From NCBI RefSeq assembly GCF_003226535.1, contig NZ_QKOB01000005.1, positions 62,001 through 126,000 on the forward strand: 64,000 nt of DNA. The letters run 5' to 3'. The position numbers were made by a program, and so were the translations under genes. Source of the DNA: Meiothermus sp. Pnk-1 (GTDB taxonomy: Bacteria; Deinococcota; Deinococci; Deinococcales; Thermaceae). Position 1 is the stretch's first letter; the number at the start of each line of letters is the position of its first letter. Of this stretch, positions 1-64,000 are shown piece after piece. Under the pieces are notes generated by a model that had not been told where the DNA came from, ran no database searches, and saw only the letters and a list, made by a program, of their open reading frames with translations.

Positions 1-162
1 TTCGCGGACATACTCGAGGGAAGTCTTTTTCCCGGGTTTGAGTTTGACGGGTTTAGGTAGAGGGGGTTTGCCCGGCGCGGTAGGCTCAATAACTGGGAAG
101 TCTTCTGGCCATTCCTTGATGGGGGCAGTTTTTTCTTTGGGGGTTTTCCCTTCACGCTTCAT
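1..162 (-). CDS. partial hypothetical protein, N-terminal 54 residues
   Basis: A minus-strand reading frame starts at an ATG (complement of 160-162) and runs off the left edge. The visible 54 residues are Lys/Pro/Glu rich (begins MKREGKTPKEKTAPIKEWPE) and highly polar, with no recognisable domain. Its ATG overlaps the TGA of an upstream frame (159-161) as ATGA, the usual sign of translational coupling in this genome. I do not recognise the family; a small accessory or toxin-antitoxin protein is possible given the neighbours. Confidence 0.5.
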   Translation of the reverse strand, partial: MKREGKTPKEKTAPIKEWPEDFPVIEPTAPGKPPLPKPVKLKPGKKTSLEYVRE

Positions 163-336
163 GCCCTCAGCTTATCACGCTTGGTGGGCTTGCCACAGTT
201 CTCATGCCAGCCAGGGCCGAAGGCCACCAGGGCTTGCAGGGTGGCGATATTGCAGGTTGCGCAGGCGGCCCAGGCCGAGGTAGGGCCCGCCGGCCAGCTC
301 GAAAGCGTTGTCTTTGGCGAAGCCAGCGATGCTCAT
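159..336 (-). pseudogene. degraded or frameshifted small gene
   Basis: An ATG at 334-336 opens a frame (MSIAGFAKDNAFELAGG...) that stops near 204. The adjacent frame carries a plausible C-terminus (ATLQALVAFGPGWHENCGK...) ending with a TGA at 159-161 that overlaps the next start codon. The second frame has no start codon of its own, so a single frameshift around 235-255 would join the two into one gene of about 59 codons. Family not recognised. This could instead be two unrelated frames read by chance. Confidence 0.3.
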
Positions 337-491
337 TTACGTTTTAGCCATTTGCTGGGTGTGGCTAGAGAGTGGAAATGCGACATGCCCTTGAATCCTC
401 TCCAATCTCTTCTCCATTCAAGCTCAAAAATTTAGCGATGCCTGCGACCAGAAGTACCCTAGGCGGCCACATCGCAAATGCCAATGCGGTC

Positions 492-526
492 AATGAGTCG
501 CCCTTACGGGGCTTTTTGTTTGCGGC
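492..526 (-). repeat. isolated degenerate CRISPR repeat
   Basis: Positions 501-524 are identical over 24 nt to the core of the array repeat found at 1218-1477, and the final base also matches. The 9 nt that would form the crRNA 5' handle side (492-500) have almost no similarity to the repeat. Read on the minus strand, which is the inferred direction of array transcription, this is the end decay typical of a terminal repeat. It lies about 690 bp beyond the last recognisable array repeat, with a toxin-antitoxin pair in between. Confidence 0.75.
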
Positions 527-563
527 GCGCGATTTGCGGATTCAAGTTATGCGGCAGCGCGAC

Positions 564-966
564 TCACGAAATCTCCCTGAGAAACTGCCGCACCGTGGCG
601 ATGCGGAGGCCGCGCACCTTGAGCGAGAGCAAGTGGCCTTTGTCACCGGTTATCAGCGCATCAGCTTGGCCCTCGACGGCGATTGCCAAGATCGGGTTAT
701 CGTCGGGGTCGGGCGAGAGCTGGGGGCGATGTTTGGGCTGGATCAGGATCGCGGCTTTGCGCAGCCGCGCCCAACAGTTGGGCGCGGCGGACGGGCGAGA
801 TGTGGGCTTTGAACTTAGTTTGCAAGATCCGTTTGAGTTCAGCCAGTTGAGCTTCGGAGGTGAGCAGGTCAAAACGGCCTTCGATCCAGAGGTCCAACAC
901 CTTAGCGGCGGGGCCTTGGGTCAAGGTCCCCGCCACCAGGACGTTTGTATCGAGGACGAGCCTCAT
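564..966 (-). pseudogene. PIN-family toxin, broken by a 1-nt frameshift
   Basis: The N-terminal part starts MRLVLDTNVLVAGTL, the first PIN motif with catalytic Asp6. The C-terminal part, DPDDNPILAIAVEGQADALI..., matches the 'putative toxin, PIN family' group, but lies in the next frame. The frames join cleanly if one G is removed from the C run at 770-772, restoring QLLARLRKAAIL. The ATG overlaps the antitoxin stop codon (963-966). It is therefore a recently inactivated toxin or a homopolymer sequencing error. An intact product would be about 133 residues with PIN ribonuclease activity. Confidence 0.7.
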
Positions 967-1172
967 CGAAGTTTCTGGTAGACCTCTCGTTCGCTCAGCC
1001 CGCTTTGAGCGCGAATTTCACGCAGGAGCGAGCCCAACTCTTGGCGTGCCTGTTCGCGCTCGAGTTCCGCCCGAAGAAGGCTGATCAGTTCCCGCGACCA
1101 GCCGCGACCGCGTTCCTTCTTGAAGCGCTCTAGGGCCTCGGCGACGCTGTTCGGAAGGGTTACGCTTCGCAT
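963..1172 (-). CDS. antitoxin of PIN toxin pair
   Basis: A 69-residue protein, MRSVTLPNSVAEALERFKKE..., with a short beta-strand start followed by helices, as in ribbon-helix-helix or AbrB/Phd-like antitoxins. It sits directly upstream of, and overlaps by ATGA, the frameshifted PIN toxin, the standard antitoxin-toxin order. It would bind the toxin and the pair's own promoter. The pair lies between the CRISPR array and a lone degenerate repeat. Assignment as antitoxin rests mainly on gene order and size. Confidence 0.6.
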   Translation of the reverse strand: MRSVTLPNSVAEALERFKKERGRGWSRELISLLRAELEREQARQELGSLLREIRAQSGLSEREVYQKLR

Positions 1173-1217
1173 GCTTATAGGCTATCACAACCGCTTTCAG
1201 CACTGCTCCTCGAGAGC

Positions 1218-1477
1218 GTTGCATCCCCTTACGGGGCTTTTTGTTTGCGACTGTTTTTACTCCGCGTTTTTTTGCTGAACAATATTTATTTTGTTGCAAT
1301 CCCCTTACGGGGCTTTTTGTTTGCGACTGGTGATCAAGTGCAGCAAGTGCAAAAAAGAGTTTGTTCAGTTGCAATCCCCTTACGGGGCTTTTTGTTTGCG
1401 ACTCCTCAAGCTCGAGGAAGCAGAGGAGGCGGGTGACAGGGAGTTGCAATCCCCTTACGGGGCTTTTTGTTTGCGAC
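1218..1477 (-). CRISPR. CRISPR array, 4 repeats and 3 spacers
   Basis: Repeats lie at 1218-1251, 1293-1327, 1368-1402 and 1443-1477. The last three are identical 35-mers; the first is 34 nt, having lost one A. Spacers are 41, 40 and 40 nt. The repeat contains the hairpin CCCCTTACGGGG as in Thermus type III arrays. On the minus strand each repeat ends ATTGCAAC, the expected 8-nt crRNA handle, so I infer transcription from high to low coordinates with the leader at 1478-1700. The degenerate repeat at 1218 is then the leader-distal end. The array is very short for such a complete cas operon. Confidence 0.97.
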
Positions 1478-1823
1478 AGCATACCCCATAAAACCCCGTT
1501 CTGTACAGGGGTGCCGGAGGGTAGATTTATGAGAAAGTGGAGTTATCCACCGCCTCCCTGTGGATAAGTGGGGTGAAAAGCGGGGTTTGTGCCGATGGGT
1601 GCTTACTTCCCTGCACATTTAGATTTTGTGTCGCAGGGATTTGCGATGGAGAAGGGAAAAACTGGCTTTCAAGGTGCGCTGCGGGTGGCCCCGCTAGACA
1701 TTATAGCATTTTGCGCAAAACATAACGCCGGGTTTTGAGAAGCGGGCTTTGTGCCCTTCCAGACGGGGATGGTGGTCGCTTTCTCCGGCGAGGGGGTGCG
1801 ATCGCGCAGGGATTTTTTGCGGG
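1478..1823 (-). promoter_or_regulatory. CRISPR leader between cas2 and the array
   Basis: No convincing gene lies here. The stretch holds an extended -10 promoter reading into the array (1700-1708), an inverted repeat TTATCCAC (1543-1550) / GTGGATAA (1560-1567) whose right arm with 1559 forms a perfect DnaA-box nonamer on the minus strand, and two imperfect duplicated motifs: AGCGGGGTTTGTGCC near 1579 with AGCGGGCTTTGTGCC near 1742, and CGCAGGGATTT near 1632 and 1808. Leader status is inferred from the position beside the intact-repeat end of the array. Confidence 0.6.
1700..1708 (-). promoter_or_regulatory. extended -10 promoter of the CRISPR array
   Basis: The minus strand reads TGCTATAAT, a perfect TATAAT with the TGn extension. 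No good -35 hexamer is present 16-18 bp upstream, which the extended -10 can compensate for. Transcription would start near 1693 and cross about 215 nt of leader before the first repeat. It points toward the array and away from cas2. Confidence 0.55.
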
Positions 1824-2129
1824 CTAGTTGCTTTGCCCGTAGGGCAAACACGTTTTAAGGATCAGGTAGTCGGGGTTTTCGGAGATTCGGCCCACACCCA
1901 GCACCTCTACCGCTCCGCCTACGGGGTAGATGCGCACGCCGTCCTCGGTGGGCTCGAGCCTCTTCTGCAAAAGCTGCTTGAGCTGCTGAAGCTGTGCCGG
2001 GCTGAGCCAGCACTCGAAGACCGAGAGCTGCACCCGCTCGCCAAAGCCCTTGAGGGTGTTGGCCACCTTGACCGGGCGGCCATCGTCGGGGATGTCGTAG
2101 GTGATGGTGTAGAAACGTTCGGCAGACAT
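1824..2129 (-). CDS. cas2: CRISPR-associated endonuclease Cas2
   Basis: 101 residues, the usual Cas2 length, with a ferredoxin-like beta1 (FYTITYDIPDDGRPVKV), the conserved Asp in YDI, and the VQLSVFECWLS segment diagnostic of Cas2. It partners Cas1 in spacer capture and integration. It starts one base after the cas1 stop; the cas1 3' end (GGAGGTGAA) doubles as its Shine-Dalgarno. It is the last gene of the minus-strand operon and lies next to the leader, where new spacers are inserted. Confidence 0.95.
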   Translation of the reverse strand: MSAERFYTITYDIPDDGRPVKVANTLKGFGERVQLSVFECWLSPAQLQQLKQLLQKRLEPTEDGVRIYPVGGAVEVLGVGRISENPDYLILKTCLPYGQSN

Positions 2130-2130
2130 T

Positions 2131-3102
2131 TCACCTCCAAAGGTAGAAGGGCGTGTAGGGCTTGCGCCCCAGGATGGCCGCCTTGAGCCGGGCGGCCTGG
2201 GTTTCGATGAGTTCCTGGTAGGGCTTGCGGAAGCCCTTGGGGTGCTGGGCCTCCTGGTTCAGGCGCTCTTCCAGCAACTTGAGCAGCACCTTGCGGCCCG
2301 TGTCGTTGAGATAGACCCCGCCGTCGCGGGGTTCGGCGTGCTTCTGGGGGTCTAGCTCGCCGCGCAGGAAGGCCGCCGTCACCACGGCATCCACCACCGG
2401 AACCCGGAACTCCTCCATCAGGTCGAGGGCCAGGGCGGGGGCGCGGCGGCCCTCGGCGTGCAGCAGGCCCAGCTCGGGGTGCAGCCCGGCCAGTTGTAAG
2501 GCCAGCAGGACGCGGCCCAGCAGCACCATGTAGCCATAGGAGAGCGCGGCGTTCACGGCGTCGGTGGGGGGGCGGCGGTTGCGCCCGGAGAAGCCGTAGG
2601 GCGAGAGCACCGCCTGAAGCCCGGCGAAGTAGGCCCGTGCGGCGCCCCCTTCCAGGCCCCGCAAGGCCTCGAGGCCAGAAGCCTGGGGCAGGGCCGCAAG
2701 GGCAGAGCGGATTTCGGCCTGCTGGGGGGCGGTGGGGGCTTGGCGCGAGAGGCGCTCGAGCAGCATCAGCCCCGAGCGCAGCTTGCCCAGCAGGAAGCCT
2801 TGGGCAAAGGGTAGGGGGTTTTGCTGGGCCTGTAGCTGCGCCCGTAGCACCTCGGGGGCCAGGCCTTGGGAGGAGATGGCCTGCCCGTAGAGCTGGCCCT
2901 CGAGGGTGGCGTACAGCACCGGCACCCCCTGGCGCAACAAAAAGGCCAGGGCCGGGGTGGTGAGCCGCACGTTACCCCACACCACCACCCCCCGCACCTT
3001 GCGGGCGGGGAGTTCGGCCAGGGTTTGCCCGTCCAGCTCTACCTGCAGCCTTCCCTGACGCAGGCGCAGGGTGGAGGACTGCTCGGTGAGGTGGAGGGTC
3101 AT
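2131..3102 (-). CDS. cas1: CRISPR-associated endonuclease Cas1
   Basis: 323 residues. The N-terminal beta domain (MTLHLTEQSSTLRLRQGRLQ) is followed by the helical catalytic domain. The metal-binding residues are visible: Glu151 in GLEGGAARAYF, His215 in LLHAEGRR and Glu230 in LDLMEEFR. Cas1 is the integrase of the adaptation complex. Its ATG overlaps the TGA of the upstream csm6-like gene, and its stop is one base from the cas2 start, so adaptation and interference appear to be made from one transcript. Confidence 0.96.
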   Translation of the reverse strand: MTLHLTEQSSTLRLRQGRLQVELDGQTLAELPARKVRGVVVWGNVRLTTPALAFLLRQGVPVLYATLEGQLYGQAISSQGLAPEVLRAQLQAQQNPLPFAQGFLLGKLRSGLMLLERLSRQAPTAPQQAEIRSALAALPQASGLEALRGLEGGAARAYFAGLQAVLSPYGFSGRNRRPPTDAVNAALSYGYMVLLGRVLLALQLAGLHPELGLLHAEGRRAPALALDLMEEFRVPVVDAVVTAAFLRGELDPQKHAEPRDGGVYLNDTGRKVLLKLLEERLNQEAQHPKGFRKPYQELIETQAARLKAAILGRKPYTPFYLWR

Positions 3103-4562
3103 GCAAGGGGAATGGGCTCGAACCTGACCTCCGGTAGTCCCCCATGCCGGATGAACTCGGTCAATACTTCCGATAGGTTTTCAGCATTGGCTTCCGTAGG
3201 AAGCTCGAAGCCATGAGCAAAAACCGAGACATCGCGGGCGCTGGCTAAGCCGAGCACCTTGTTTGCGTTAATGGCCTTAGCTGGTTCATCGCCCAACGCC
3301 CGAAGCAAAAAGAAAGCGGTGCTCAAGTCTACGGCGCTTCTTTGCTCCAGTGCATCATCTGGCTTTGCCTTTGCCGCCTTGCGTTCATTCTGGTACTTCT
3401 CTTTGAGAACTTCGAGGGATATACCGAGTGCAGTGCACAACTGCTGAAAGTCTGGCTTTGCAGTATCGAAGCCTCTGAGCGCAAGGCGGTGTTGTAAAAA
3501 CAGCTCGAGGGCGCGGTAGCGCAGCAGCACGGCTTCGGCGATACGGCCCGTCTTTAGCCTTCGTCCGGCCATGAAGTCGAGGGCTGCCAGCGTCCAGGCA
3601 ACCTTGGTCGGTTCCGCAAGTGGGGCTGTACTCCGTTCTTTGCTAGACAGCGCACCCGTAAGCTGAATAATGGCCTCGAGCCCCTCCTTTTGAGCGCCAA
3701 TAGCATCGGTGTACTTGGCGAGGGGGCTTTGTTTGTATGGATGCTTTTGTAAAAGATCGAGCAGCTCTTCTAGCCGTGTTTTTGCCAGTTTAAACTGCGC
3801 GATATCTATGGATTCATAAGCTTCGGACAAGACCGCCTCGAGGCTGCGCGCCTTATTTTCTCGCTCTGCCGCTAGGTTGAAATTCTGCTTAGCTCGTAAA
3901 AAATCCCCTTGCGAATATGCTTCTTTGGCACGGTAATAGAGCCAGTCGGGTATTACCTCGCGAGGGTTCTCGAGGCGCTTCAAGAACTCCGTTCCTGCTA
4001 CGGGGCGGCGAAGCTGATCATCGTACTCTTCGTTATCCACGTAGTACACATGCGCCGTTCGGCCTTCCTCCGCTAGCGAAAAGGCAAACATGGCTAGCCC
4101 TGCAACCATCGCTTTGGTGCCGCCGGTGGGGTCGAAAGCGAGGGCTGCACTGAGAGATAGATCATCCACTATTTGGCGTACTTGCTTATAGATGTCCTCT
4201 GGGTCGCTGCGGCTAACCTGCACGGTCTTGATTCGATCAATACCCCATCCAAGCTCGGTTTCGATTGTTCGGCACTGCTTCTCCGTATCTGCGGTATGGA
4301 GTAGGTATACTTTTTCGGCGTTTAAGGCTTTTGCCGACAAGATAACCGGCTCCGGGGTAGTTCCCACAGTGTGAAAGGAAGCTGCGTAATCCTGTGCGCC
4401 TTTATCTACAAAGCCCTCCTTGGTCAGGGGCCAGATCTGGTTTTTATAGACTTCCTGCGCTTCTTTTGCCTGAGGGGTTGGCTCAACCCGAGGATTGCTC
4501 TGACCCAAAAGGCTTTTATACTTCTCCCAAAGCTCCCGCAAGTGCTCCTTGTTCCGGTTCAT
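3099..4562 (-). CDS. CARF-HEPN ribonuclease, Csm6/Csx1-like (TIGR02710-like)
   Basis: 487 residues. The N-terminal CARF domain shows FHTVGTTPEPVILSA (residues 63-77) and DPTGGTKAMVAGLAMF (144-159), the nucleotide-sensing signatures. The C-terminal region carries R443-x6-H450 (RDVSVFAH), a HEPN RNase motif. Such proteins are activated by cyclic oligoadenylate made by Cas10 and cleave RNA nonspecifically. The start at 4562 has a strong AAAAGGAGG; longer frames read into cas6. The gene overlaps the 3' end of cas6 by 47 nt and the cas1 start by 4 nt. It is longer and more divergent than classic Csm6, so a gene symbol is withheld. Confidence 0.85.
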   Translation of the reverse strand: MNRNKEHLRELWEKYKSLLGQSNPRVEPTPQAKEAQEVYKNQIWPLTKEGFVDKGAQDYAASFHTVGTTPEPVILSAKALNAEKVYLLHTADTEKQCRTIETELGWGIDRIKTVQVSRSDPEDIYKQVRQIVDDLSLSAALAFDPTGGTKAMVAGLAMFAFSLAEEGRTAHVYYVDNEEYDDQLRRPVAGTEFLKRLENPREVIPDWLYYRAKEAYSQGDFLRAKQNFNLAAERENKARSLEAVLSEAYESIDIAQFKLAKTRLEELLDLLQKHPYKQSPLAKYTDAIGAQKEGLEAIIQLTGALSSKERSTAPLAEPTKVAWTLAALDFMAGRRLKTGRIAEAVLLRYRALELFLQHRLALRGFDTAKPDFQQLCTALGISLEVLKEKYQNERKAAKAKPDDALEQRSAVDLSTAFFLLRALGDEPAKAINANKVLGLASARDVSVFAHGFELPTEANAENLSEVLTEFIRHGGLPEVRFEPIPLA

Positions 4563-5304
4563 CAGACCTCCTTTTTTCTCGCAGCAGATCGAACCCCCGC
4601 ACCCGCCCAAACCCTAAGCTGGTCTTGGCCCCTACCCCGGCGTAGAAGGCAAACCGCCCCAACGCCTGCAACCACTGGGCCTCGGTGGGGCTGGCCTTGG
4701 GCAGGTGGTAGACCACCCGGCCCACGAAGCCCACCCCCCGCTCGTCCGGGTTGGGCGCGATGCGGTGGGTGCGGCCCTGGAAAGCGCTCACCGTGAGGCG
4801 CTCCCAGGCCTGCTGCACCTCAAGGGGCACCTTGACCGGGGCGAAGGCGTTCCAGCGCTGGGTAAGCGAGTCGAGGACCAGTTTGGGCTCGGGCAGGGGG
4901 TAGCTGGTCCCCTTGCGGCGGAAGAAGGTGGGGCTGGCGAACTGGAGCCCCAGGCTGGCCGTGGCCTGGCCCTGGAAGAGCTTGGGGTAGGTGCTCACGC
5001 CGGCCCAGGGGTGCCCCTCCTGCAAGACAGCTTTCACCCGGCAGGGCTCCTTGAGCTTGACGCTCTGGCCCGCCAGGCCGAACAGGTGGGGCGAGAGGCG
5101 AGCATACAGCCCTTCATCCAGCAGGCTCACCCGCACCCACCACGCGCCCTCGGCCCCGCCCAGGCCCAGGCTGAAGGGGTTGGGCTGGGCCGCGTGAAGC
5201 TCGGGGTCTATTCCCTTGAGCAGGCCGTAGATCAGGCCGCGCCAGCCATCGGGGTCGGGGCGGGCGGGGCCTTCGAGGGGGAGAACCAAAGCCGCGAGAA
5301 TCAT
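4516..5304 (-). CDS. cas6: CRISPR RNA endoribonuclease Cas6
   Basis: 262 residues, with the C-terminal glycine-rich loop GVGAKTSLGFGRVRG that defines Cas6 and a candidate catalytic His at residue 37 (DPELHAAQ). Cas6 cuts repeats of the pre-crRNA, here leaving the ATTGCAAC handle. The start codon overlaps the stop of vapC as ATGA (5301-5304), so its translation is probably coupled to a toxin gene, which is unusual. The 3' end overlaps the csm6-like gene. Confidence 0.92.
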   Translation of the reverse strand: MILAALVLPLEGPARPDPDGWRGLIYGLLKGIDPELHAAQPNPFSLGLGGAEGAWWVRVSLLDEGLYARLSPHLFGLAGQSVKLKEPCRVKAVLQEGHPWAGVSTYPKLFQGQATASLGLQFASPTFFRRKGTSYPLPEPKLVLDSLTQRWNAFAPVKVPLEVQQAWERLTVSAFQGRTHRIAPNPDERGVGFVGRVVYHLPKASPTEAQWLQALGRFAFYAGVGAKTSLGFGRVRGFDLLREKRRSDEPEQGALAGALGEV

Positions 5305-5684
5305 GCCAGGTCGGTCTGGGCGAAGTCGTCGCCCACGTAGGCTAGGGGGAGGCCCGATACCTTGGCCACCGCGTAGCTCAGGCAGTCGCCAAAGTTGAGG
5401 GCCGCGGGGTGGCGGCCCTTGCCAAAGCGCCGGAAGGCCGAGAGGGCTTCATGGTAATGCTCCTCGGTAAAAGGCACCACTTCTACCCGAAGGCGGCGCA
5501 AAAAGTCTTCCAGTAAGAGTAGCTGCGCGACACCTTCCCGACGTATCAGCACCATGGCTGTTTCTACCAGCGTCGGAGCCCCTACCAGCAGCCGTTCGGC
5601 CTGGTTGAGCCGATGCGCAACCTCCGGATAACCGGGTTCGCGGAAGAGAATATGCAGCAGTACCGAGCTGTCCAGCACCATCAA
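5301..5684 (-). CDS. vapC: VapC-type PIN toxin inside the csm operon
   Basis: 127 residues. PIN-domain acidic residues are all present: Asp5 (VLDSSVLLHIL), Glu41 (TLVETAMVL), Asp100 (LNFGDCLSYA) and Asp119/120 (VGDDF). The motif HPAALNFGDC and GDDFAQTDL ending are typical of VapC ribonucleases. It overlaps vapB by ATGA upstream and cas6 by ATGA downstream, so it lies within the type III-A operon rather than in its own transcription unit. It appears intact and active, unlike the PIN toxin at 564-966. Confidence 0.92.
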   Translation of the reverse strand: MMVLDSSVLLHILFREPGYPEVAHRLNQAERLLVGAPTLVETAMVLIRREGVAQLLLLEDFLRRLRVEVVPFTEEHYHEALSAFRRFGKGRHPAALNFGDCLSYAVAKVSGLPLAYVGDDFAQTDLA

Positions 5685-5935
5685 AAGCCCTCCGGCCCAA
5701 AGCCCAGGATTTCTTCCTCTTCCTCCTTGGTAGGGCGGCGTCCTTTGGGCAATAGATCGTGCATCTCGCGCAGAAATTCCTCGATTACTTCGCTGCGCGG
5801 GCGCTCGGGCTGGGCCAGCCGGGCCTTGCGCTCCAGGAGGGCCTTGCGGATGGCCTCGGTCTTGGTCTCGCCCGCCAGGCGGGCCACCTCCTCGGCCAGG
5901 CGCTCGACCTCGGGGTTTTTCACGGTGAGGGCCAT
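5681..5935 (-). CDS. vapB: VapB antitoxin, PSK-type
   Basis: 84 residues. The N-terminus MALTVKNPEVERLAEEVARL continues with AGETKTEAIRKALLERKARL, the classic PSK/VapB antitoxin fold (Pfam Rv0623/PSK_trans_fac type). A longer frame upstream reads through csm5 in the wrong phase and is rejected. It starts 31 bp after the csm5 stop, the only gap in this part of the operon apart from csm1-csm2, and overlaps vapC. It neutralises VapC and would normally autoregulate; an operator or promoter could lie in the 31-bp gap. Confidence 0.92.
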   Translation of the reverse strand: MALTVKNPEVERLAEEVARLAGETKTEAIRKALLERKARLAQPERPRSEVIEEFLREMHDLLPKGRRPTKEEEEEILGFGPEGF

Positions 5936-5966
5936 GGGTTCAGTGTAGCTTGAAAAAAGCAGGGTT

Positions 5967-7097
5967 TCAGCAGGGCTCGAGCCGGGCAAGAGCCCAACCC
6001 AGCGGGAAGCCGTCTTTGGGGCTCGAGTGCCCGGCGGTTTTGCGGGTTTTGGGCTCCTGGCCCTCCTCACCATCGAGCAGCAGCGCCAGCCGAATGGAGA
6101 TGCGCCCGCTGCCAAAGCCAATGCGCAGGGGGAAGAGGCGGTTATCCTCGTTCATTCGCTTCTCCAGGGTCTCGTAGACCCTGAGCGCTTGTGCAAGACC
6201 GTGGTTTTGCGCGTATTCCCGCTCGAGGTGAAGCACCTCGCGGTAGTACTCCCGGCAGGCCTCGGCCAGCGCCTGGGCGGAAATGGCGTGGGACACCGTG
6301 TCCTTATGCCTTTGCCGGGCTAAGCCGGCGTGCAGGCGCAGGGTGGCTTGGAGCTTGGTTCCCACCCGGAACATCTCGGCCAGGATTACGGTCTGGTCCA
6401 TCTGGCCCCTGGGGTGGAACACCCCGATGCGGTTGAGCAAGAGGTTGTCGCTGGGGTCGCTGTCCCCCACCCGCACCTGCCGGAAGGGGTCGCGGTGGAG
6501 GTTGGGGCTGCGCTCGGTGGCGTAGTCCAGCACCAGGGCCTCAAAGGCCTGGGCGACAGGGGTTGATATCTTCTGGGGCGGCTGAATGAGCGGCCATTCG
6601 TCGCCTTGAACCCTCGGGCCCCACTGCCAGCGACTTTTGTACTCGATATCCCGCCCTTGCTGCACCACCCGCTTGAACAGCCAGGCCGTGCGCAGCGCGC
6701 CTTTGATGGACGATCCTGGCAGGTAGGCCCCCAGCGGGCTTCTGGGCAAGGGGCGGAACTCCAGACCTGCGGCATCGGTGGCATTTTTGACGGTGTTGAT
6801 GAAAGCCGGGGTTACCGGGAGGCGGCGCAGGATGGCCGGGGTGGGGTCTACCAGGCCGCTGCTCCAGAGGGATTGCAGGGTCTTCTGGGCTTGCTTGGGG
6901 CCTTGGGCGATGGCCTCGAGGTAGTTCTTTTGCTGGGTTTCGCTCAAAAGCTCCAAGAGCCGCCCCGCGTTCAGGATCAGGGCTTCCTTTTGGGCCTCGT
7001 CCACCAGGTAGCTGTAAGCCGGGAAGGCCTCCCCAGTGCCCACGTGGACGGGGCCCAGGAGCTCGAGCTCGAGGCGGTAACTCTCCAAAAAGCTCAT
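5967..7097 (-). CDS. csm5: type III-A CRISPR protein Csm5
   Basis: 376 residues, a RAMP protein with GPVHVGTGEAF near the N-terminus, the glycine-rich GAYLPGSSIKGALRTAWLF typical of Csm5, and IGFGSGRISIRLALLLDG near the C-terminus. Csm5 caps the 3' end of crRNA in the Csm complex. The start is the ATG at 7095-7097, which overlaps the csm4 stop (ATGA); the 644-codon frame seen upstream is csm4 read out of phase. Confidence 0.92.
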   Translation of the reverse strand: MSFLESYRLELELLGPVHVGTGEAFPAYSYLVDEAQKEALILNAGRLLELLSETQQKNYLEAIAQGPKQAQKTLQSLWSSGLVDPTPAILRRLPVTPAFINTVKNATDAAGLEFRPLPRSPLGAYLPGSSIKGALRTAWLFKRVVQQGRDIEYKSRWQWGPRVQGDEWPLIQPPQKISTPVAQAFEALVLDYATERSPNLHRDPFRQVRVGDSDPSDNLLLNRIGVFHPRGQMDQTVILAEMFRVGTKLQATLRLHAGLARQRHKDTVSHAISAQALAEACREYYREVLHLEREYAQNHGLAQALRVYETLEKRMNEDNRLFPLRIGFGSGRISIRLALLLDGEEGQEPKTRKTAGHSSPKDGFPLGWALARLEPC

Positions 7098-7966
7098 ACC
7101 CGCACCCCCAAGCAGAAGGGATAGAGGTACTCCCACACCCGCACCCCCGCCTCCGGAGCCGGTTCCGGGGTCACGTCCAAAAGGCCGGCGGTGGGCTTTT
7201 CCCGGAACACGCTGCCCTCCTTGGCCCGCAGGTAAGGGCGCTTGAAGGGGGTTTCGGCCTGGGCGTAGTGGCCCCCCAGGCGGCCCCAGTAGGTTTCCAG
7301 GGCCCAGTACCCCTCGCCTTTGGGCAGGGTGGGGGAAAGGGTGACGTAGTGGGTGGGGTTTGGGGCCTCGGGCAGCTCGAGCTCTTGCGTGCCCACCACC
7401 TCGAAGCGCCCCAGCCCCACGCTGGCCATGCCCCCGTAGCCGAAGGTGCCGATCTGCCGCAGGGCCTCCTCCAGGTAGGCTGCCTCGCGGCGAAGTTGCA
7501 CGTATACCGTCCAGGTCTGGTTCAGCCAGTACACCCGGTGGGTGAAGAGGATGCCCTCCTGCGCGGTGCCGGTGGCGCGGGCGATGCCCACGCGGGTCTG
7601 GGCGGCCAGGGTCACCTTGGGGGCCTTCTGCTCTTTGAGCTCGGGGGCCTCCAGCAAAGCCTTTTCGCCCTCCCGAATCACCCGCCCGAAGGTCTCGAGG
7701 CTCAGGTAGCGCAGGCCCTTGAGCGCTTTGCGCTGTAGGGTGTCCGGCACCTGGATGGGGGGCAGCAGGGGGCGGGGCAGGTAGCCTTGGGGGAAGGCCG
7801 AGGAGAGGAGGAAAGGGGGATCGTGCCGGAAGGCCTCGAGCCACTCCTTCAGGGCCGCCTCCCCCTGGGTATAGCGCACCCACCAGGCCAGGTGGCCCCA
7901 CAGGGTGGGCGCCGTGGGCGGGGCGCTGAGGCTGCCCAGCGCCAGGTGGAAAGCCTTGACCCTCAT
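7094..7966 (-). CDS. csm4: type III-A CRISPR protein Csm4
   Basis: 290 residues beginning MRVKAFHLALGSLSAPPTAP, with the LWGHLAWWVRYTQGE segment and the late glycine loop FGYGGMASVGLGRFEV typical of Csm4 (Cas5-like). It binds the crRNA 5' handle and contacts Cas10. It overlaps the csm3 stop by 4 nt upstream and the csm5 start downstream. The longer frame to 8452 is csm3 in another phase. Confidence 0.92.
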   Translation of the reverse strand: MRVKAFHLALGSLSAPPTAPTLWGHLAWWVRYTQGEAALKEWLEAFRHDPPFLLSSAFPQGYLPRPLLPPIQVPDTLQRKALKGLRYLSLETFGRVIREGEKALLEAPELKEQKAPKVTLAAQTRVGIARATGTAQEGILFTHRVYWLNQTWTVYVQLRREAAYLEEALRQIGTFGYGGMASVGLGRFEVVGTQELELPEAPNPTHYVTLSPTLPKGEGYWALETYWGRLGGHYAQAETPFKRPYLRAKEGSVFREKPTAGLLDVTPEPAPEAGVRVWEYLYPFCLGVRV

Positions 7967-8637
7967 TTGTCCTCGACCTGATACTTTAGCTCTATCTGCC
8001 CATACCCCCGGCTGATATAGCCGCCCAACCCGTCGAGCTGTAAGAGCTCGAGGGCCTTCTCTACGTGGCGGAAGTTCTCCCGGTCGGTCTGGCCGCCATC
8101 CCCGGTGTCCATCACCCGGTAGACCATCTCGAAGGCGAACTCGGCCCCGGCGGGCACGCGCTCGGCGGTGCGGGGGTTGGCGTCGCCGCCGATACGAGGG
8201 ATGAAGACCTCCTGCTTGACCTCGGTGAGGTAGCCGCCACGGGCGGTCATGCGCTCCAAGGCCTGCTTGGACTCGGGCGTCAGGTAGGCGTCGCGCACCA
8301 ACAGACGGGTCGGACCGCGCTGAAGGGCCAGCTCTTTGCTGCGCCGATCGTTGCCGGGGGCCACACCAAAGATCCGCCCAATGGGGCCATCTTCGTCTTT
8401 GTAAACGTGGTACTGGTCGGACTCGGTGATGTACTTCCCGCCCAGGTGCCACTCGAGCAGATACCGCATCTTGCCCTTGAGCGAGGAGCCGGGGATGTAG
8501 GGCTCCTCGGTGAGGGGGTTGCGGATGACCGGGTTGTCCACGTCCCCGATGGCCATCTGGTCCTTGCTCATGCCGATGCGCAGGCCGCTTTTGAGCCGGA
8601 TGATGCCGAAAATACGCTTGTAGAACAGTAGCTTCAT
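7963..8637 (-). CDS. csm3: type III-A CRISPR backbone and target RNase Csm3
   Basis: 224 residues. The catalytic loop is GDVDNPVIRNP with Asp34 at the position of the target-RNA cleaving Asp, followed by PYIPGSSLKGKMRYLLEW and a C-terminal G-rich stretch LDGLGGYISRGYGQIEL. Csm3 polymerises along the crRNA and cuts bound RNA at 6-nt steps. All key residues are intact. It overlaps csm2 and csm4 by 4 nt each. Confidence 0.95.
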   Translation of the reverse strand: MKLLFYKRIFGIIRLKSGLRIGMSKDQMAIGDVDNPVIRNPLTEEPYIPGSSLKGKMRYLLEWHLGGKYITESDQYHVYKDEDGPIGRIFGVAPGNDRRSKELALQRGPTRLLVRDAYLTPESKQALERMTARGGYLTEVKQEVFIPRIGGDANPRTAERVPAGAEFAFEMVYRVMDTGDGGQTDRENFRHVEKALELLQLDGLGGYISRGYGQIELKYQVEDK

Positions 8638-9044
8638 CTGCGTCCCCCCTGGTTTTGCCCTTCCTTGGCGTAGAAGTAAGCCAGCACAGCCTCGAGGTAC
8701 TGCATCATGGCCTCGAAGTCCTCGGGGCTCTTTTTGCCCGCATCGATCAAGCGGTTCATCAGGCTGACGAACCCACCGGCGTTTTGCAGGGGGCCGTTCT
8801 TGCGCTGCCCGTAGGCCAGTTTGGCTTTGAGGAGCTCGAGCTGCGGGACCAGCTTGGCAAAGGCCACCTGAGGGTTACCTTTGGCCTCGCGCTCGAAGTT
8901 AGCCTCCAACGTGCGCAACTCGTGGAAGTAGTTGCGAAATTGGCTGGACTGGATGCCCTGCACCCCGTCGGCGTCCCTTTTGGCTTCCGCGTCGAAGAGC
9001 CCCGGCCGGAGAATCTTGTTTTGCCTGTCCTGATAGAACTCCAT
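8634..9044 (-). CDS. csm2: type III-A CRISPR small subunit Csm2
   Basis: 136 residues, mostly helical. The pattern SSQFRNYFHELRTLEANFER and LKAKLAYGQRKNG ... FVSLMNRLIDAG is characteristic of Csm2, which lines the groove holding target RNA. It lies 9 bp after csm1 with a good AAGGAGG, so it can be translated independently, unlike the coupled genes downstream. Confidence 0.92.
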   Translation of the reverse strand: MEFYQDRQNKILRPGLFDAEAKRDADGVQGIQSSQFRNYFHELRTLEANFEREAKGNPQVAFAKLVPQLELLKAKLAYGQRKNGPLQNAGGFVSLMNRLIDAGKKSPEDFEAMMQYLEAVLAYFYAKEGQNQGGRR

Positions 9045-9053
9045 CGTTCCTCC

Positions 9054-11477
9054 TTACCGCTCCAGATAAAGCCCCCACTGCACCCACACCGGCAGGTGAC
9101 GCCAGGCTTGGTGGGTATGGTCGGCTAGCCGTAGGTAGTGCTGGCGTATCTCGTCGCTCCGCTCGCGCAGGGTGTAGGCCAAAAGCGGCTTGTAGCGCAT
9201 CTGGCGGGCCGGGTCTTCCTGCTTTTGGTGCTGCCGCCAGAGCCTGAGCAGCCGGTAGGCCAGAGCGCTGGTCATCCCCTTCTTGCCCTCGGCACTTAGG
9301 TGCTCTTGGAAATCCCGCACCCAGGGCACCAAGCTGCGCAACTCGTCCCAGGGCACGCTCTGGCCGAAGAGGTGGAGCCGGTTGCGCCCACTGGCTTTGG
9401 CGGCTTTCTCGGCCTCCTGCACCGCCTCGGCCAGCAAGGGGATGGGCAGGCTGGGGTTCACCAGCGCGAACCCGCCCGAGAGGGTGAGCTGGGGGTGCTG
9501 GGTGAACCGGCGGTAGAGCGCTTCTAAGTCCAGGGCGAACTCCAGGAGCGTGTCCCAGGGCCCCAGCAGGAACAGGTCGTCACCCCCGGCGTAGACCGAG
9601 TAGATCAGGGGGTAGCGCCGGGCTTTTTTCCCAGCGGCTAAGTCGTCCCAGTCCAGGCGATGTTGGTAGGTTTTGGGGTTTTTGACGAGCTCCAGCACCT
9701 CGCCCGCGAAGAAGAGCTCGAGCATACGCGACAGGCTGGCCATGCGGCTGGGGCTGCTGTGGTCTTCTCCCTGCTCGTTCGTGAAGCCGGTGGCGAAGGC
9801 CTCGCCCATGCGGTCGGCGTCGAGCATCAGCGCCCCCAGGTACTTGGCCCCGGTGGAGAGCTCGGCCAGCTCGGCCAGGGTGAGGGGGTCTTGCTCGCTG
9901 CGCCCGCCCTCTTCCTCCTCCCAAAGCCCCTGCTCCTTTGCCCAGACTTGGTACTCGGCCAGGTCGCGCCAACGCCCCGTACCCAGGGCGTCTTTTAGGG
10001 TGGGGACATGCCCCGCCAAAAGCCGCACCTCCCAGGGGTGGGCCGCGGGGGTGAACTCGAGGCCGGTGCGCAGGGTGTGGATGCTGGAGGGCTCGAGCCC
10101 CACCCGCAGGCCGGGGAAGCGGTAGTGGGGTTTGGGGGCGTCCTGAGGGAAAAAGCCGATCTCCGCCCGCTTGGGAATCAGGCGGCCCGTGTGCGCGTCG
10201 CGCTCGCAGCCATAGCAGAGGGGGTTGGTGGCCGATCTGGCCGGGCGCACCCCGCAGGCCAGGCAGGGGCGCAGGCTCTGCTGGCCCGTGCTCAGGTAGG
10301 GCTGGTCAAGCTGGCTTTGCAGGGGCCTGAGCTTGGCCTCGGCCAGCTTGCGGTGCGCCTCCTGGAGCACCTGGCTGAAGCGTTTGAACCTGGCGGGGCT
10401 AAAGGGGTGCTCGGCCAGGAAGGGCAGCAGGGTGGCCCCCTGCTGCAAGGCCCATTCTTCCCATTCCTGACGCACTTCGTTTAGGGCCTGGCGGGTTTTC
10501 TCGGTGTTGGGCAGCAGCAGGTAAAACTTGCCCCCCGCGCTCATGATGCGCTGCAAGGGGGTGAAGCCGGTGCGCCGCAGGAGTTCCAAGCCCAGGGCTT
10601 CGGCGGCCAGGGAGACCTCGAGGCTGCGCGCCCGCAGGCGCTTGGCCAGGCCCCCCACCCCGGTCTGGGCCCCCTGGATGCGGTAGATGTGGCCCTGGAT
10701 GCCGCCCAGGTCGCCCAGCACCAGCAGGAACTTCTCAAGGCTTTCGTCCTTGAGCGCCTCGAGGCCAGGCGACTCCCCGTGGTAGGCCCACAGCGCCGCC
10801 GCGATGGCCCCGGTGAGGCGCAGGTGGTCGAAGAGCGAGACATCCGGCTCGCCCTGGGTGTCCGAGGGCAGGTTCCACAACAGCTCCTGGAAGAGACCCA
10901 GCAGGTTCAAGAGCAGGGCCTCGAGGCCCGGTTTCCGCTGGGCCAACTCCTCCAGCCGCGCGTCCAGCCGCTCGGCCACCCGCCAGTAGGTGTCCCTTGA
11001 GACGTTGGGTCTGGCCTCCGGGTAGGCCTCCCCCGGTTTCTGGCCCACCTCCTGCTGGGCCCGTACCATGGAGTAGCCCCAGTCGCGCTGGCCGTAAGTG
11101 CCTTGCACCCGCAGGTTGGCAAAGACCGATCTAAGCGGGGTGTCGGGGGCATGCCCGCCCTGCGCATCCGATTCTTGTCGCTCGCGCGAGGCGTAGGTAT
11201 CGGCCAAGGCCACGCACCACTGCTCGGGGGTCTGGGGCTGGTACTGGGGCTTGTCGCGCCAGCCCTCGTGGTGGCGGGCGGCGGTGGGGGCGAGCCAGGC
11301 GGCCTCAAGGCCCACCGGCTCGAACAACCGGTGGTGCCGGTGTATGACCCACGCGGTATAGGCCGGGTGGCTCCAATCGGCAACCCCTTCGGGCGCCCGG
11401 CCCCAGTAGGCCCGCTGGTAGAGCTTGCCGAGGTCGTGGAGGAGGGCGGCTAAGGCAAGGTGGGAAGCATCGGGCAT
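9054..11477 (-). CDS. cas10: type III-A CRISPR protein Cas10/Csm1
   Basis: 807 residues. In order: an N-terminal HD nuclease domain (LLHDLGKLYQR, His14-Asp15), a first palm-like region near 250-275, a zinc ribbon (Cys405, Cys408, Cys421, Cys424) and the catalytic palm with GGDD at 631-634 (VYAGGDDLFLL). The intact GGDD predicts cyclic oligoadenylate synthesis, matching the CARF-HEPN effector downstream; the HD predicts single-strand DNase activity. It is the first gene of the operon. No Shine-Dalgarno precedes the ATG, and TAGACT lies 8 nt upstream, suggesting a leaderless mRNA. Confidence 0.96.
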   Translation of the reverse strand: MPDASHLALAALLHDLGKLYQRAYWGRAPEGVADWSHPAYTAWVIHRHHRLFEPVGLEAAWLAPTAARHHEGWRDKPQYQPQTPEQWCVALADTYASRERQESDAQGGHAPDTPLRSVFANLRVQGTYGQRDWGYSMVRAQQEVGQKPGEAYPEARPNVSRDTYWRVAERLDARLEELAQRKPGLEALLLNLLGLFQELLWNLPSDTQGEPDVSLFDHLRLTGAIAAALWAYHGESPGLEALKDESLEKFLLVLGDLGGIQGHIYRIQGAQTGVGGLAKRLRARSLEVSLAAEALGLELLRRTGFTPLQRIMSAGGKFYLLLPNTEKTRQALNEVRQEWEEWALQQGATLLPFLAEHPFSPARFKRFSQVLQEAHRKLAEAKLRPLQSQLDQPYLSTGQQSLRPCLACGVRPARSATNPLCYGCERDAHTGRLIPKRAEIGFFPQDAPKPHYRFPGLRVGLEPSSIHTLRTGLEFTPAAHPWEVRLLAGHVPTLKDALGTGRWRDLAEYQVWAKEQGLWEEEEGGRSEQDPLTLAELAELSTGAKYLGALMLDADRMGEAFATGFTNEQGEDHSSPSRMASLSRMLELFFAGEVLELVKNPKTYQHRLDWDDLAAGKKARRYPLIYSVYAGGDDLFLLGPWDTLLEFALDLEALYRRFTQHPQLTLSGGFALVNPSLPIPLLAEAVQEAEKAAKASGRNRLHLFGQSVPWDELRSLVPWVRDFQEHLSAEGKKGMTSALAYRLLRLWRQHQKQEDPARQMRYKPLLAYTLRERSDEIRQHYLRLADHTHQAWRHLPVWVQWGLYLER

Positions 11478-11704
11478 TTGTAGTTAGTCTAGCTCACGGG
11501 GGAGGGGTCTGTGGCGGCGCTCGTTCCGGCGGTAGGATTTGATGGTGAAGTGGTCTGGTAACTTGTATGTCGTACGCTAAACGCAAGACGCACGACGCGA
11601 GGGAGGGCGGAGCGAGCTCCGTGCACCCAGGCTCGTCACCAGACCGCTAAGCCAGTCTTCGTAGGGCAAGGATGGGCACGGGGCTGCCACGAACCACGCA
11701 GGCG
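11478..11704. other. intergenic, operon promoter side
   Basis: No supported gene. Immediately upstream of cas10 on the minus strand is TAGACT, a TAnnnT hexamer 8 nt before the ATG, a possible leaderless promoter without a clear -35. Around 11570-11605 is one copy of a dispersed intergenic repeat (CGTACGCTAAACGCAAGACG then CACGACGCG) that recurs with variation near 38109, 41990, 42893 and 45350. Confidence 0.5.
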
Positions 11705-11885
11705 ATGCTGCTCGAGAGGCCGGGGCTGCCGCTGCGGCTGGAGAGGGTTGAAGTGCCCAGACCCCAGGCCGGGCAGGTGCTCATCCGCGCCGAAGCCTGT
11801 GAGGTGTGCCGCACATCCGTGAGCTTAGAGAACCCAAGCTCCTGCTCATCCTGGGGCACCAGATCGTTGGAAGGGGGTCGAGTGC
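11705..11885 (+). pseudogene. zinc-type alcohol dehydrogenase fragment
   Basis: The frame from the ATG at 11705 gives MLLERPGLPLRLERVEVPRP followed by QAGQVLIRAEACEVCRT, the GroES-like N-terminus of zinc alcohol dehydrogenases including the catalytic Cys region. After CRT the frame is lost; in the next phase ELREPKLLLILGHQIVGRG resumes with the conserved GH. The segment normally between (about 8 residues) is missing and nothing of the rest of the gene follows. It is a truncated, internally deleted remnant of about 60 codons. Confidence 0.7.
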
Positions 11886-11956
11886 GAGGTTGGAGTGTTT
11901 GCTAGTGCCCCTTGAGCCTGTTGGCTCGCCCTCCGCACGGGGATGAACCGCCCCGG

Positions 11957-12265
11957 TTAAATTGGGCCGGAGGGTCGCTCCCACAGCACCTCGAGGGCCT
12001 CGGCAAAGCGCCTTTTGTCCGACGGATCTAGGCGCTCGACGCAAATGATCACTCCCCCTTGCATGATGACCCTCACCGCAATGTGCTGACCGTCCCACCG
12101 ATAAACCAGTCGGCCGAAGTCCCAGTCATCGTAAATATCTGGGCGACCTACGGCGCGGAAAACCACCTCTTCAGACTGCGCCGCGTAGTGTTCTGGGTTG
12201 AGAAAAAACCGGCTGAGCACCTCATCTGAAGTGGCTGCCGGTGGGTATGTGGAAGGTTTACGCAT
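11957..12265 (-). CDS. hypothetical protein, 102 residues
   Basis: Starts at the ATG 12263-12265 (MRKPSTYPPAATSDEVLSRF). It is rich in aromatic and charged residues (DIYDDWDFGRLVYRWDGQH) and ends LWERPSGPI. No known domain, signal peptide or membrane segment is seen. The open frame continues upstream to 12430, but that part is antisense to a tRNA-Pro fragment and is unlikely to be coding. No clear Shine-Dalgarno. It lies among mobile remnants. Confidence 0.55.
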   Translation of the reverse strand: MRKPSTYPPAATSDEVLSRFFLNPEHYAAQSEEVVFRAVGRPDIYDDWDFGRLVYRWDGQHIAVRVIMQGGVIICVERLDPSDKRRFAEALEVLWERPSGPI

Positions 12266-12303
12266 GCGAACCGAAATGGACCGGGGACCTTTTGCCGTTT
12301 TTC

Positions 12304-12349
12304 TGGTCGGGGTGGTGGGATTTGAACCCACGACCACACGCATCCCAAG
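12304..12349 (-). other. 3' half of tRNA-Pro, probable attachment-site remnant
   Basis: The minus strand reads from an anticodon-loop-like CTTGGGAT through the anticodon-stem 3' arm GCGTG, the variable loop and the T arm GTCGTGGGTTCAAATCCCAC, and ends CACCCCGACCA including CCA. No 5' half (D arm or CGGGGTG start) is present upstream. A 46-nt piece from anticodon to CCA is the footprint left when an element integrates into the 3' end of a tRNA gene. An intact tRNA-Pro is not in this window. Confidence 0.75.
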
Positions 12350-12429
12350 TCTATTGTAGCACCCAAGTATGCAGCGCCCTGGGTGTAGGAAGCAGGCTTT
12401 TATCATATACACCCCTCCCCCTATAGCCA

Positions 12430-12538
12430 ACGATACAGGGGCATCGAGTTGATGAAGGAGGCCCAGGAGGAGGTTGCGCAGGGCGGCCAGAGCCTGGGCA
12501 CCTTTACGGGTACGACAGGCATCCTCCTTTAGGTTTAG
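12430..12538 (-). pseudogene. C-terminal transposase remnant
   Basis: One frame reads LKEDACRTRKGAQALAALRN then LLLGLLHQLD, resembling the C-terminus of DDE transposases of the ISAs1/IS4 type. It begins just after a TGA at 12537-12539, has no start codon and runs on without a natural stop into the tRNA-Pro fragment. It marks an old insertion at this junction. Confidence 0.45.
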
Positions 12539-12582
12539 TCATACCTACCTAAACATACGCTATTAGTTTAGATATGCCTAAA
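12533..12582 (-). promoter_or_regulatory. two DtxR/MntR-like operator boxes
   Basis: Two similar palindrome-like boxes occur as direct copies: GTTTAGTCATACCTAC (12533-12548) and GTTTAGATATGCCTAAA (12566-12582). On the minus strand they read roughly AGGTATGACTAAAC and TTTAGGCATATCTAAAC. AT-rich boxes of form TTTAGG-n5-CTAAA are typical of iron/manganese regulators of the DtxR/MntR family. The gene they served is gone; only a transposase remnant lies downstream on the minus strand. They could also influence the divergent tRNA-Arg promoter. Confidence 0.35.
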
Positions 12583-12645
12583 AACCCCCGTCAAGCCTCG
12601 AGCCACCCCACCCGGTTGTGCTACAATCTACAAGCGTGTTTTCGT

Positions 12646-12722
12646 GCGCCCGTAGCTCAGCTGGATAGAGCGAAGGTTTCCTAAACCTTAGGCCGCAGGT
12701 TCGAGTCCTGCCGGGCGCACCA
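12646..12722 (+). tRNA. tRNA-Arg (CCT)
   Basis: Full cloverleaf of 77 nt with an encoded CCA. Acceptor GCGCCCG pairs with CGGGCGC, the anticodon stem AAGGT/ACCTT encloses TTCCTAA with anticodon CCT, and the T arm is GCAGGTTCGAGTCCTGC. Upstream TGCTACAAT (12619-12627) is an extended -10. A strong hairpin terminator follows at 12738-12764. Confidence 0.95.
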
Positions 12723-12736
12723 GTCCAGAACGCGAA

Positions 12737-12764
12737 AACCCGAGGGTGCCTTGCCCTCGGGTTG
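12737..12764 (+). terminator. hairpin terminator after tRNA-Arg
   Basis: Inverted repeat AACCCGAGGG ... CCCTCGGGTT with a short loop, followed by GGTCGTTTTA. The same hairpin and flanks occur after tRNA-Gln at 32605-32632, so it is a shared tRNA terminator module. Confidence 0.8.
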
Positions 12765-13047
12765 GTCGTTTTACGGTGATTCTACGGTTTATGGGCTCAA
12801 GCCTTGGCTCGAGGGGCCAGCAAATCCTTGGGGTCAATGATCCAGCCCTGATACCCTCGGCCCTGTGTAGAAATTGGCCTGGGCAACAATCTCGCAGACA
12901 TAACCCGTATTCCGTTTGCCTCGGCGGAAGGTTGTGGGTTCAACACTGTAACCCACCCCTCCCTTCAACAATTGGGATTTCGGGGTTATAGCGTATGACC
13001 CGAGGTCAACCCAACGCTCCGGACATCGAGTTACCCGTGCCCTGGTA
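12765..13047. other. intergenic, small remnant only
   Basis: No convincing gene. On the minus strand around 12797-12930 one frame reads RGYQGWIIDPKDLLAPRAKA before a stop, with a compatible upstream stretch (GYVCEIVAQANFYTG) in another phase, possibly the C-terminus of a lost gene that I cannot identify. pckG ends at 13048. Confidence 0.35.
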
Positions 13048-14904
13048 TTACGAGTTGTTGACCTCTCCCACGTCCCAGTGCTCGGGCGAGCGCCAGAGGT
13101 TGGAGATCAAGAGCTCGCGCATGGCCAAAAACTCCTTGGGCATGCGCTCGTAGAGCTTGATGAAGAGCTCTTCGTGCGAGAGGATCTCCCTGAGCCAGAG
13201 CTCGCGGTCGATGGCCATAAGCTCCTGGAACTGCTCCTTGGAGAAGTCTAGGCCGCGCCAGTCCATGTCCTCGTAGCGGGGCACGTAGCCCAGCGGGCTC
13301 TCGGTGGCGTAGCCACGCCCGTTGGCCCGCTCCACGATCCACTTCAGCACCCGCATGTTCTCGCCGTAGCCGGGCCAGAGGTAGTTGCCGTCCTTGTCTT
13401 TACGGAACCAGTTGACGCTGAAGATGCGCGGGGGGTCTACGACCCGGCGACCGATGTCCAGCCAGTGGTTGAAGTAGCTCGCCATGTGGTAGCCGATAAA
13501 GGGCAGCATGGCGAAGGGGTCGCGCCGCACCTCCCCGACCTGGCCGAAGGCCGCCGCGGTGGTCTCCGAGCCCATGGTCGCGCCCAAATACACCCCGAAG
13601 CTCCAGTTGAAGCTCTGGTAGACCAGCGGTACCACCGTAGCCCGACGACCTCCGAAGATGAAGGCTTTGATGGGCACTCCATTGGGGTTCTCCCACTCGG
13701 GGTCGATGGCCGGGTTTTGGTAGGCCGGAGCGGTGAAGCGCCCGTTGGGGTGAGCGGCCTTGCGCCCGGAATCGGGGGTCCACTCCTGGCCCTGCCAGTC
13801 GATGGCCTTGGCCGGGGGCGGGCCGTCCATGCCCTCCCACCACACGTCGCCCTCGGGGGTGAGGGCCACGTTGGTGAAAATGGTGTTGGCCCGGATGGCC
13901 TCCATGGCATTGGGGTTGGTGCTGTAGGAAGTGCCCGGAGCCACCCCGAAGTACCCGGCTTCGGGGTTGATGGCGTAGAGGCGGCCGTCGGGGCCGGGCT
14001 TGATCCAAGCGATGTCGTCGCCCACGGTGGTCACCTTCCAGCCTTCTTCCTGGAAGGGCTTGGGCGGGATCAGCATGGCGAAGTTGGTCTTGCCGCAGGC
14101 CGAAGGGAAGGCGGCGGCGACGTAGGTCTTTTTGCCCTTTGGATCTTGCACCCCCAGGATTAACATGTGCTCAGCCAGCCAGCCCTCGTCGCGCCCGATC
14201 ACGCTGGCGATGCGCAAGGCCAGGCACTTCTTGCCCAACAGCGCGTTGCCGCCGTAGCCCGAGCCGTAGCTCCAGATGGAACGCTCCTCGGGAAAGTGCA
14301 CGATGTACTTGGTGGTGGGGTTACAGGGCCAAGGCACATCTTTCTGGCCGGGCTCCAAAGGCATGCCGACGCTGTGCATGCAAGGGACGAACTGGTCGCT
14401 CTCGCCCAGCACCTCGAAGACCCGCTGGCCCATGCGGGTCATGAGCTTCATGTTGACCACGACGTAGGCCGAGTCGGTGATCTCGATGCCGATGTAGCTG
14501 ATGGGCGAGCCCAGCGGCCCCATCGAGAAAGGCACGACGTACATGGTGCGCCCGCGCATACAGCCGTCGAAGAGCTTTTGCAGCGTCTCGTGCATCTCGC
14601 GGGGGTTGACCCAGTTGTTGGTGGGCCCGGCGTCCTCTTTGTTGATTGAGCAGATGAAGGTGCGGTCCTCCACCCGGGCTACGTCGGAGGGGTCGGAGCG
14701 GGCCAGGAAGGAGTTGGGCCGTAACTCGGGGTTGAGCCGGATGAAGGTGCCTTTCTCCACCAGTAAGTCGCACAATTGCTGATATTCCTGATCGCTGCCG
14801 TCGCAGAAATGGACGGCATCGGGTTTACAAAGGGTAACCATCTCCCTGATCCACTGCTTGGCTCGAGGGCTACGGATATAGCTAGGAAACTCGATGTGAC
14901 TCAT
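13048..14904 (-). CDS. pckG: phosphoenolpyruvate carboxykinase (GTP)
   Basis: 618 residues, the usual size of GTP-type PEPCK. It shows the kinase loop [13 protein letters not shown] with the active-site Cys, WVNPREM, the PEP/oxaloacetate-binding stretch NNWVNP ... [20 protein letters not shown] and EDAGPTNNW. It converts oxaloacetate plus GTP to PEP and CO2, the first step of gluconeogenesis. The start follows AAGGGTGAT. It is monocistronic on the minus strand and diverges from the CDGSH gene. Confidence 0.97.
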
Positions 14905-15018
14905 ATCACCCTTAACTCTAACGGGTGTTAGGGGGTGTTTGATAGCCTCCCGCCGGGTCAGCTTCCGCTCGCAAGGTCAGGGATTTACCCCGGGTACCCC
15001 ATCCCAGACAATAGAACC

Positions 15019-15243
15019 ATGAAGCTACGCCTGCGGGAGAACGGCCCGTATGTGATTGAGCTGCCCGAGGGGAGCCGGTTTTGGCTCAACGGAGAAGAGC
15101 GGGTGCTGGAGAAAGCCAAGCTGGCCCTATGCCGCTGTGGCCACTCGGGCAATAAACCCTTCTGCGACGGTACCCACAAGCAAAAGGGGTTTAGGGCAGA
15201 GGGAGGAGAGCTGGAGCTATTTCAACAGGACCGGCCTCGCTGA
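15019..15243 (+). CDS. CDGSH iron-sulfur domain protein
   Basis: 74 residues. The cluster motif is LCRCGHSGNKPFCDGTH, matching C-x-C-x2-S-x3-P-x-C-D-G-x-H, with three Cys and one His binding a 2Fe-2S cluster as in mitoNEET-type proteins. Redox or cluster-transfer roles are known for the family; the bacterial role is unclear. The ATG at 15019 is chosen because upstream codons lie in the promoter region shared with pckG. A hairpin (GCCCCGGCT/AGCCGGGGC) follows at about 15265-15295. Confidence 0.9.
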   Translation: MKLRLRENGPYVIELPEGSRFWLNGEERVLEKAKLALCRCGHSGNKPFCDGTHKQKGFRAEGGELELFQQDRPR

Positions 15244-15264
15244 AGCGATTCCTATCGGGGCAGG

Positions 15265-15295
15265 CCCCGGCTGGGGATGATCCAAAGCCGGGGCT
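15265..15295 (+). terminator. hairpin terminator after CDGSH gene
   Basis: GCCCCGGCT and AGCCGGGGC form a 9-bp stem around a loop of about 13 nt, followed by TCTTCC. It separates the CDGSH gene from the ferritin-like gene. Confidence 0.55.
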
Positions 15296-15370
15296 CTTCC
15301 GTATGGACTGGGTGAAGCGCATAGACGCTTCGGTTGGCCCGGGGGCGATCCCTGGCCAGGAGGTTAGGTC

Positions 15371-16261
15371 ATGGCTGAACTCAACCGTAGGCAAGCGCTC
15401 AAGCAGCTGGGAGTGGTAGGTACGGGAGCGGTGTTGGGCGGGGTGATCAGCGGGTGCACCTCGAGCATAGCGGCCAAGGCGAACATCGACGTGGACGTGC
15501 TCAACTTCGCCTTGAACCTCGAGTACCTCGAGGCCGCTTTCTACCTGGCCGCGACGGGGCGCATCGGGGAACTGTACGCGGCGGGCGGGGGCAACGCCGA
15601 GATTCGCTTCCCAAGCGGGTTCGATGGTACCTCTCCCATTCCCGGCCTTAGTGACGCGGTGCGGCAGTATGCCGACGAGATCGCCACCGATGAGCTGGCC
15701 CACGTCAAGGCCATCCGAGGGGCCCTGGGGGCCAAAGCCGTAGACCGCCCGGTGCTGGACCTCGGCCTGGCCTTCGACACCGCCGGACGAGCCGCAAGCA
15801 ATGGGGCTATCACGGGCTTCAACCCCTTTGCCAACGAGCTGTTCTTCCTGCACGGGGCGTTTATCTTCGAAGACGTAGGCGTGACGGCTTACAAGGGTGC
15901 CGCGCGGCTCCTCACCGACGACAGCGCAGGTGGGGTTTTGGACACCGCGGCGGGCATCCTGGCGGTGGAGGCTTACCACGCGGGGGAGATCCGTACCTTG
16001 CTCTACGCCCGCAAAGACCAGCCCGCCGCGGTGGGGCTCACCGTGGAACAGGTCACCCAAGCCATCAGCGACCTGCGGGCCAAGGTAGGCGGCGGCAAGG
16101 ACCAGGGCATCACCCTGAACGGCAAGGCCAACATCGTGGTCTCCGACAACAACGGCGTGGCCTTCGGGCGCAGCACCGCCGAGGTGCTGGCCATCGTCTA
16201 CCTGGGCGGTATGGGCAAGGGCGGCTTCTTCCCCAACGGCCTCAACGGAACCATCAAGTGA
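15371..16261 (+). CDS. ferritin-like (desiccation-related type) secreted protein
   Basis: 296 residues. The start has a twin-arginine-like signal, [20 protein letters not shown], ending in a lipobox-like ISGC, so export by Tat and possible lipidation are predicted. The mature part, [20 protein letters not shown] ... [16 protein letters not shown] ... [15 protein letters not shown], has the E-x2-H pattern of the ferritin_2 family (plant PCC13-62-like proteins, also in Deinococcus). AGGAGG precedes the ATG. Function is probably stress protection; metal binding is likely from the Glu/His pattern. Confidence 0.88.
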
Positions 16262-16278
16262 CCGGTGGCCCAAAGGGT

Positions 16279-16297
16279 GGGGGGCGGCTAGCCCCCC
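16279..16297 (+). terminator. GC-rich hairpin after ferritin-like gene
   Basis: GGGGGGC-GGCTA-GCCCCCC forms a 7-bp GC stem. There is no clear U tract, so termination strength is uncertain. Confidence 0.5.
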
Positions 16298-16362
16298 GCC
16301 AACCCCCAGCAGGTTATCCTCATTGACTATCTTTTTGCGGTTTTTGCCTCATTATAAAAGAC

Positions 16363-16926
16363 GTGAGCGGCAAAGGCGGGTGGCTGGAAAGCCTGGGAGA
16401 CGAGGCCTTACTGGCCCTGGTGGCGCGGGGCGAGGAGGAGGCCTTAGGGGTACTGTATCGCCGCTATGCTCCGGCCATCCTGGCCCTGGCGCGGAGGATG
16501 GGCCTGGCCCAGAATGAGCGAGAGGACTGTGTGCAGGAGGTGTTTGTGCGGATCTGGAGGGGTGCGGGGTCGTACTGCCCCAAGAAGACCGCCGCCAGAA
16601 GCTGGCTGTTGGCGGTGGCGCACCACCACTTGGTGGACCAGGTGCGCTCGCGGGCGGCCCGGCCCCAGCCCCTCGAGCCCGACGAGCCGGAGGCTTTTGA
16701 CCTGCCCGGCCCCGGCCTGGACGAGTTCGGCTCGCTGGACCGGATGCGCATTCAGCAGGCCCTGCGTGCGCTTCCTCCAGAGGAGCGCCAGGTGATCGAG
16801 GTGCTGTACTATCAAGGCTACCCGCACGGCGAGGCCGCCCAGCGCTTGGGCTTGCCGCTGGGTACCCTCAAGAGCCGTGCCCGCAGGGCGCTGGAACGCC
16901 TGAGAGAAGTGTTGGTGGAGGACTGA
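16363..16926 (+). CDS. ECF RNA polymerase sigma factor
   Basis: 187 residues. Region 2 (LYRRYAPAILALARRMG ... DCVQEVFVRIWR) and region 4 (LRALPPEERQVIEVLYYQGY then PHGEAAQRLGLPLGTLKSRA) are clear. The GTG start lies only a few bases after a -10-like TTATAAAA (16352-16359), suggesting a leaderless mRNA. Its TGA overlaps the next ATG (TGATGG). It is paired with a membrane anti-sigma factor and so probably responds to an envelope signal. Confidence 0.93.
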   Translation: MSGKGGWLESLGDEALLALVARGEEEALGVLYRRYAPAILALARRMGLAQNEREDCVQEVFVRIWRGAGSYCPKKTAARSWLLAVAHHHLVDQVRSRAARPQPLEPDEPEAFDLPGPGLDEFGSLDRMRIQQALRALPPEERQVIEVLYYQGYPHGEAAQRLGLPLGTLKSRARRALERLREVLVED

Positions 16927-17546
16927 TGGGAGCCGAGGAAGTCCGCGAACTGTTGCCGCTGTACGCGCTGGGAGCCCTGGGGGAAGAGGAGCGCCAGGCG
17001 GTAGAGGCAGGGCTCGAGGCCTTCCCGGAGCTACGGGAGGAGTTGCGCGCGTTGCAAGCGGCAACAGACCAGCTCGCGCTCTCTCTCCCCCCCGAACCGC
17101 TCCCGCCTGGGTTAGAGGAGCGCATCCTGGCCCGGGTCCGCCCCCGCCGCCCCTGGCTGGCCTGGCTCGGCTCGTTGGCCGCGGCGGCGGTAGTGCTGGC
17201 AGCGGGCTGGGTGGGCTTGCAGGTGTGGGATTGGGTAAAGGTGTTCGGCGATCCGGCGGCCCACGTCCTCACCCTCCAGGACCGCCAGGGCAGGCCGATA
17301 GGCCGCGCCCTTGTGCGCCCCGACCAGAGGCTGCTATTGATCTCGGCTTTGCCCGCCCCTCCGGAAGGCAAGGTCTACCAGGCCTGGGGGCTCGAGGGGG
17401 GAACGCCGGTGCCGCTGCGCACCTTCCGCTCGAGGGTGGTGTTGCTCGAGCTGCCCTCGGGCGCTAAGGGCCTCGCGGTTTCGCTCGAGCCCCCCGGAGG
17501 TAGCCGTACCCCCACCGAGGTGGTGGGGGTGAGCGTAAACCTATAG
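16926..17546 (+). CDS. anti-sigma factor, RskA-like
   Basis: 206 residues. The N-terminal EVRELLPLYALGALGEEERQ matches the anti-sigma (zinc-finger-less RskA/ChrR-like) domain; a single membrane segment lies near residue 80-97 (WLGSLAAAAVVLAAGWVGLQ); the outer part has the RskA C-terminal signature VYQAWGLEGGTPVPLRTF. It would hold the ECF sigma at the membrane until an extracytoplasmic signal. Coupled to the sigma gene by overlap. Confidence 0.9.
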   Translation: MGAEEVRELLPLYALGALGEEERQAVEAGLEAFPELREELRALQAATDQLALSLPPEPLPPGLEERILARVRPRRPWLAWLGSLAAAAVVLAAGWVGLQVWDWVKVFGDPAAHVLTLQDRQGRPIGRALVRPDQRLLLISALPAPPEGKVYQAWGLEGGTPVPLRTFRSRVVLLELPSGAKGLAVSLEPPGGSRTPTEVVGVSVNL

Positions 17547-17623
17547 TCCCAGCCGCTTGATGTGCGCAAAGGGACAACCGGCCCTGTGGGGTTGCGCTAC
17601 CTTGGCCTGGGGAGGGTAAGGGT

Positions 17624-18112
17624 ATGCCGCTTGCACGCAAGCTCGAGCGCCTCGACCGCCGCATCACCCGCTGGCTAGCCGACAACAGCCTTACTATCTT
17701 GCGGGTTAGCCTGGGGATCGTGTTCTTCTGGTTCGGCTTTCTGAAGTTTTTTCCCGGGCTTTCCCCGGCCCAGGACCTGGCCGGGCGCACCATAGAAGTC
17801 CTGAGCTTCGGATTGGTCAAGCCTGCGCTGAGCCTCCCCATCCTGGCCACCTGGGAGACCCTGATCGGGCTGGGCCTGATCAGCGGGTTCTTTATGCGGG
17901 GAACCCTCTTCTTGCTCTTGTTGCAAATGATCGGGACTATCTTGCCGATCTTCTTTTTCCCCCAGGAGATTTTCCTGCGCTTTCCCTACGCCCCTACCCT
18001 CGAGGGGCAGTACATCTTCAAAAACCTGGTGCTGGTGGCAGCGGGGCTGGTACTGGGAGCTACCGTGCGGGGCGGGAAGATCGTGCCGGAGGCCAGTGTG
18101 GCCGAATCCTGA
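17624..18112 (+). CDS. DoxX-like integral membrane protein
   Basis: 162 residues with four membrane segments. The start LERLDRRITRWLADNSLTIL then RVSLGIVFFWFGFLKFFPG matches the DoxX/DoxD-like family. Members are linked to quinone or thiosulfate redox chemistry, but the substrate is not evident here. It lies 77 bp after the anti-sigma gene and 129 bp before ctaAB. Confidence 0.75.
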   Translation: MPLARKLERLDRRITRWLADNSLTILRVSLGIVFFWFGFLKFFPGLSPAQDLAGRTIEVLSFGLVKPALSLPILATWETLIGLGLISGFFMRGTLFLLLLQMIGTILPIFFFPQEIFLRFPYAPTLEGQYIFKNLVLVAAGLVLGATVRGGKIVPEASVAES

Positions 18113-18241
18113 CCCCGGCGGCTTGTGTCTGAGGGCAGAAGCTTATAGTCTTATCCCGTTTGGGTAGGGACAAATGTACCTAAGGGCTTCCCTACCGCTT
18201 TGCCATAATCGATAGGGCCACCGGAGGGTGGGAATCTGGCC

Positions 18242-20113
18242 ATGAAACGCAGCCGATTTGCCGTTTACGTTTGGGTGACGCTCGCCGTCACCTTGGGGGT
18301 CATCCTTTGGGGCGACGTGGTGCAGGCCACGGGTTCGGGGGATGGCTGTGGGGCCCACTGGCCTACGTGCAATGGGGATTTGTTGCCCCTGGCGCCAGGG
18401 ATAGCCACCTTTATCGAGTTTTTCCACCGCGCCACCAGCGGGCTGGACTTTTTGCTGGTGGTGGGGCTTTTCCTCTGGTCCCGGCGGGCTTTCCCAGGGG
18501 GTAACCCGGTGCGCTTGGGGGCTGGGGCGGCCTTAGCGTTCATGGCGGTAGAGAGCCTGGTGGGGGCTAGCCTGGTGCTCTTCCGCCTGGTGGGGCAGGA
18601 TGCCAGCCTGGCCCGAGCCTTTGTGGCCCCGGTGCACCTGCTCAACACCTTGCTCCTCATCGGCTCGCTGGCTCTCACCGCTTGGTGGGCCTCGGGTGGG
18701 GCGCCGCTGCGCTGGCGTGGCCAGGGGGCGGTGGCCTGGGCCTTGGGGCTCGGGTTCGGTGCGTTGGCGGGGCTGGCCGCCTCGGGTGCGGTGACCTCGC
18801 TGGGAGACGCTATTTTCCCCGTCCACAGCACCGCTGAGGCCGTAGGGCGGGCCATGACCCTCGGCGAGCACTTCTTGGTGCGGCTCCGGGTACTGCACCC
18901 CTTTATCGCGGTGAGCGTGGGGCTTTACCTGGTGCTGGCGGCGGGCCTGATCGCTTATCTACGGCCCGGCCTGGCCACCCGGCGGCTTTCCCGGTCGGTG
19001 GGAGTGCTCTACTTGACTCAGCTTGGGATGGGCTTTCTCAACGTGTACTTCGCCGCTCCTCTGTTCACCCAGCTCCCCCACCTCCTGTTGGCCGACCTGT
19101 TGTGGATCAACTGGGTGCTCTTGATGGCTGCGGCTTTAGCGGTGGGGGCCCCTCGGCGGGAGATGAACGGGGAGGTGGGGCAAGACCCCGAAACGGGGTT
19201 AAACTCAAGGGCGATGACTCCTCCTGAACGCGCGTCCGTGCATGCCGGAACCGGCGGGGCCACCTGGCGCGATTACCTCTGGCTCACCAAACCCCGGGTG
19301 ATCAGTTTGCTTTTGTTTACCACGTTAGCGGCCATGCTGATCGCCGCAGGCGGGTGGCCGGGCGGGTGGCTTTTCTTGTGGGTGTCGATCGGGGGTTATG
19401 CTATGGCCGGGGCGGCCAACGCCATCAATATGGTGATCGACCGCGACATCGATGCGCGGATGAACCGCACCGCCAAGCGCCCCACCGTTACCCACAAGAT
19501 CTCCTCGCGAGACGCCCTGATTTTTGCCTCGGTGTTGATGGTGGGCGCTTTTGTTGTGCTGTGGTGGGCCGCCAACCTGCTCACGGCCTTGCTGGCCCTC
19601 TCCGGGCTGCTGTGGTACGTGCTGGTCTATACCCTCTACATGAAGCGCCGCTTCTGGAACAACATCGTCATCGGCGGGGCGGCGGGGGCTTTTCCTCCGC
19701 TGGTGGGTTGGGCTGCGGTCACCAATGACCTTTCGCTCTTTGCGATCTACCTCTTTGCGATCATTTTCTTCTGGACCCCGGTGCACTTTTGGGCGCTTTC
19801 CTTGCTGATCAAAGACGACTATGCCCGGGTGGGGGTGCCGATGCTCCCGGTGGTGCTGGGCGAGCGGGTTACAGTGGTGCAGATCGGTCTCTACGCGATC
19901 CTTACCGCGCTGATCTCGCTGATGCCCTTGTTGATGGGTGAGCTGCGCCTGGTCTACTTGCTCTCGAGCCTGGCGTTGAACGGGCTGTTGCTGTTGCGCA
20001 GCCTGCAGCTTTACCTCGAGCCCGTCCGTCCCAGGGCCGTTTCGCTGTACAAATACTCCATGCTCTACCTGGCCCTGCTCTTTGTGGCTATGGCGGTGGA
20101 CAGGTCGCTTTAG
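18242..20113 (+). CDS. ctaAB: fused heme A synthase / heme O synthase (CtaA-CtaB)
   Basis: 623 residues. Residues 1-305 are CtaA/COX15-like, with [25 protein letters not shown] and the second-half histidine [12 protein letters not shown]. Residues 340-623 are CtaB, with [20 protein letters not shown] and the prenyltransferase aspartates in [20 protein letters not shown]. CtaB farnesylates heme B to heme O and CtaA oxidises it to heme A, so one polypeptide makes both steps for the oxidase encoded next. The fusion is characteristic of Thermales. GGAGG precedes the ATG. Confidence 0.95.
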
Positions 20114-20188
20114 CCGCTGTGCCGGAAAGTGGAGTTGTGGAATAATACGAGGGCTTTTGTTGGGGTACCCTTTACCGGAGGACGAGTA

Positions 20189-21244
20189 ATGCTGCGACGA
20201 AGTCTGGTCTGGGCAATTCTTCTGCTAGGCGTAGCCTTTGCCTTGGGCGATGGGGGATACAACGTCAATATCCTCGATCCCGCCACCTCCAACAACCGTG
20301 AGGTGAGCAAGCTGCTGTGGTGGGTGATGGGCTTTGCCGCGGTCATCTTTGTGGTGGTTATCGGGGCCATGACCTACATCGTGCTGAAGTTCAAAAAACG
20401 CGGCGACGAGGTGGGCGAGCCTCCCCAGTTCCACGGCAACGACCGCTTAGAGATCACCTGGACGCTCATCCCTTTCCTCATCGTCTGTGTGATCTTTGGC
20501 CTCACCGCGCGGGGGATGTTTGAAATAAGCCAGGTTCCGCCCGATGCGATGCCGGTCAAGGTCACCGCCCATCTCTTCTGGTGGGACTTCGAGTACCCCG
20601 AGCAGGGTATCCGCACCTCCAACGAGCTGATCCTGCCGGTGAACCGCCCGGTGAACTTCGAGATCACCTCCAACGAGGCGGGGCCCGCCAAACCGGTCAT
20701 CCACTCCTTCCGGGTGGCGAGCCTGGCTGGCACGCAAGATGCCATTCCCGGTATCGTCACCACCCGCTGGTTCAAGCCGGAGAAGGAAGGGGTCTACTAC
20801 GGCCAGTGTGCCGAGCTGTGCGGGGCTAGCCACGCCAACATGCGCTTCCGGGTGATCGTGGTGAGCCAGGCTGAGTTTGACCGCTTCGTGCAAGGAGCCA
20901 AGGCTTTCCAGCCTCCCGCTCCCACCGACCCGGTGGTGGCTAAGGGGCAGCAACTCTTCAACGCTCAATGCACCGCCTGCCATGCCATCAACAACACCCA
21001 GTACCGGAGCAAGATCGGCCCCGACCTCACCTTCTTTGGCAACCGCCTCACCCTGGGGGCAGGGGTCTGGAACAATACCCCAGAGCGCCTCGAGGCTTGG
21101 ATCAAGAACTCCCCTGGCATGAAACCTGGCTCCCTGATGCCTCCTTTCCCTCAGCTTTCCGCTGAGGACGCGCGCTCTATCGCTGCCTATCTGGAGAGCC
21201 TCAAAGTCGAGGGGCTGGACTTCAGCAAGCTGCCCAAGTTCTGA
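20189..21244 (+). CDS. coxB: caa3-type cytochrome c oxidase subunit II with fused cytochrome c
   Basis: 351 residues. Signal or first membrane segment, second membrane segment, then the CuA domain (HSFRVASLAGTQDAIPG ... YYGQCAELCGASHANMRF) and a C-terminal cytochrome c domain with CTACH and Met axial candidates. It accepts electrons from cytochrome c to CuA. The ATG at 20189 has GGAGGACGAGTA upstream; a longer start at 20129 is unlikely. It is followed 13 bp later by the subunit I/III gene. Confidence 0.95.
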   Translation: MLRRSLVWAILLLGVAFALGDGGYNVNILDPATSNNREVSKLLWWVMGFAAVIFVVVIGAMTYIVLKFKKRGDEVGEPPQFHGNDRLEITWTLIPFLIVCVIFGLTARGMFEISQVPPDAMPVKVTAHLFWWDFEYPEQGIRTSNELILPVNRPVNFEITSNEAGPAKPVIHSFRVASLAGTQDAIPGIVTTRWFKPEKEGVYYGQCAELCGASHANMRFRVIVVSQAEFDRFVQGAKAFQPPAPTDPVVAKGQQLFNAQCTACHAINNTQYRSKIGPDLTFFGNRLTLGAGVWNNTPERLEAWIKNSPGMKPGSLMPPFPQLSAEDARSIAAYLESLKVEGLDFSKLPKF

Positions 21245-21257
21245 CGGAGGATACTAG

Positions 21258-23648
<2,391 letters not shown>

Positions 23649-23670
23649 GGGTTTGCTCTCTCCGCAGATC

Positions 23671-23688
23671 GGGGCGCAGATGCGCCCC
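23671..23688 (+). terminator. terminator after oxidase operon
   Basis: GGGGCGCA-GA-TGCGCCCC hairpin followed by GTTTCG. It closes the ctaAB-coxB-coxAC unit before the tRNA-Lys promoter (TAGACA 23733-23738, 17-bp spacer, TATAAT 23756-23761). Confidence 0.65.
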
Positions 23689-23732
23689 GTTTCGCTACAG
23701 GGCATCGCCCCGAGGTCGGTCGAAGGCGGGTA

Positions 23733-23761
23733 TAGACAGCTTGAGGCGCTTTGCCTATAAT
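23733..23761 (+). promoter_or_regulatory. promoter of tRNA-Lys
   Basis: TAGACA, 17-bp spacer, perfect TATAAT. The start site would be about 11 bp before the mature tRNA at 23779. Confidence 0.7.
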
Positions 23762-23778
23762 CACAAGGGCTGGCCTAA

Positions 23779-23854
23779 GGGCCCTTAGCTCAGATGGTAG
23801 AGCAACCGACTTTTAATCGGTTGGTCACAGGTTCAAGTCCTGTAGGGCCCACCA
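23779..23854 (+). tRNA. tRNA-Lys (TTT), integration target
   Basis: 76 nt including CCA. Acceptor GGGCCCT/AGGGCCC, anticodon stem ACCGA/TCGGT with loop CTTTTAA (anticodon TTT), T arm CACAGGTTCAAGTCCTGT. Its 3' part from 23810 onward is duplicated exactly at 27565-27613, marking it as the attB/attL site of an integrated element. Confidence 0.97.
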
Positions 23855-23858
23855 CAAA
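23810..23858 (+). repeat. attL, left copy of 49-bp direct repeat
   Basis: Identical to 27565-27613. It begins in the anticodon loop of tRNA-Lys, so integration leaves the tRNA intact. Confidence 0.95.
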
Positions 23859-23886
23859 CCCCCGGGGAAGGTCCGGGGGCTTTCTT
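23859..23886 (+). terminator. element-borne terminator for tRNA-Lys
   Basis: CCCCCGG and CCGGGGG pair around GGAAGGT, followed by CTTTCTT. It lies just after the left repeat, replacing the chromosomal terminator displaced by the insertion. Confidence 0.7.
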
Positions 23887-23977
23887 ATCGCAAAAATCCG
23901 GCTTCGCCCCAAATGTGGCCCACCCCACCAAAAAGGCGTCAGGTGCACACAGTCAGGTGGTTTAACCAAGTCCAAAA

Positions 23978-24877
23978 GTGGTTACGGGGGTGGGTCAGGT
24001 GGAACGTGTTTCAGATTGGTTAGCGGTTTTCCTTCAGGACGGGAAGGCAAGGGGGCTAAGCCCGAAAACTTTGACCTTTTACCGGGAAGGGGTTATGGCT
24101 ATGGTCAGGACAATCGAAGACAAGCCGGTGGACAGGATAACAACCGCGGACCTTCGCCTTTTCTTGTCCCGTTCCCACCAGGCAGGGCGTAGCGGGGGCG
24201 GGGTCCTGGCCCACTACCGGGCGGTTAGGGTCTTCCTTAGGTGGTTGGTGCGGGAAGAAGTCATCTGGGATGACCCTACCCGTAGGCTTCGCCCCCCTAA
24301 GGCACCCCCACCGGACCTTCCCGTGATTCGGGAAGGGGAAGCGCGGCGGCTTCTTTTGGCGGCGGAAATGGGGCGCTACCCCTTGCGGGATAAGGCCCTG
24401 GTGCTTTTGCTATGGGATACGGCAGCCCGGGCGGGGGAAATCCTCGAGCTTCGGCTTGGAGATATACGGCCCGAAGGGGTCAGGGTCAAGCGGAAAGGGG
24501 GCGCGTACCAGGTCCTTCCCATAAGCCCCGCTACCCGAAGGGCGCTTTGGGCCTACCTACGGAACGAACGGCCCCAGGTGGACCATGACTTTGCCTTCGT
24601 ATCGGAAAAGGGGTGGCCCCTATGCTACAACACCTTCCGGCAGCTGCTTAGGCGGCTATTCCGAAACGCGGGCTTGGTTTACAAGCCTTCCCATGCCTTC
24701 CGGCGTGGGGCGGCGGTGGCTATGGTCAAGAACGGGATGAACCCCTTCGCCCTGCAAACCATGATGGGGCACAAGTCAAACCTGATGACCGCGCACTACG
24801 TTCGCCTTGCGGAAAAGGACCTGCGGGAAATCCATTCCAAGTTTAGCCCGGTCAGGGGGCTGTTCAAGGGTGACTAA
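23978..24877 (+). CDS. tyrosine recombinase / integrase of the element
   Basis: 299 residues. N-terminal SAM-like DNA-binding domain (LSPKTLTFYREGVMAMVRTI) and catalytic domain with Arg in TAARAGEILELRLGDI, Lys in VKRKGGAYQVLPI, HAFRRGAAVAMVKNG and MMGHKSNLMTAHYVRLAE, giving the R-K-HxxR-H-Y set. It should recombine the tRNA-Lys att sites. The start is uncertain: GTG at 23978 or an in-frame GTG about 21 bases later. The 3' end overlaps the convergent nuclease-like gene by 102 bp. Confidence 0.93.
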   Translation: MVTGVGQVERVSDWLAVFLQDGKARGLSPKTLTFYREGVMAMVRTIEDKPVDRITTADLRLFLSRSHQAGRSGGGVLAHYRAVRVFLRWLVREEVIWDDPTRRLRPPKAPPPDLPVIREGEARRLLLAAEMGRYPLRDKALVLLLWDTAARAGEILELRLGDIRPEGVRVKRKGGAYQVLPISPATRRALWAYLRNERPQVDHDFAFVSEKGWPLCYNTFRQLLRRLFRNAGLVYKPSHAFRRGAAVAMVKNGMNPFALQTMMGHKSNLMTAHYVRLAEKDLREIHSKFSPVRGLFKGD

Positions 24878-25372
24878 GATCGCGTCCCTAACTTCGTGAA
24901 GGGGAAGGCGCCAAACCGCGGAGTACCATGTGCTTTTACCACGGCGGGTTTCGGTAATGTGCAGGTAGTCACCCCATGCTTCCCTTTGCGCTTCGGCCAG
25001 AAGACGAAGCGTGGGAAGGTGTAGAACCAGGACAACCCCGTCCCCGTACCTGATGACTAAAACTTCGGCCTGGCTTGTCCACAACCAGCCGGGCTTCCCC
25101 CGGTCCAGGTCGGAAATGTCTTCCACGAAAACACTTGCGGTACGGGCGGGGTGATACGTCCCCCCGTAGCTCTTCACTTGTACCGGAACCGGGAAGCTGG
25201 GGCGGTCTACGATGAGGTCAACACCCTGGCGGTCCCAATAGGCGGACGCCTTTTGGATAGGAAGGCCCGGGTAAAGCTTAGCAAGGGCTTTGCGGACTTT
25301 CGGGTCTTCTTCCCCCGCTTTTCCTTGGGCCAGGTCCTTCGCCCAGTCGCGGGGTTTGGGGGCGGCGGTCAT
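24776..25372 (-). CDS. PD-(D/E)xK nuclease-like protein of the element
   Basis: 198 residues. The segment YWDRQGVDLIVDRPSFPVPV followed by QVKSYGG fits the core of the PD-(D/E)xK fold, with Asp in GVDLIV and the Q-x-K pair, as in Holliday junction resolvase-like or restriction-type nucleases. Its ATG overlaps the rep stop (ATGA), so both are made from one message. A role in plasmid processing or in defence against competitors is possible; neither is shown. Fold assignment is from motif only. Confidence 0.5.
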   Translation of the reverse strand: MTAAPKPRDWAKDLAQGKAGEEDPKVRKALAKLYPGLPIQKASAYWDRQGVDLIVDRPSFPVPVQVKSYGGTYHPARTASVFVEDISDLDRGKPGWLWTSQAEVLVIRYGDGVVLVLHLPTLRLLAEAQREAWGDYLHITETRRGKSTWYSAVWRLPLHEVRDAILVTLEQPPDRAKLGMDFPQVLFRKANVVRGHQV

Positions 25373-26559
25373 GACCCACCCCCAAGGAGCCCGTGAAGGA
25401 ATTCGGCGGCTTCGGGGGCGTCCCGTGGGGGCGCCATCCCCAAAGCCCGGGCTAAAGCGGTGCTGTGGGCAAGGGCGATATCGCGGAAGCGGCCCCCGGC
25501 CTCGAGGTCAGCTAAGGTGCTTCGAATGAAACGAAGCGGGTCAATAATACGAACGCCTGGGTTCAGTTCAATGGCGCCCGGCGGAAGGGTGGGGGCGGGG
25601 TGCGCGCTTGTTTCTTCAAGAAACGCGGAAGATGCGGGGGTTTCGTTCGGAATGTGCGCGTAAAACCCTCGAGCCCCTTCAAGCCGGTCGTAGTGGCGGC
25701 GCTGATGGGCGGCCACCATGTACCGCGCGGCGGCCTTGGGATTTTGCAAGGGCTCGGCGTGAACCCGAAGGCCCGACCTTGCGGCAAGGACCGCAAGCCG
25801 TTCAGGGGTGACCCCTGCAAGAATAGCGTGGGCATGCGGGCAGAGGGCGCCATTTTCAGCCCGTGTTCCCTGGGCCAGGGCAAAGGTGGCCCCGTCCCGG
25901 CGAAGTCTTCGTGCCAGGTCCGAAAAGGAACGGGCCACGTGGGCGGGAACCCGGGCAAGAAGGCGGTCTTGTTTAGACGGCGGCGCGCCTGGGGTAAGGG
26001 TTACAAAAAGGGCATCAGGGCGGCCTTCCAAAGCCGCGGCTACCTGGTCCAGGGCTTTCAGGCGCTTACGGTATATTCGGCCACCAGGGAAGGCACGGAA
26101 GGAACGAGCCTTTCGCGGGCGCCCACGCTTGGCGCGGTGAAGTGCTAGCAGGGGCGCTAATGGGGGTTCGTCCCCATCCCCGCCTTCGCCTTCGCTTTCA
26201 CTGTCGCCTTCGGGCGGCCCTTCGGGTGGGGCGGCCTTCGATACGGGCGCCCTTGGCTTAGGGCGGTTCAGCAGGACGCGGCGAAGGGGGCGGCGGGGAA
26301 GCAGCTTCCGAGGCAGTTCGCGAACGCGCACCCAGGTGACCATGCTGTGCGCCACGGCCACGAGCTTCCATGCCTGCGCAAAATCTGCGGCGGCGATGTG
26401 GTCACCTGGGCGGGTCCTAAGATATGCCCGGCGCAGTCGGGCCCGTTCACGCGCTGCCTGAACTTCGTAGGAAAGAAGAAGTCGCGTCCTGCGGCGTGCA
26501 CCGCGGCGGCATGCGCGGTTGTGCTTGACGTGGGTTGGGGCTTGTGCTATTATAGCCAT
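25369..26559 (-). CDS. rep: HUH-type replication initiator of the element
   Basis: 396 residues. Motifs of rolling-circle Rep/relaxase proteins appear in order: ALFVTLTPG (183-191), the His-hydrophobe-His CPHAHAILAG (240-249) and AARYMVAAHQRRHYDRL (277-293) with candidate catalytic Tyr280 or Tyr290. The N-terminal third is very basic, with an acidic/proline linker at 110-135. It would nick a double-strand origin. An opposing promoter inside its first codons probably makes an antisense RNA across its ribosome-binding site. No helicase or mobilisation gene is present, so replication rather than conjugation is favoured. Confidence 0.75.
   Translation of the reverse strand: MAIIAQAPTHVKHNRACRRGARRRTRLLLSYEVQAARERARLRRAYLRTRPGDHIAAADFAQAWKLVAVAHSMVTWVRVRELPRKLLPRRPLRRVLLNRPKPRAPVSKAAPPEGPPEGDSESEGEGGDGDEPPLAPLLALHRAKRGRPRKARSFRAFPGGRIYRKRLKALDQVAAALEGRPDALFVTLTPGAPPSKQDRLLARVPAHVARSFSDLARRLRRDGATFALAQGTRAENGALCPHAHAILAGVTPERLAVLAARSGLRVHAEPLQNPKAAARYMVAAHQRRHYDRLEGARGFYAHIPNETPASSAFLEETSAHPAPTLPPGAIELNPGVRIIDPLRFIRSTLADLEAGGRFRDIALAHSTALARALGMAPPRDAPEAAEFLHGLLGGGS
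26525..26553 (+). promoter_or_regulatory. strong promoter opposing rep
   Basis: TTGACG, 17-bp spacer, TATTAT on the plus strand, inside the first codons of the minus-strand rep gene. The start site would be near 26560, pointing into the rep leader. Confidence 0.75.
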
Positions 26560-26612
26560 AGCTGCCTATCCTTTCCCCCGGGGCCATCACCCCGGGGTCT
26601 GTTTATTTTTTT
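26560..26612 (+). ncRNA. putative countertranscribed RNA controlling rep
   Basis: From the predicted start near 26560 the transcript would run about 50 nt to a terminator: CCCCGGGG (26576-26583), loop CCATCA, CCCCGGGG (26590-26597), then TCTGTTTATTTTTTT. It is fully complementary to the rep leader including its AAAGGA ribosome-binding site. Short antisense RNAs at this position limit Rep synthesis in many rolling-circle plasmids; here the claim is inferred from promoter, length and terminator. Confidence 0.65.
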
Positions 26613-27564
26613 ATTGTACGACAAAATTTTATTCCCGCATACAGAAAGTGCCGTGACCCCTTGACACGAAAATGCGATAAAGAAGGCGCAAACCCTGATT
26701 ATTGGCAAAGCATTAGTGGAATCTAAAGGGACCTTTAGACTTCGCAAGTAGCGGCATTCGTGCGTTGCCCATTCACCCCGCCTTCCTTGGGGTTCGGGGT
26801 ATGAAGGCGGTAAGGTTCAAGGGCTTTGGCATATAGCTTTAAGCGGGGGGCTCGGAAAAGTGAAGTCTATCAGGCGGGGGTACACCCTAGCGGGTGGGGC
26901 GCGCGGGGGGCGGCCCGGGGTCTTGTTTCCGCAAGAAACACCCTTGGCCCCCGGGGTTGTACGTTCTTGGGGCTAACCCGCGGTTTCGGTAGGTCCTTAC
27001 CCCGAAAAAAAAATCGGGGTAGTTTGTAGCGTTCGGAAGGCACTTCGTTGCATCTTTGTACGTTTTGGACACTACCAGTATCGGGGTATGAAGGTCCTTT
27101 GGACCTACCGGCCTAGCGGTATCCCGGTCCTTGTATCCCTAGGACCTTGCCCCGGAAAAAAATCGGGGGCGTTAGCTTCGTCCTGGAGGGTGTTTGTTGG
27201 GGGTTTGTACGTTTTGGACACTACCAGTCTACCAGTATGTAGCCGCCTAGCCCCGGTGCTCGATGCCCGGGCTATTGTTTCGTCAAGAACAGAAAGGTAT
27301 GGGAATTGTACGGTTGGAAAATAGCCGCTAATTTGTCTTAGGGGCAATTTGTCGGGGGGCGGCTTAGGGGCCGTTATAGCCCCTGCCCTTTTCCAGGGTA
27401 GGACTGCCCCGGTGTTCGTTCGCGAAAGTTGGACTTCGCTAACCCAAACCTTGCCAGGTAGGCTTATAATCCAAAGCGTAGGGGTGGTGCCACGCCCCTC
27501 CCCCGGGGGATACGAAGAAAGCGCTTCGCAAAGCCATTTTTCCCTTTCGCGTCTTCAAGCGTTG
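26613..27564. other. gene-free, repeat-rich region, probable replication origin
   Basis: No credible gene in about 950 bp. It holds an exact 25-bp repeat (27055-27079 and 27204-27228, core TGTACGTTTTGGACACTACC) with partial copies at 26957 and 27306; hairpins TACCCCGA/TCGGGGTA around an A tract (26998-27021) and a related one at 27149-27170; AGGTCC-TTT-GGACCT (27091-27105); the palindrome TCTAAAGG-GA-CCTTTAGA (26722-26739); and CGGGGTATGAAGG at about 26796 and 27082. Iterons and cruciform hairpins are typical of plasmid origins. A TATAAT lies at 27465-27470. Confidence 0.6.
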
Positions 27565-27613
27565 CTTTTAATCGGTTGGTCACAGGTTCAAGTCCTGTAG
27601 GGCCCACCACAAA
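27565..27613 (+). repeat. attR, right copy of 49-bp direct repeat
   Basis: Exact copy of 23810-23858 (3' part of tRNA-Lys with CCACCACAAA). It has no 5' tRNA half, so it is not a functional tRNA. Confidence 0.95.
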
Positions 27614-27624
27614 ACATGAGGCTA

Positions 27625-27650
27625 GGCGGGGTAAGCGCCCCGCCTTTTGC
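27625..27650 (+). terminator. original tRNA-Lys terminator, displaced
   Basis: GGCGGGG...CCCCGCC stem followed by TTTTGCCTT, immediately right of attR. Before the insertion it would have followed tRNA-Lys directly. Confidence 0.7.
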
Positions 27651-27660
27651 CTTGCCAGGC

Positions 27661-27689
27661 TTTACGAACCCGCCCCCTTATGCTAATCT
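27661..27689 (+). promoter_or_regulatory. promoter of tRNA-Glu
   Basis: TTTACG, 17-bp spacer, TAATCT with a TGC extension. The start would be about 39 bp before the tRNA. Confidence 0.55.
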
Positions 27690-27734
27690 TATGAACGGTC
27701 TCGTTAGAGGGTGAATCCCTCGAGGCCTAAAAAC

Positions 27735-27810
27735 GGCCCCATCGTCTAGTGGCCTAGGACGCCGCCCTCTCACGGCGGTAACAGGGGTTCGAATCCCCTT
27801 GGGGTCACCA
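27735..27810 (+). tRNA. tRNA-Glu (CTC)
   Basis: 76 nt with CCA. Acceptor GGCCCCA/TGGGGTC, anticodon stem CCGCC/GGCGG with loop CTCTCAC (anticodon CTC), T arm AGGGGTTCGAATCCCCT. A long hairpin (27816-27852, ATCCCAGGTTGG/CCAACCTGGGAT) separates it from tRNA-Val. Confidence 0.95.
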
Positions 27811-27815
27811 CAATA

Positions 27816-27852
27816 TCCCAGGTTGGAACACCTTTGGGCCAACCTGGGATGC
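27816..27852 (+). terminator. hairpin between tRNA-Glu and tRNA-Val
   Basis: 12-bp perfect stem ATCCCAGGTTGG/CCAACCTGGGAT followed by GCTTCTTGG. It may terminate or serve as a processing site between the two tRNAs. Confidence 0.6.
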
Positions 27853-27857
27853 TTCTT

Positions 27858-27933
27858 GGGCGCTTAGCTCAGCTGGAAGAGCACATCCCTTACAAGGATG
27901 GGGTCGGCGGTTCGAGCCCGTCAGCGCCCACCA
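27858..27933 (+). tRNA. tRNA-Val (TAC)
   Basis: 76 nt with CCA. Acceptor GGGCGCT/AGCGCCC, anticodon stem CATCC/GGATG with loop CTTACAA (anticodon TAC), T arm CGGCGGTTCGAGCCCGTC. Followed by a terminator at 27948-27975. Confidence 0.95.
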
Positions 27934-27947
27934 CGATGGATAAGGCA

Positions 27948-27975
27948 AATCCCCGAGATTTTTCCCGGGGATTTT
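27948..27975 (+). terminator. terminator after tRNA-Val
   Basis: AAATCCCCG and CGGGGATTT pair around AGATTTTTCC, followed by TGCTCT. Confidence 0.7.
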
Positions 27976-28217
27976 GCTCTAACTTACCCCTGATTGCACG
28001 CGCTCACGCTGCGAGCCTCGCCTCCACCAGCCGGATCCGGTCGCCTAGGTGGCCCAAGGCAAGGACCTGGGGGTCGGGTTCTCCTTTCGCCCCAAAATCC
28101 TACTCCAAAATCCTACTCGTGGAAAGGAAGGGTGCGGGAAGCTCTACACCTCCACCCGCGACCTGGTGCACCGCCTCGCGGGAATGGGTTGGGGGAGCCC
28201 ATGAATGTGGAGACACC
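27976..28217. other. intergenic with coding remnants
   Basis: No intact gene. On the minus strand, 28003-28075 reads DPQVLALGHLGDRIRLVEAR before a stop, a C-terminal remnant of unknown origin. On the plus strand, 28110-28203 reads GKEGCGKLYTSTRDLVHRLA, which recalls an IstB-type ATPase with its middle deleted. A 13-bp tandem repeat (CAAAATCCTACTC twice) lies at about 28094-28119. Confidence 0.35.
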
Positions 28218-29741
28218 CTAAAAAACCCCGCTCTCCTTGAGCGCCGGGTAGAGCCGGGTGTACTGCGGGTAGAGGGAGCGGTAGGTCTGGACCAGCGAGG
28301 GGTCGGGGGAGGTGGTTTGGGGCTTGAGCCGGACGGCCTGGGCCACCGCCGCTTCCACATCCCGGTAGACCCCTACCCCCACCCCCGCCAGCAGCGCCGC
28401 GCCGAAGGCGGGTCCCTCCTCGACCTCGAGCCCTTGCAGCTCGGCCTCCAGCACCGCCGCGACGATGGCCCGCCACAGCGGGCTGCGCATCCCCCCACCC
28501 AGGGGGCGCAGGGCCTGGGGCCGCACTCCCAGGCCCTCCATCCGCACCAGGGAGTCCTTGAGGGCAAAGGCCACCCCCTCGAGGATGGCCCGCACCAGGT
28601 GGCCCTTGCGGTGGGCCAGGCTGAGCCCCACCCAAGCCCCCCGGGCCCGGGGATCCATGTGGGGGGTGCGCTCCCCGGCCAGGTAGGGCAGGAAGTACAG
28701 CCCCTCGGCCCCCGGTGCGACCCCGGCGGCCTGCTCCATCAGGAGTTCGTAGGGGTCGCGCCCGGCCTCCCCGGCCGCGGCTACCTCCTCCCCGGCCAGG
28801 GTGTCGCGGTACCAGCGCAGGCTGCCCCCGGCGGAGAGGGCTACCCCCATGAGGTGATACTTGCCCGGCACGGCGTGGCAAAAAGCGTGCAAAGCCCCCT
28901 CCGGGTCCAGGCGCAGGCGGTCGCTGTGGGCGAAGATCACCCCCGAGGTGCCCAGCGAGACCGAGGCCACCCTCTCCCGCACCACCCCGCTCCCCACCGC
29001 CGCCGCCGCGTTGTCCCCCCCACCCGCCGCCACCGGCAGGCCCGGGGGCAACCCGGTGAGGCGGGCCGCTTCCCGGCTCACCTGCCCGGTGATCTGCGGG
29101 CCTTCATAGACCCTGGGAAGCCAGTCGAGGGGGATCTCGAGCGCCTCCAGGATCTCCGGCGAGTACGCGCGCCGGGCCAGGTCGAGCAGCAGCGTCCCCG
29201 CGGCGTCCGAGGCGTCGGTGGCGAAGCCTTGGGTGAGCCGGTAGCGGATGAAGTCTTTAGGCAGCAAGACGTGCCGGACCCGGGCGTAGGCCTCCGGTTC
29301 GTGCCGGCGCAGCCAGAGGATCTTGGGGGCCTGGAAGCCGGTGAGGGCCGGATTCCCGGCGATCTCCCGCAGCCGCTGGCCCCCTACCCGTTCCTCGATC
29401 TCCCGGCACTCCGCGGCGGTGCGGGCGTCGTTCCACAGCAGGGCGGGGCGGATGGACTTCCCCTCGGCGTCTAGAAACACCGCCCCGTGCATCTGCCCGG
29501 TGAGGCCCAGGGCGGCCACCTCGAGCCCCAGCCCTTCGGCCCGTTGGGCCAAGCGGCGCAGCACCCCCAGCGAGGCCACCCACCACCCCTCGGGGTCCTG
29601 CTCCGCCCAGCCCGGGCGGGGGATGAGCAGGGGGTATTCGGCCCGCTCCGCCGCCAACACCTCCCCCTCGGGGCTCAACAGCAACCCTTTGCATCCGCTG
29701 GTGCCGATATCCAAGCCCAACGAAGCGTACGGTTTCATCAA
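28218..29741 (-). CDS. xylB: xylulokinase
   Basis: 507 residues, FGGY kinase family. LGLDIGTSGCKGLLL is the N-terminal phosphate loop, LTGQMHGAVFLD the xylulose-binding region, WNDARTAAEC typical of xylulokinase, SLGTSGVIFA and PLGGGMRSPLWRAI the ATP-domain motifs. It phosphorylates D-xylulose for the pentose phosphate pathway. No other xylose genes lie here. Two adjacent Met codons (29741, 29738) could start it. Confidence 0.93.
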   Translation of the reverse strand: MMKPYASLGLDIGTSGCKGLLLSPEGEVLAAERAEYPLLIPRPGWAEQDPEGWWVASLGVLRRLAQRAEGLGLEVAALGLTGQMHGAVFLDAEGKSIRPALLWNDARTAAECREIEERVGGQRLREIAGNPALTGFQAPKILWLRRHEPEAYARVRHVLLPKDFIRYRLTQGFATDASDAAGTLLLDLARRAYSPEILEALEIPLDWLPRVYEGPQITGQVSREAARLTGLPPGLPVAAGGGDNAAAAVGSGVVRERVASVSLGTSGVIFAHSDRLRLDPEGALHAFCHAVPGKYHLMGVALSAGGSLRWYRDTLAGEEVAAAGEAGRDPYELLMEQAAGVAPGAEGLYFLPYLAGERTPHMDPRARGAWVGLSLAHRKGHLVRAILEGVAFALKDSLVRMEGLGVRPQALRPLGGGMRSPLWRAIVAAVLEAELQGLEVEEGPAFGAALLAGVGVGVYRDVEAAVAQAVRLKPQTTSPDPSLVQTYRSLYPQYTRLYPALKESGVF

Positions 29742-29768
29742 GGGCAGTATATGCCCCGCTCTACGGGG

Positions 29769-30446
29769 TTAGAAAGGGAGGTCTACTTCGCTCTTCTGCG
29801 CGGCTTTAGGAGGTTTGCCCTCGAGCACCGCCTTTACCTTGAGCAGATCCGCTACTAGATCGGCCCGTGCCCCTGGGTAGCTTTCGGGGGAGTGCTCCTG
29901 TAGATGGATGAGGTAGCTGGGCTGGGGGATGCCCATGATCAGGGGCCTCGGCGAGGGCAGATCCCCGGCTAGCTTGAGGTAGGGGCTCTCGGGGGGGATC
30001 TCGAGCCACCGTCCGCCCTGCTGGGTGATTTTGAACTCCCTCCCCAGAAAGTGCTGCGCGGTCGGCCCACCCAGGCAGACGATGGCCTTGGGCTGGATGA
30101 TCTCGATTTCGGGTTTGAGCCAAGCCGGAACCCAGACCTTGATCTCTTTGGCGCTGGGGGTGCGGTTGATTTTAACCCCGTTCTCCTCTTTCCAAAGCCA
30201 GCACTTGACCAGGTTCGTGATGTATACATCCTCGCGGGAGAAGCCGGCCTGGGCCAGAAGTTCATCGAAGATGTCCCCCGCTGGCCCGGTGTAGGGCTTG
30301 CCGGTCTGGGTGTCGGTGGCGCTGGGGCTGTGCCCGATAAACATCACCGGGCTGTCGGGATTGCCGCTTCCCCCCACCGGGGAGTCGCACTGCGCTTCGC
30401 CGAGCATCCGCCGGTACAAAGCCTCCAACGCGGCGCGCTTGTCCAT
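29769..30446 (-). CDS. divergent uracil-DNA glycosylase superfamily protein
   Basis: 225 residues from the ATG at 30446. GHSPSATDTQTGKPYTGPAG (38-57) corresponds to the family 4 motif A, VYITNLVKCWLW to the following strand and GIPQPSYLIHLQ to motif B. Compared with known family 4 enzymes, the acidic residues of motif A are replaced, the conserved HP of motif B is QP, and at least two of the four Cys ligands of the 4Fe-4S cluster are absent. It may have altered or lost base-excision activity. Confidence 0.7.
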   Translation of the reverse strand: MDKRAALEALYRRMLGEAQCDSPVGGSGNPDSPVMFIGHSPSATDTQTGKPYTGPAGDIFDELLAQAGFSREDVYITNLVKCWLWKEENGVKINRTPSAKEIKVWVPAWLKPEIEIIQPKAIVCLGGPTAQHFLGREFKITQQGGRWLEIPPESPYLKLAGDLPSPRPLIMGIPQPSYLIHLQEHSPESYPGARADLVADLLKVKAVLEGKPPKAAQKSEVDLPF

Positions 30447-30544
30447 TTGCCCAGGGTAACGCGCTTGGCTGAAGCTGGGCTTAGCGCGCGCGATTGGTGA
30501 CTTCAAGCCGAAGTTTTGACCCTATAGGGCGTACTGTAGAGGAT

Positions 30545-31516
30545 ATGGGGCTTTTCGACAACCTGGTGAACGCTTTTCTCAAGCTCACCGACCCGACCCC
30601 CAAATTTACTCCCTCGCGTTGCCTGCTCGAGAAGAACGCGGTGGGAGGATGCGACCTATGCCAACAGGCTTGCCCGCACGGAGCGGTGCGCTTAGAAGGC
30701 TACGCCGTCGAGATTGATGAGGCGCTATGTACGGGCTGTGGGCTTTGCACCCAGGTGTGTCCGGGAGCTGCGCTTGAGTTCCCCCTGGGGCCGCTACAGG
30801 AATCGCTGCACCGCGGCAGGGGGCAGATCCGCTGCTCAAAAGCGCCTGGGAGTGGAGAAGAGGTGCTCTGTTTGGGCCGCCTAACCCCCGGCCTGTTGGC
30901 CGAGGCCGCCAGTCGCCAAGGGCCCCTTACCCTGGCCCACGGGGACTGTGTGCGCTGCAAAATCGGCGGGCCAGACGTTCTACGGCGCTTGCAAGAGGTG
31001 GTGGAGGAGGGGAAGAGGTATTTTCCCGGGCTCGAGGTCAGCCTCACCATGGAGCCTTTACAGGGGGCCGCGGTGGGCCGCCGTGAGATGTTCGGTGCGC
31101 TGTTGGGAAGCGCCAGGCGGAGCGCGGCGGAGTTAGTGCCCGACCTCCCCTTCATCCAGATCGAGGAGGAGCCGACTGGACTTCCGGCAGAACTGCGTTT
31201 GCGCGCGCTGGCGGCCAAGCGAGCTCCTGCGGAGGGCCTGCGTTGGCCCAAGATCAAGGTGGCGGAGGGGTGTACGCTGTGCCCAGTGTGTACCAACGTC
31301 TGCCCGACCGGGGCAGTGGAGCGCATCCGCGAGGGTGTCGAGGGCCTGAGCGAAGAGTACGTGCTTAAGTTGAACGTTTCGGCCTGTACGGGGTGCGGAG
31401 CGTGTGTGAGCAGCTGTCCGCCGCAGGTAATCACGCTCGAGGAAGCCGCGCCGGAGGAGGTATTTGGCGCACCGCTCGAGCTATACCGCGGCAGGCCGCC
31501 CTGGTACGACCTTTGA
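30545..31516 (+). CDS. multi-cluster 4Fe-4S ferredoxin-like protein
   Basis: 323 residues with two ferredoxin modules. N-terminal: CDLCQQACPHGAV and CTGCGLCTQVCPGAAL (bacterial 2x4Fe-4S). C-terminal: CTLCPVCTNVCPTGAV and CTGCGACVSSCPPQVI. A middle section with CVRCKIGGPDVL resembles HdrA/FdhB-linked electron carriers. The ATG at 30545 (MGLFDNLVNAFLKLTD) is chosen over the longer frame. The redox partner is unknown; the flanking genes are DNA-repair-like and give no clear hint. Confidence 0.8.
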   Translation: MGLFDNLVNAFLKLTDPTPKFTPSRCLLEKNAVGGCDLCQQACPHGAVRLEGYAVEIDEALCTGCGLCTQVCPGAALEFPLGPLQESLHRGRGQIRCSKAPGSGEEVLCLGRLTPGLLAEAASRQGPLTLAHGDCVRCKIGGPDVLRRLQEVVEEGKRYFPGLEVSLTMEPLQGAAVGRREMFGALLGSARRSAAELVPDLPFIQIEEEPTGLPAELRLRALAAKRAPAEGLRWPKIKVAEGCTLCPVCTNVCPTGAVERIREGVEGLSEEYVLKLNVSACTGCGACVSSCPPQVITLEEAAPEEVFGAPLELYRGRPPWYDL

Positions 31517-31560
31517 AAAGCGGATAGCGAAAGGGGAGGGGGGTAGCTAGCTTAGGAGGT

Positions 31561-32445
31561 ATGGAAATGCCGCTCACCGCCGAACCTACACAGCGAGAAG
31601 GGGCGCTTGAGAGCGAATCCGCTTTGGTGAAGCGGGCTTCGGAGGTGCTGGAGAACTTTGAGACCGTCCCTACCCTGGTCTGCTGGAGTGAGGCGGTGGG
31701 GGTTGAACCGTATCGCTTACGGGCAGCGTTTAAACGGATACTGGGGGTTTCACCGCGCCGCTACGCCGAAGCGGTGCGGTTGGAAAAGCTCAAAGCTCGG
31801 CTCAAGAACGGGGAGGAAGTGACCCGTGCCTTGTACGAGGCGGGTTATGGCTCCTCGAGCCGCCTCTACGAGAGGGCTAAACAGAAACTCGGCATGACCC
31901 CTGGGGCCTACCGCAGGGGCGGGGAAGGGGAGGTGATCCGCTACGCCACCACCCCAAGCCCCTTGGGCTGGCTGTTGGTGGCGGCTACCGAGAAGGGGGT
32001 CTGTTCGGTTTGCCTACGCGACGACCTTGAAGAGGTTCGTAGGGCCCTACGGGTCGAGTTTTCTAAGGCCAATCTGGTCGAGGACGCCGAGGGCTTGAAA
32101 GGGTATCTCGAGGTCATCCTGGATTACTTTGAAGGCCGCGCGGTCCATCTTGATCTGCCGGTGGATCTGCGGGTGACGGCTTTTCAGTTGCAAGTGCTGG
32201 AGCTACTGCGGCGCATCCCTTACGGGGAAACCCGCTCCTACAGCCAAATCGCCGAAAACCTGGGCAATCCCAAAGCGGTGCGGGCGGTGGCCCAGGCCTG
32301 CGCCGCCAACCCGGTGCCCATCCTTATCCCCTGCCACCGGGTGGTACAAAAAGATGGTGGTTTGGGCGGCTACCGCCTAGGCCTCGAGCGTAAACGGGCG
32401 CTTTTGCAGCTCGAGCAGCAACACAAGGGAGAGTTTATTGATTGA
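31561..32445 (+). CDS. Ada-like AraC/methylated-DNA cysteine methyltransferase
   Basis: 294 residues. Residues 20-115 are an AraC-type HTH (SEAVGVEPYRLRAAFKRILG, GVSPRRYAEAVRLEKLK, AGYGSSSRLYERA). Residues 130-294 are the O6-methylguanine-DNA methyltransferase, with the acceptor loop IPCHRVVQKDGGLGGYRLG. It lacks the N-terminal zinc phosphotriester-repair domain of full Ada, the form common in several phyla. It likely repairs alkylated bases and may act as regulator. AGGAGG precedes the ATG. Confidence 0.9.
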   Translation: MEMPLTAEPTQREGALESESALVKRASEVLENFETVPTLVCWSEAVGVEPYRLRAAFKRILGVSPRRYAEAVRLEKLKARLKNGEEVTRALYEAGYGSSSRLYERAKQKLGMTPGAYRRGGEGEVIRYATTPSPLGWLLVAATEKGVCSVCLRDDLEEVRRALRVEFSKANLVEDAEGLKGYLEVILDYFEGRAVHLDLPVDLRVTAFQLQVLELLRRIPYGETRSYSQIAENLGNPKAVRAVAQACAANPVPILIPCHRVVQKDGGLGGYRLGLERKRALLQLEQQHKGEFID

Positions 32446-32470
32446 CGGCGCGACGACTTCCCTCTAAGAT
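32442..32470 (+). promoter_or_regulatory. promoter of tRNA-Gln
   Basis: TTGACG, 17-bp spacer, TAAGAT. It overlaps the stop codon of the Ada-like gene; the start would be about 40 bp before the tRNA. Confidence 0.7.
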
Positions 32471-32517
32471 ATTCGGTGCTGGAAGAGGAGAACCTCACCG
32501 GCTCAAACCCAACCCGC

Positions 32518-32591
32518 TGGGGCATCGTCTAATGGCAGGACAACGGTCTTTGGAACCGTCGGTCGTGGTTCGAGTCCACGTGCCCCAGCCA
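32518..32591 (+). tRNA. tRNA-Gln (TTG)
   Basis: 74 nt with CCA. Acceptor TGGGGCA/TGCCCCA, anticodon stem ACGGT/ACCGT with loop CTTTGGA (anticodon TTG), T arm CGTGGTTCGAGTCCACG. Confidence 0.95.
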
Positions 32592-32603
32592 GGTCTAGGA
32601 CGC

Positions 32604-32632
32604 GAAAACCCGAGGGTGCCTGACCCTCGGGT
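32604..32632 (+). terminator. terminator after tRNA-Gln
   Basis: AACCCGAGGG/CCCTCGGGTT hairpin, nearly identical with flanks to that after tRNA-Arg at 12737-12764. Confidence 0.8.
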
Positions 32633-32724
32633 TGGTCACGTTGTGCGTGCTAAAATTGGGAGCAGGGCTGATCTTTTAGCGCCACTTGCTCCGTATATAC
32701 ACTTGGGAGGTAGACCATTTCGTT

Positions 32725-33126
32725 ATGGTTGACGCCGCTTCACCCCTTGTCCTGGTAGTCTCGCCCAGCCCCACCTTGAAAGCCCAACTCGAGCTGCTCG
32801 TAGAGGAGCTGGGATTTAGATGGGCGAGCTTTTCCCAAGCCCGGGAGGGGCTGGACTTTCTTAAGGAACACACCCCCACAGCCATCGTTCTGGATGAAGG
32901 ATTGGACCCCGATGCCTTTGCCATCGCGGGGCGACTCAAGATGATTAAGCGCCTGCGGGACGTGCCGCTGGTACTCCTCGTATCCGAGCAAAACGAGCGC
33001 ACCACCATCACGGCTGAAGTCTCTCGCGTGGACCACCTCTTCTCTAAGCCGATCGACCGCCGCCGCCTCAAGAGCCTGTTGCGTTCTTTGGCTCATCCTA
33101 GCTCAAAGAGCCCCCTGGTAGACTGA
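32725..33126 (+). CDS. receiver-like domain protein lacking the acidic pair
   Basis: 133 residues from the ATG at 32725. It folds like a response-regulator receiver: VLVVSPSPTLKAQLELL, TAIVLDEGLDPDAFAIA with the acceptor-site Asp, VPLVLLVSEQ and the Lys of LFSKPIDRRRLKSLL. The acidic pair normally at the end of strand 1 is replaced by SPSP, so Mg-dependent phosphorylation is doubtful. No output domain follows. It lies 5 bp before the PBP gene, and may act by binding rather than phosphotransfer. Confidence 0.75.
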   Translation: MVDAASPLVLVVSPSPTLKAQLELLVEELGFRWASFSQAREGLDFLKEHTPTAIVLDEGLDPDAFAIAGRLKMIKRLRDVPLVLLVSEQNERTTITAEVSRVDHLFSKPIDRRRLKSLLRSLAHPSSKSPLVD

Positions 33127-33131
33127 ACCTC

Positions 33132-35366
33132 GTGCGGGCTTCTCGCCTCTCCCGAAAACCCTCGCCGCTTCGTCGCCTGGCGCGGGCTGCCGGGATGCTC
33201 CTGTTGGCGGCCCTCTTCGGCGGAGCGCTGGCGGGGGGGTATGTGTTTTACTCCGCAACGCGTGACCTCCCTACCCTCGAGGCCTTTGAGAACCTCCGGC
33301 TTACCGCCACCAGCACCCTCTACGCCCGCGACGGCACCCCCATCGCCACCATCGCCTCGGTGGAGGATGGACGGGCGGTAAACCGTACCCTGGTCCGGAT
33401 CTCCGATGTATCGCCGGCGGCGATCTCGGCGGTGGTCTTCTCCGAGGACAAGCGCTTCTATCAGCATTACGGGGTGGATCCGGTGCGTCTGGTGGGAGCG
33501 CTTTACTACATCCTCCGGGGCGACTTGCAGGGAGGCAGCACCATCACCACCCAGGTGGTCAAACAGACCCTGTTGCGCGAGCTGGCCGGCGAGCGGGCCC
33601 TCGAGCGCAAGCTCAAGGAATTCCCGCTGGCCCTCGAGCTCGAGCGGCGCTACTCCAAGCAGGAGATCCTGGAGATGTACCTCAACGTGGTGCCCTGGGG
33701 GGGCAACGCCCAGGGCATCCAAGCGGCGGCCGAGGCCTACTTCGGCAAAGACCCGGCTGCCCTGACGCTGGCCGAGGGGGTCTACCTGGCCCAGCTCATC
33801 CCTGGCCCCAACCCCCGCTATTTTGACCTGAAAAGTAGCCGGGCGCGGATGAAGCGCCAGCTCGAGGACATGGTAGCCGAGGGCTGGATCTCCCACGCCG
33901 AGGCTGAGGCCGCTTGGAGGCAGCCCATCGTTCCCAACGGCTGGCAGGCCAAGTACGATGGCCAGGGTAACTTGCTTTCGGCCAAGCTGGTGGATCCCTC
34001 GGCCCGGGTGCTACCCGAGTTGGTCAAGGCCCATGCCCCTCACTTCGTGCTGGCGGTGCGGGCAGAGCTGGAGAGGCGCTTTGGCAAGGAGAAGCTCTAC
34101 GGCGAGGGGGGGTTGCAGGTCTACACCAGCCTCGACCTGAAGATGCAGGAGGCCGCCGAGCGGGCGGTGAGTGGGGCGCGGTTGCCGGTGGGGGCTCAGT
34201 TGGCCCTGGTGGCGTTGGACCCCGAGACCGGTCAGGTGCTGGCGATGGTGGGGGAAAAGCCCGGCACGGGCGGCCAGTTCAACCGGGCCACCCAGGCCTG
34301 GCGCAGCCCTGGGTCGGCCATCAAACCCTTTGTCTACGGCACTGCCTTGGAAAACGGTTGGACCCAGGCCACCACCGTTCCCGACGCTCCGGTGGAGTTC
34401 CGCGATCCCAGCCAACCCGGCGGGGTCTGGCGGCCCAAGAACTTCTCTGGCCGTTTCCTGAACCGCCCGGTGACCATCCGCTACGCGCTTGACCAATCGC
34501 TGAACCTGCCCGCCATCCGTACGGCCGACGCCGTGGGCCTTCAAAAGATCACCCGCAAGCTCAAGGCCGCGGGCTTCCGGTTAGCGGGGGAGGGCAACCT
34601 TTCCAACGCCATCGGGGGGGGTGCGGAGATCACCCCGGTGGGGCTAGCCGGAGCCTATGCGGCCTTTGTCAACGGCGGCTATCGGGTCGAGCCGGTGCTG
34701 ATCACTCGGGTTGAGGACGCGGCGGGCCGGGTGATCTATCAGCCAGAGGACAACCGCGTCCCGCTGTTTACCCCCCAGGTGGCCTACCTGGTCTGGGACA
34801 TGCTCAAGGGCTATGTCTACGACTTGGGAAGCCGCAGCCTGGCCCCGGTCGCGATCCCGGGCCGGGTGGTAGGGGGCAAGACCGGAACCACCAACGAGGC
34901 CACCGACCTGTGGTTCGCCGGGGCCAGCCGGGGATTGGTGGCCACCCTCTGGATCGGGCGGGACGACCATAAACCCCAACGCTTGCCCAATGGGCGCGAG
35001 CCCAGCAGCTCGTTGGTCAACCCCCCGATCTGGCGGGCTTTTGTCGAGGAGGCCTTGCGGGGGCGGCCAGGGGGGGACTTCCCGCAGCCTCCGGGATTGG
35101 TGGCGAGCCGGATGGATCTGATCTCGGGGAATCCCAGTCCGTCGGGAATCCCTGTCCTCTTCACCCAGACGCCGATCCGCAGCCAGGAGGCAGCGGCCTC
35201 GAGCCCCCCGCCGAACGCCTCCGGCGATAACTCTCCCGCCCAGGCCACGCAGACGGTGGCCCTTGACCGCCTCACCGGCTGCCTGGCCGGACCCGATACC
35301 CCGCCCGAACGGATGATCTATCGGCAGGTGCCTCCCGAGCGAGTGGAGAGCTACCGGTGCCCCTAG
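33132..35366 (+). CDS. penicillin-binding protein 1A-type
   Basis: 744 residues with a GTG start. Single N-terminal membrane anchor (LLLAALFGGALAGGYVFY), glycosyltransferase 51 domain (FSEDKRFYQHYGVDPVRL, GGSTITTQVVKQ, EILEMYLNVVPWG) and transpeptidase domain with S-x-x-K in SPGSAIKPFVYG, SLN and KTGTTNEATDLWF. It polymerises and crosslinks peptidoglycan. Its stop codon overlaps the possible GTG start of the downstream TrmJ-like gene. Confidence 0.94.
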   Translation: MRASRLSRKPSPLRRLARAAGMLLLAALFGGALAGGYVFYSATRDLPTLEAFENLRLTATSTLYARDGTPIATIASVEDGRAVNRTLVRISDVSPAAISAVVFSEDKRFYQHYGVDPVRLVGALYYILRGDLQGGSTITTQVVKQTLLRELAGERALERKLKEFPLALELERRYSKQEILEMYLNVVPWGGNAQGIQAAAEAYFGKDPAALTLAEGVYLAQLIPGPNPRYFDLKSSRARMKRQLEDMVAEGWISHAEAEAAWRQPIVPNGWQAKYDGQGNLLSAKLVDPSARVLPELVKAHAPHFVLAVRAELERRFGKEKLYGEGGLQVYTSLDLKMQEAAERAVSGARLPVGAQLALVALDPETGQVLAMVGEKPGTGGQFNRATQAWRSPGSAIKPFVYGTALENGWTQATTVPDAPVEFRDPSQPGGVWRPKNFSGRFLNRPVTIRYALDQSLNLPAIRTADAVGLQKITRKLKAAGFRLAGEGNLSNAIGGGAEITPVGLAGAYAAFVNGGYRVEPVLITRVEDAAGRVIYQPEDNRVPLFTPQVAYLVWDMLKGYVYDLGSRSLAPVAIPGRVVGGKTGTTNEATDLWFAGASRGLVATLWIGRDDHKPQRLPNGREPSSSLVNPPIWRAFVEEALRGRPGGDFPQPPGLVASRMDLISGNPSPSGIPVLFTQTPIRSQEAAASSPPPNASGDNSPAQATQTVALDRLTGCLAGPDTPPERMIYRQVPPERVESYRCP

Positions 35367-35371
35367 CGGAT

Positions 35372-36139
35372 ATGAGCGCTTCCCTTTTGGATTCCATTCG
35401 CGTCGTCCTGGTCGGCCCGCAGGAGCCCATGAACGTCGGAGCAACGGCCCGGGCCATGCGTAACTTCGGGCTCAGCGACCTATGGCTGGTAGCCCCTGAG
35501 CCTAGCGTGGCGAAGACCCTAGACGCCCCGCTTGACCCAAAGGCTTACCACCTGGCCGTGCGGGCTGAGGAGATCTTGGACCGCGCCCACCGCAGCAAGA
35601 CGCTGCTCGAGGCGGTGCGAGACTGCGTGCTGGTGGTCGGGACCACCGTGCGCAGCCGAGATGTCTACACCGGCCCGCTGGTTTCTCCACGCGCCCTCGC
35701 CCCGGAGGTGTTGAAGGCCGCGCAGAAGGGCAAGGTGGCGCTGGTCTTTGGCCGCGAGACCTTTGGCCTCACCAACCAAGAGCTCGAGCTTTCCCAGTGG
35801 GTGCTGCGCATCCCGACCGCCCCCGAGCAGACCAACCTCAACCTGGCCCAGGCGGTGCTCCTGGTGGCGTATGAACTCTTCCTCCAGGCGGAGAACCCCC
35901 CCGAGCCCCCGGCTGACCAGCCCGCGCCGCGCGGCGACCTCGAGGCCCTATTCGCCGACCTGGAAAGCTACGTGCTCGAGATCGGCTTCACCGATCCCCG
36001 CCGCCTGCCCTACACCCGCCGCCGCCTGCGCCGCATCCTACACAAAGCCACCCTCAGCGAGGCCGAGGCCAAGATGCTGCGCGGGTTTTTGCACCAAAGC
36101 CGCTGGTACGCCCGGCACAAGGATAAAGCCGAACGCTGA
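35372..36139 (+). CDS. TrmJ-like SPOUT RNA methyltransferase
   Basis: 255 residues from ATG 35372 (MSASLLDSIRVVLVGPQEPM), or 260 from GTG 35357, which overlaps the PBP stop. SPOUT motifs: NVGATARAMRNFGLSDLWLV, VALVFGRETFGLTNQEL and the knot IPTAPEQTNLNLAQAVLLV. C-terminal basic helical extension as in TrmJ (tRNA Cm32/Um32). It is followed with 1-nt overlap by a small unknown gene. Confidence 0.88.
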   Translation: MSASLLDSIRVVLVGPQEPMNVGATARAMRNFGLSDLWLVAPEPSVAKTLDAPLDPKAYHLAVRAEEILDRAHRSKTLLEAVRDCVLVVGTTVRSRDVYTGPLVSPRALAPEVLKAAQKGKVALVFGRETFGLTNQELELSQWVLRIPTAPEQTNLNLAQAVLLVAYELFLQAENPPEPPADQPAPRGDLEALFADLESYVLEIGFTDPRRLPYTRRRLRRILHKATLSEAEAKMLRGFLHQSRWYARHKDKAER

Positions 36140-36456
36140 TGATCCGCTTTCCCGGTGGCAGGGTCTGGCAGGTCGAAGAGTGGATTTTTTGGGGGCTGTG
36201 GCAAGACGCTCGACCGCACCTCAAGGGATTGCCCGAGCTGGCCAGACGCCTCTACCCGATGCTGGACGCCGCCGAGCCCAGGTTGGACCTGCGGGGAGCG
36301 GAGCGGGAGTGTGTGCGCCAACTCCGGCTCTTGGTGATGCTGGTGCGGCGGGATAACCTGAGGTTGAAGGGGAGGAATTTCGCCGACCTCGAGGGGTTTA
36401 CCGCCTACATGCGCGCGCTGGAAGATCTGCTCGCCCTAGCCGCGGAGGAGTCATGA
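36139..36456 (+). CDS. hypothetical protein, 105 residues
   Basis: MIRFPGGRVWQVEEWIFWGL ... ends RALEDLLALAAEES. Predicted helical and Arg/Trp rich, with no signal peptide. Not recognised. It overlaps the stop of the methyltransferase by 1 nt (TGATGA) and the start of the histidine kinase by 4 nt, so all three are probably co-translated. Confidence 0.75.
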   Translation: MIRFPGGRVWQVEEWIFWGLWQDARPHLKGLPELARRLYPMLDAAEPRLDLRGAERECVRQLRLLVMLVRRDNLRLKGRNFADLEGFTAYMRALEDLLALAAEES

Positions 36457-38105
36457 CCAAGGATACACCCAGCAAGGAGGCCGTCCTGAGGGAGGTAGGG
36501 CCGCCTGTGGAAGTTGCCTCCGGGGACCCAGTCCCTAACGTGTACCGCTTCATCCGCCTGGCCCGCCTGATCCTTCCGTTTCTGATCGTGATGGTGGTGG
36601 TGATCTTTGAGGTCGCGCTAGAGCCGATAGGGATCAGCCGCCCCAGTTTTTGGGCCCACCTGGCCTTTTACGGGCTTTTAGGACCGCTGGTGACCTTCGT
36701 CACCCTGGAGTGGATCGCCCAGCAAGTCCTCGAGCGCGAACGTGCCCAGGTGGCGCTGTTCGAGGCCAACCGGCGGCTTTCGGTGGTGGGCAGGGTATTG
36801 AAGCGTTCGCTCTCGGCGGAGAACCTGGAAGAAGCCCTAAGCACCATCGCGGAGGAGTTGCGCCAGGGAACGGGTAAAGAAGTAGCCTTGACCCTCGAGG
36901 GGGTGCGGGCCGCCTCGGCGGGGTTTGCGCCGGGGCGTGAGACGCTGACCTTTCCTTTGGCTGGCCTTTCCGGCCTCCTCGAGGTCCAGTTTTCCCACCC
37001 CCCTGGCCCCGAAGAGCGGGAGTTCCTGGAAGTGCTCGCCGGGGAGATTGCCGGCGCTTTGGGCGCGGTGCGCAGCCGTACCCGCGACCTGCTCACCCTC
37101 TACGAGGTGGACCAGGCCCTCCGGGCGGAGGCCAACCTGGAAAAGCTGCTCGAGGGGCTCCTCAACCGGATCCTGGAGTGGGCCCAGGCCGAAGGGGGTG
37201 GGGTGATGCTGTTGGACGAGGACCATTTCCTCCAGCCGCGCATCATCCGGGGGTTATCCCTGCCGGGCCACGCCTTTCTGCCGGAGGGGGGGTGGGCCCA
37301 GGCGCTCGAGGCCCCTACCTTTGTGCAGGAGGATTTGCTGGCCCTGCCGCTGCGTGAGCAGACCCCGGTGGGCTTACTGCTGGTCAGGGGAAAGGCGGAA
37401 AAGCTACGCCCCCGGGTGCCCTTTTTGCGCTTTTTGGCCGCCCAGGTGACCTTTGCCGTGCGCAACGCCCAAGCCTATCTGCGGGCCGAAGAGCTGGCCC
37501 TGGCCGAAGAGCGTAACCGCATCGCCCGGGAAATCCACGATGGGATCGCGCAGGCCCTGGCTTTCATGGCCCTCAAGCTCGATCTCGCCGAGCGGCTGCT
37601 GGATACCGACCGAGAGCGAGCCCTAGCCGAGATGGCCCAGGTGCGCGACACCTTGAGGGCGCAGATTCGCGAGGTGCGCCGCAGCATCTTTGCCCTCAGG
37701 CCCATCGACCTCGAGCGCTACGGCTTTTTGGAGTCCTTGCGCCGCTACTCCCTGGCCTTCGCCGAGCAGGCCGGTTTCCGGGTGCGCCTGGACCTTCCCG
37801 AACAGGTCGAACTCTCCCAGGCTTCGGAGCTGGTGCTTTTCCGGGTGTTACAGGAAGCCCTCACCAACGCGGCCAAACACGCTCGACCCGGGTTGGTCCA
37901 GGTGCGCTTGGTCGCGCTGGGGGAGCGGGGAGCGCGGCTTGAAGTTCGCGACAACGGCAGGGGTTTTGCCCAGGCTACCCCCGGCGGGATGGGCGGCTTC
38001 GGCCTGACCCAGATGCGCGAGCGGGTGGAGGCCCGGGGTGGCCGGTTTGCCGTCGAGTCGGTGCCGGGGGAGGGAACGGTGGTGCGGGCGGAGTTGCCCT
38101 ACTGA
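36453..38105 (+). CDS. sensor histidine kinase, NarL-partner type
   Basis: 550 residues. Two membrane segments near 35-85 (LILPFLIVMVVVIFEVAL and AHLAFYGLLGPLVTFVTLEW), a coiled linker, a GAF-like region (about 225-340), the HisKA_3 phosphoacceptor (NRIAREIHDGIAQALAFMAL, His in EIHD) and HATPase_c (EALTNAAKHA, VRDNGRGF, GGFGLTQMRERVEARGG). No LuxR/NarL response regulator lies nearby; the pseudo-receiver at 32725 is not a credible partner. Confidence 0.92.
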   Translation: MTKDTPSKEAVLREVGPPVEVASGDPVPNVYRFIRLARLILPFLIVMVVVIFEVALEPIGISRPSFWAHLAFYGLLGPLVTFVTLEWIAQQVLERERAQVALFEANRRLSVVGRVLKRSLSAENLEEALSTIAEELRQGTGKEVALTLEGVRAASAGFAPGRETLTFPLAGLSGLLEVQFSHPPGPEEREFLEVLAGEIAGALGAVRSRTRDLLTLYEVDQALRAEANLEKLLEGLLNRILEWAQAEGGGVMLLDEDHFLQPRIIRGLSLPGHAFLPEGGWAQALEAPTFVQEDLLALPLREQTPVGLLLVRGKAEKLRPRVPFLRFLAAQVTFAVRNAQAYLRAEELALAEERNRIAREIHDGIAQALAFMALKLDLAERLLDTDRERALAEMAQVRDTLRAQIREVRRSIFALRPIDLERYGFLESLRRYSLAFAEQAGFRVRLDLPEQVELSQASELVLFRVLQEALTNAAKHARPGLVQVRLVALGERGARLEVRDNGRGFAQATPGGMGGFGLTQMRERVEARGGRFAVESVPGEGTVVRAELPY

Positions 38106-38145
38106 TGCCGTACTTTGGCGTAAGACGCGCGACGAATCTCGAGCC

Positions 38146-38703
38146 ATGACCTACAGCGGCGCAGTTCTCGCAGGCGGGAAGTCCCGGCGCTTCGGCCAGG
38201 ACAAGGCCCGCTTCCTCTGGCGCGGGAAGGCGCTGCTGGAGTGGAGCCTCGAGGCGCTCTCCGGGGCCTCCGAGCGGTTCGTCGTGGCTAACCAACCCTA
38301 CCCCGAGTTCGCCGTACGGGTCTACGCGGACCGGATTCCGGGCGGGGATTCCCTATCCGGCCTGCACTCGGCCTTGAGCTACGCGCAAAACGACTGGGTG
38401 GCGGTGGCGGCGTGCGACCTGCCCTTTTTGACCCCGGAGTACTGGGATTTTCTGGGGGGGCGCGCCGGGGCGTACCAGGCGGTAGCCGGGGTCGGGCCAC
38501 AGGGTTTTCCCGAGCCCCTGGCAGCTTTGTACCACCGCGCGCTCTTGCCCGAGGTCGAGGCCCGGCTGATCAGGAGAGAGTTGAAGCTGCAAGCCGTACT
38601 ACGGTCGGCCCGTACACTGTACATTCCCTGGTCGGAGCTCGAGCTTCGCTTCGGCCCTCACCTCTACACCAACCTCAACACCCCCGGCGACCTGGGCCGG
38701 TAG
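38146..38703 (+). CDS. mobA: molybdenum cofactor guanylyltransferase
   Basis: 185 residues from ATG 38146. The nucleotide-binding start is GAVLAGGKSRRFGQDKARFL, followed by VYADRIPGGDSLSGLHSAL and AACDLPFLTPEYWDFL. MobA attaches GMP to molybdopterin. CO-dehydrogenase-type hydroxylases normally use the cytosine form (MocA at 46091), so MobA may serve other enzymes. It is on the strand opposite to the coxSLM operon. Confidence 0.85.
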   Translation: MTYSGAVLAGGKSRRFGQDKARFLWRGKALLEWSLEALSGASERFVVANQPYPEFAVRVYADRIPGGDSLSGLHSALSYAQNDWVAVAACDLPFLTPEYWDFLGGRAGAYQAVAGVGPQGFPEPLAALYHRALLPEVEARLIRRELKLQAVLRSARTLYIPWSELELRFGPHLYTNLNTPGDLGR

Positions 38704-38750
38704 CGCGCGGTGCCACTTTCGTCGGTGGAGGGTTGGGCTAGGATTAAAGC

Positions 38751-39863
38751 ATGCAACAGCACGAGGTTCGTGCGCTCCTAGCGGGTTTGCGCGAGGGCCT
38801 GGCGCAGGGTGAGGGGCTGGCCTTGGCGACCATTGTGGGGGTGACGGGTTCGGCCTACCGCCGCGAGGGCACCAAGATGCTCATCCGGGCCGACGGCAGC
38901 TACACCTGTATGCTCTCGGGGGGCTGCCTCGAGCCCGAGATCGTGGAGGCCGCCCGGGGGGTGGTGGCTTCGGGAGAACCCCTCCTCACCCGTTACAACC
39001 TCGACGAGGAGGTGATGTGGGGCCTGGGCATCGGCTGCGGGGGTGAGGTCGAGGTCTACATTGAAAAAGTCCAGCCGGATGCGGTGACGGAGCCCTGGTG
39101 GGAGGCCCTCGAGCGCGGGGAGCGGGCCCTGTTGGTCACCCCCCTCGAGCCCGGCCTGGGCCGGTGGATGATTTCCGCCGAGGCGGAAGCGGGAGGGCTC
39201 GAGGACCCAGCCTTGGCGGCCCAGGTGCGGGAGAGGGCAAAGGGCTTGCTCGAGCAGCTCCAACCCCAGCCCCTAACCTACACTTTCCATCGTTCCGATG
39301 GCCGAAGGGTCCGGGTATTCATTGACGTGAACCTGCCCCCGGCGGAGCTGGTGATCTTCGGGGCCGGGCACGACGCCATCCCCCTGGTGCAGATGGCGGT
39401 GAACCTGGGGTTTCGGGTGCGGGTGGTGGACATGCGCGCCCAGTTCGCCCAGCCCAGCCGCTTCCCTGGGGCCGAGGTCGAGGTGTTGCGCCCCGAGCAG
39501 TTCGCTGCGCGCCTACACCTGGATGAGCGCAGCCTGGCGGTGGTGATGAACCACAACCTGCTGGTGGACCAGAGCGCCCTCGAGTTCGTCCTGCACACCC
39601 CTGCGGCCTATGTCGGGTTGCTGGGGCCCCGGGCGAGGTTCGAGAAGATCCTGGAGGGGCTCGCCCGGGAGGGTCGCCCCCTGCGCGAGGACCAGATTCG
39701 CCGGGTGCGCAACCCCATCGGGCTGGCCATAGGGGCCGAGTCCCCCGAAGAGGTGGCCGTCTCCATCATCGCGGAGGTTCTGGCGTTTCAGCGGGGGTTC
39801 GGCGGGGGTTTTCTGAGCGGACACCAGGGGCGGATCCACCGGCCATCCCCGGCTGCCGGGTGA
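38751..39863 (+). CDS. XdhC/CoxI family molybdenum-cofactor maturation protein
   Basis: 370 residues. N-terminal XdhC_CoxI domain: ATIVGVTGSAYRREGTKMLI, SGGCLEPEIVEAARGV, GLGIGCGGEVEVYIE. C-terminal Rossmann domain: LVIFGAGHDAIPLVQMAVNL and LLGPRARFEKIL. Such proteins sulfurate or deliver Moco to hydroxylases. The last 98 bp overlap the convergent coxE gene. Confidence 0.92.
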   Translation: MQQHEVRALLAGLREGLAQGEGLALATIVGVTGSAYRREGTKMLIRADGSYTCMLSGGCLEPEIVEAARGVVASGEPLLTRYNLDEEVMWGLGIGCGGEVEVYIEKVQPDAVTEPWWEALERGERALLVTPLEPGLGRWMISAEAEAGGLEDPALAAQVRERAKGLLEQLQPQPLTYTFHRSDGRRVRVFIDVNLPPAELVIFGAGHDAIPLVQMAVNLGFRVRVVDMRAQFAQPSRFPGAEVEVLRPEQFAARLHLDERSLAVVMNHNLLVDQSALEFVLHTPAAYVGLLGPRARFEKILEGLAREGRPLREDQIRRVRNPIGLAIGAESPEEVAVSIIAEVLAFQRGFGGGFLSGHQGRIHRPSPAAG

Positions 39864-41049
39864 CGGGGCGGGGGGGTAGGGACTCGAGCGCCCTGGCTAG
39901 CCCCTCCAGGCTGGCCAGGTTGTGCACCGGCAGGAAGTCGTCGGTGAAGGGAAGGGCGGCTTGCAGCCCCCGCGTGAGGGGTTGGTAGCCGGGGATCCCT
40001 AGGAGGGGGTTGAGCCAGATCAGGCGGTGGCAGGACTTTTGCAGGCGCTCCATCTCGAAAGCCAACAGCTCCGGTTCGCCCTGGTCCCACCCGTCCGAGA
40101 TCAACAGCACCACCGCCCCCCGTCCCAGCACCCGCTTGGCCCAGGTGCGGTTGAACTGGTGCAGGCTGCTGCCGATGCGGGTTCCCCCTGACCAGTCCTT
40201 GACCGTTTGCCCCACCTCGGCCAAGGCCGCGTCCACGCTGCGCTTTTTCAGCGAACGGGTGATGCGGGTGAGCCGGGTGCCAAAGACAAAGGCTTCCACG
40301 GTGCGCGCGCCCTGGCGGGTCTGGGCTTGGGCGAAGGCGTAAAGGAAGTGCAGCAGCATCCGGGAGTAGCGCTCCATCGAGCCGGAGACGTCGGCGATGA
40401 GGACCAGGGGGCGGGGTTTGGTTTTGCGCTCCCGCCAAAAGAGGTGCACCAACTCGCCCTGGTGCCGGAGCGCCCTGCGGAAGCTCTTGCGCAGGTCCGG
40501 GAAGTCCCCCGAGTTCGCGGGCTTCCGCCGGCGGGTAGGCCGAGGGGAGATGCGCCAGTCAAGGCCCGAGAGCAGACGGCGGGCGGCCTCGAGCTCGGCT
40601 TCGCTCATCTGGTCGAAGCGCTTCTGCCTCAAGACCTCCTGCTCGCTGTAGGTGAGGGCGCGATCCACGACGTGTACCGGCGGGCCTTGGCCCGTGCTGG
40701 ACGGCTTCTCTTCGCGCCCGACTTCGCCGGGTCGGGGCTTTGGTGCTCTGTTGGGGGGAAGGGGGGTAGGGGGCAGCAGCTCTTCGGGGAAGCGCTCGAG
40801 GCCCAGTTTTTGCCAAAACTTCCAGAAGGCCCTCTCGAACTTGGGATAATCCTCGCGCCGGGTGACGAGCGTGCTGCGGGCGGTGTGGTAAAAGATCTGG
40901 GGGTCGAAGATGGGAACCTCGGCCAGGGCCTGGGCGAAGAGGGTGGTTTGCCCCGGGGTGACCGCCATCCCCTCGCGGCGCAGTTCGCGGGCGAAGCCGA
41001 CCACGTGGGAGAGGAGCTGTCCACCGGGGAAGGTCGTGGGCTCCGGCAT
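39766..41049 (-). CDS. coxE: CoxE-like VWA-domain protein
   Basis: 427 residues. N-terminal CoxE-like region (LSHVVGFARELRREGMAVTP) and a C-terminal von Willebrand A fold with the MIDAS motif IADVSGSMERYSR and SGGTRIGSSL. With the AAA+ protein CoxD, CoxE inserts or remodels the metal centre of CO dehydrogenase in Afipia (Oligotropha). It starts 1 bp after coxD and overlaps xdhC at the 3' end. Confidence 0.9.
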   Translation of the reverse strand: MPEPTTFPGGQLLSHVVGFARELRREGMAVTPGQTTLFAQALAEVPIFDPQIFYHTARSTLVTRREDYPKFERAFWKFWQKLGLERFPEELLPPTPLPPNRAPKPRPGEVGREEKPSSTGQGPPVHVVDRALTYSEQEVLRQKRFDQMSEAELEAARRLLSGLDWRISPRPTRRRKPANSGDFPDLRKSFRRALRHQGELVHLFWRERKTKPRPLVLIADVSGSMERYSRMLLHFLYAFAQAQTRQGARTVEAFVFGTRLTRITRSLKKRSVDAALAEVGQTVKDWSGGTRIGSSLHQFNRTWAKRVLGRGAVVLLISDGWDQGEPELLAFEMERLQKSCHRLIWLNPLLGIPGYQPLTRGLQAALPFTDDFLPVHNLASLEGLARALESLPPRPVTRQPGMAGGSAPGVRSENPRRTPAETPEPPR

Positions 41050-41050
41050 G

Positions 41051-41950
41051 CTATAGGGGAGAGGGCACCTGGGCCCTGGCTAAGAGATCCTGGGCGGCGC
41101 TCTTGGCCCGCACCACGTCGTCTTGGTATTTGAGGAGGACGCCCAGGGTCTCCTCGACCAGGGTGGGCTCGAGCCGCACCGCGTCCAGGGCCAAGAGCGA
41201 GGCGGCCCAGTCGAGGGTTTCGGCCACCCCGGGGGCCTTGTAGAGGTCTTCCTTGCGCAGCTCCTGCACAAAGGCCACCACCTGCGCGGCGAGCTTCTCC
41301 GGCACGCTGGGTACCCTCTCCCGCACGATGCGGTACTCCTTGTGAAAATCCGGGTAGTCGATCCAGAAGTAGAGGCAGCGCCGTTTGAGTGCGTCGTGGA
41401 TTTCCCGCGTGCGGTTGGAGGTAATCACCACCACCGGGGGCTGTTCGGCTTTGACCGTGCCCACCTCGGGGATGGTGATCTGCCAGTCGGAGAGGAACTC
41501 CAGCAGGAAGGCCTCAAACTCTTCGTCGGCGCGGTCGAGTTCGTCGATGAGCAGCACCGGGGCCTTGCCGTTCACGCTCTTCAAGGCTTGCAGCAGGGGG
41601 CGCTCGAGCAAGAACTCGGAGCTGAAGACCTCCTGGCGCACCTTCTCCCGGTCGTGCTCGCCGCTGGCCTCTAAGAGCCGTATCTGCATCATCTGACGAG
41701 CGTAATCCCACTCGTAGACGGCGTTGTTGATATCTAGCCCCTCGTAGCACTGGAGCCGGATCAGCCGGGTTTGGAGCATATCCGCCAGTACTTTGACGAT
41801 CTCGGTCTTCCCCACTCCGGGCTCACCCTCCAAAAGCAGCGGGCGCCCCAGCTTGAGGGCCAAAAACACCGAAACCGCCAAGCCCTTTTCGGTGATGTAG
41901 TGGTGGGCCTCGAGGGCTTTTTGGGTTTCCTCGACGGTGGAGGGCATCAT
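41051..41950 (-). CDS. coxD: CoxD, MoxR-type AAA+ ATPase
   Basis: 299 residues. Walker A LLLEGEPGVGKTEIVKVLAD, Walker B VLLIDELDRADEEFEAFLLE and the sensor VVVITSNRTREIHDALKRRC define a MoxR-class AAA+ ATPase. It acts with CoxE as a chaperone for active-site maturation. It lies 99 bp after coxM, so it may have its own ribosome loading; a dispersed repeat copy is in that gap. Confidence 0.92.
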   Translation of the reverse strand: MMPSTVEETQKALEAHHYITEKGLAVSVFLALKLGRPLLLEGEPGVGKTEIVKVLADMLQTRLIRLQCYEGLDINNAVYEWDYARQMMQIRLLEASGEHDREKVRQEVFSSEFLLERPLLQALKSVNGKAPVLLIDELDRADEEFEAFLLEFLSDWQITIPEVGTVKAEQPPVVVITSNRTREIHDALKRRCLYFWIDYPDFHKEYRIVRERVPSVPEKLAAQVVAFVQELRKEDLYKAPGVAETLDWAASLLALDAVRLEPTLVEETLGVLLKYQDDVVRAKSAAQDLLARAQVPSPL

Positions 41951-42049
41951 GGCTCCATTTTCGCCAAATGCCGGGGGGCAAGCGCGAGACGAGCGACACT
42001 TAAGGGGCCGGTAACAGGATTTGCGTACGACGCGAAGTCGGCCCTCACG

Positions 42050-42877
42050 CTAAATCAGCCGCATCAGCGCGCGTTTGGCCAGCACGTCCACGAGATGAGC
42101 CCGGTACTCGGCGGAGTGGAGGTGGTCGCCCATCAGCTCCTGCGGGCTCACGATGCCCTGGCAGGCGGCCTCGATGGCCTCGGCGGTGAGAGGTTTTCCG
42201 GCCAGGGCCTGCTCGAGCTTGGAAAGCCGCACGGCCCGCTCGCCCGCCCCGGTGAGGGCGGCCCGCAGCCCGTTCGCCCCGACCACCACCGCCACCCCCA
42301 CCACCGGGTAGCGCGAGGCGGGGTGGGGGAACTTCTCGTAGGCCTGCTTACCGGCGTTGGCCGGGATGTGGATCTCGGTGAGGATCTCCCCAGGCTCGAG
42401 GGCGGTGGTGTACATCCCCTGGAAGAAGTCGCCCGCATCCACCATACGGCTCCCGCCGGGCCCCTGAATCTTCATCCTGGCCTCCAGCGCGAGCATCGCT
42501 GCTGGAAGGTCAGCAGCGGGGTCGGCGTGGGCCAGCGAGCCGCCGATGGTCCCTTTGTGCCGCACCATGGGGTCGCCGATGTGCTGGATGACGTCGGCCA
42601 GGATAGGGGCGGCTTGCTTGACCTGCTCGTGGCTGGCGATCTCGTAGTAGGTGGCGGCGGCCCCGATCACCAGGGTATCCCCCTCCAGGCGGATACCCCT
42701 GAGTTCGGCCACCTTGGAGATGTCGATGAGCATAGGCGGCTGGGCCAGGCGCAGCTTCATGGCGGGAATGAGTGAGTGTCCGCCCGCCAGGAGTTTGGCC
42801 TCGGGGTTTTGTTGCAACATCTGGATGGCCTCGGCAACGCTCGAGGCTTTGCGGTAGGTGAATTCAGCGGTGTACAT
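42050..42877 (-). CDS. coxM: CO dehydrogenase-type medium (FAD) subunit
   Basis: 275 residues from ATG 42877, preceded by GGAGGTTTC. FAD-binding motifs AKLLAGGHSLIPAMKLRLA and TIGGSLAHADPAADLPAAML are as in CoxM/XdhB. It passes electrons from the small subunit clusters to the acceptor. The longer frame upstream is intergenic repeat. Confidence 0.94.
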   Translation of the reverse strand: MYTAEFTYRKASSVAEAIQMLQQNPEAKLLAGGHSLIPAMKLRLAQPPMLIDISKVAELRGIRLEGDTLVIGAAATYYEIASHEQVKQAAPILADVIQHIGDPMVRHKGTIGGSLAHADPAADLPAAMLALEARMKIQGPGGSRMVDAGDFFQGMYTTALEPGEILTEIHIPANAGKQAYEKFPHPASRYPVVGVAVVVGANGLRAALTGAGERAVRLSKLEQALAGKPLTAEAIEAACQGIVSPQELMGDHLHSAEYRAHLVDVLAKRALMRLI

Positions 42878-42968
42878 GAAACCTCCGGTTCGGTCGTACG
42901 CCCTACGCCCTACGCCAGACCCCTCCGGCGTAAGACGCACGGCGCACGACGTATGACATAAGCTCGGC

Positions 42969-45338
42969 TCAATCCGCTGCTTGCGGCATCCGCCGCCCGG
43001 CCTGGATGGCCCGCCAGACCTTCTCGGGGGTGTAAGGCATGTCCAGGTGGATCACGCCAAACGGGCGCAAGGCGTCGATCACCGCGTTCGCCACCGCCGC
43101 CGTAGAGGCGATGGTTCCGGCCTCGCCAATGCCTTTGATGCCCAAGGGGTTATGGGGGCAGGGGGTGATGGTGTGGCCCACGTTGATCTGCACCAGGTCG
43201 TCAGCGCGGGGCAGGGTGTACTCCAGGAAGTTCGCCGTTACCAGGTTGCCGCTCTCGTCGTAGACGGCTTCTTCCAGCAAAGCCTGGCCCAGGCCCTGGG
43301 CGATGCCCCCGTGGACCTGGCCCTCGGCGATCATGGGGTTGATGAGCGGGCCGCAGTCGTCCACGCAGGTGTAGCTTTGCAGCTTGACCTTGCCGGTATC
43401 GGGGTCCACCTCCACCACCGCGATATGGGTACCGAAGGGGAAGACGAAGTTCTTGGGGTCGTAGAAGTGGGTGGCCTCCAAACCCGGCTCGAGGTCGGCG
43501 GGGTAGTTATGGGCCAGGTGGGCCATCAGGGCGATGTCGGTGAAGCTCTTGGCGCGCTCGGGCACGCCCTTTACCCTAAACTGTCCGTCCACGTGCTCGA
43601 TGTCCTCGGGGGCGGCTTCTAGGAGGTGGGCGGCGATCCTCTTGGCCTTGTCCACGATCTTACGGCTGGCCAGCACGATGGCGGAAAGCCCGGTGGGGGC
43701 GGACCTCGAGCCATACGAACCCCAGCCGTAAGGCATCCGCCCGGTGTCGCCGTGCACGAGCACCACATCCTCCACCGGAATTTGCAGCTCGTCGGCTACC
43801 ACCTGAGCGAAGGCCGTCTCGTGGCCTTGCCCGTGGCTGTGGGTTCCGGTGAAGACCTCCACCTTGCCGGTGGGCATCACCCGCACCAAAGCGCTCTCCC
43901 ACTGCCCGGCCTGAGCCCCCAAGCTCCCCACCAGGGCCGAGGGGGCCAGCCCGCAGGCCTCGAGATAGCTCGCCAGGCCGATCCCGATGTAGCGGCCTTG
44001 CTTGCGCAATTCCTCCTGCTTCTGGCGGAGGGCTTTGTAGTTGGCCATCTCTAGGGCTTTGTCGAGGGCGGCCTCGTAGTTGCCCGAATCGTAGACCAGC
44101 GCCACCGGGGTTTGGTAGGGGAACTCGTCGGGCTGGATGAAGTTCTTGCGGCGGAATTCGGCGGGGTCCATGCCTAGCTCGTGGGCCATGGTGTCTACCA
44201 GCCGCTCGATCAGGTAGGTCGCCTCGGGGCGGCCCGCCCCCCGGTAGGCATCCACCGGCACGGTGTTGGTGAAGGGTGCGGTGACGTGGCAGTAGATCTT
44301 TTGGGTCTTGTAGGTCCCGGCCAGGAGCGTGCCGTAGAGGTAGGTGGGCACGGCGGGGGCGAAGGTGGTGAGGTAAGCCCCCATGTTGGCGATGGTCTCC
44401 ACCCTGAGGGCGGTGATCTTTCCGTCCGCGTCCACCGCCATCTCGGCTACGGTCTCGTGGTCGCGCCCGTGGGAGTCGGTGACGAAGCTCTCCGAGCGGC
44501 GGGCGGTCCACTTCACCGGCCGGTTCAGTTTTTTGGAGGCATACAGGACGATGATCTCCTCAGGGTACTGGTAGATCTTCGAGCCGAAGCCGCCGCCCAC
44601 GTCGGGGGCGATCACCCGCAGCTTGTGCTCGGGGATACCCAGGATGAAGGCCGCGATCAGCAGGCGGTGGATGTGGGGATTTTGCGAGGTGGTCCAGAGG
44701 GTGTACTCACCGGAAGCCTTGTGATACTGGGCCAGCGAGGCGCGGGGTTCCATCGCGTTCGGCACCAGGCGGTTGTTGCGGATCTCGAGCCGGACGGTCT
44801 TGTGGGCTTGGGCAAAGAGGGCATCCACCTCGTCCTTGTTGCCGATGCTCCAGGTGAAGCAGACGTTGCCGGGGGCCTCGGCGTGGATTTGCGGCGCGCC
44901 GGGTGCGAGCGCCTTGCTCCCGAGGGTGACCGCCTCTAGAGGCTCATAGTCCACCTCCACCAAAGCCGCTGCGTCCTCGGCGATCTGGCGGGTCTCGGCG
45001 ATCACCGCGGCCACGATCTCGCCCATATGCCGCACCTTGTCGGGGGTGATGGCGTAGTGTGGCGGCAGCTTGATTCCGGGGTGCAGCCATCCGGTGGGGA
45101 TACTGCCCACCCCGGCCTCTTTCATCTCCTGCCCGGTGATCACCGCCAGCACGCCGGGCACCGCTTGGGCCGCCTCGGTGCGAATCGCCTTGATGTTGGC
45201 GTGGGCATAGGGCGAGCGCACCATCGCCGCGTGTACCATGCCGGGCAGCTGCATATCGTCGGTGTAATTCCCGCTCCCGGTGATGAACCGGGGGTCCTCC
45301 ACCCGTTTCATCGCCTTGCCCATCATCTTCTCGGCCAT
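42969..45338 (-). CDS. coxL: CO dehydrogenase-type large (molybdopterin) subunit, form II
   Basis: 789 residues. The active-site loop is DAYRGAGRPEATYLIERLVD, the form II signature, not AYxCSFR of true CO dehydrogenase; the catalytic Glu is in GIGEAGTIASTAAVANA. Moco-binding motifs DVGGGFGSKIYQYPEE and GSYGSRSAPTGLSAIVLA are present. Substrate may therefore be something other than CO (purine, aldehyde or aromatic). Gene order S-L-M is also that of form II. Confidence 0.93.
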   Translation of the reverse strand: MAEKMMGKAMKRVEDPRFITGSGNYTDDMQLPGMVHAAMVRSPYAHANIKAIRTEAAQAVPGVLAVITGQEMKEAGVGSIPTGWLHPGIKLPPHYAITPDKVRHMGEIVAAVIAETRQIAEDAAALVEVDYEPLEAVTLGSKALAPGAPQIHAEAPGNVCFTWSIGNKDEVDALFAQAHKTVRLEIRNNRLVPNAMEPRASLAQYHKASGEYTLWTTSQNPHIHRLLIAAFILGIPEHKLRVIAPDVGGGFGSKIYQYPEEIIVLYASKKLNRPVKWTARRSESFVTDSHGRDHETVAEMAVDADGKITALRVETIANMGAYLTTFAPAVPTYLYGTLLAGTYKTQKIYCHVTAPFTNTVPVDAYRGAGRPEATYLIERLVDTMAHELGMDPAEFRRKNFIQPDEFPYQTPVALVYDSGNYEAALDKALEMANYKALRQKQEELRKQGRYIGIGLASYLEACGLAPSALVGSLGAQAGQWESALVRVMPTGKVEVFTGTHSHGQGHETAFAQVVADELQIPVEDVVLVHGDTGRMPYGWGSYGSRSAPTGLSAIVLASRKIVDKAKRIAAHLLEAAPEDIEHVDGQFRVKGVPERAKSFTDIALMAHLAHNYPADLEPGLEATHFYDPKNFVFPFGTHIAVVEVDPDTGKVKLQSYTCVDDCGPLINPMIAEGQVHGGIAQGLGQALLEEAVYDESGNLVTANFLEYTLPRADDLVQINVGHTITPCPHNPLGIKGIGEAGTIASTAAVANAVIDALRPFGVIHLDMPYTPEKVWRAIQAGRRMPQAAD

Positions 45339-45406
45339 ATGTTCCCTCCGGTCGCGTCGTACGTCCTAAAGGCTTTTGCGCTTAGCATACGCCGTACGAC
45401 AAAGCC

Positions 45407-45901
45407 TCAGTCATCCGCCGCCACGCCCGATTGCATCTTCTGCGCGGCGTACTGTACCGCTCGCACGATGTTGTGGTAGCCGGTGCAGCGGCAGAGGTTG
45501 CCCTCGAGGGCGTGGCGGATCTCCTGCTCGGAGGGGTTGGGGTTTTTGTTCAGAAGATCGGCCGCGGCCATGATCATCCCTGGGGTGCAAAAGCCGCACT
45601 GTAGCCCGTGCATCTCCCAAAAGCCCTCCTGGACCGGGTGCAGCCGGCCCATCTCTCCCAACCCTTCAATGGTAGTGATTTTGGCGCCGTCGGCTTGTAC
45701 GGCGAACATCGTGCAAGATTTCACCGCCTGGCCGTCCACGTGCACCACACAAGCCCCGCACTGGCTGGTGTCGCAGCCTACGTGGGTGCCGGTGAGGCCC
45801 AGGGTTTCCCTCAGGTAGTAGACCAAAAGCTGTCGGGGCTCGACCTCACTGGTGTGCTCGACCCCGTTGACCTGTACGCGGATCCTGACCTTTTCTGCCA
45901 T
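45407..45901 (-). CDS. coxS: CO dehydrogenase-type small (2x 2Fe-2S) subunit
   Basis: 164 residues. Plant-type cluster [20 protein letters not shown] with C-x4-C-x2-C and helical cluster [13 protein letters not shown] ... [17 protein letters not shown]. It carries electrons from Moco to FAD. It is the first structural gene of the operon, with GGAGGAAAGC before the ATG and a promoter about 135 bp upstream. Confidence 0.95.
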
Positions 45902-46037
45902 GCTTTCCTCCGAATGCCGAGTCTCGAGAGCGCTTCTATGCTTGGGCTACGGGTGCTCCTAGGGGCGGGGCAAGGCTGCTGTTCACTTCGGCTCTACCTC
46001 CCTGAAGAAGCGGGGAAAATCTGGATTGCTGGGTTGT

Positions 46038-46067
46038 ACTATAGCGGCCCAAGGCGCGCGCTGACAA
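46038..46067 (-). promoter_or_regulatory. promoter of the coxSLMDE operon
   Basis: On the minus strand TTGTCA (46062-46067), 18-bp spacer, TATAGT (46038-46043). The start would lie near 46031, leaving about 130 nt of untranslated leader in which I see no recognised riboswitch. Confidence 0.6.
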
Positions 46068-46090
46068 GGAAGCAGGGCACACTGGGGGGA

Positions 46091-46702
46091 CTACATTCCA
46101 GAATCGGCCAGGCGCCGCAGGGCCTCTTGGTAATCATCTGGGGTGTCCAAATCAAAAAGGGCCGCCTCCGGCATGGCCAGCGTCACCGCTTCCGCCGCAT
46201 ACCGCCGCAACACTTCCTTCCCGCCCTGGCCAGGCTCTTGCCCCAGTTCGGGGAAAAGCTCTCTCTGGAACAGGTGCGGTGGAGCCAGAACCTCCCCGTA
46301 GCGACAGACCACCAGCTTGGGCCTGCTGGCACGGTAAGCTTCCAGCACCTCTCGGTAGAGCCCAGCGCTGAGAAAGACCTGGTCGGCCAGGGTGAACATG
46401 GCCGCCTCCACCCCCTCGGGCAGGGCCTGTACAGCAGCGCGGAAGGAGCTTCCCAGACCTTGTGGATAGCGAGGGTTTTCGACGGCGAAGACGGGCAGCC
46501 CCTCGAGTTCGGCTTTCACCTGCGCAGCATCTCGCCCCACCACCGCCCACACCGCGTCAAACCCGGCCTCAAGGACCTGCCGTACCGCCCGGCGCACCAC
46601 GCTCTCCTGGCCTAGCGGCAGCAGCATTTTGTTCTGGCCCATGCGGCGGCTTTCTCCTGCCGCGAGCACCACCGCCACGACCGGACCTCGGCTTTTGCTC
46701 AT
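46091..46702 (-). CDS. mocA: molybdenum cofactor cytidylyltransferase-like protein
   Basis: 203 residues. VVLAAGESRRMGQNKMLLPL is the CTP-binding loop, AMFTLADQVFLSAGLYREVL the metal-binding DQ, and FDLDTPDDYQEALRRL the typical tail of MocA/CoxI-linked transferases. MocA adds CMP to molybdopterin, the form used by CO-dehydrogenase-type enzymes. It lies just upstream of the coxS promoter. Confidence 0.88.
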   Translation of the reverse strand: MSKSRGPVVAVVLAAGESRRMGQNKMLLPLGQESVVRRAVRQVLEAGFDAVWAVVGRDAAQVKAELEGLPVFAVENPRYPQGLGSSFRAAVQALPEGVEAAMFTLADQVFLSAGLYREVLEAYRASRPKLVVCRYGEVLAPPHLFQRELFPELGQEPGQGGKEVLRRYAAEAVTLAMPEAALFDLDTPDDYQEALRRLADSGM

Positions 46703-46731
46703 CGTGCTTCAGTCTAAGCTATGCGGGGTCC

Positions 46732-47532
46732 TCAGGCCCTGGGTGCTGTTTGATCTTCCAAAACGCGGGCCAGCAGCCCCCCTACCAGCAAAATCCACAT
46801 GCTGAGATAAAAGCCCAGCATGGCCAGCAAGAACCCCGCCAGCGGGCCATAGAACAGCTCATACTGCGAACGGGGTAACAAGGCCGGGATCCCCAGCCGC
46901 ACCCCCTCCCATACCAAGGCGGCGAAGCCTGCCCCCAGCAAGGCGTGGAGGTGCCGGGGGGCCGGCCGGGGCAGAATCCGGTAGATGAGGTAGAAAAGTC
47001 CAGCCGCCCCCAGCACCGGTAGGACGTGCTCCAGGCTCCCACGCAAGAATCCCAGCTCCGGCGGCAGATACCGCAGCACGAAAGCTAGCGAAAGGCCCCC
47101 CAAAGCCAGCAGGATGATCCCCAACCCCAGCGCCCCTGGGGCGATCAGGGCGATGATCCGGTTGCGAAAACCCGGGGGGGTCTGGAAGATCACCCCCATC
47201 GCGTAGGCCAGCGCGGCAAAGAAGTTGCTGGCGCTCCAAAACAGCACCAAGAAGCTACCCGCCGTGAGCGGGGCGGCCCGCCGGGTGAGAAAGGTCAAAA
47301 GGCCCTGGGCCAGGTCCGGCTGGGTGGGGAACAATAGCAGCGCCACCTCGCCTAGGCGTTGCTGGATGGCCTCGAGCAGCGCCTTGTTTCCTGAGAGGAC
47401 CAGCCCGAAGATGCCGATGAGCAAAAACAGCAAGGGCATCAGGCTAAAGAGCGCGTAATAGGCCAGCGAGGCCGCAAAGAAGGGGATGTGCGACTGGTTG
47501 TAAAGCCGGTAGGCGTGCCGTAGGAAGTCCAT
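46732..47532 (-). CDS. YihY/BrkB family membrane protein
   Basis: 266 residues with six membrane segments. The YihY signature HIPFFAASLAYYALFSLMPL near the N-terminus and LYRILPRPAPRHLHALLGAG mid-protein identify the family (formerly annotated RNase BN). Function is unknown; an envelope transport role is presumed. Confidence 0.9.
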   Translation of the reverse strand: MDFLRHAYRLYNQSHIPFFAASLAYYALFSLMPLLFLLIGIFGLVLSGNKALLEAIQQRLGEVALLLFPTQPDLAQGLLTFLTRRAAPLTAGSFLVLFWSASNFFAALAYAMGVIFQTPPGFRNRIIALIAPGALGLGIILLALGGLSLAFVLRYLPPELGFLRGSLEHVLPVLGAAGLFYLIYRILPRPAPRHLHALLGAGFAALVWEGVRLGIPALLPRSQYELFYGPLAGFLLAMLGFYLSMWILLVGGLLARVLEDQTAPRA

Positions 47533-47559
47533 GTTGACGGTTGGAGGGTGGGCCTGCCG

Positions 47560-48813
47560 CTACTCCCGAACCTGCCCGCTCCCCAGCGCTATCCACTTGG
47601 TCGTGGTCAGCTCGCGCACCCCCATCACCCCGTAAGCGTGGAGCTTGGAGGTGCTGATGCCGATCTCGGCCCCCAGCCCCAGCTGAAAGCCGTCGTTGAA
47701 GCGGGGAGAAGCGTTCACCAACACCAGCGAGGCGTCTACTTCGCGCAGGAAGCGCAGGGCATGGGCGTGGTGGTGGGTGCAGATGACCTCGGTGTGGTGG
47801 GAACCGTAACGGGCGATGTGCTCGAGCGCTTCCTCGAGCGAGTCCACCACCTTGAGGGTGAGGATCAGGTCCAGGTATTCGGCGCTCCAGTCGGCCTCGG
47901 TGGCGGGGCGAAGGCCGGGCAAGATCGCGCGAGAGCGCTCGTCTCCTCGGAGTTCCACCCCCGCTGCGGCCATGACCGCCTCGAGCCGGGGCAAAAACCG
48001 CTCCGCCTCCGCAGCGTGGACCAGCACCTTCTCCAGCGCGTTGCAGGTAGCGGGGCGCTGGGTCTTTCCGTTGTAGGCAATGTTCAAAGCGGTCTCGAGG
48101 TCCGCCCCGGCGTCCACGTAGAGGTGGTTGACTCCTTCAGCGTGGGCCAGCACCGGCATCCGCGCTTCCCGCCGGACCAGCTCGATGAGCTCCTTGCCCC
48201 CACGGGGGATCAGCAGGTCCAGGGTTGCCAAGCGGCACATCTCCAGGATGGCCGCGCGCTCGGTGGTCGGGACCAGCAGCACGGCGTCCTCGGGTAGCCC
48301 AGCCTCGCTCAGGCTCTGGCGGAAGAGTTCCACCAGCACCTCGTTGGAGCGGAAGGCTTCCTTGCCCCCGCGCAACAAGATGGCGTTCCCGGCTTTGAGG
48401 GTGAGGGCGCTGGCCTCCACCGTAGCGCCCGGCCGCGACTCGTAGATGAAGCCCACCACCCCCAGAGGAACGCGCATCCGGCCCACCTGTAAACCGTTGG
48501 GTCGGACTGTCAACCCCTCGATCTCGCCCACCGGGTCCGGCATGGCCGCGACCTGCTCGAGCCCGGCGATCAGGTCGGCCAGGGTTTTGTCATCGAGCCT
48601 GAGCCGGTCCAGCTTGGCCTTGGCGAGGCCGCCCGCGCGGGCGGCCTCGAGGTCGGCTTGGTTCGCTGCCACGATATCGGCGCGGCGGCTGCGCAGCTTT
48701 TCAGCCATGCGCTGCAGGGCTTTGCTCTTGGCCTGCGGGGAGGCTTTGGCCAGGGCTTGGCTGGCGGATTTGGCCCGCAGGCCGTAGGCGTTCAGTTCTG
48801 AGGGGGCAATCAT
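47560..48813 (-). CDS. proA: gamma-glutamyl phosphate reductase
   Basis: 417 residues, aldehyde dehydrogenase fold. Motifs [38 protein letters not shown], the catalytic Cys in [17 protein letters not shown] and [20 protein letters not shown]. Second step of proline synthesis. It lies 11 bp after proB in one operon. Confidence 0.96.
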
Positions 48814-48824
48814 AGCCTTATATT

Positions 48825-49976
48825 CTACGACCCGCTCGAGGGGGCCAGCTCACCGGCGAGGGCGAAGTGGTCGCGGTGGATAACCTCATCGGAGTGACGG
48901 TACCCCAGGATGGCCGCGATGTCCTTGGTCTTGGCCCCCTTGATCCGCTCGATCTCCGCCGAGGAGTAGTTCACCAGCCCCACCCCGATAAGCCGACCGT
49001 TGGGGTCCAGACAGCGCACCGCCTCTCCCTCGCCGAAGTTTCCCCGCACCTCCCGAATTCCCGCCGGCAGCAGCGAGGCTCCGCCCTGGCGCAAGGCTTT
49101 GGCTGCTCCTGCATCCACCACGATCTCTCCGGCGGGTTTAGGGAGTTGCGCAAGCCACAGCCGTTGCCCCCCGTAGCGCCGGTTGCCGGCGGCAAAGAAG
49201 GTTCCCACCGGCTCTCCGCGCAGAGCTTCGGCGATGCTGTGGGGGTTTAGCCCCGGCAGCAAGAGTAGGGGAATCCCAGCGTCTTGAGCCTTTTTCGCTG
49301 CCAGGAGCTTGCTCCGCATACCCCCGGTGCCCGTCCGGTTGGGGGCGTCCCCGGCCATGCGCATCACCTCGGCATCGACCTGCTCGATGTAGCGCACCGG
49401 CTTGGCCGCCGGGTTGGTCCGCGGGTCGGCGTCGTAGAGCGCGTCGATGTCCGAGAGCACCACCAGCAGATCCGCCCCCACCAAGGAGGCGATCAACGCC
49501 GAGAGCTGGTCGTTGTCGCCGAACTTGATCTCGTCCACCATCACCGTGTCGTTTTCGTTGATGACGGGGACTACATGCCAATCGAGCAGGGTCTCCAGGG
49601 TGCGCCGGGCGTTCAAGTAGCGGTGGCGGTGGGCTAAGTCTTCGGCGGTGAGCAGAATCTGCGCCACCTGCAGGCTATACCAGGAAAAGGCCTGCTCCCA
49701 CAGCTGCATCATCAGCGGCTGCCCCACCGCGGCGGCGGCCTGTTTGCCGGGCATGGTCTTGGGGCGCTCTTTGAGGCCGAGTTTGGCCATCCCGCTAGCT
49801 ACTGCCCCCGAGGAGACCAGCACCACCTCGCGCCCCTCGGCCTTGAGGGCGGCGACCTGCTCGGCGATGGCTAGCTGCCGAGCCCGCCCTGGGGCCCCAG
49901 CCAGCACGGCACTGCCGACCTTGATCACCAGGCGGCGGTAGTTCCTCGAGTCCAGCAAGGGGCGCTCAGGGCGCAT
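48825..49976 (-). CDS. proB: glutamate 5-kinase
   Basis: 383 residues. Amino-acid kinase domain ([77 protein letters not shown]) and a C-terminal PUA domain ([20 protein letters not shown]). First step of proline synthesis, usually feedback-inhibited by proline. Confidence 0.96.
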
Positions 49977-50118
49977 AAACCGAGCATATCATCAAAGCCG
50001 GCCAACGGTGAGCAGCCGCTGTTGCGCTTGCGGTTGGACGGGCGGGACAGGCGGGTTGGAGGGGGGAATGGGCATGCTCCCTACAGAGCTTCGGTTCAGG
50101 GCGAGTTAGGCTGTTTTT

Positions 50119-50388
50119 GTGGATTGGCGGCTCGACCAGGTGATCTATTGGAAGGAGGGGGGCCGGGTGGTAGTCCAGGTGGACCTCTTCGACCCGCTGG
50201 GCCGACTGCGCTCGGAGAAGTTTTACCCCGCCACCTCCGATGTGGAAGAAGCGCTGGAAAGGGTGGCCCTCGAGCTTTCCGCGCGGAGGGTAACAGGAAA
50301 AAACCCTAGGGTGAGGCAGCGGATTAAAAACGGGCTCTTCCCGGCAGAGGCGGCGAAAAAGCGCTTCCTTAAAGCCCTCCAGGATTAA
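50119..50388 (+). CDS. hypothetical protein, 89 residues
   Basis: GTG start. MDWRLDQVIYWKEGGRVVVQ then VDLFDPLGRLRSEKFYPATS; the C-terminus is basic (RVRQRIKNGLFPAEAAKKRF). Possibly a small nucleic-acid-binding protein; family not recognised. TAGGCT lies 6 nt before the start with no Shine-Dalgarno, compatible with a leaderless mRNA. Confidence 0.65.
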   Translation: MDWRLDQVIYWKEGGRVVVQVDLFDPLGRLRSEKFYPATSDVEEALERVALELSARRVTGKNPRVRQRIKNGLFPAEAAKKRFLKALQD

Positions 50389-50398
50389 GATCCTCATC

Positions 50399-50427
50399 TT
50401 GCGCTCAGGATTGACCCGTGTTACACT
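50399..50427 (+). promoter_or_regulatory. promoter upstream of NYN gene
   Basis: TTGCGC, 17-bp spacer, TACACT. It precedes a hairpin at 50471-50497, so transcripts from here may be attenuated before the NYN gene. Confidence 0.5.
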
Positions 50428-50470
50428 CAACTTGCCCTCAAGGGCAAAGTGTCTTGATCCGTTATACTGC

Positions 50471-50497
50471 ACCACCGTTGGGCATAGCAACGGTGGT
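50471..50497 (+). terminator. hairpin upstream of NYN gene
   Basis: ACCACCGTTG/CAACGGTGGT, a 10-bp stem with loop GGCATAG, followed by TTATCCTCTCTGTTT. Either terminator of the 50119 gene or an attenuator. Confidence 0.65.
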
Positions 50498-50577
50498 TTA
50501 TCCTCTCTGTTTATCCCGCGCGGGGGGTGAAACGTTCTCATCTCCTACCGCCTATAGTAAAAAGCGAGGTGCATATT

Positions 50578-51123
50578 ATGGAACGGGTAGCGGTATTTAT
50601 AGATGGTAGCAACCTTTATAAAGGGCTCGTATCCAGCCTAAGCTCCGATTACCGGCTTGACTTTGTGCAGTTCATCGAGACCCTGGTGGCCGGGCGCAAG
50701 CTCCTGCGGGCGTATTACTATAACGCCCCCTTGCCCGTCGAAGATCCTGCGGCCAAGGCTCATCAGAGTTTTCTCAATTACCTGAAGCGGGTTCCTTATG
50801 TGGCCGTGCGGTTGGGGAGGCTCGAGCGCCGGGGGGAGGGCTTCGTCGAAAAAGGGGTGGATATCCAGATCGCCATCGATCTGTTGCGGTTGGCCTATGC
50901 CAACGCCTACGACGTGGCGGTGCTGGTCTCGGGAGACGGGGACTTTGCCGACGTGGTCAAGGTGATCCAGGACATGGGCAAGCAGGTGGAAAACTCTACC
51001 TTCCAGGCCCTTGCCTCCCACCGCTTGGCCCAGCAAGCCGACCGGTTTTTTCCGCTCGATGAGCTACCCTGGGAGCGGCTACGGGCGCGCCCCCAGGAAG
51101 AGCAGATCACCGCTGAGGACTGA
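50578..51123 (+). CDS. NYN-domain (LabA/DUF88) putative RNase
   Basis: 181 residues from ATG 50578 with GAGGTG upstream. PIN-like NYN fold: RVAVFIDGSNLYKGL with first Asp, EKGVDIQIAIDLLRLAY and AVLVSGDGDFADVVKVIQDM with the further acidic residues. Family members are Mg-dependent RNases or RNA-binding regulators; the target is unknown. Confidence 0.88.
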   Translation: MERVAVFIDGSNLYKGLVSSLSSDYRLDFVQFIETLVAGRKLLRAYYYNAPLPVEDPAAKAHQSFLNYLKRVPYVAVRLGRLERRGEGFVEKGVDIQIAIDLLRLAYANAYDVAVLVSGDGDFADVVKVIQDMGKQVENSTFQALASHRLAQQADRFFPLDELPWERLRARPQEEQITAED

Positions 51124-51142
51124 GAGACTGTCTGATAAGGCT

Positions 51143-51373
51143 CTAGGAAGCCAATCTTCTCACCATAAGGCGGATCATTGCGACGTAGATTAAGGTTCCC
51201 GTGGTTTCGGGCAGAAACTCATAGTCCCGGTTGCGCCTGCGGTTGAAGCTGAGCCAGGCAAAAGTACGCTCCACCACCCAGCGACGACGGCCGCGGGTCT
51301 TTTGGCCAAGCCCCTCAAGTTTGCATGACCTGCGCCGTCCGGCCCAGGGTCCGGCGTTTGTATCCTCTAACAT
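51143..51373 (-). pseudogene. IS5-type transposase C-terminal remnant
   Basis: The frame contains [20 protein letters not shown] with DYE, the DDE motif tail (E of WVVERT) of IS5/IS427-type transposases, then ends [10 protein letters not shown]. No N-terminal half is present; the first residues are from unrelated sequence. GAGACTGTCTGATAAGG near 51123-51139 could be its terminal inverted repeat. Confidence 0.75.
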
Positions 51374-51510
51374 CGGGGCCTACATTGGCGGGGTGGCTTC
51401 CTTTAGCCTGCGTGGCTGGGTCTGGCTGCTCATGGCCTTGTTGGGCACTGGGGCTGGGCTGCTACGGCCGTGGTTTGGGCTGTCCAACCCCAAGCCCACC
51501 GACTTCTATT
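51370..51510 (+). pseudogene. YeeE/YedE transporter C-terminal remnant
   Basis: [20 protein letters not shown] then LMALLGTGAGLLRPWFGLSN and PKPTD match the end of YeeE/YedE sulfur-compound transporters. The rest of the gene is absent, cut off exactly where the IS5 remnant begins, so the insertion probably deleted it. Confidence 0.65.
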
Positions 51511-51524
51511 GGCCAGAAGGGGCT

Positions 51525-53387
51525 TCAAGGGGCGGTGAGAGTGATGGTAATGGGATTGGCCATCTGAACGCTATAAATCTGGCCCTGCATCCCGATACCG
51601 GTAATGTTATCGGTGATGTCCAGGTTGCTCCCGCTAAAGGCACCACTAAACGCACTGAGCGTGACGGTATAGGTGCCCGCAGTGAGCGGGGTGGGGGGGT
51701 CGGTTTGGGCTCGAGGTTGGAAGGTGCGATCCGAGCCGAGATAGAAGGCCAGATCGGAGATACCCGAGCCGCCGTTGCGTTGGAAGGTGACCTGGTACAA
51801 AGCATTGTAGCCAGGCTGGGCTGCAGCGCTGTCGCTCCAGGATGCGGTTAGGCTAGAGGCGCTGTAGCTCCCCCCGTTCGACAGGTTGCTCCAGGCCACG
51901 TTGCCCACCGCAAAGGCCGAACCGCTGCCATCTATGCTTCCGTTGCCATCGGCGTCTATGTTCAGGGTGTAGCGCTTGCCGGGTTCGACCGCGAAGTTGC
52001 CGGCAGAGTAGACTCCCGGCGTCAACTCGCTAAGGGTCGCTTCCTTGCCCGTGTTGTCGCTGATGGTGATTTTGGCCCCGGCGGCAGGCTCGGCGTTCTC
52101 CAGTTCGCCATCGGCGTTGGGGATGCCCTTCTCGAGCTGCATGAAAACGGCCCCACCAGGCTGCAACAAAGCGGTTGCCCTGAAGAAGCCCTCGGGGGCC
52201 AAGCCCAGTTGGATGCGAACCGGGTCGTCCTGTTCGCCCTTCATGGCCCCTACCCGCTGGGAAAGACCACTACGGCACGGCCCGAACTCAAGCGGCGCTA
52301 GATCAACCTCCTCCACCCGCCCGATCTCGATCACCTTGGCACCCTTTTTAGGCACCAGGTTCCCCTTGTCGTCCACATAGGTGTCGGTGTAGGTCTTGGT
52401 GGCGAAGAACTTGACCGGCACATCTCTCTCCACGGTGATAAAGGCGTCGCCGTTCTTGTCGCTCACCGACCGCAGCCCTGGGCTCGCGGTGATCACCGCC
52501 CCCTCAAGGGGTTTCCCGGTCAGCTTACTGGTCACATTTACGAACACGCAGGCCTGATGCTGCACCGCCGGAGCCCCGCCATACCAGGAGAAGTGGCGGA
52601 TGCTGGCCTTGAGCACCGGGGTGGTGCCGTCCACGCTCGAGCGCTCCACCGTGCCTTCTACAAAGTCTTCCCAGCGCCCGGTCTGGGGGTTGTAGGCGTA
52701 ACAGTGAATCTTGTCACCAATTTTGTACTCGCTGCGCAGTTCGGGCGGGATGGGGAGTTCGACAATCGCGCTAAAGCCTGGCTTGAGGTTGATGCGGCGG
52801 TTTTGCGAGTCCAGGATGCTGAACTCGGCGAAGGTCACCGCTCTCAGCGGGGTGGGGCTGGCGCTCCCGGCCACCAGGTCGCCCGGCAGGGCTGCGCCTT
52901 CCTTGGTGGGGTCGAGGGGGGTCACCACCACCTGCAGGTTGGTGTCGGTGGTGTCTAGGCTATTGGGTTGGAAGATGACGGCATAAGGACCGGCCTCGGT
53001 GGGCTGGAAGAGGGTGCGGGCCTGGGTGGGGTTGTAGTTTTGTTCCGCGCCACCTTTTTTCAGCGCCACCACGATGGCTTGTGCGCTGTCGGTGGACTCG
53101 GCCAGACCATGCCCAGGTGCATAGCCCGCTTTTTCCAGGTCAACCTTGACCAACCCCGGCGGCAGGTTCTGCAAAATGAACTCCCCTCGGCTGTCGGTGG
53201 TGGTAGTCTGATTGCTTCCTACCACCGAGACCTTGACGCCGCTGAGCCGAGCTCCGGTGCCGATATCGGTTACCAGTCCTACAACCGTATTGGTAGCGCT
53301 TGAGCCGTTGTTCCCACCCCCACCATTGTTGCCGCTGCAAGCCACCAGAAAACCCAATAATGCACCCACCCATAGAGCATTCCTCAT
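51525..53387 (-). CDS. lipoprotein with carboxypeptidase-regulatory-like domains
   Basis: 620 residues. Lipoprotein signal peptide with lipobox LVACS (residues 13-17), a Gly/Asn linker, then a carboxypeptidase-regulatory-like beta sandwich (VVGLVTDIGTGARLSGVKVS ... GEFILQNLPPGLVKVDLEKA), a ZU5-like mid region and a second such fold (GKPLEGAVITASPGL). A surface beta-sandwich protein without catalytic motifs. It lies 12 bp after the CXXCH propeller gene and is probably in the same SARP-box operon (promoter at 54644-54678). Confidence 0.8.
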   Translation of the reverse strand: MRNALWVGALLGFLVACSGNNGGGGNNGSSATNTVVGLVTDIGTGARLSGVKVSVVGSNQTTTTDSRGEFILQNLPPGLVKVDLEKAGYAPGHGLAESTDSAQAIVVALKKGGAEQNYNPTQARTLFQPTEAGPYAVIFQPNSLDTTDTNLQVVVTPLDPTKEGAALPGDLVAGSASPTPLRAVTFAEFSILDSQNRRINLKPGFSAIVELPIPPELRSEYKIGDKIHCYAYNPQTGRWEDFVEGTVERSSVDGTTPVLKASIRHFSWYGGAPAVQHQACVFVNVTSKLTGKPLEGAVITASPGLRSVSDKNGDAFITVERDVPVKFFATKTYTDTYVDDKGNLVPKKGAKVIEIGRVEEVDLAPLEFGPCRSGLSQRVGAMKGEQDDPVRIQLGLAPEGFFRATALLQPGGAVFMQLEKGIPNADGELENAEPAAGAKITISDNTGKEATLSELTPGVYSAGNFAVEPGKRYTLNIDADGNGSIDGSGSAFAVGNVAWSNLSNGGSYSASSLTASWSDSAAAQPGYNALYQVTFQRNGGSGISDLAFYLGSDRTFQPRAQTDPPTPLTAGTYTVTLSAFSGAFSGSNLDITDNITGIGMQGQIYSVQMANPITITLTAP

Positions 53388-53399
53388 GGTTTCCTCCTG

Positions 53400-54506
53400 T
53401 TACCTACGTACCACCACCACATCAAACGAAAGGCCATCAATGGGGATGGCTTTCAAAACGCTGGAACTTTTCAAGTCGAACACCAATAGGTGGCCCTCGG
53501 TGCCGCTGCTCACGATGTAAGCCAGGCGCCCATCCGGCGATAGGGCCGCATGGGTGGGGTTGACAAAGGTCTTGCCGGCGAGCTCGAGCCGGTGATTTTC
53601 GCTCTGGCCGGTCTCTAGGTCGAGTAGCGAGACCGCGTTGGAGTAGTAATTGAGCGAAAGGATCAGACCCTCTCCCACCCGCAGCATGCCCAGCGGCCCG
53701 GGGGTGACGGTGAAGCTTTTGGGTGGGGTGCCGGGTGCGTGCAGGCTGAGGGTGTTGGACTCGAAGTTAGAAACCAGAGCACTGTTTTCCAGAGGCAGCA
53801 CAAACGCAGGGTCGGAGCCGCTGGGGGCTTCGGCCAGGGTCTGCCAGGTTTGTTCGTCGAGCCAGCGAACCGCGCTTGCTTCGGTGCTGGGATGGCGGGG
53901 GCGCAGGGCCACCACCAGCCTCGAACCCACCCTGGCCACATCGGCGGCCTCATTGGCTGCGCCCGTAGGGGGCAGGTCTTGCAAGCGCACTACCGCCCCA
54001 TCCTTCAGGTCAATTTCGCTCAAGCGCCCCTGGCGGATGTGCGATACAAACAATTTAGAAGCGTCGCTCGAGAGCGCAATCCCCACCGGCCGCTCACCCA
54101 CAATGAAGGGCTTGGCCCCGCCGGGGTTGTGGCAGGCAAAGCAGGTGGTTTTGGAGAACGCATCCTGGTCAAAATGAGCTTGAATCACGCTGCCATCGGC
54201 GCGTTTGTCGGGCACGGGCGCGGTGAGGAAGGTGCGGGAGACCTCAAGACGCTGCACATCCACCTCCGCTACCGCCTGCGAACCCACCAGCACCACATAG
54301 ACCTTGCTACCATCCGGGTTCAGAAGCATCCGGTGAGGCAGCCCACCCACGGTGATGCGCTTGAGTGTGCGGCCCTGCACCGGGTCAACCACCGCGATGG
54401 TGCTCGAGCCGGCCTGGCTCACCAGCACATAGTGGGGGCGGGCCGGCAGCGCAGAGGAGCATCCTAAAAGCAGCAGGCCCAGAGCTAGTACAAGAGCCCT
54501 ACGCAT
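53400..54506 (-). CDS. lipoprotein beta-propeller with a CXXCH motif
   Basis: 368 residues. Lipobox LLGCS (14-18), then YVTN-type propeller repeats (TIAVVDPVQGRTLKRITVGG, GIALSSDASKLFVSHIRQGR, HAALSPDGRLAYIVSSG). An insert holds CFACH at residues 122-126, a covalent heme c site, followed by NPGGAKPF. Such fusions recall cytochrome-linked electron-transfer or methylamine dehydrogenase-like propellers. Its start has TAGATA five bases upstream, but a SARP-type promoter lies about 140 bp upstream. Confidence 0.8.
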   Translation of the reverse strand: MRRALVLALGLLLLGCSSALPARPHYVLVSQAGSSTIAVVDPVQGRTLKRITVGGLPHRMLLNPDGSKVYVVLVGSQAVAEVDVQRLEVSRTFLTAPVPDKRADGSVIQAHFDQDAFSKTTCFACHNPGGAKPFIVGERPVGIALSSDASKLFVSHIRQGRLSEIDLKDGAVVRLQDLPPTGAANEAADVARVGSRLVVALRPRHPSTEASAVRWLDEQTWQTLAEAPSGSDPAFVLPLENSALVSNFESNTLSLHAPGTPPKSFTVTPGPLGMLRVGEGLILSLNYYSNAVSLLDLETGQSENHRLELAGKTFVNPTHAALSPDGRLAYIVSSGTEGHLLVFDLKSSSVLKAIPIDGLSFDVVVVRR

Positions 54507-54643
54507 CGTTATCTACCCTTATCGCAGTAAGCGGGCGCACCCGGGGTTGGCTGTTGGGGTTGATCGACCGCACATATGGCCCAAGTTGCCAGCAGTAGCT
54601 GGGCTCCTACCAGTTGTTTCGTACATCCCGACCCCCTGTGCCA

Positions 54644-54678
54644 AGGGTAGACAACCCCGCATGACTGGAGCATGACCG
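54644..54678 (-). promoter_or_regulatory. SARP-type promoter A
   Basis: Minus strand: CGGTCAT (54672-54678), 4 nt, CAGTCAT (54661-54667), 11 nt, TACCCT (54644-54649). It matches sites B and C in repeat sequence, period and spacing to the -10. It drives 54506-51525. Confidence 0.75.
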
Positions 54679-54679
54679 G

Positions 54680-54862
54680 CTACTGGGGCCTCTCCTCCGA
54701 CTCGGTTTCCATCTCCTGCTGCAAAAACGCTATCAAGGCACTGAGTTCGGCGAAATAGTGGCGCTCCTCGCCCTGGCTGACCGAGGCCCGCCAGACCACA
54801 CCTTCGGGGGTGGGCTCGTACCAGATGCGAACCACATAGATTTGGGTGCTGGTAGCGGCCAC
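54680..54862 (-). CDS. small hypothetical protein, 60 residues
   Basis: MAATSTQIYVVRIWYEPTPE ... ALIAFLQQEMETESEERPQ, one strand-rich half and one acidic helix, no signal peptide. Not recognised. It starts 11 bp after the upstream secreted protein gene and ends 2 bp from SARP-type promoter A, so it is the last gene of the unit from promoter B. Confidence 0.65.
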   Translation of the reverse strand: MAATSTQIYVVRIWYEPTPEGVVWRASVSQGEERHYFAELSALIAFLQQEMETESEERPQ

Positions 54863-54873
54863 AGTCTCTACCT

Positions 54874-55620
54874 TTAGCGCACCTCGAGGCCCCTGTCGGT
54901 AAACCTGAGCTGCTCTGGCTTCACCCCCAGCACTACCGAGAGCAGCCCCCCGGCGATCTCCTGGTAGGTCTTCATTAGGGCTGCATCGTTTTCTTGCGTT
55001 GCTACCGAGTAACCGGCCAGAGGAAGGGTAGCCATCAGCACGAAAAGCTCATATAGGCGCTGGCGCTCCGGGCCGGTGGCTTTTTTGAACTCGGGCGAGC
55101 CTCCAAACGCTTCTTCCACTACCCTCCACAAACCCAACAGCGCCTGTTCCGAGGGCTCTTCGCCGGTGTAAACCAGGTAGCAGACCCCCACGAAGTACGT
55201 AAAAGCCATGGCCACGTTGTTGGGGCGGTCCAGCCGCCGGGCTTCGTCTTCGTAAAGCTCGAGTCCCAGCTCGAATACTTTGACAAGCTCGGCTTGCTGG
55301 GCTTTGTTCTTGGTTAGGGATTGTGCGAAAGCCTGCGCCAGTAACGGTTTAGGGCCGGGGCTAAAGGTAGTTTTGGGAATCGAAGGAGGTAGGGCGCTCC
55401 CCCCTTGTTTTTGCCGGTTTTGTTTGAAGTACGACTGCATTACAGCCTTATTGATGGCCATCTGGGTTGTATTCATGAGATTGCTGTAGGCCATGTAGAC
55501 GTTGGCCTGGTAAATGTTGTTGAAACTCTGTATGGGAGTGCTCCATCCCCCAGCACTGTACTGAGCCTGCGCCGCGCTCATCAGTGAAAACACCAATAAC
55601 GCCAAAGTGTGCCTGCTCAT
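54874..55620 (-). CDS. secreted hypothetical protein
   Basis: 248 residues from ATG 55620, with AAAGGAGAGCCA upstream. Signal peptide MSRHTLALLVFSLMSAAQAQ, then a mostly helical mature protein. It recalls the DUF6683-type secreted proteins, but I cannot name a function. A longer start (55734) is in the tail of the upstream gene and is rejected. Confidence 0.75.
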   Translation of the reverse strand: MSRHTLALLVFSLMSAAQAQYSAGGWSTPIQSFNNIYQANVYMAYSNLMNTTQMAINKAVMQSYFKQNRQKQGGSALPPSIPKTTFSPGPKPLLAQAFAQSLTKNKAQQAELVKVFELGLELYEDEARRLDRPNNVAMAFTYFVGVCYLVYTGEEPSEQALLGLWRVVEEAFGGSPEFKKATGPERQRLYELFVLMATLPLAGYSVATQENDAALMKTYQEIAGGLLSVVLGVKPEQLRFTDRGLEVR

Positions 55621-55690
55621 TGGCTCTCCTTTCCTGCCAAGGAAATGTGGGTGTCGGCAGGAGGAGGCACTCCACCGACACCCCGAGGTG

Positions 55691-57730
55691 CTACTTCTGT
55701 ACCGTGATGGTGGCGCCGGTAATGGGTAGACCACTCACGGTGGGGCTTCCCTGGGCGCTCACGGCAGTCAGGTTGATCTGATAGGTCTTATTAACTGGAA
55801 CCGTGTTCTGGTCTCCGCCCCCACAGGCGGCCAGGGTCAGGGCCAGCGCCAGGGCCAGGAAGCCCGCCCTTAACGAGCGCATCCGCCACGCCCCCAGGAG
55901 CATCAGGGGCAGCAAGCCAAGCAAGAGAGGCGCAGGCAGGGATGGGAGGCTCTGGGCCTTCAGCACCGCCGGATGGGCCGCCAACGTGCTGGCGATATCG
56001 GCGGCCACCAGGAACTGGCTGTTGCCCGTGCTGAGGGCCAGCGGGCTGGAGAGGGTAAGCGTAAGAGTACCATTGTCGGCGCTAAAGGTGCCGTTGGCAA
56101 TGGGGGTTTCGCCTGAGTCAATCTGGCCGTTGGCGTTGGCATCGCGGATCAGCTTAACCGCCGTAAGGTCTAGGCTGTCGTTGCCGCTGCCACTGGCTTG
56201 CAGGGTGATGCTTTGCAACTGGGTGGCCTGCGAAGGATTGAGGGTAAAAGCCAGCATCGCGACATTGCTCTGGCCCTTGCTGCGGGTGGCATCGGTGGGG
56301 GCGTTGGCGGGCTTGGCTGCGGTGATGGTCAAGCCCGCGGGTGCGGTGTTGAAGGTAGCGGTCACGGTTTGGGCGGCATTCATGGTGACGGTGCAGGTAC
56401 CCGTACCCGTGCAGGCCCCACTCCACCCGGCGAAGGTAGAGCCGCTGGCCGCCGCTGTGCTTAGGGTTACCGAGGTCCCGGCGTTGAACGCAGCAGAGCA
56501 GGTAGCACCGCAGTTGATCCCCGAAGGGTTGCTGGTGACGGTACCGCTGCCGCTGCCGGCTTTGTTGACGGTCAGGTTGAAAGTAGATGTGGGTGCGGTG
56601 TTGAAGGTAGCCGTGACCGACTTGGCTGCATCCATGGTGACCGAGCAGGTTCCGGTACCCGTGCAGGCCCCGCTCCACCCAGCAAAGCTCGAGCCCGACG
56701 CAGGGGTGGCGGTTAGCGTGACCGTGGTGCCCTGGGCGAAGTTGGCCGAGCAGGTAGCGCCGCAGTTGATACCTGAGGGGCTGCTCGTCACGGTGCCCGA
56801 ACCCGTACCGTTCTTGCTAAGCGTAAGGGCAAAGGTAGGGGCCACCAAGGTGGTGAAGGTCTGGGTGGGGCTGTTGAAGGTTCCTGCATCGGTGACGAAG
56901 CGGTAGCGCCAATAGTAGGTGGTAGAGGGGTTCAGACCCGTGAGGTTGGTGCTGACGCTGGGAAAGTTGAGGCTGGTATTGGGTACGTTGGTTCCGGGGG
57001 TGGACGAACCAAAGGATGTGCTGGTTCCGTAATCTACATAGAGCAAGCCGCTTTTGTAGTAGCTGTAGAGGTTGGTGGCAAGGGTAGCAGAGGTAGAGGT
57101 CACACCCGAGCTCTGGGTGTTTTGGAAACTAGCCTGGTAAAAAACCGTTACTGGCTGATAGGGAGTCGCATTGCCATAGGCAGTTTGAGCAACTGCGCTC
57201 AAGCGGTGGGTGTTTGGCCCTCCTAGACCCAATAGCTGCTTGTTGAACCGCACCGGCACCCGAATTTCCACCCACCAGCCCGGGGCCACCGCCGACCAGC
57301 CGTAGTACAGGCCGCCGAATGGCCCTGTGGAGGCCGTCTGTGAACAGGCCCCGTTGGCATCGTTGGTAAAGGCTTCTGTGTACCCATCGCTGAAGCGCAC
57401 CCGGTAGCAATACACCGGATAGGAGGCGCTCACCACCGGGGTCGCACCATCGGGCAGGAAAAAGTCAAAACCCACCGCATCGTTGACACAGCCGCTCACA
57501 TTGGCGCTTACCGCCCGCACATAAGCGATGTCGCCGGTTTTGGGATAGGGTTCATTGGGGTCGGTGAAGTAGCCAACAAAGCTTTGTGAAACCACGACGA
57601 TATTGCCTGTGACTGGACAGGCAGTTTGTAGCGATTGAAAATTACCGTCAAAGTAGGCTCGAGCCGCCAAGCCGCTTCCAAACCACCCCATCATTAGAAC
57701 AAAGGCAATCAAACTTCTTGGCACGATCAT
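55691..57730 (-). CDS. secreted repeat protein with InlB-like B-repeats
   Basis: 679 residues. Signal peptide, a novel N-terminal domain with several Cys, a fibronectin-like segment (ATLATNLYSYYKSGLLYVDY ... GLNPSTTYYWRYRF), two tandem 84-residue B-repeat modules (300-377, 384-461), an EF-hand-like IRDANANGQIDSGETPI segment, a membrane helix near 597-612 and finally a second signal-like stretch with lipobox LAACGGG (Cys636). The last 63 codons, from Met617, may be a separate lipoprotein gene (55691-55882). Secreted or surface-exposed; adhesion is a guess. Confidence 0.75.
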   Translation of the reverse strand: MIVPRSLIAFVLMMGWFGSGLAARAYFDGNFQSLQTACPVTGNIVVVSQSFVGYFTDPNEPYPKTGDIAYVRAVSANVSGCVNDAVGFDFFLPDGATPVVSASYPVYCYRVRFSDGYTEAFTNDANGACSQTASTGPFGGLYYGWSAVAPGWWVEIRVPVRFNKQLLGLGGPNTHRLSAVAQTAYGNATPYQPVTVFYQASFQNTQSSGVTSTSATLATNLYSYYKSGLLYVDYGTSTSFGSSTPGTNVPNTSLNFPSVSTNLTGLNPSTTYYWRYRFVTDAGTFNSPTQTFTTLVAPTFALTLSKNGTGSGTVTSSPSGINCGATCSANFAQGTTVTLTATPASGSSFAGWSGACTGTGTCSVTMDAAKSVTATFNTAPTSTFNLTVNKAGSGSGTVTSNPSGINCGATCSAAFNAGTSVTLSTAAASGSTFAGWSGACTGTGTCTVTMNAAQTVTATFNTAPAGLTITAAKPANAPTDATRSKGQSNVAMLAFTLNPSQATQLQSITLQASGSGNDSLDLTAVKLIRDANANGQIDSGETPIANGTFSADNGTLTLTLSSPLALSTGNSQFLVAADIASTLAAHPAVLKAQSLPSLPAPLLLGLLPLMLLGAWRMRSLRAGFLALALALTLAACGGGDQNTVPVNKTYQINLTAVSAQGSPTVSGLPITGATITVQK
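56348..56833 (-). repeat. tandem coding repeat, two 84-codon units
   Basis: Units at 56600-56833 and 56348-56581 encode nearly the same INCGATCSA ... FAGWSGACTGTGTC segment. The period is 252 bp. Confidence 0.85.
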
Positions 57731-57745
57731 TTTTCCTTCCGACGG

Positions 57746-58120
57746 TTAGGGTTGAACAAGCTGGATGTTGATGCCGCTACGGGGCGGTTTTACGATTGCA
57801 GGATTGCCCTGGCTATCCAGGTAAATCCCAATCAGGCCCTGGGCCTCGTTCTGGGCAACAATAACGTAATCACCGGCTGCTAAGCCTTCTATACTGAAAT
57901 TGCCGCTTCTGCCAGAGGTGTTGATGCTGGTGGTTTTACTTTTGTCTTGGTCACACGAGTCTGTAGCGGCCAGGTAGAAGCAGGCCAACACCACAGTGCC
58001 CTGTACGGTGGCCCCTGCAGGAGCCGTGACAGTGCCGGAAAAGCCGCCGCCGCCCCCACCCCCACAAGCGCCTAAAGTAAGCAAAATCCCAAGAGCCAAC
58101 AAAGCTTGCATCGGCCTCAT
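57746..58120 (-). CDS. small lipoprotein sharing a domain with the protease
   Basis: 124 residues. Lipobox LGACGGG, Gly run, then VQGTVVLACFYLAATDSCDQ DKSKTTSI and a beta-rich C-terminal half. The same module ends the subtilase at 58218. First gene of the unit driven by SARP-type promoter B (58147-58181), with GGGAGGGAGG before its ATG. It is 15 bp upstream of the repeat protein gene. Confidence 0.8.
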   Translation of the reverse strand: MRPMQALLALGILLTLGACGGGGGGGFSGTVTAPAGATVQGTVVLACFYLAATDSCDQDKSKTTSINTSGRSGNFSIEGLAAGDYVIVAQNEAQGLIGIYLDSQGNPAIVKPPRSGINIQLVQP

Positions 58121-58146
58121 ATGATCCTCCCTCCCTCGCGGTGCCT

Positions 58147-58181
58147 AAGATAGGAAAAGCAGCATGACTGGAGGATGACCG
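58147..58181 (-). promoter_or_regulatory. SARP-type promoter B
   Basis: Minus strand: CGGTCAT (58175-58181), 4 nt, CAGTCAT (58164-58170), 11 nt, TATCTT (58147-58152). Start site expected near 58140, 20 bp before the ATG of the first gene. Confidence 0.8.
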
Positions 58182-58217
58182 AACAAAACAGACCCCCGCG
58201 GGGGTCTGTCCGAAGGG

Positions 58218-60359
58218 TTATCTGGATCGGGCTTGCTCGAGCCACCTTCGCTGGTCTGGCGTCAGGCGGGACAGGTTGTCGCTCAGCACATCTAGCTGGA
58301 AGTTGGCCTGAAGGTTGCCAGGCCGGACGGCCGCCAAGTTGCCGCTATTGTCCACCACCCCGCCCAGGTAGTCGCCCTGGTCTACATTCTTGTTGTTGTT
58401 CAGGTCTTTCCAGCCCAGCACTGCGTAATCGCCGTCTGTCAAATCGGCAATGGCGTAGCTGGCCGAGGTACCACCCTGATCGATCTGGATGGCCTTGGAG
58501 CGGCTAGGGTCGCAGTCGCCCTGGGCGATATAACAGGCCAGTACCACCGTACCTTGCACGCTGGCATTGGTGCCGCTCCCGACCCTCAGGCTAAGGGGCA
58601 GGTTGGCAAAGGTGCTACCCGAAGTGCCCCGCACTGTGAGGGCATAGGTTCCGTTGGGAACACTGGCGGCTACATTCAGGGTCAGGGTGCTGTCGTTCGA
58701 GGAGGTGTTGGCCGGGTTGAAGCTCCCGCTCACCCCGGTGGGTGCGCCTTGTAGGCTCAGGCTCACCGCTCCGCTAAATCCGCCGCTGCGGCTGATGGTG
58801 ATGGGTACATTCACGCTGCCGCCTGGCTGAGCGGTCAGGATGGTATTGGTAGTGGACAGGCTGAAGCTCGAGACCGTGCCACCCTGCACCGCAGCCAGGG
58901 CCGCATTGGCGTCAATGAGGCCCGCCCCGCAGTCGTTGCCGCTGGGCCGGCTGCACTGGGTGGCGGTCAGAGGCCTGGCGGTGGACTTCAAGATCTGCAG
59001 GGCCTGCGCAGTATCGAGGTTGGGGCTAAGGGCCTTCATCAGGGCCACCACCCCCGCCACGTGGGGTGCGGCCATCGAGGTGCCGTTCAAGAATTTGTAG
59101 TTGAACTGCTTGGTCTGGTCGTCGAACCCCAGGCTCAGCACCCCATCCGAATAGCCGTCATTGTTTAGATCTTTGCTCACATCCCCGCCCGGCGCCATCA
59201 CATCCACGCGGGCGCCGTAGTTGGAGTAAGGTGCGCGGGCCCCCGCATAGTCGGTGGCTCCCACGGTGATGACGTTGGCGCAACTGGCCGGGCTGTAGAG
59301 CGAGGCATCGTCGTTTTCGTTGCCGGCGGCCACCACCACCACCACCCCCTTACCGGTTACCAGATTGATGGCGTTCTGTCGGGCGGTGGTGCAGGTGCTC
59401 TTACCCCCCAGACTCATATTGATGACCTTGGCCGGGTTGGCGTTGGTGGGCAGGCCGGGCACCGGCTCGCCTGCGGCCCACAGGATGGCATCCACCTGGT
59501 CGGCCACGGTGGCCCCCAGGAGGCCAATCACCCGCACGTGCAGGAGGCGGGCTGACCAGTCTACCCCGGCCACGCCCTGGTTGTTGTTGGTCGCAGCCCC
59601 CACCGTACCGCCCACGTGCGTGCCGTGATAGTGGGTGCTTTGCTCGTCGCCCACGTCGTAGGGGTCGGGGTCGCGGCCATCGCCGTCGCCTGCGTTGGCA
59701 AAGGGGTCGGCACCGCTGATGGGCGAGACCATGTCGTAGCCCGGTACCAAGCGGCTGTCGATGTCGGGGTGCGACCGGGCTGTGTTGCTAGGGCTGAAGA
59801 GTACCCCGGTATCCAGGATGGCCACCACTACGCTGTTGGAGCCCGTGGTGCGATCCCAGGCCTGAGGCAGGTTGATGGCGGAGTAGTGCCACTGCAGATC
59901 GTAGTACTCGTCGTTGGGCGCAGCCAGGGGCTGCTCGAGCCAGTTCAGGTCGGCAGAGGCCACGTCCGAACGGCTGCGAAGGGCGGCCAGCAAGGCCGGG
60001 GTCTCGGCTTCGCTTACATCGGCTCGGTACAGGGCCGTGCGGGGCAGCCCCAAAGGCCGCACTTGCTGGAGTTCCACCGGCCTACCCTGCACCTCTAGCC
60101 GCAGGCTGCTCACCGACTGGAGGCTGACCCCCCCCTGAAACTCTACCAGCACCTCCCCCGGTATAAAGCGCGCCTCGCCCGTGCGCCGGAGTGGGCTCGG
60201 CTGGGGGTCAATTTGAAGGCGCTGTCCGGTGATGCTGGAGCCCAGCGAAACCGTCCCGCCAATGTTGCCCGACCCTCCCCCAATACTGCCCGACCCTCCC
60301 CTCGGGCAAGCCGTCAGTAGCGTCAGCAAGATCCCGCCCAATAACCACCTTGCATACAT
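58218..60359 (-). CDS. subtilisin-family (S8) lipoprotein protease
   Basis: 713 residues. Lipobox LLTACP, a propeptide-like region (SLRLEVQGRPVELQQVRPLG), then the S8 domain with Asp in VVAILDTGVL, His in HYHGTHVGGTVG, oxyanion Asn in VVVAAGNEND and Ser in LNGTSMAAPHVAGVVALM. After it come a beta-sandwich (490-585) and the C-terminal VQGTVVLACYIAQGDCDPSR module shared with the 57746 lipoprotein. A membrane-anchored extracellular protease, with its own SARP-type promoter C. Confidence 0.93.
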   Translation of the reverse strand: MYARWLLGGILLTLLTACPRGGSGSIGGGSGNIGGTVSLGSSITGQRLQIDPQPSPLRRTGEARFIPGEVLVEFQGGVSLQSVSSLRLEVQGRPVELQQVRPLGLPRTALYRADVSEAETPALLAALRSRSDVASADLNWLEQPLAAPNDEYYDLQWHYSAINLPQAWDRTTGSNSVVVAILDTGVLFSPSNTARSHPDIDSRLVPGYDMVSPISGADPFANAGDGDGRDPDPYDVGDEQSTHYHGTHVGGTVGAATNNNQGVAGVDWSARLLHVRVIGLLGATVADQVDAILWAAGEPVPGLPTNANPAKVINMSLGGKSTCTTARQNAINLVTGKGVVVVVAAGNENDDASLYSPASCANVITVGATDYAGARAPYSNYGARVDVMAPGGDVSKDLNNDGYSDGVLSLGFDDQTKQFNYKFLNGTSMAAPHVAGVVALMKALSPNLDTAQALQILKSTARPLTATQCSRPSGNDCGAGLIDANAALAAVQGGTVSSFSLSTTNTILTAQPGGSVNVPITISRSGGFSGAVSLSLQGAPTGVSGSFNPANTSSNDSTLTLNVAASVPNGTYALTVRGTSGSTFANLPLSLRVGSGTNASVQGTVVLACYIAQGDCDPSRSKAIQIDQGGTSASYAIADLTDGDYAVLGWKDLNNNKNVDQGDYLGGVVDNSGNLAAVRPGNLQANFQLDVLSDNLSRLTPDQRRWLEQARSR

Positions 60360-60426
60360 GGCCTACCTCCTGCTCCTGATCAAGCGCCCTCTTGCCTTAG
60401 AAGAAAATCCGGCAACCATGTCGCGG

Positions 60427-60461
60427 AAAATAACCCCCGGGGCGTGACTGAAGGATGACAG
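60427..60461 (-). promoter_or_regulatory. SARP-type promoter C
   Basis: Minus strand: CTGTCAT (60455-60461), 4 nt, CAGTCAC (60444-60450), 11 nt, TATTTT (60427-60432). It lies between the SARP gene stop and the protease gene. Confidence 0.75.
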
Positions 60462-60464
60462 GCG

Positions 60465-63400
60465 CTAAAAGGTAGTAATCCCCGCCGACTGGGCCGCCTC
60501 GAGGATCGCCTTGCAGAGGGGGTTTTGGCTCAGAAAGCTGGGGCGGTGCGCAGGGGGTACTTGCTGCTGAGCAATTTGCAGCAGGTGGTGTACTACTGAT
60601 TGAAGCTGGGCGTTATCGGCCTTGTGGCCGGTCGCTTGAACCCGGTAGTGAACCCACAGCACCTCGAGCCTTGTACAGCCCGTGGGCCAGTATGTCTGTA
60701 GCTTCTTTACTGCCGCCCGAATGTGGCGCTGGGCTTCTTTCAAATGTCCGGAAGGCGCGGGCGCTTCCAAGCAAACTTTAGCCCAGAGGGTGTGGGCCGC
60801 GATCTCGAGACTCGGCCAGTCGTTTTTCTGGGCCAGGGTCAAGGCTTCTTGAAGAAGTTGTAAAGCCTGCCCTGAGATGCTCATGCGGGCTTTGGCTAGC
60901 AGATAGCGGCCATAAGCCAGGCCTCGGTGGTCGGAAAAAAGCACCTTGAGTCGCTTGAGGATGGGCACCAGCGGTGCACCTTGCTGGTGGGCCAGAAGGG
61001 CTTGCAAAATACGGTAGGTGGCCTCATCGCGCTGAGGAAGTTCGGGTTCGCCCAAGGCCCGACCCAGCCAGTCCGAAGCCAACCCCCACTCGCCCCACAC
61101 CCAGTACAAGCGGGCCATCTGGTACTCGCTGAAAGCCCGCGTCCAGCCCCACTCTTCGGGCACAATATGCAAAGCGCGTTCCAGGGTTTGCTGGGCTTCG
61201 GCGTAGCGCTCCAGGTCGTAGTAGCGCAGGGCTAGGTTGTTGAGGTGGTGTACCTCGCGACCCACCACCCCCTGCATGCCCTCGAGCAGTCGCTGAGCCT
61301 GTAGCTGGGCTTCCAGGGCTGCCTCGGCGTAGCCCAGCGCCGCCAGAGAGACTGCGCAGTTGTGGTGAAGGCCCATTTGGGTGAGCCGGTTGGCGGATTG
61401 CACCAGAACAGGCTCGGCTTCCCGGTAGTAAGCCAGGGCCTGGCGGTGGCGCTCGAGCTGGTCGTAGGCGATGCCCAGCCGGGATGTGCAGATGGCCGCC
61501 TGGAGCGCATCGTCCCGCTCCAGATGAAGCTGCCGCAGTTGCTGTAGCGCCTCCAGCAGGGCCGGGGTCTTGCGCTGCACATAAAGCGACTGGGCCAGGG
61601 CGTCCAACAGTCGCACCTGCAGGTCGGGCTCTGCCACCTGTTCGGCTAGCTGCAAGCCCTGCCGGGCTGCTTCTTCGGCCTCGGGGCCGTAGGCATGTTC
61701 AGCTAGTCGGATGGCCTCGCGCAGCCAGACCCGGGCCTGCTGGGCGGGGGTTTCGGCCAGGGCATGCATGCGTTCGATGAGCGCCGCGTGGCGCTGGCCG
61801 GTGTCGAAGCGCACGAGCACCTGGCTCAGGGCCTCCAGGAGTTCGAAGGCCTGGGGTTGGCTGGCATGCTCGAGGGCCTGCTCGTAGAATTGGGCGGCTT
61901 CGGTCAGCCGGTAGGCGGCCTCGGCCTTTTGGGCAGCTTGCACCAGAAAGGGAATGGCCCGGCGGGGCTCGCCCTCGAGCCAGTGCTGCGCAATGCGGGC
62001 CGCATCGGCTTGCTGGCCTTCTAGATACAGCGCGATTTGCTGGTGCAGATAGGTTTTGACGCTGGCCGGAACGCTGCTCAGGGTCGCCTCGTAGAGTAGG
62101 TCATGGACGAAGCTAGAGCCGCGCAGGAGTTGGGCTGCCTCGAGTTCGGCCCAGGGCTTGAGCAGTTCCAGGGGGGTACTCTGGAGCACGGTAGCGGCCA
62201 GCTCGAAGGAAAAGTCCAGCCCGGCCACCGCCGCCGTGCTTACCAACCGTTGAGCGCCCAGAGAGAGGCGCTCTAGGCGGGACTGGATCAGGGTGGTGAT
62301 CTTGCTGGAAACCGGCAGGCGGGCTGGCTTCCGCTGGCCGAGCCCGCCCGATTCCCATAGGCTGCGCAGGGTCTCGAGCAGGAAAAAGGGGTTGCCGCCG
62401 GTATGGCGGAAGAGCACCTGGGCCCAGTCTGGAGCAGTCTCATCCAGCTCTGGTAGCTCGAGGCTCTCCAGCAGCCCCTGTACCGCGGCAAGATCCAGCG
62501 GCTGTACCTCAACCCGCAAGGCCCGGCCGCTCTGGACATCCTGAGCCAATAGCGCTTCAAACTCCGCCGGTAGTTCGCCGGTACGAAAGGCCAAGACCAT
62601 GCGCAGCGAGCCCGGGCTGCTCCAGTGCGGGCTAAAAACGAAATGCAGCACCTCGAGGCTGGCCAGGTCGGCAAAATGCAGGTCGTCCAGACAAATCAGC
62701 CCCATCCCTTCGGCCACCGCCCGCCGCACCAGCTCGGCCTGGGCCTGAAAGAAGCGCAATTTATCGGCCTGGGTTTGCATGGGGGGTTGGGCCGGGCCGA
62801 GTTCGGGCAGAACACGCGATAGCTCGAGCCGGGCCCATTCCGGCAGGGCCAGACCCGGAAAAAGCTCCAGAATCTGGCGGCAGATTCGGCTGTGGGTCGC
62901 ATAGGGAACGCCCATATCACCCGGGCGGCCCTCGCAAAGCAAAGCCCGGCCCTGGTGGCTCCTCAGAAAGTCCTGTAACAACCGGCTTTTACCCACCCCA
63001 GGTGAACCCGATAGCAGAATGACCTGCCCTTGGGCCCAGGCCTGCTCCATCTGGGCCCACTCGGCCTCGCGCCCTAAAAGGCGGGGCGGGCGCAGCACCG
63101 AGAGCGGAATCTCCGGGCAGGGCACTGGGCGGTGGGGAACGACGGGTTCTCCTCGCTCAATCTGCCGGAAAAGCTCCAAGGTCTCCGGCAGCGGCTCTAC
63201 CCCCATCTCTCGCTGAAGCACTCCCCGGCAACGCTCAAAAGCCGCTATGGCCGCGCTCCGGTCACCCAGCAAGTACCACAAGCGCATCACCCGGCGGTGG
63301 GCGGTTTCTGAAAGAGCATCGAATTCCAGGAGGCGTTCGGCGTAGCTCAGAGCCTCCCGGTACTGCCCAGTCTGCTCGAACCCATCGGCCAGCGCTGTTA

Positions 63401-63872
63401 GCGAGTTGCGACGCAAATCGTCCAAACGTTCGCGCCTGATCAAGAGCCAGTCGTCGAAGTCGGGGCAGTCGTCGTAGTCGTGGCCCTCGAGCAAGCGGCC
63501 CCGGCTTTGTACTACCTCGGCATGGCGGCCCGCAAAGTGGGCGACCTCGAGGGCAGCCACGTCTACCTCCAGCCCTTGCAATTCCAGCACATCCCCTCCC
63601 CTTACCAGCTCGGCCCCCGTAGCCTGCTTGAGCCGCCGCAGAGCCTGGGCCAGGTTGTTGCGGGCGGTGGCCTCGGGGGACTCGGGCCAAAGCAAGCCCG
63701 CCAGCTTAGAGCGGCTGGTGGAGCCTTCCAGGGTTAGGTAGGCTAGAATGCCCGCCGTCTTGCGCTCAACCGGGCGAAGCTGACGCGTTTGGATCTGCAA
63801 AACCGGAACACCCAACAGCTCCAGACGCCCACGGGATATCTGGGCCTCCTCCGGGCGTTTAAGTTCCGGCAT
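60465..63872 (-). CDS. SARP-type transcriptional activator with AAA and TPR domains
   Basis: 1135 residues. N-terminal winged-helix DNA-binding domain (about 15-100), BTAD (about 105-245), AAA/NB-ARC ATPase with P-loop GSPGVGKSR (289-297) and LICLDDLHFAD as Walker B, then a long TPR superhelix (about 600-1135). Large SARPs bind direct heptamer repeats overlapping promoters and activate neighbours. TACAAT lies 7 nt before the ATG with no Shine-Dalgarno, suggesting leaderless translation. It is the natural regulator of promoters A-C. Confidence 0.93.
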   Translation of the reverse strand: MPELKRPEEAQISRGRLELLGVPVLQIQTRQLRPVERKTAGILAYLTLEGSTSRSKLAGLLWPESPEATARNNLAQALRRLKQATGAELVRGGDVLELQGLEVDVAALEVAHFAGRHAEVVQSRGRLLEGHDYDDCPDFDDWLLIRRERLDDLRRNSLTALADGFEQTGQYREALSYAERLLEFDALSETAHRRVMRLWYLLGDRSAAIAAFERCRGVLQREMGVEPLPETLELFRQIERGEPVVPHRPVPCPEIPLSVLRPPRLLGREAEWAQMEQAWAQGQVILLSGSPGVGKSRLLQDFLRSHQGRALLCEGRPGDMGVPYATHSRICRQILELFPGLALPEWARLELSRVLPELGPAQPPMQTQADKLRFFQAQAELVRRAVAEGMGLICLDDLHFADLASLEVLHFVFSPHWSSPGSLRMVLAFRTGELPAEFEALLAQDVQSGRALRVEVQPLDLAAVQGLLESLELPELDETAPDWAQVLFRHTGGNPFFLLETLRSLWESGGLGQRKPARLPVSSKITTLIQSRLERLSLGAQRLVSTAAVAGLDFSFELAATVLQSTPLELLKPWAELEAAQLLRGSSFVHDLLYEATLSSVPASVKTYLHQQIALYLEGQQADAARIAQHWLEGEPRRAIPFLVQAAQKAEAAYRLTEAAQFYEQALEHASQPQAFELLEALSQVLVRFDTGQRHAALIERMHALAETPAQQARVWLREAIRLAEHAYGPEAEEAARQGLQLAEQVAEPDLQVRLLDALAQSLYVQRKTPALLEALQQLRQLHLERDDALQAAICTSRLGIAYDQLERHRQALAYYREAEPVLVQSANRLTQMGLHHNCAVSLAALGYAEAALEAQLQAQRLLEGMQGVVGREVHHLNNLALRYYDLERYAEAQQTLERALHIVPEEWGWTRAFSEYQMARLYWVWGEWGLASDWLGRALGEPELPQRDEATYRILQALLAHQQGAPLVPILKRLKVLFSDHRGLAYGRYLLAKARMSISGQALQLLQEALTLAQKNDWPSLEIAAHTLWAKVCLEAPAPSGHLKEAQRHIRAAVKKLQTYWPTGCTRLEVLWVHYRVQATGHKADNAQLQSVVHHLLQIAQQQVPPAHRPSFLSQNPLCKAILEAAQSAGITTF

Positions 63873-64000
63873 TTAAACATTGTAGGAATCCACGTCAAGG
63901 CCGAGAGTTTGTTTGGCACAAAGTTAACCAGGCATTTTTATGGATCAAGTGGTCCAAGAATGGGGAGTAGTTGTAAGTTGGGCGGGTGGATGACACTCGC
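63873..64000. other. right edge, SARP gene upstream region
   Basis: No gene. It contains TACAAT (minus strand, near 63880) and ends with ATGACACTCGC, which fits one heptamer plus spacer of the SARP box; the second heptamer would lie beyond the window. Confidence 0.35.

Follow-up and report, generated by a model that had tools for sequence, protein, structure and literature searches.

Putative SARP operators at promoters of secreted-protein genes in Meiothermus sp. Pnk-1 and their recurrence in the Thermaceae

Introduction

SARPs have been viewed as factors that control the making of antibiotics in Streptomyces, and a 2024 review describes the family as genus-specific (PMC10972967). The operators of ActII-ORF4, DnrI, PimR and SanG are composed of heptameric direct repeats with 4-bp spacers and usually lie over the -35 region (PMC10972967, PMC5930380). 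The AfsR box extends from -40 to -19, and in the cryo-EM complex R92 contacts T-38 in one repeat and T-27 in the downstream one (PMC10936776). SARPs share the OmpR-type winged helix with PhoB, whose PHO-box motif in E. coli is CTGTCAT in 11-bp repeat units; PhoP and AfsR of Streptomyces are competitors for sites that overlap (PMC4415409). A response regulator with a SARP domain was reported in Deinococcus deserti, its targets not being known (PMC3564903). A literature search for SARP operators in Thermus or Meiothermus found no paper.

The three sites described here, from Meiothermus sp. Pnk-1, are very probably the boxes of an AfsR-like SARP encoded beside them, where they would replace the -35 element and drive the gene of a secreted subtilase, a lipoprotein operon and a beta-propeller operon. 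Thus, secreted-protein genes of an unrelated bacterial group are probably also under SARP control of the Streptomyces type, since the same arrangement recurs beside related activators in other species of the phylum.

Three operator-like sites and their downstream genes

The window, which is the whole stretch of 64,000 nucleotides that was analysed, contains exactly three matches to CNGTCAT-N4-CAGTCAY-N11-TANNNT, all on the minus strand and without mismatches (Table 1). The first-pass annotation had placed three such sites at precisely these coordinates, with constant spacing and differing -10 hexamers, and the pattern scan reproduced all of this: N4 separates the heptamers and N11 leads to the TAnnnT hexamer at every site, and no two hexamers are alike. 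Like described SARP operators, the putative operators are heptameric direct repeats with an 11-bp period. The SARP gene claimed for the same cluster is also present; it contains a BTAD, and operator 1 starts 3 bp past its stop codon, with the subtilase gene downstream.

The pattern was absent from 100 dinucleotide shuffles of the window. The annotation had also proposed a genome-wide scan, with random placement as the outcome that would speak against it. Such a scatter was not seen: a slightly looser pattern matched only operators 1-3 across all 36 contigs of the genome (3.51 Mb), and a reversed-pattern control over the same 3.51 Mb gave no match. When two mismatches were allowed, three extra weak and scattered matches appeared, as against two in the reversed control. 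A sigma-70-type -35/-10 pair was sought at operators 1, 2 and 3 and was absent from all three.

Table 1. Putative operators and neighbouring genes in the window
Feature	Position	Strand	Description
SARP-family activator gene, 1135 aa	60465..63872	-	N-terminal winged helix, BTAD, AAA/NOD ATPase, TPR
Putative operator/promoter 1	60427..60461	-	CTGTCAT 60455-60461, CAGTCAC 60444-60450, N11, TATTTT 60427-60432
Secreted/lipoprotein S8 subtilase, 713 aa	58218..60359	-	Pfam Peptidase_S8 8.2e-53; presumed operator 1 target
Terminator-like hairpin	58188..58209	-	AGACCCCCGCGGGGGTCT then TTTTGTT, read from the sequence; between subtilase gene and operator 2
Putative operator/promoter 2	58147..58181	-	CGGTCAT 58175-58181, CAGTCAT 58164-58170, N11, TATCTT 58147-58152
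Small lipoprotein, 124 aa	57746..58120	-	CarboxypepD_reg-like; first gene past operator 2
Large secreted repeat protein, 679 aa	55691..57730	-	Flg_new_2 repeats; second gene, presumed operator 2 operon
DUF6683 protein, 286 aa	54874..55734	-	Pfam 2e-59; third gene, presumed operator 2 operon
Putative operator/promoter 3	54644..54678	-	CGGTCAT 54672-54678, CAGTCAT 54661-54667, N11, TACCCT 54644-54649
Beta-propeller lipoprotein, 368 aa	53400..54506	-	now first gene past operator 3, 137 bp away
CarboxypepD_reg-domain protein, 620 aa	51525..53387	-	next after beta-propeller gene

The ATG of the subtilase gene lies 67 bp past the -10 of operator 1, and that of the small lipoprotein gene 26 bp past the -10 of operator 2. 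The small lipoprotein, repeat-protein and DUF6683 genes follow operator 2 at close spacing. In relatives (loci L105 and L089) operator 3 is followed first by a gene for a lipoprotein of 363-364 aa and then by the beta-propeller gene. The lipoprotein gene is missing here (window 54507-54643); the original target gene of operator 3 appears to have been lost in Meiothermus sp. Pnk-1. A subtilase, lipoproteins, a repeat protein and a beta-propeller protein are not the antibiotic or secondary-metabolite clusters of classic SARP use, but such control is a usage of SARPs and not a criterion of the protein family.

The SARP protein

The protein matches the Pfam families BTAD (3.3e-15), AAA_16 (1e-15) and several of the TPR type; Trans_reg_C was not among its listed Pfam matches, and its DNA-binding domain matches EmbR by profile. 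An OmpR-type DNA-binding domain is thus followed by BTAD and, past this SARP domain, by a NOD/AAA ATPase and a TPR region, as in large SARPs of the AfsR type. Profile matches include AfsR (8hvr, 8jke, 8k60) and EmbR (2fez), both of which were found in this way because a direct sequence search against the PDB returned TPR proteins only. A fold search with the predicted model also placed AfsR and EmbR on top, at the low confidence given by a TM of about 0.37-0.39 and a mean pLDDT of 64.6.

The five closest relatives among named records are all from Meiothermus (72-82% identity). The SARP is 61-84% identical to its orthologues in the genus g3, and its best match in its own genus (genome G001) reaches 43%; the SARP cluster may have moved between genera.

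Recurrence and geometry in the Thermaceae

The pattern GTCAY-N6-GTCAY-N11-TAnnnT had 73 matches, which fall in 20 of the 50 Thermaceae genomes, and its reversed control did not match in any of the 50. With both gaps left free (81 geometries), the per-genome counts summed to 173, of which 73 had the 6/11 geometry; the remaining 80 geometries share about 100 matches. Of 79 repeat-plus-hexamer matches at the fetched loci, 73 had the 6/11 gaps, and 11 bp was by far the commonest repeat period, a count that is not independent because most of these loci had been picked with the motif itself. An independent check used loci anchored on SARP genes; a scan of these for GTCA-N6-GTCA, with the hexamer left out of the pattern, returned the same constant N11 register to TAnnnT. 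The repeats thus keep a fixed register to the -10 in the -35 region, on start-site coordinates that are an assumption. A logo of the 73 sites retained the repeat cores and the TA...T, both of them fixed by the search pattern, with a variable N11 spacer and variable bases past the -10. At four sites (L082, L092, L113 and L114) the -10 is ambiguous because TAnnnT hexamers overlap, 5 bp apart.

The sites follow the SARP. They occur in each of the 18 genomes with a close SARP relative (E <= 1e-100), as against 2 of the 32 genomes without one, with a single site each (Fisher p about 1e-11, a value that ignores shared ancestry). Within the genus g4 (27 genomes), sites occur in 3 of 3 SARP-positive and 0 of 24 SARP-negative genomes. 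About 53 of the 73 sites lie no more than about 12 kb from a SARP gene, and many start 4-38 bp past its stop codon. Sites also adjoin SARPs in other families (L156, L159, L162, L164). The two genomes G007 (L092) and G021 (L111) have one GTCAY box each without a close relative of the window SARP; these may be relics or boxes used by another SARP.

About 20 sites have no SARP gene within the fetched flank, and these include two conserved distal target types. One is a secreted protein of 442-452 aa with the box upstream, encoded at eight loci in as many genomes (L084, L088, L090, L096, L102, L103, L108, L111; one shortened by a contig end), for which no Pfam match was found. The other is a DUF11 protein, present in four genomes. 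Also, TTHB210-like proteins are encoded by the first genes past the boxes at L079 and L113 (Thermaceae); a literature search on TTHB210 found no paper.

Other repeat words beside other SARPs

A sequence-free test, the second independent check of the geometry, was applied to the 700 bp after each of 47 distinct SARP genes, in which an 8-base repeat (7/8 identical) followed by TAnnnT at a similar distance was sought. Repeats with an 11-bp period were found in 18 of the 47 segments, and those with periods of 7-10 and 12-15 in none or one; first-order Markov shuffles of the segments gave a mean of 0.56 and a maximum of 3. A chance origin of the sites was rejected on the empty shuffles, their uniqueness in the genome, the empty reversed control, the rarity of other geometries and the 18/47 of this test.

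Beside SARPs from other clades, comparable positions hold 11-bp repeats of a different sequence. TTGCMACG repeats adjoin SARPs with the helix LRREL (L120, L171, L045), and ATGACG repeats adjoin those with LRQVLYQ (L170, L172). Genome-wide scans found 11 TTGCMACG repeats in 9 genomes and 2 ATGACG repeats, the controls being zero for both. A SARP paralogue in the same genome as the window (L120:7177, G000:C23) is followed, 20 bp past its stop codon, by TTGCAACG repeats and a TAGCCT hexamer, a putative second SARP operator of different wording.

Within the GTCA clade, SARPs with Ala, Ser or Val before a conserved Gln mostly occur with GTCAT boxes and those with Arg with GTCAC boxes; L097 departs from this with a GTCAC/GTCAC site, as do L116, L156 and L159 with mixed half-sites. 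In the T dialect the logo has a conserved CTCCA linker. The covariation of helix and dialect is only suggestive, because nearly all Arg-type GTCAC SARPs fall in one subclade of the tree, and it was dropped as independent proof. At L156 (G055:C13:11000-30900) an Arg-type and a Ser-type SARP gene lie upstream of five boxes, some of which combine one GTCAC half with one GTCAT half, possibly for mixed dimers. It is possible, though slightly less likely than not, that the Deinococcota SARPs form separate regulons with one promoter architecture and differing words (GTCAT, GTCAC, TTGCMACG, ATGACG) set by recognition-helix residues, such that in the GTCA clade the residue preceding the conserved Gln would go with T at base five when it is Ala, Ser or Val and with C when it is Arg. 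If true, the DNA word of a protein with the SARP fold could be read from its sequence as from a code.

Alternative explanations

The main rival is the PHO box, because the E. coli PHO-box heptamer is CTGTCAT, a likeness absent from the first-pass annotation. On this view a PhoB-like protein would bind the sites as PHO boxes or as those of a different response regulator in the OmpR family, and the vicinity of the SARP would be incidental. Operator 1 has the identical heptamer, the 11-bp unit is the same, and PHO boxes are bound head to tail by OmpR-type winged helices (PMC4415409); the shared fold and the competition of PhoP with AfsR also speak for this rival. In contrast to a PHO box, the distribution of the sites follows SARPs. 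PhoB-like regulators, none of them above the PhoB curated cut-off, are found in 50 of 50 Thermaceae genomes, as against the 20 with sites, and being universal they cannot alone explain so patchy a distribution. No recognised phosphate gene was among the downstream targets examined, which were subtilases, lipoproteins, cupin and SnoaL proteins. The sites are neither upstream of pst/pho genes, of which one pstS-like gene was examined, nor wherever PhoB is. That gene, the only PBP_like_2 (pstS-like) gene found in the genome, has CTGACAA-N4-CTGACAA upstream, and the other repeats of other SARP clades likewise argue against PhoB. The PHO-box reading is therefore disfavoured and is considered unlikely. 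The repeat with an 11-bp period upstream of the pstS-like gene, CTGACAATCTCCTGACAA (L176, G000:C15:38229), may be the real PHO box of this genome.

It is less likely still that the SARP binds the repeats as a repressor or autoregulatory element and not as an activator replacing the -35. A SARP with a negative regulatory function, Atr32, has been described (PMC10972967), but no basal promoter that could be repressed is apparent here, since no -35 element was seen at the three sites; moreover, the box sits in the activator register of AfsR, and no two-repeat box was found in the SARP gene's own upstream stretch inside the window. That the conservation is merely inherited neighbourhood sequence without a regulatory role is scarcely credible: many loci are orthologous between species, but the N11 spacer and the bases past the -10 vary where the cores (fixed by the search pattern) and both spacings hold, and the boxes stand before genes of several unrelated families and turn up again at loci far away, as well as in further families within the order.

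Proposed mechanism and comparison with AfsR/SARP systems

The preferred reading, boxes of an AfsR-like activator, draws on the sequence, geometry, rarity and conservation of the sites, on their co-occurrence with SARP genes and proximity to them across genomes, and on the relatedness of the protein to AfsR; rarity, co-occurrence and proximity favour the putative SARP operators already proposed in the first-pass annotation. Speaking against this reading are the heptamer shared with the E. coli PHO box, the two genomes with a site but no close SARP relative, the roughly 20 sites whose fetched flank has no SARP gene, the altered downstream gene of operator 3 and the low-confidence SARP model. We infer binding, activation, adaptation of sigma in the mode known from AfsR, and gating as follows. 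Two SARP winged-helix domains would lie side by side, one on each GTCAY repeat and 11 bp apart, at -39 to -24, where a -35 element would be. The housekeeping RNA polymerase would be held by the SARP dimer, on which sigma region 4 would rest, so that sigma region 2 could engage the fixed TAnnnT -10. The secreted subtilase gene, the lipoprotein/repeat-protein/DUF6683 operon and the beta-propeller operon would thereby be activated, and the ATPase and TPR parts presumably gate SARP activity through a signal.

If this is right, a second phylum becomes available for testing the AfsR activation mechanism, with heat-stable proteins and a well-defined operator and regulon. The natural repeat variants would be data on DNA choice by SARPs, and otherwise uncharacterised secreted proteases and lipoproteins would have a likely regulator.

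The operators of ActII-ORF4, DnrI, PimR and SanG likewise have heptamer direct repeats with 4-bp spacers and an 11-bp period. Unlike those, the sites described here have another heptamer, two repeats (the main operator of PimR has three) and one constant distance to the -10 over 73 sites. AfsR of S. coelicolor is similar in its winged helix, BTA domain, NOD ATPase and TPR, and the afs box in its two 11-bp direct repeats at the -35 position (PMC10936776). If TAnnnT is assigned to -12 to -7, the two repeats have their GT at -39/-38 and -28/-27, in the same register as the AfsR box. Residues were equated by a constant offset of 12, for which a conserved Trp (W74/W62) and the alignment with EmbR serve as anchors; W74, R87, T88 and R92 of AfsR would thereby be equivalent to W62, A75, Q76 and R80 here. 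By this alignment the base-contacting R92 is kept as R80, whereas the position of T88 is Gln and that of R87 is Ala. The core is GTCAY here and GTTYA in the afs box, and the TAnnnT -10 at a constant distance is a further difference. The putative targets also differ, being a secreted protease and lipoproteins in one phylum and antibiotic regulators in the other.
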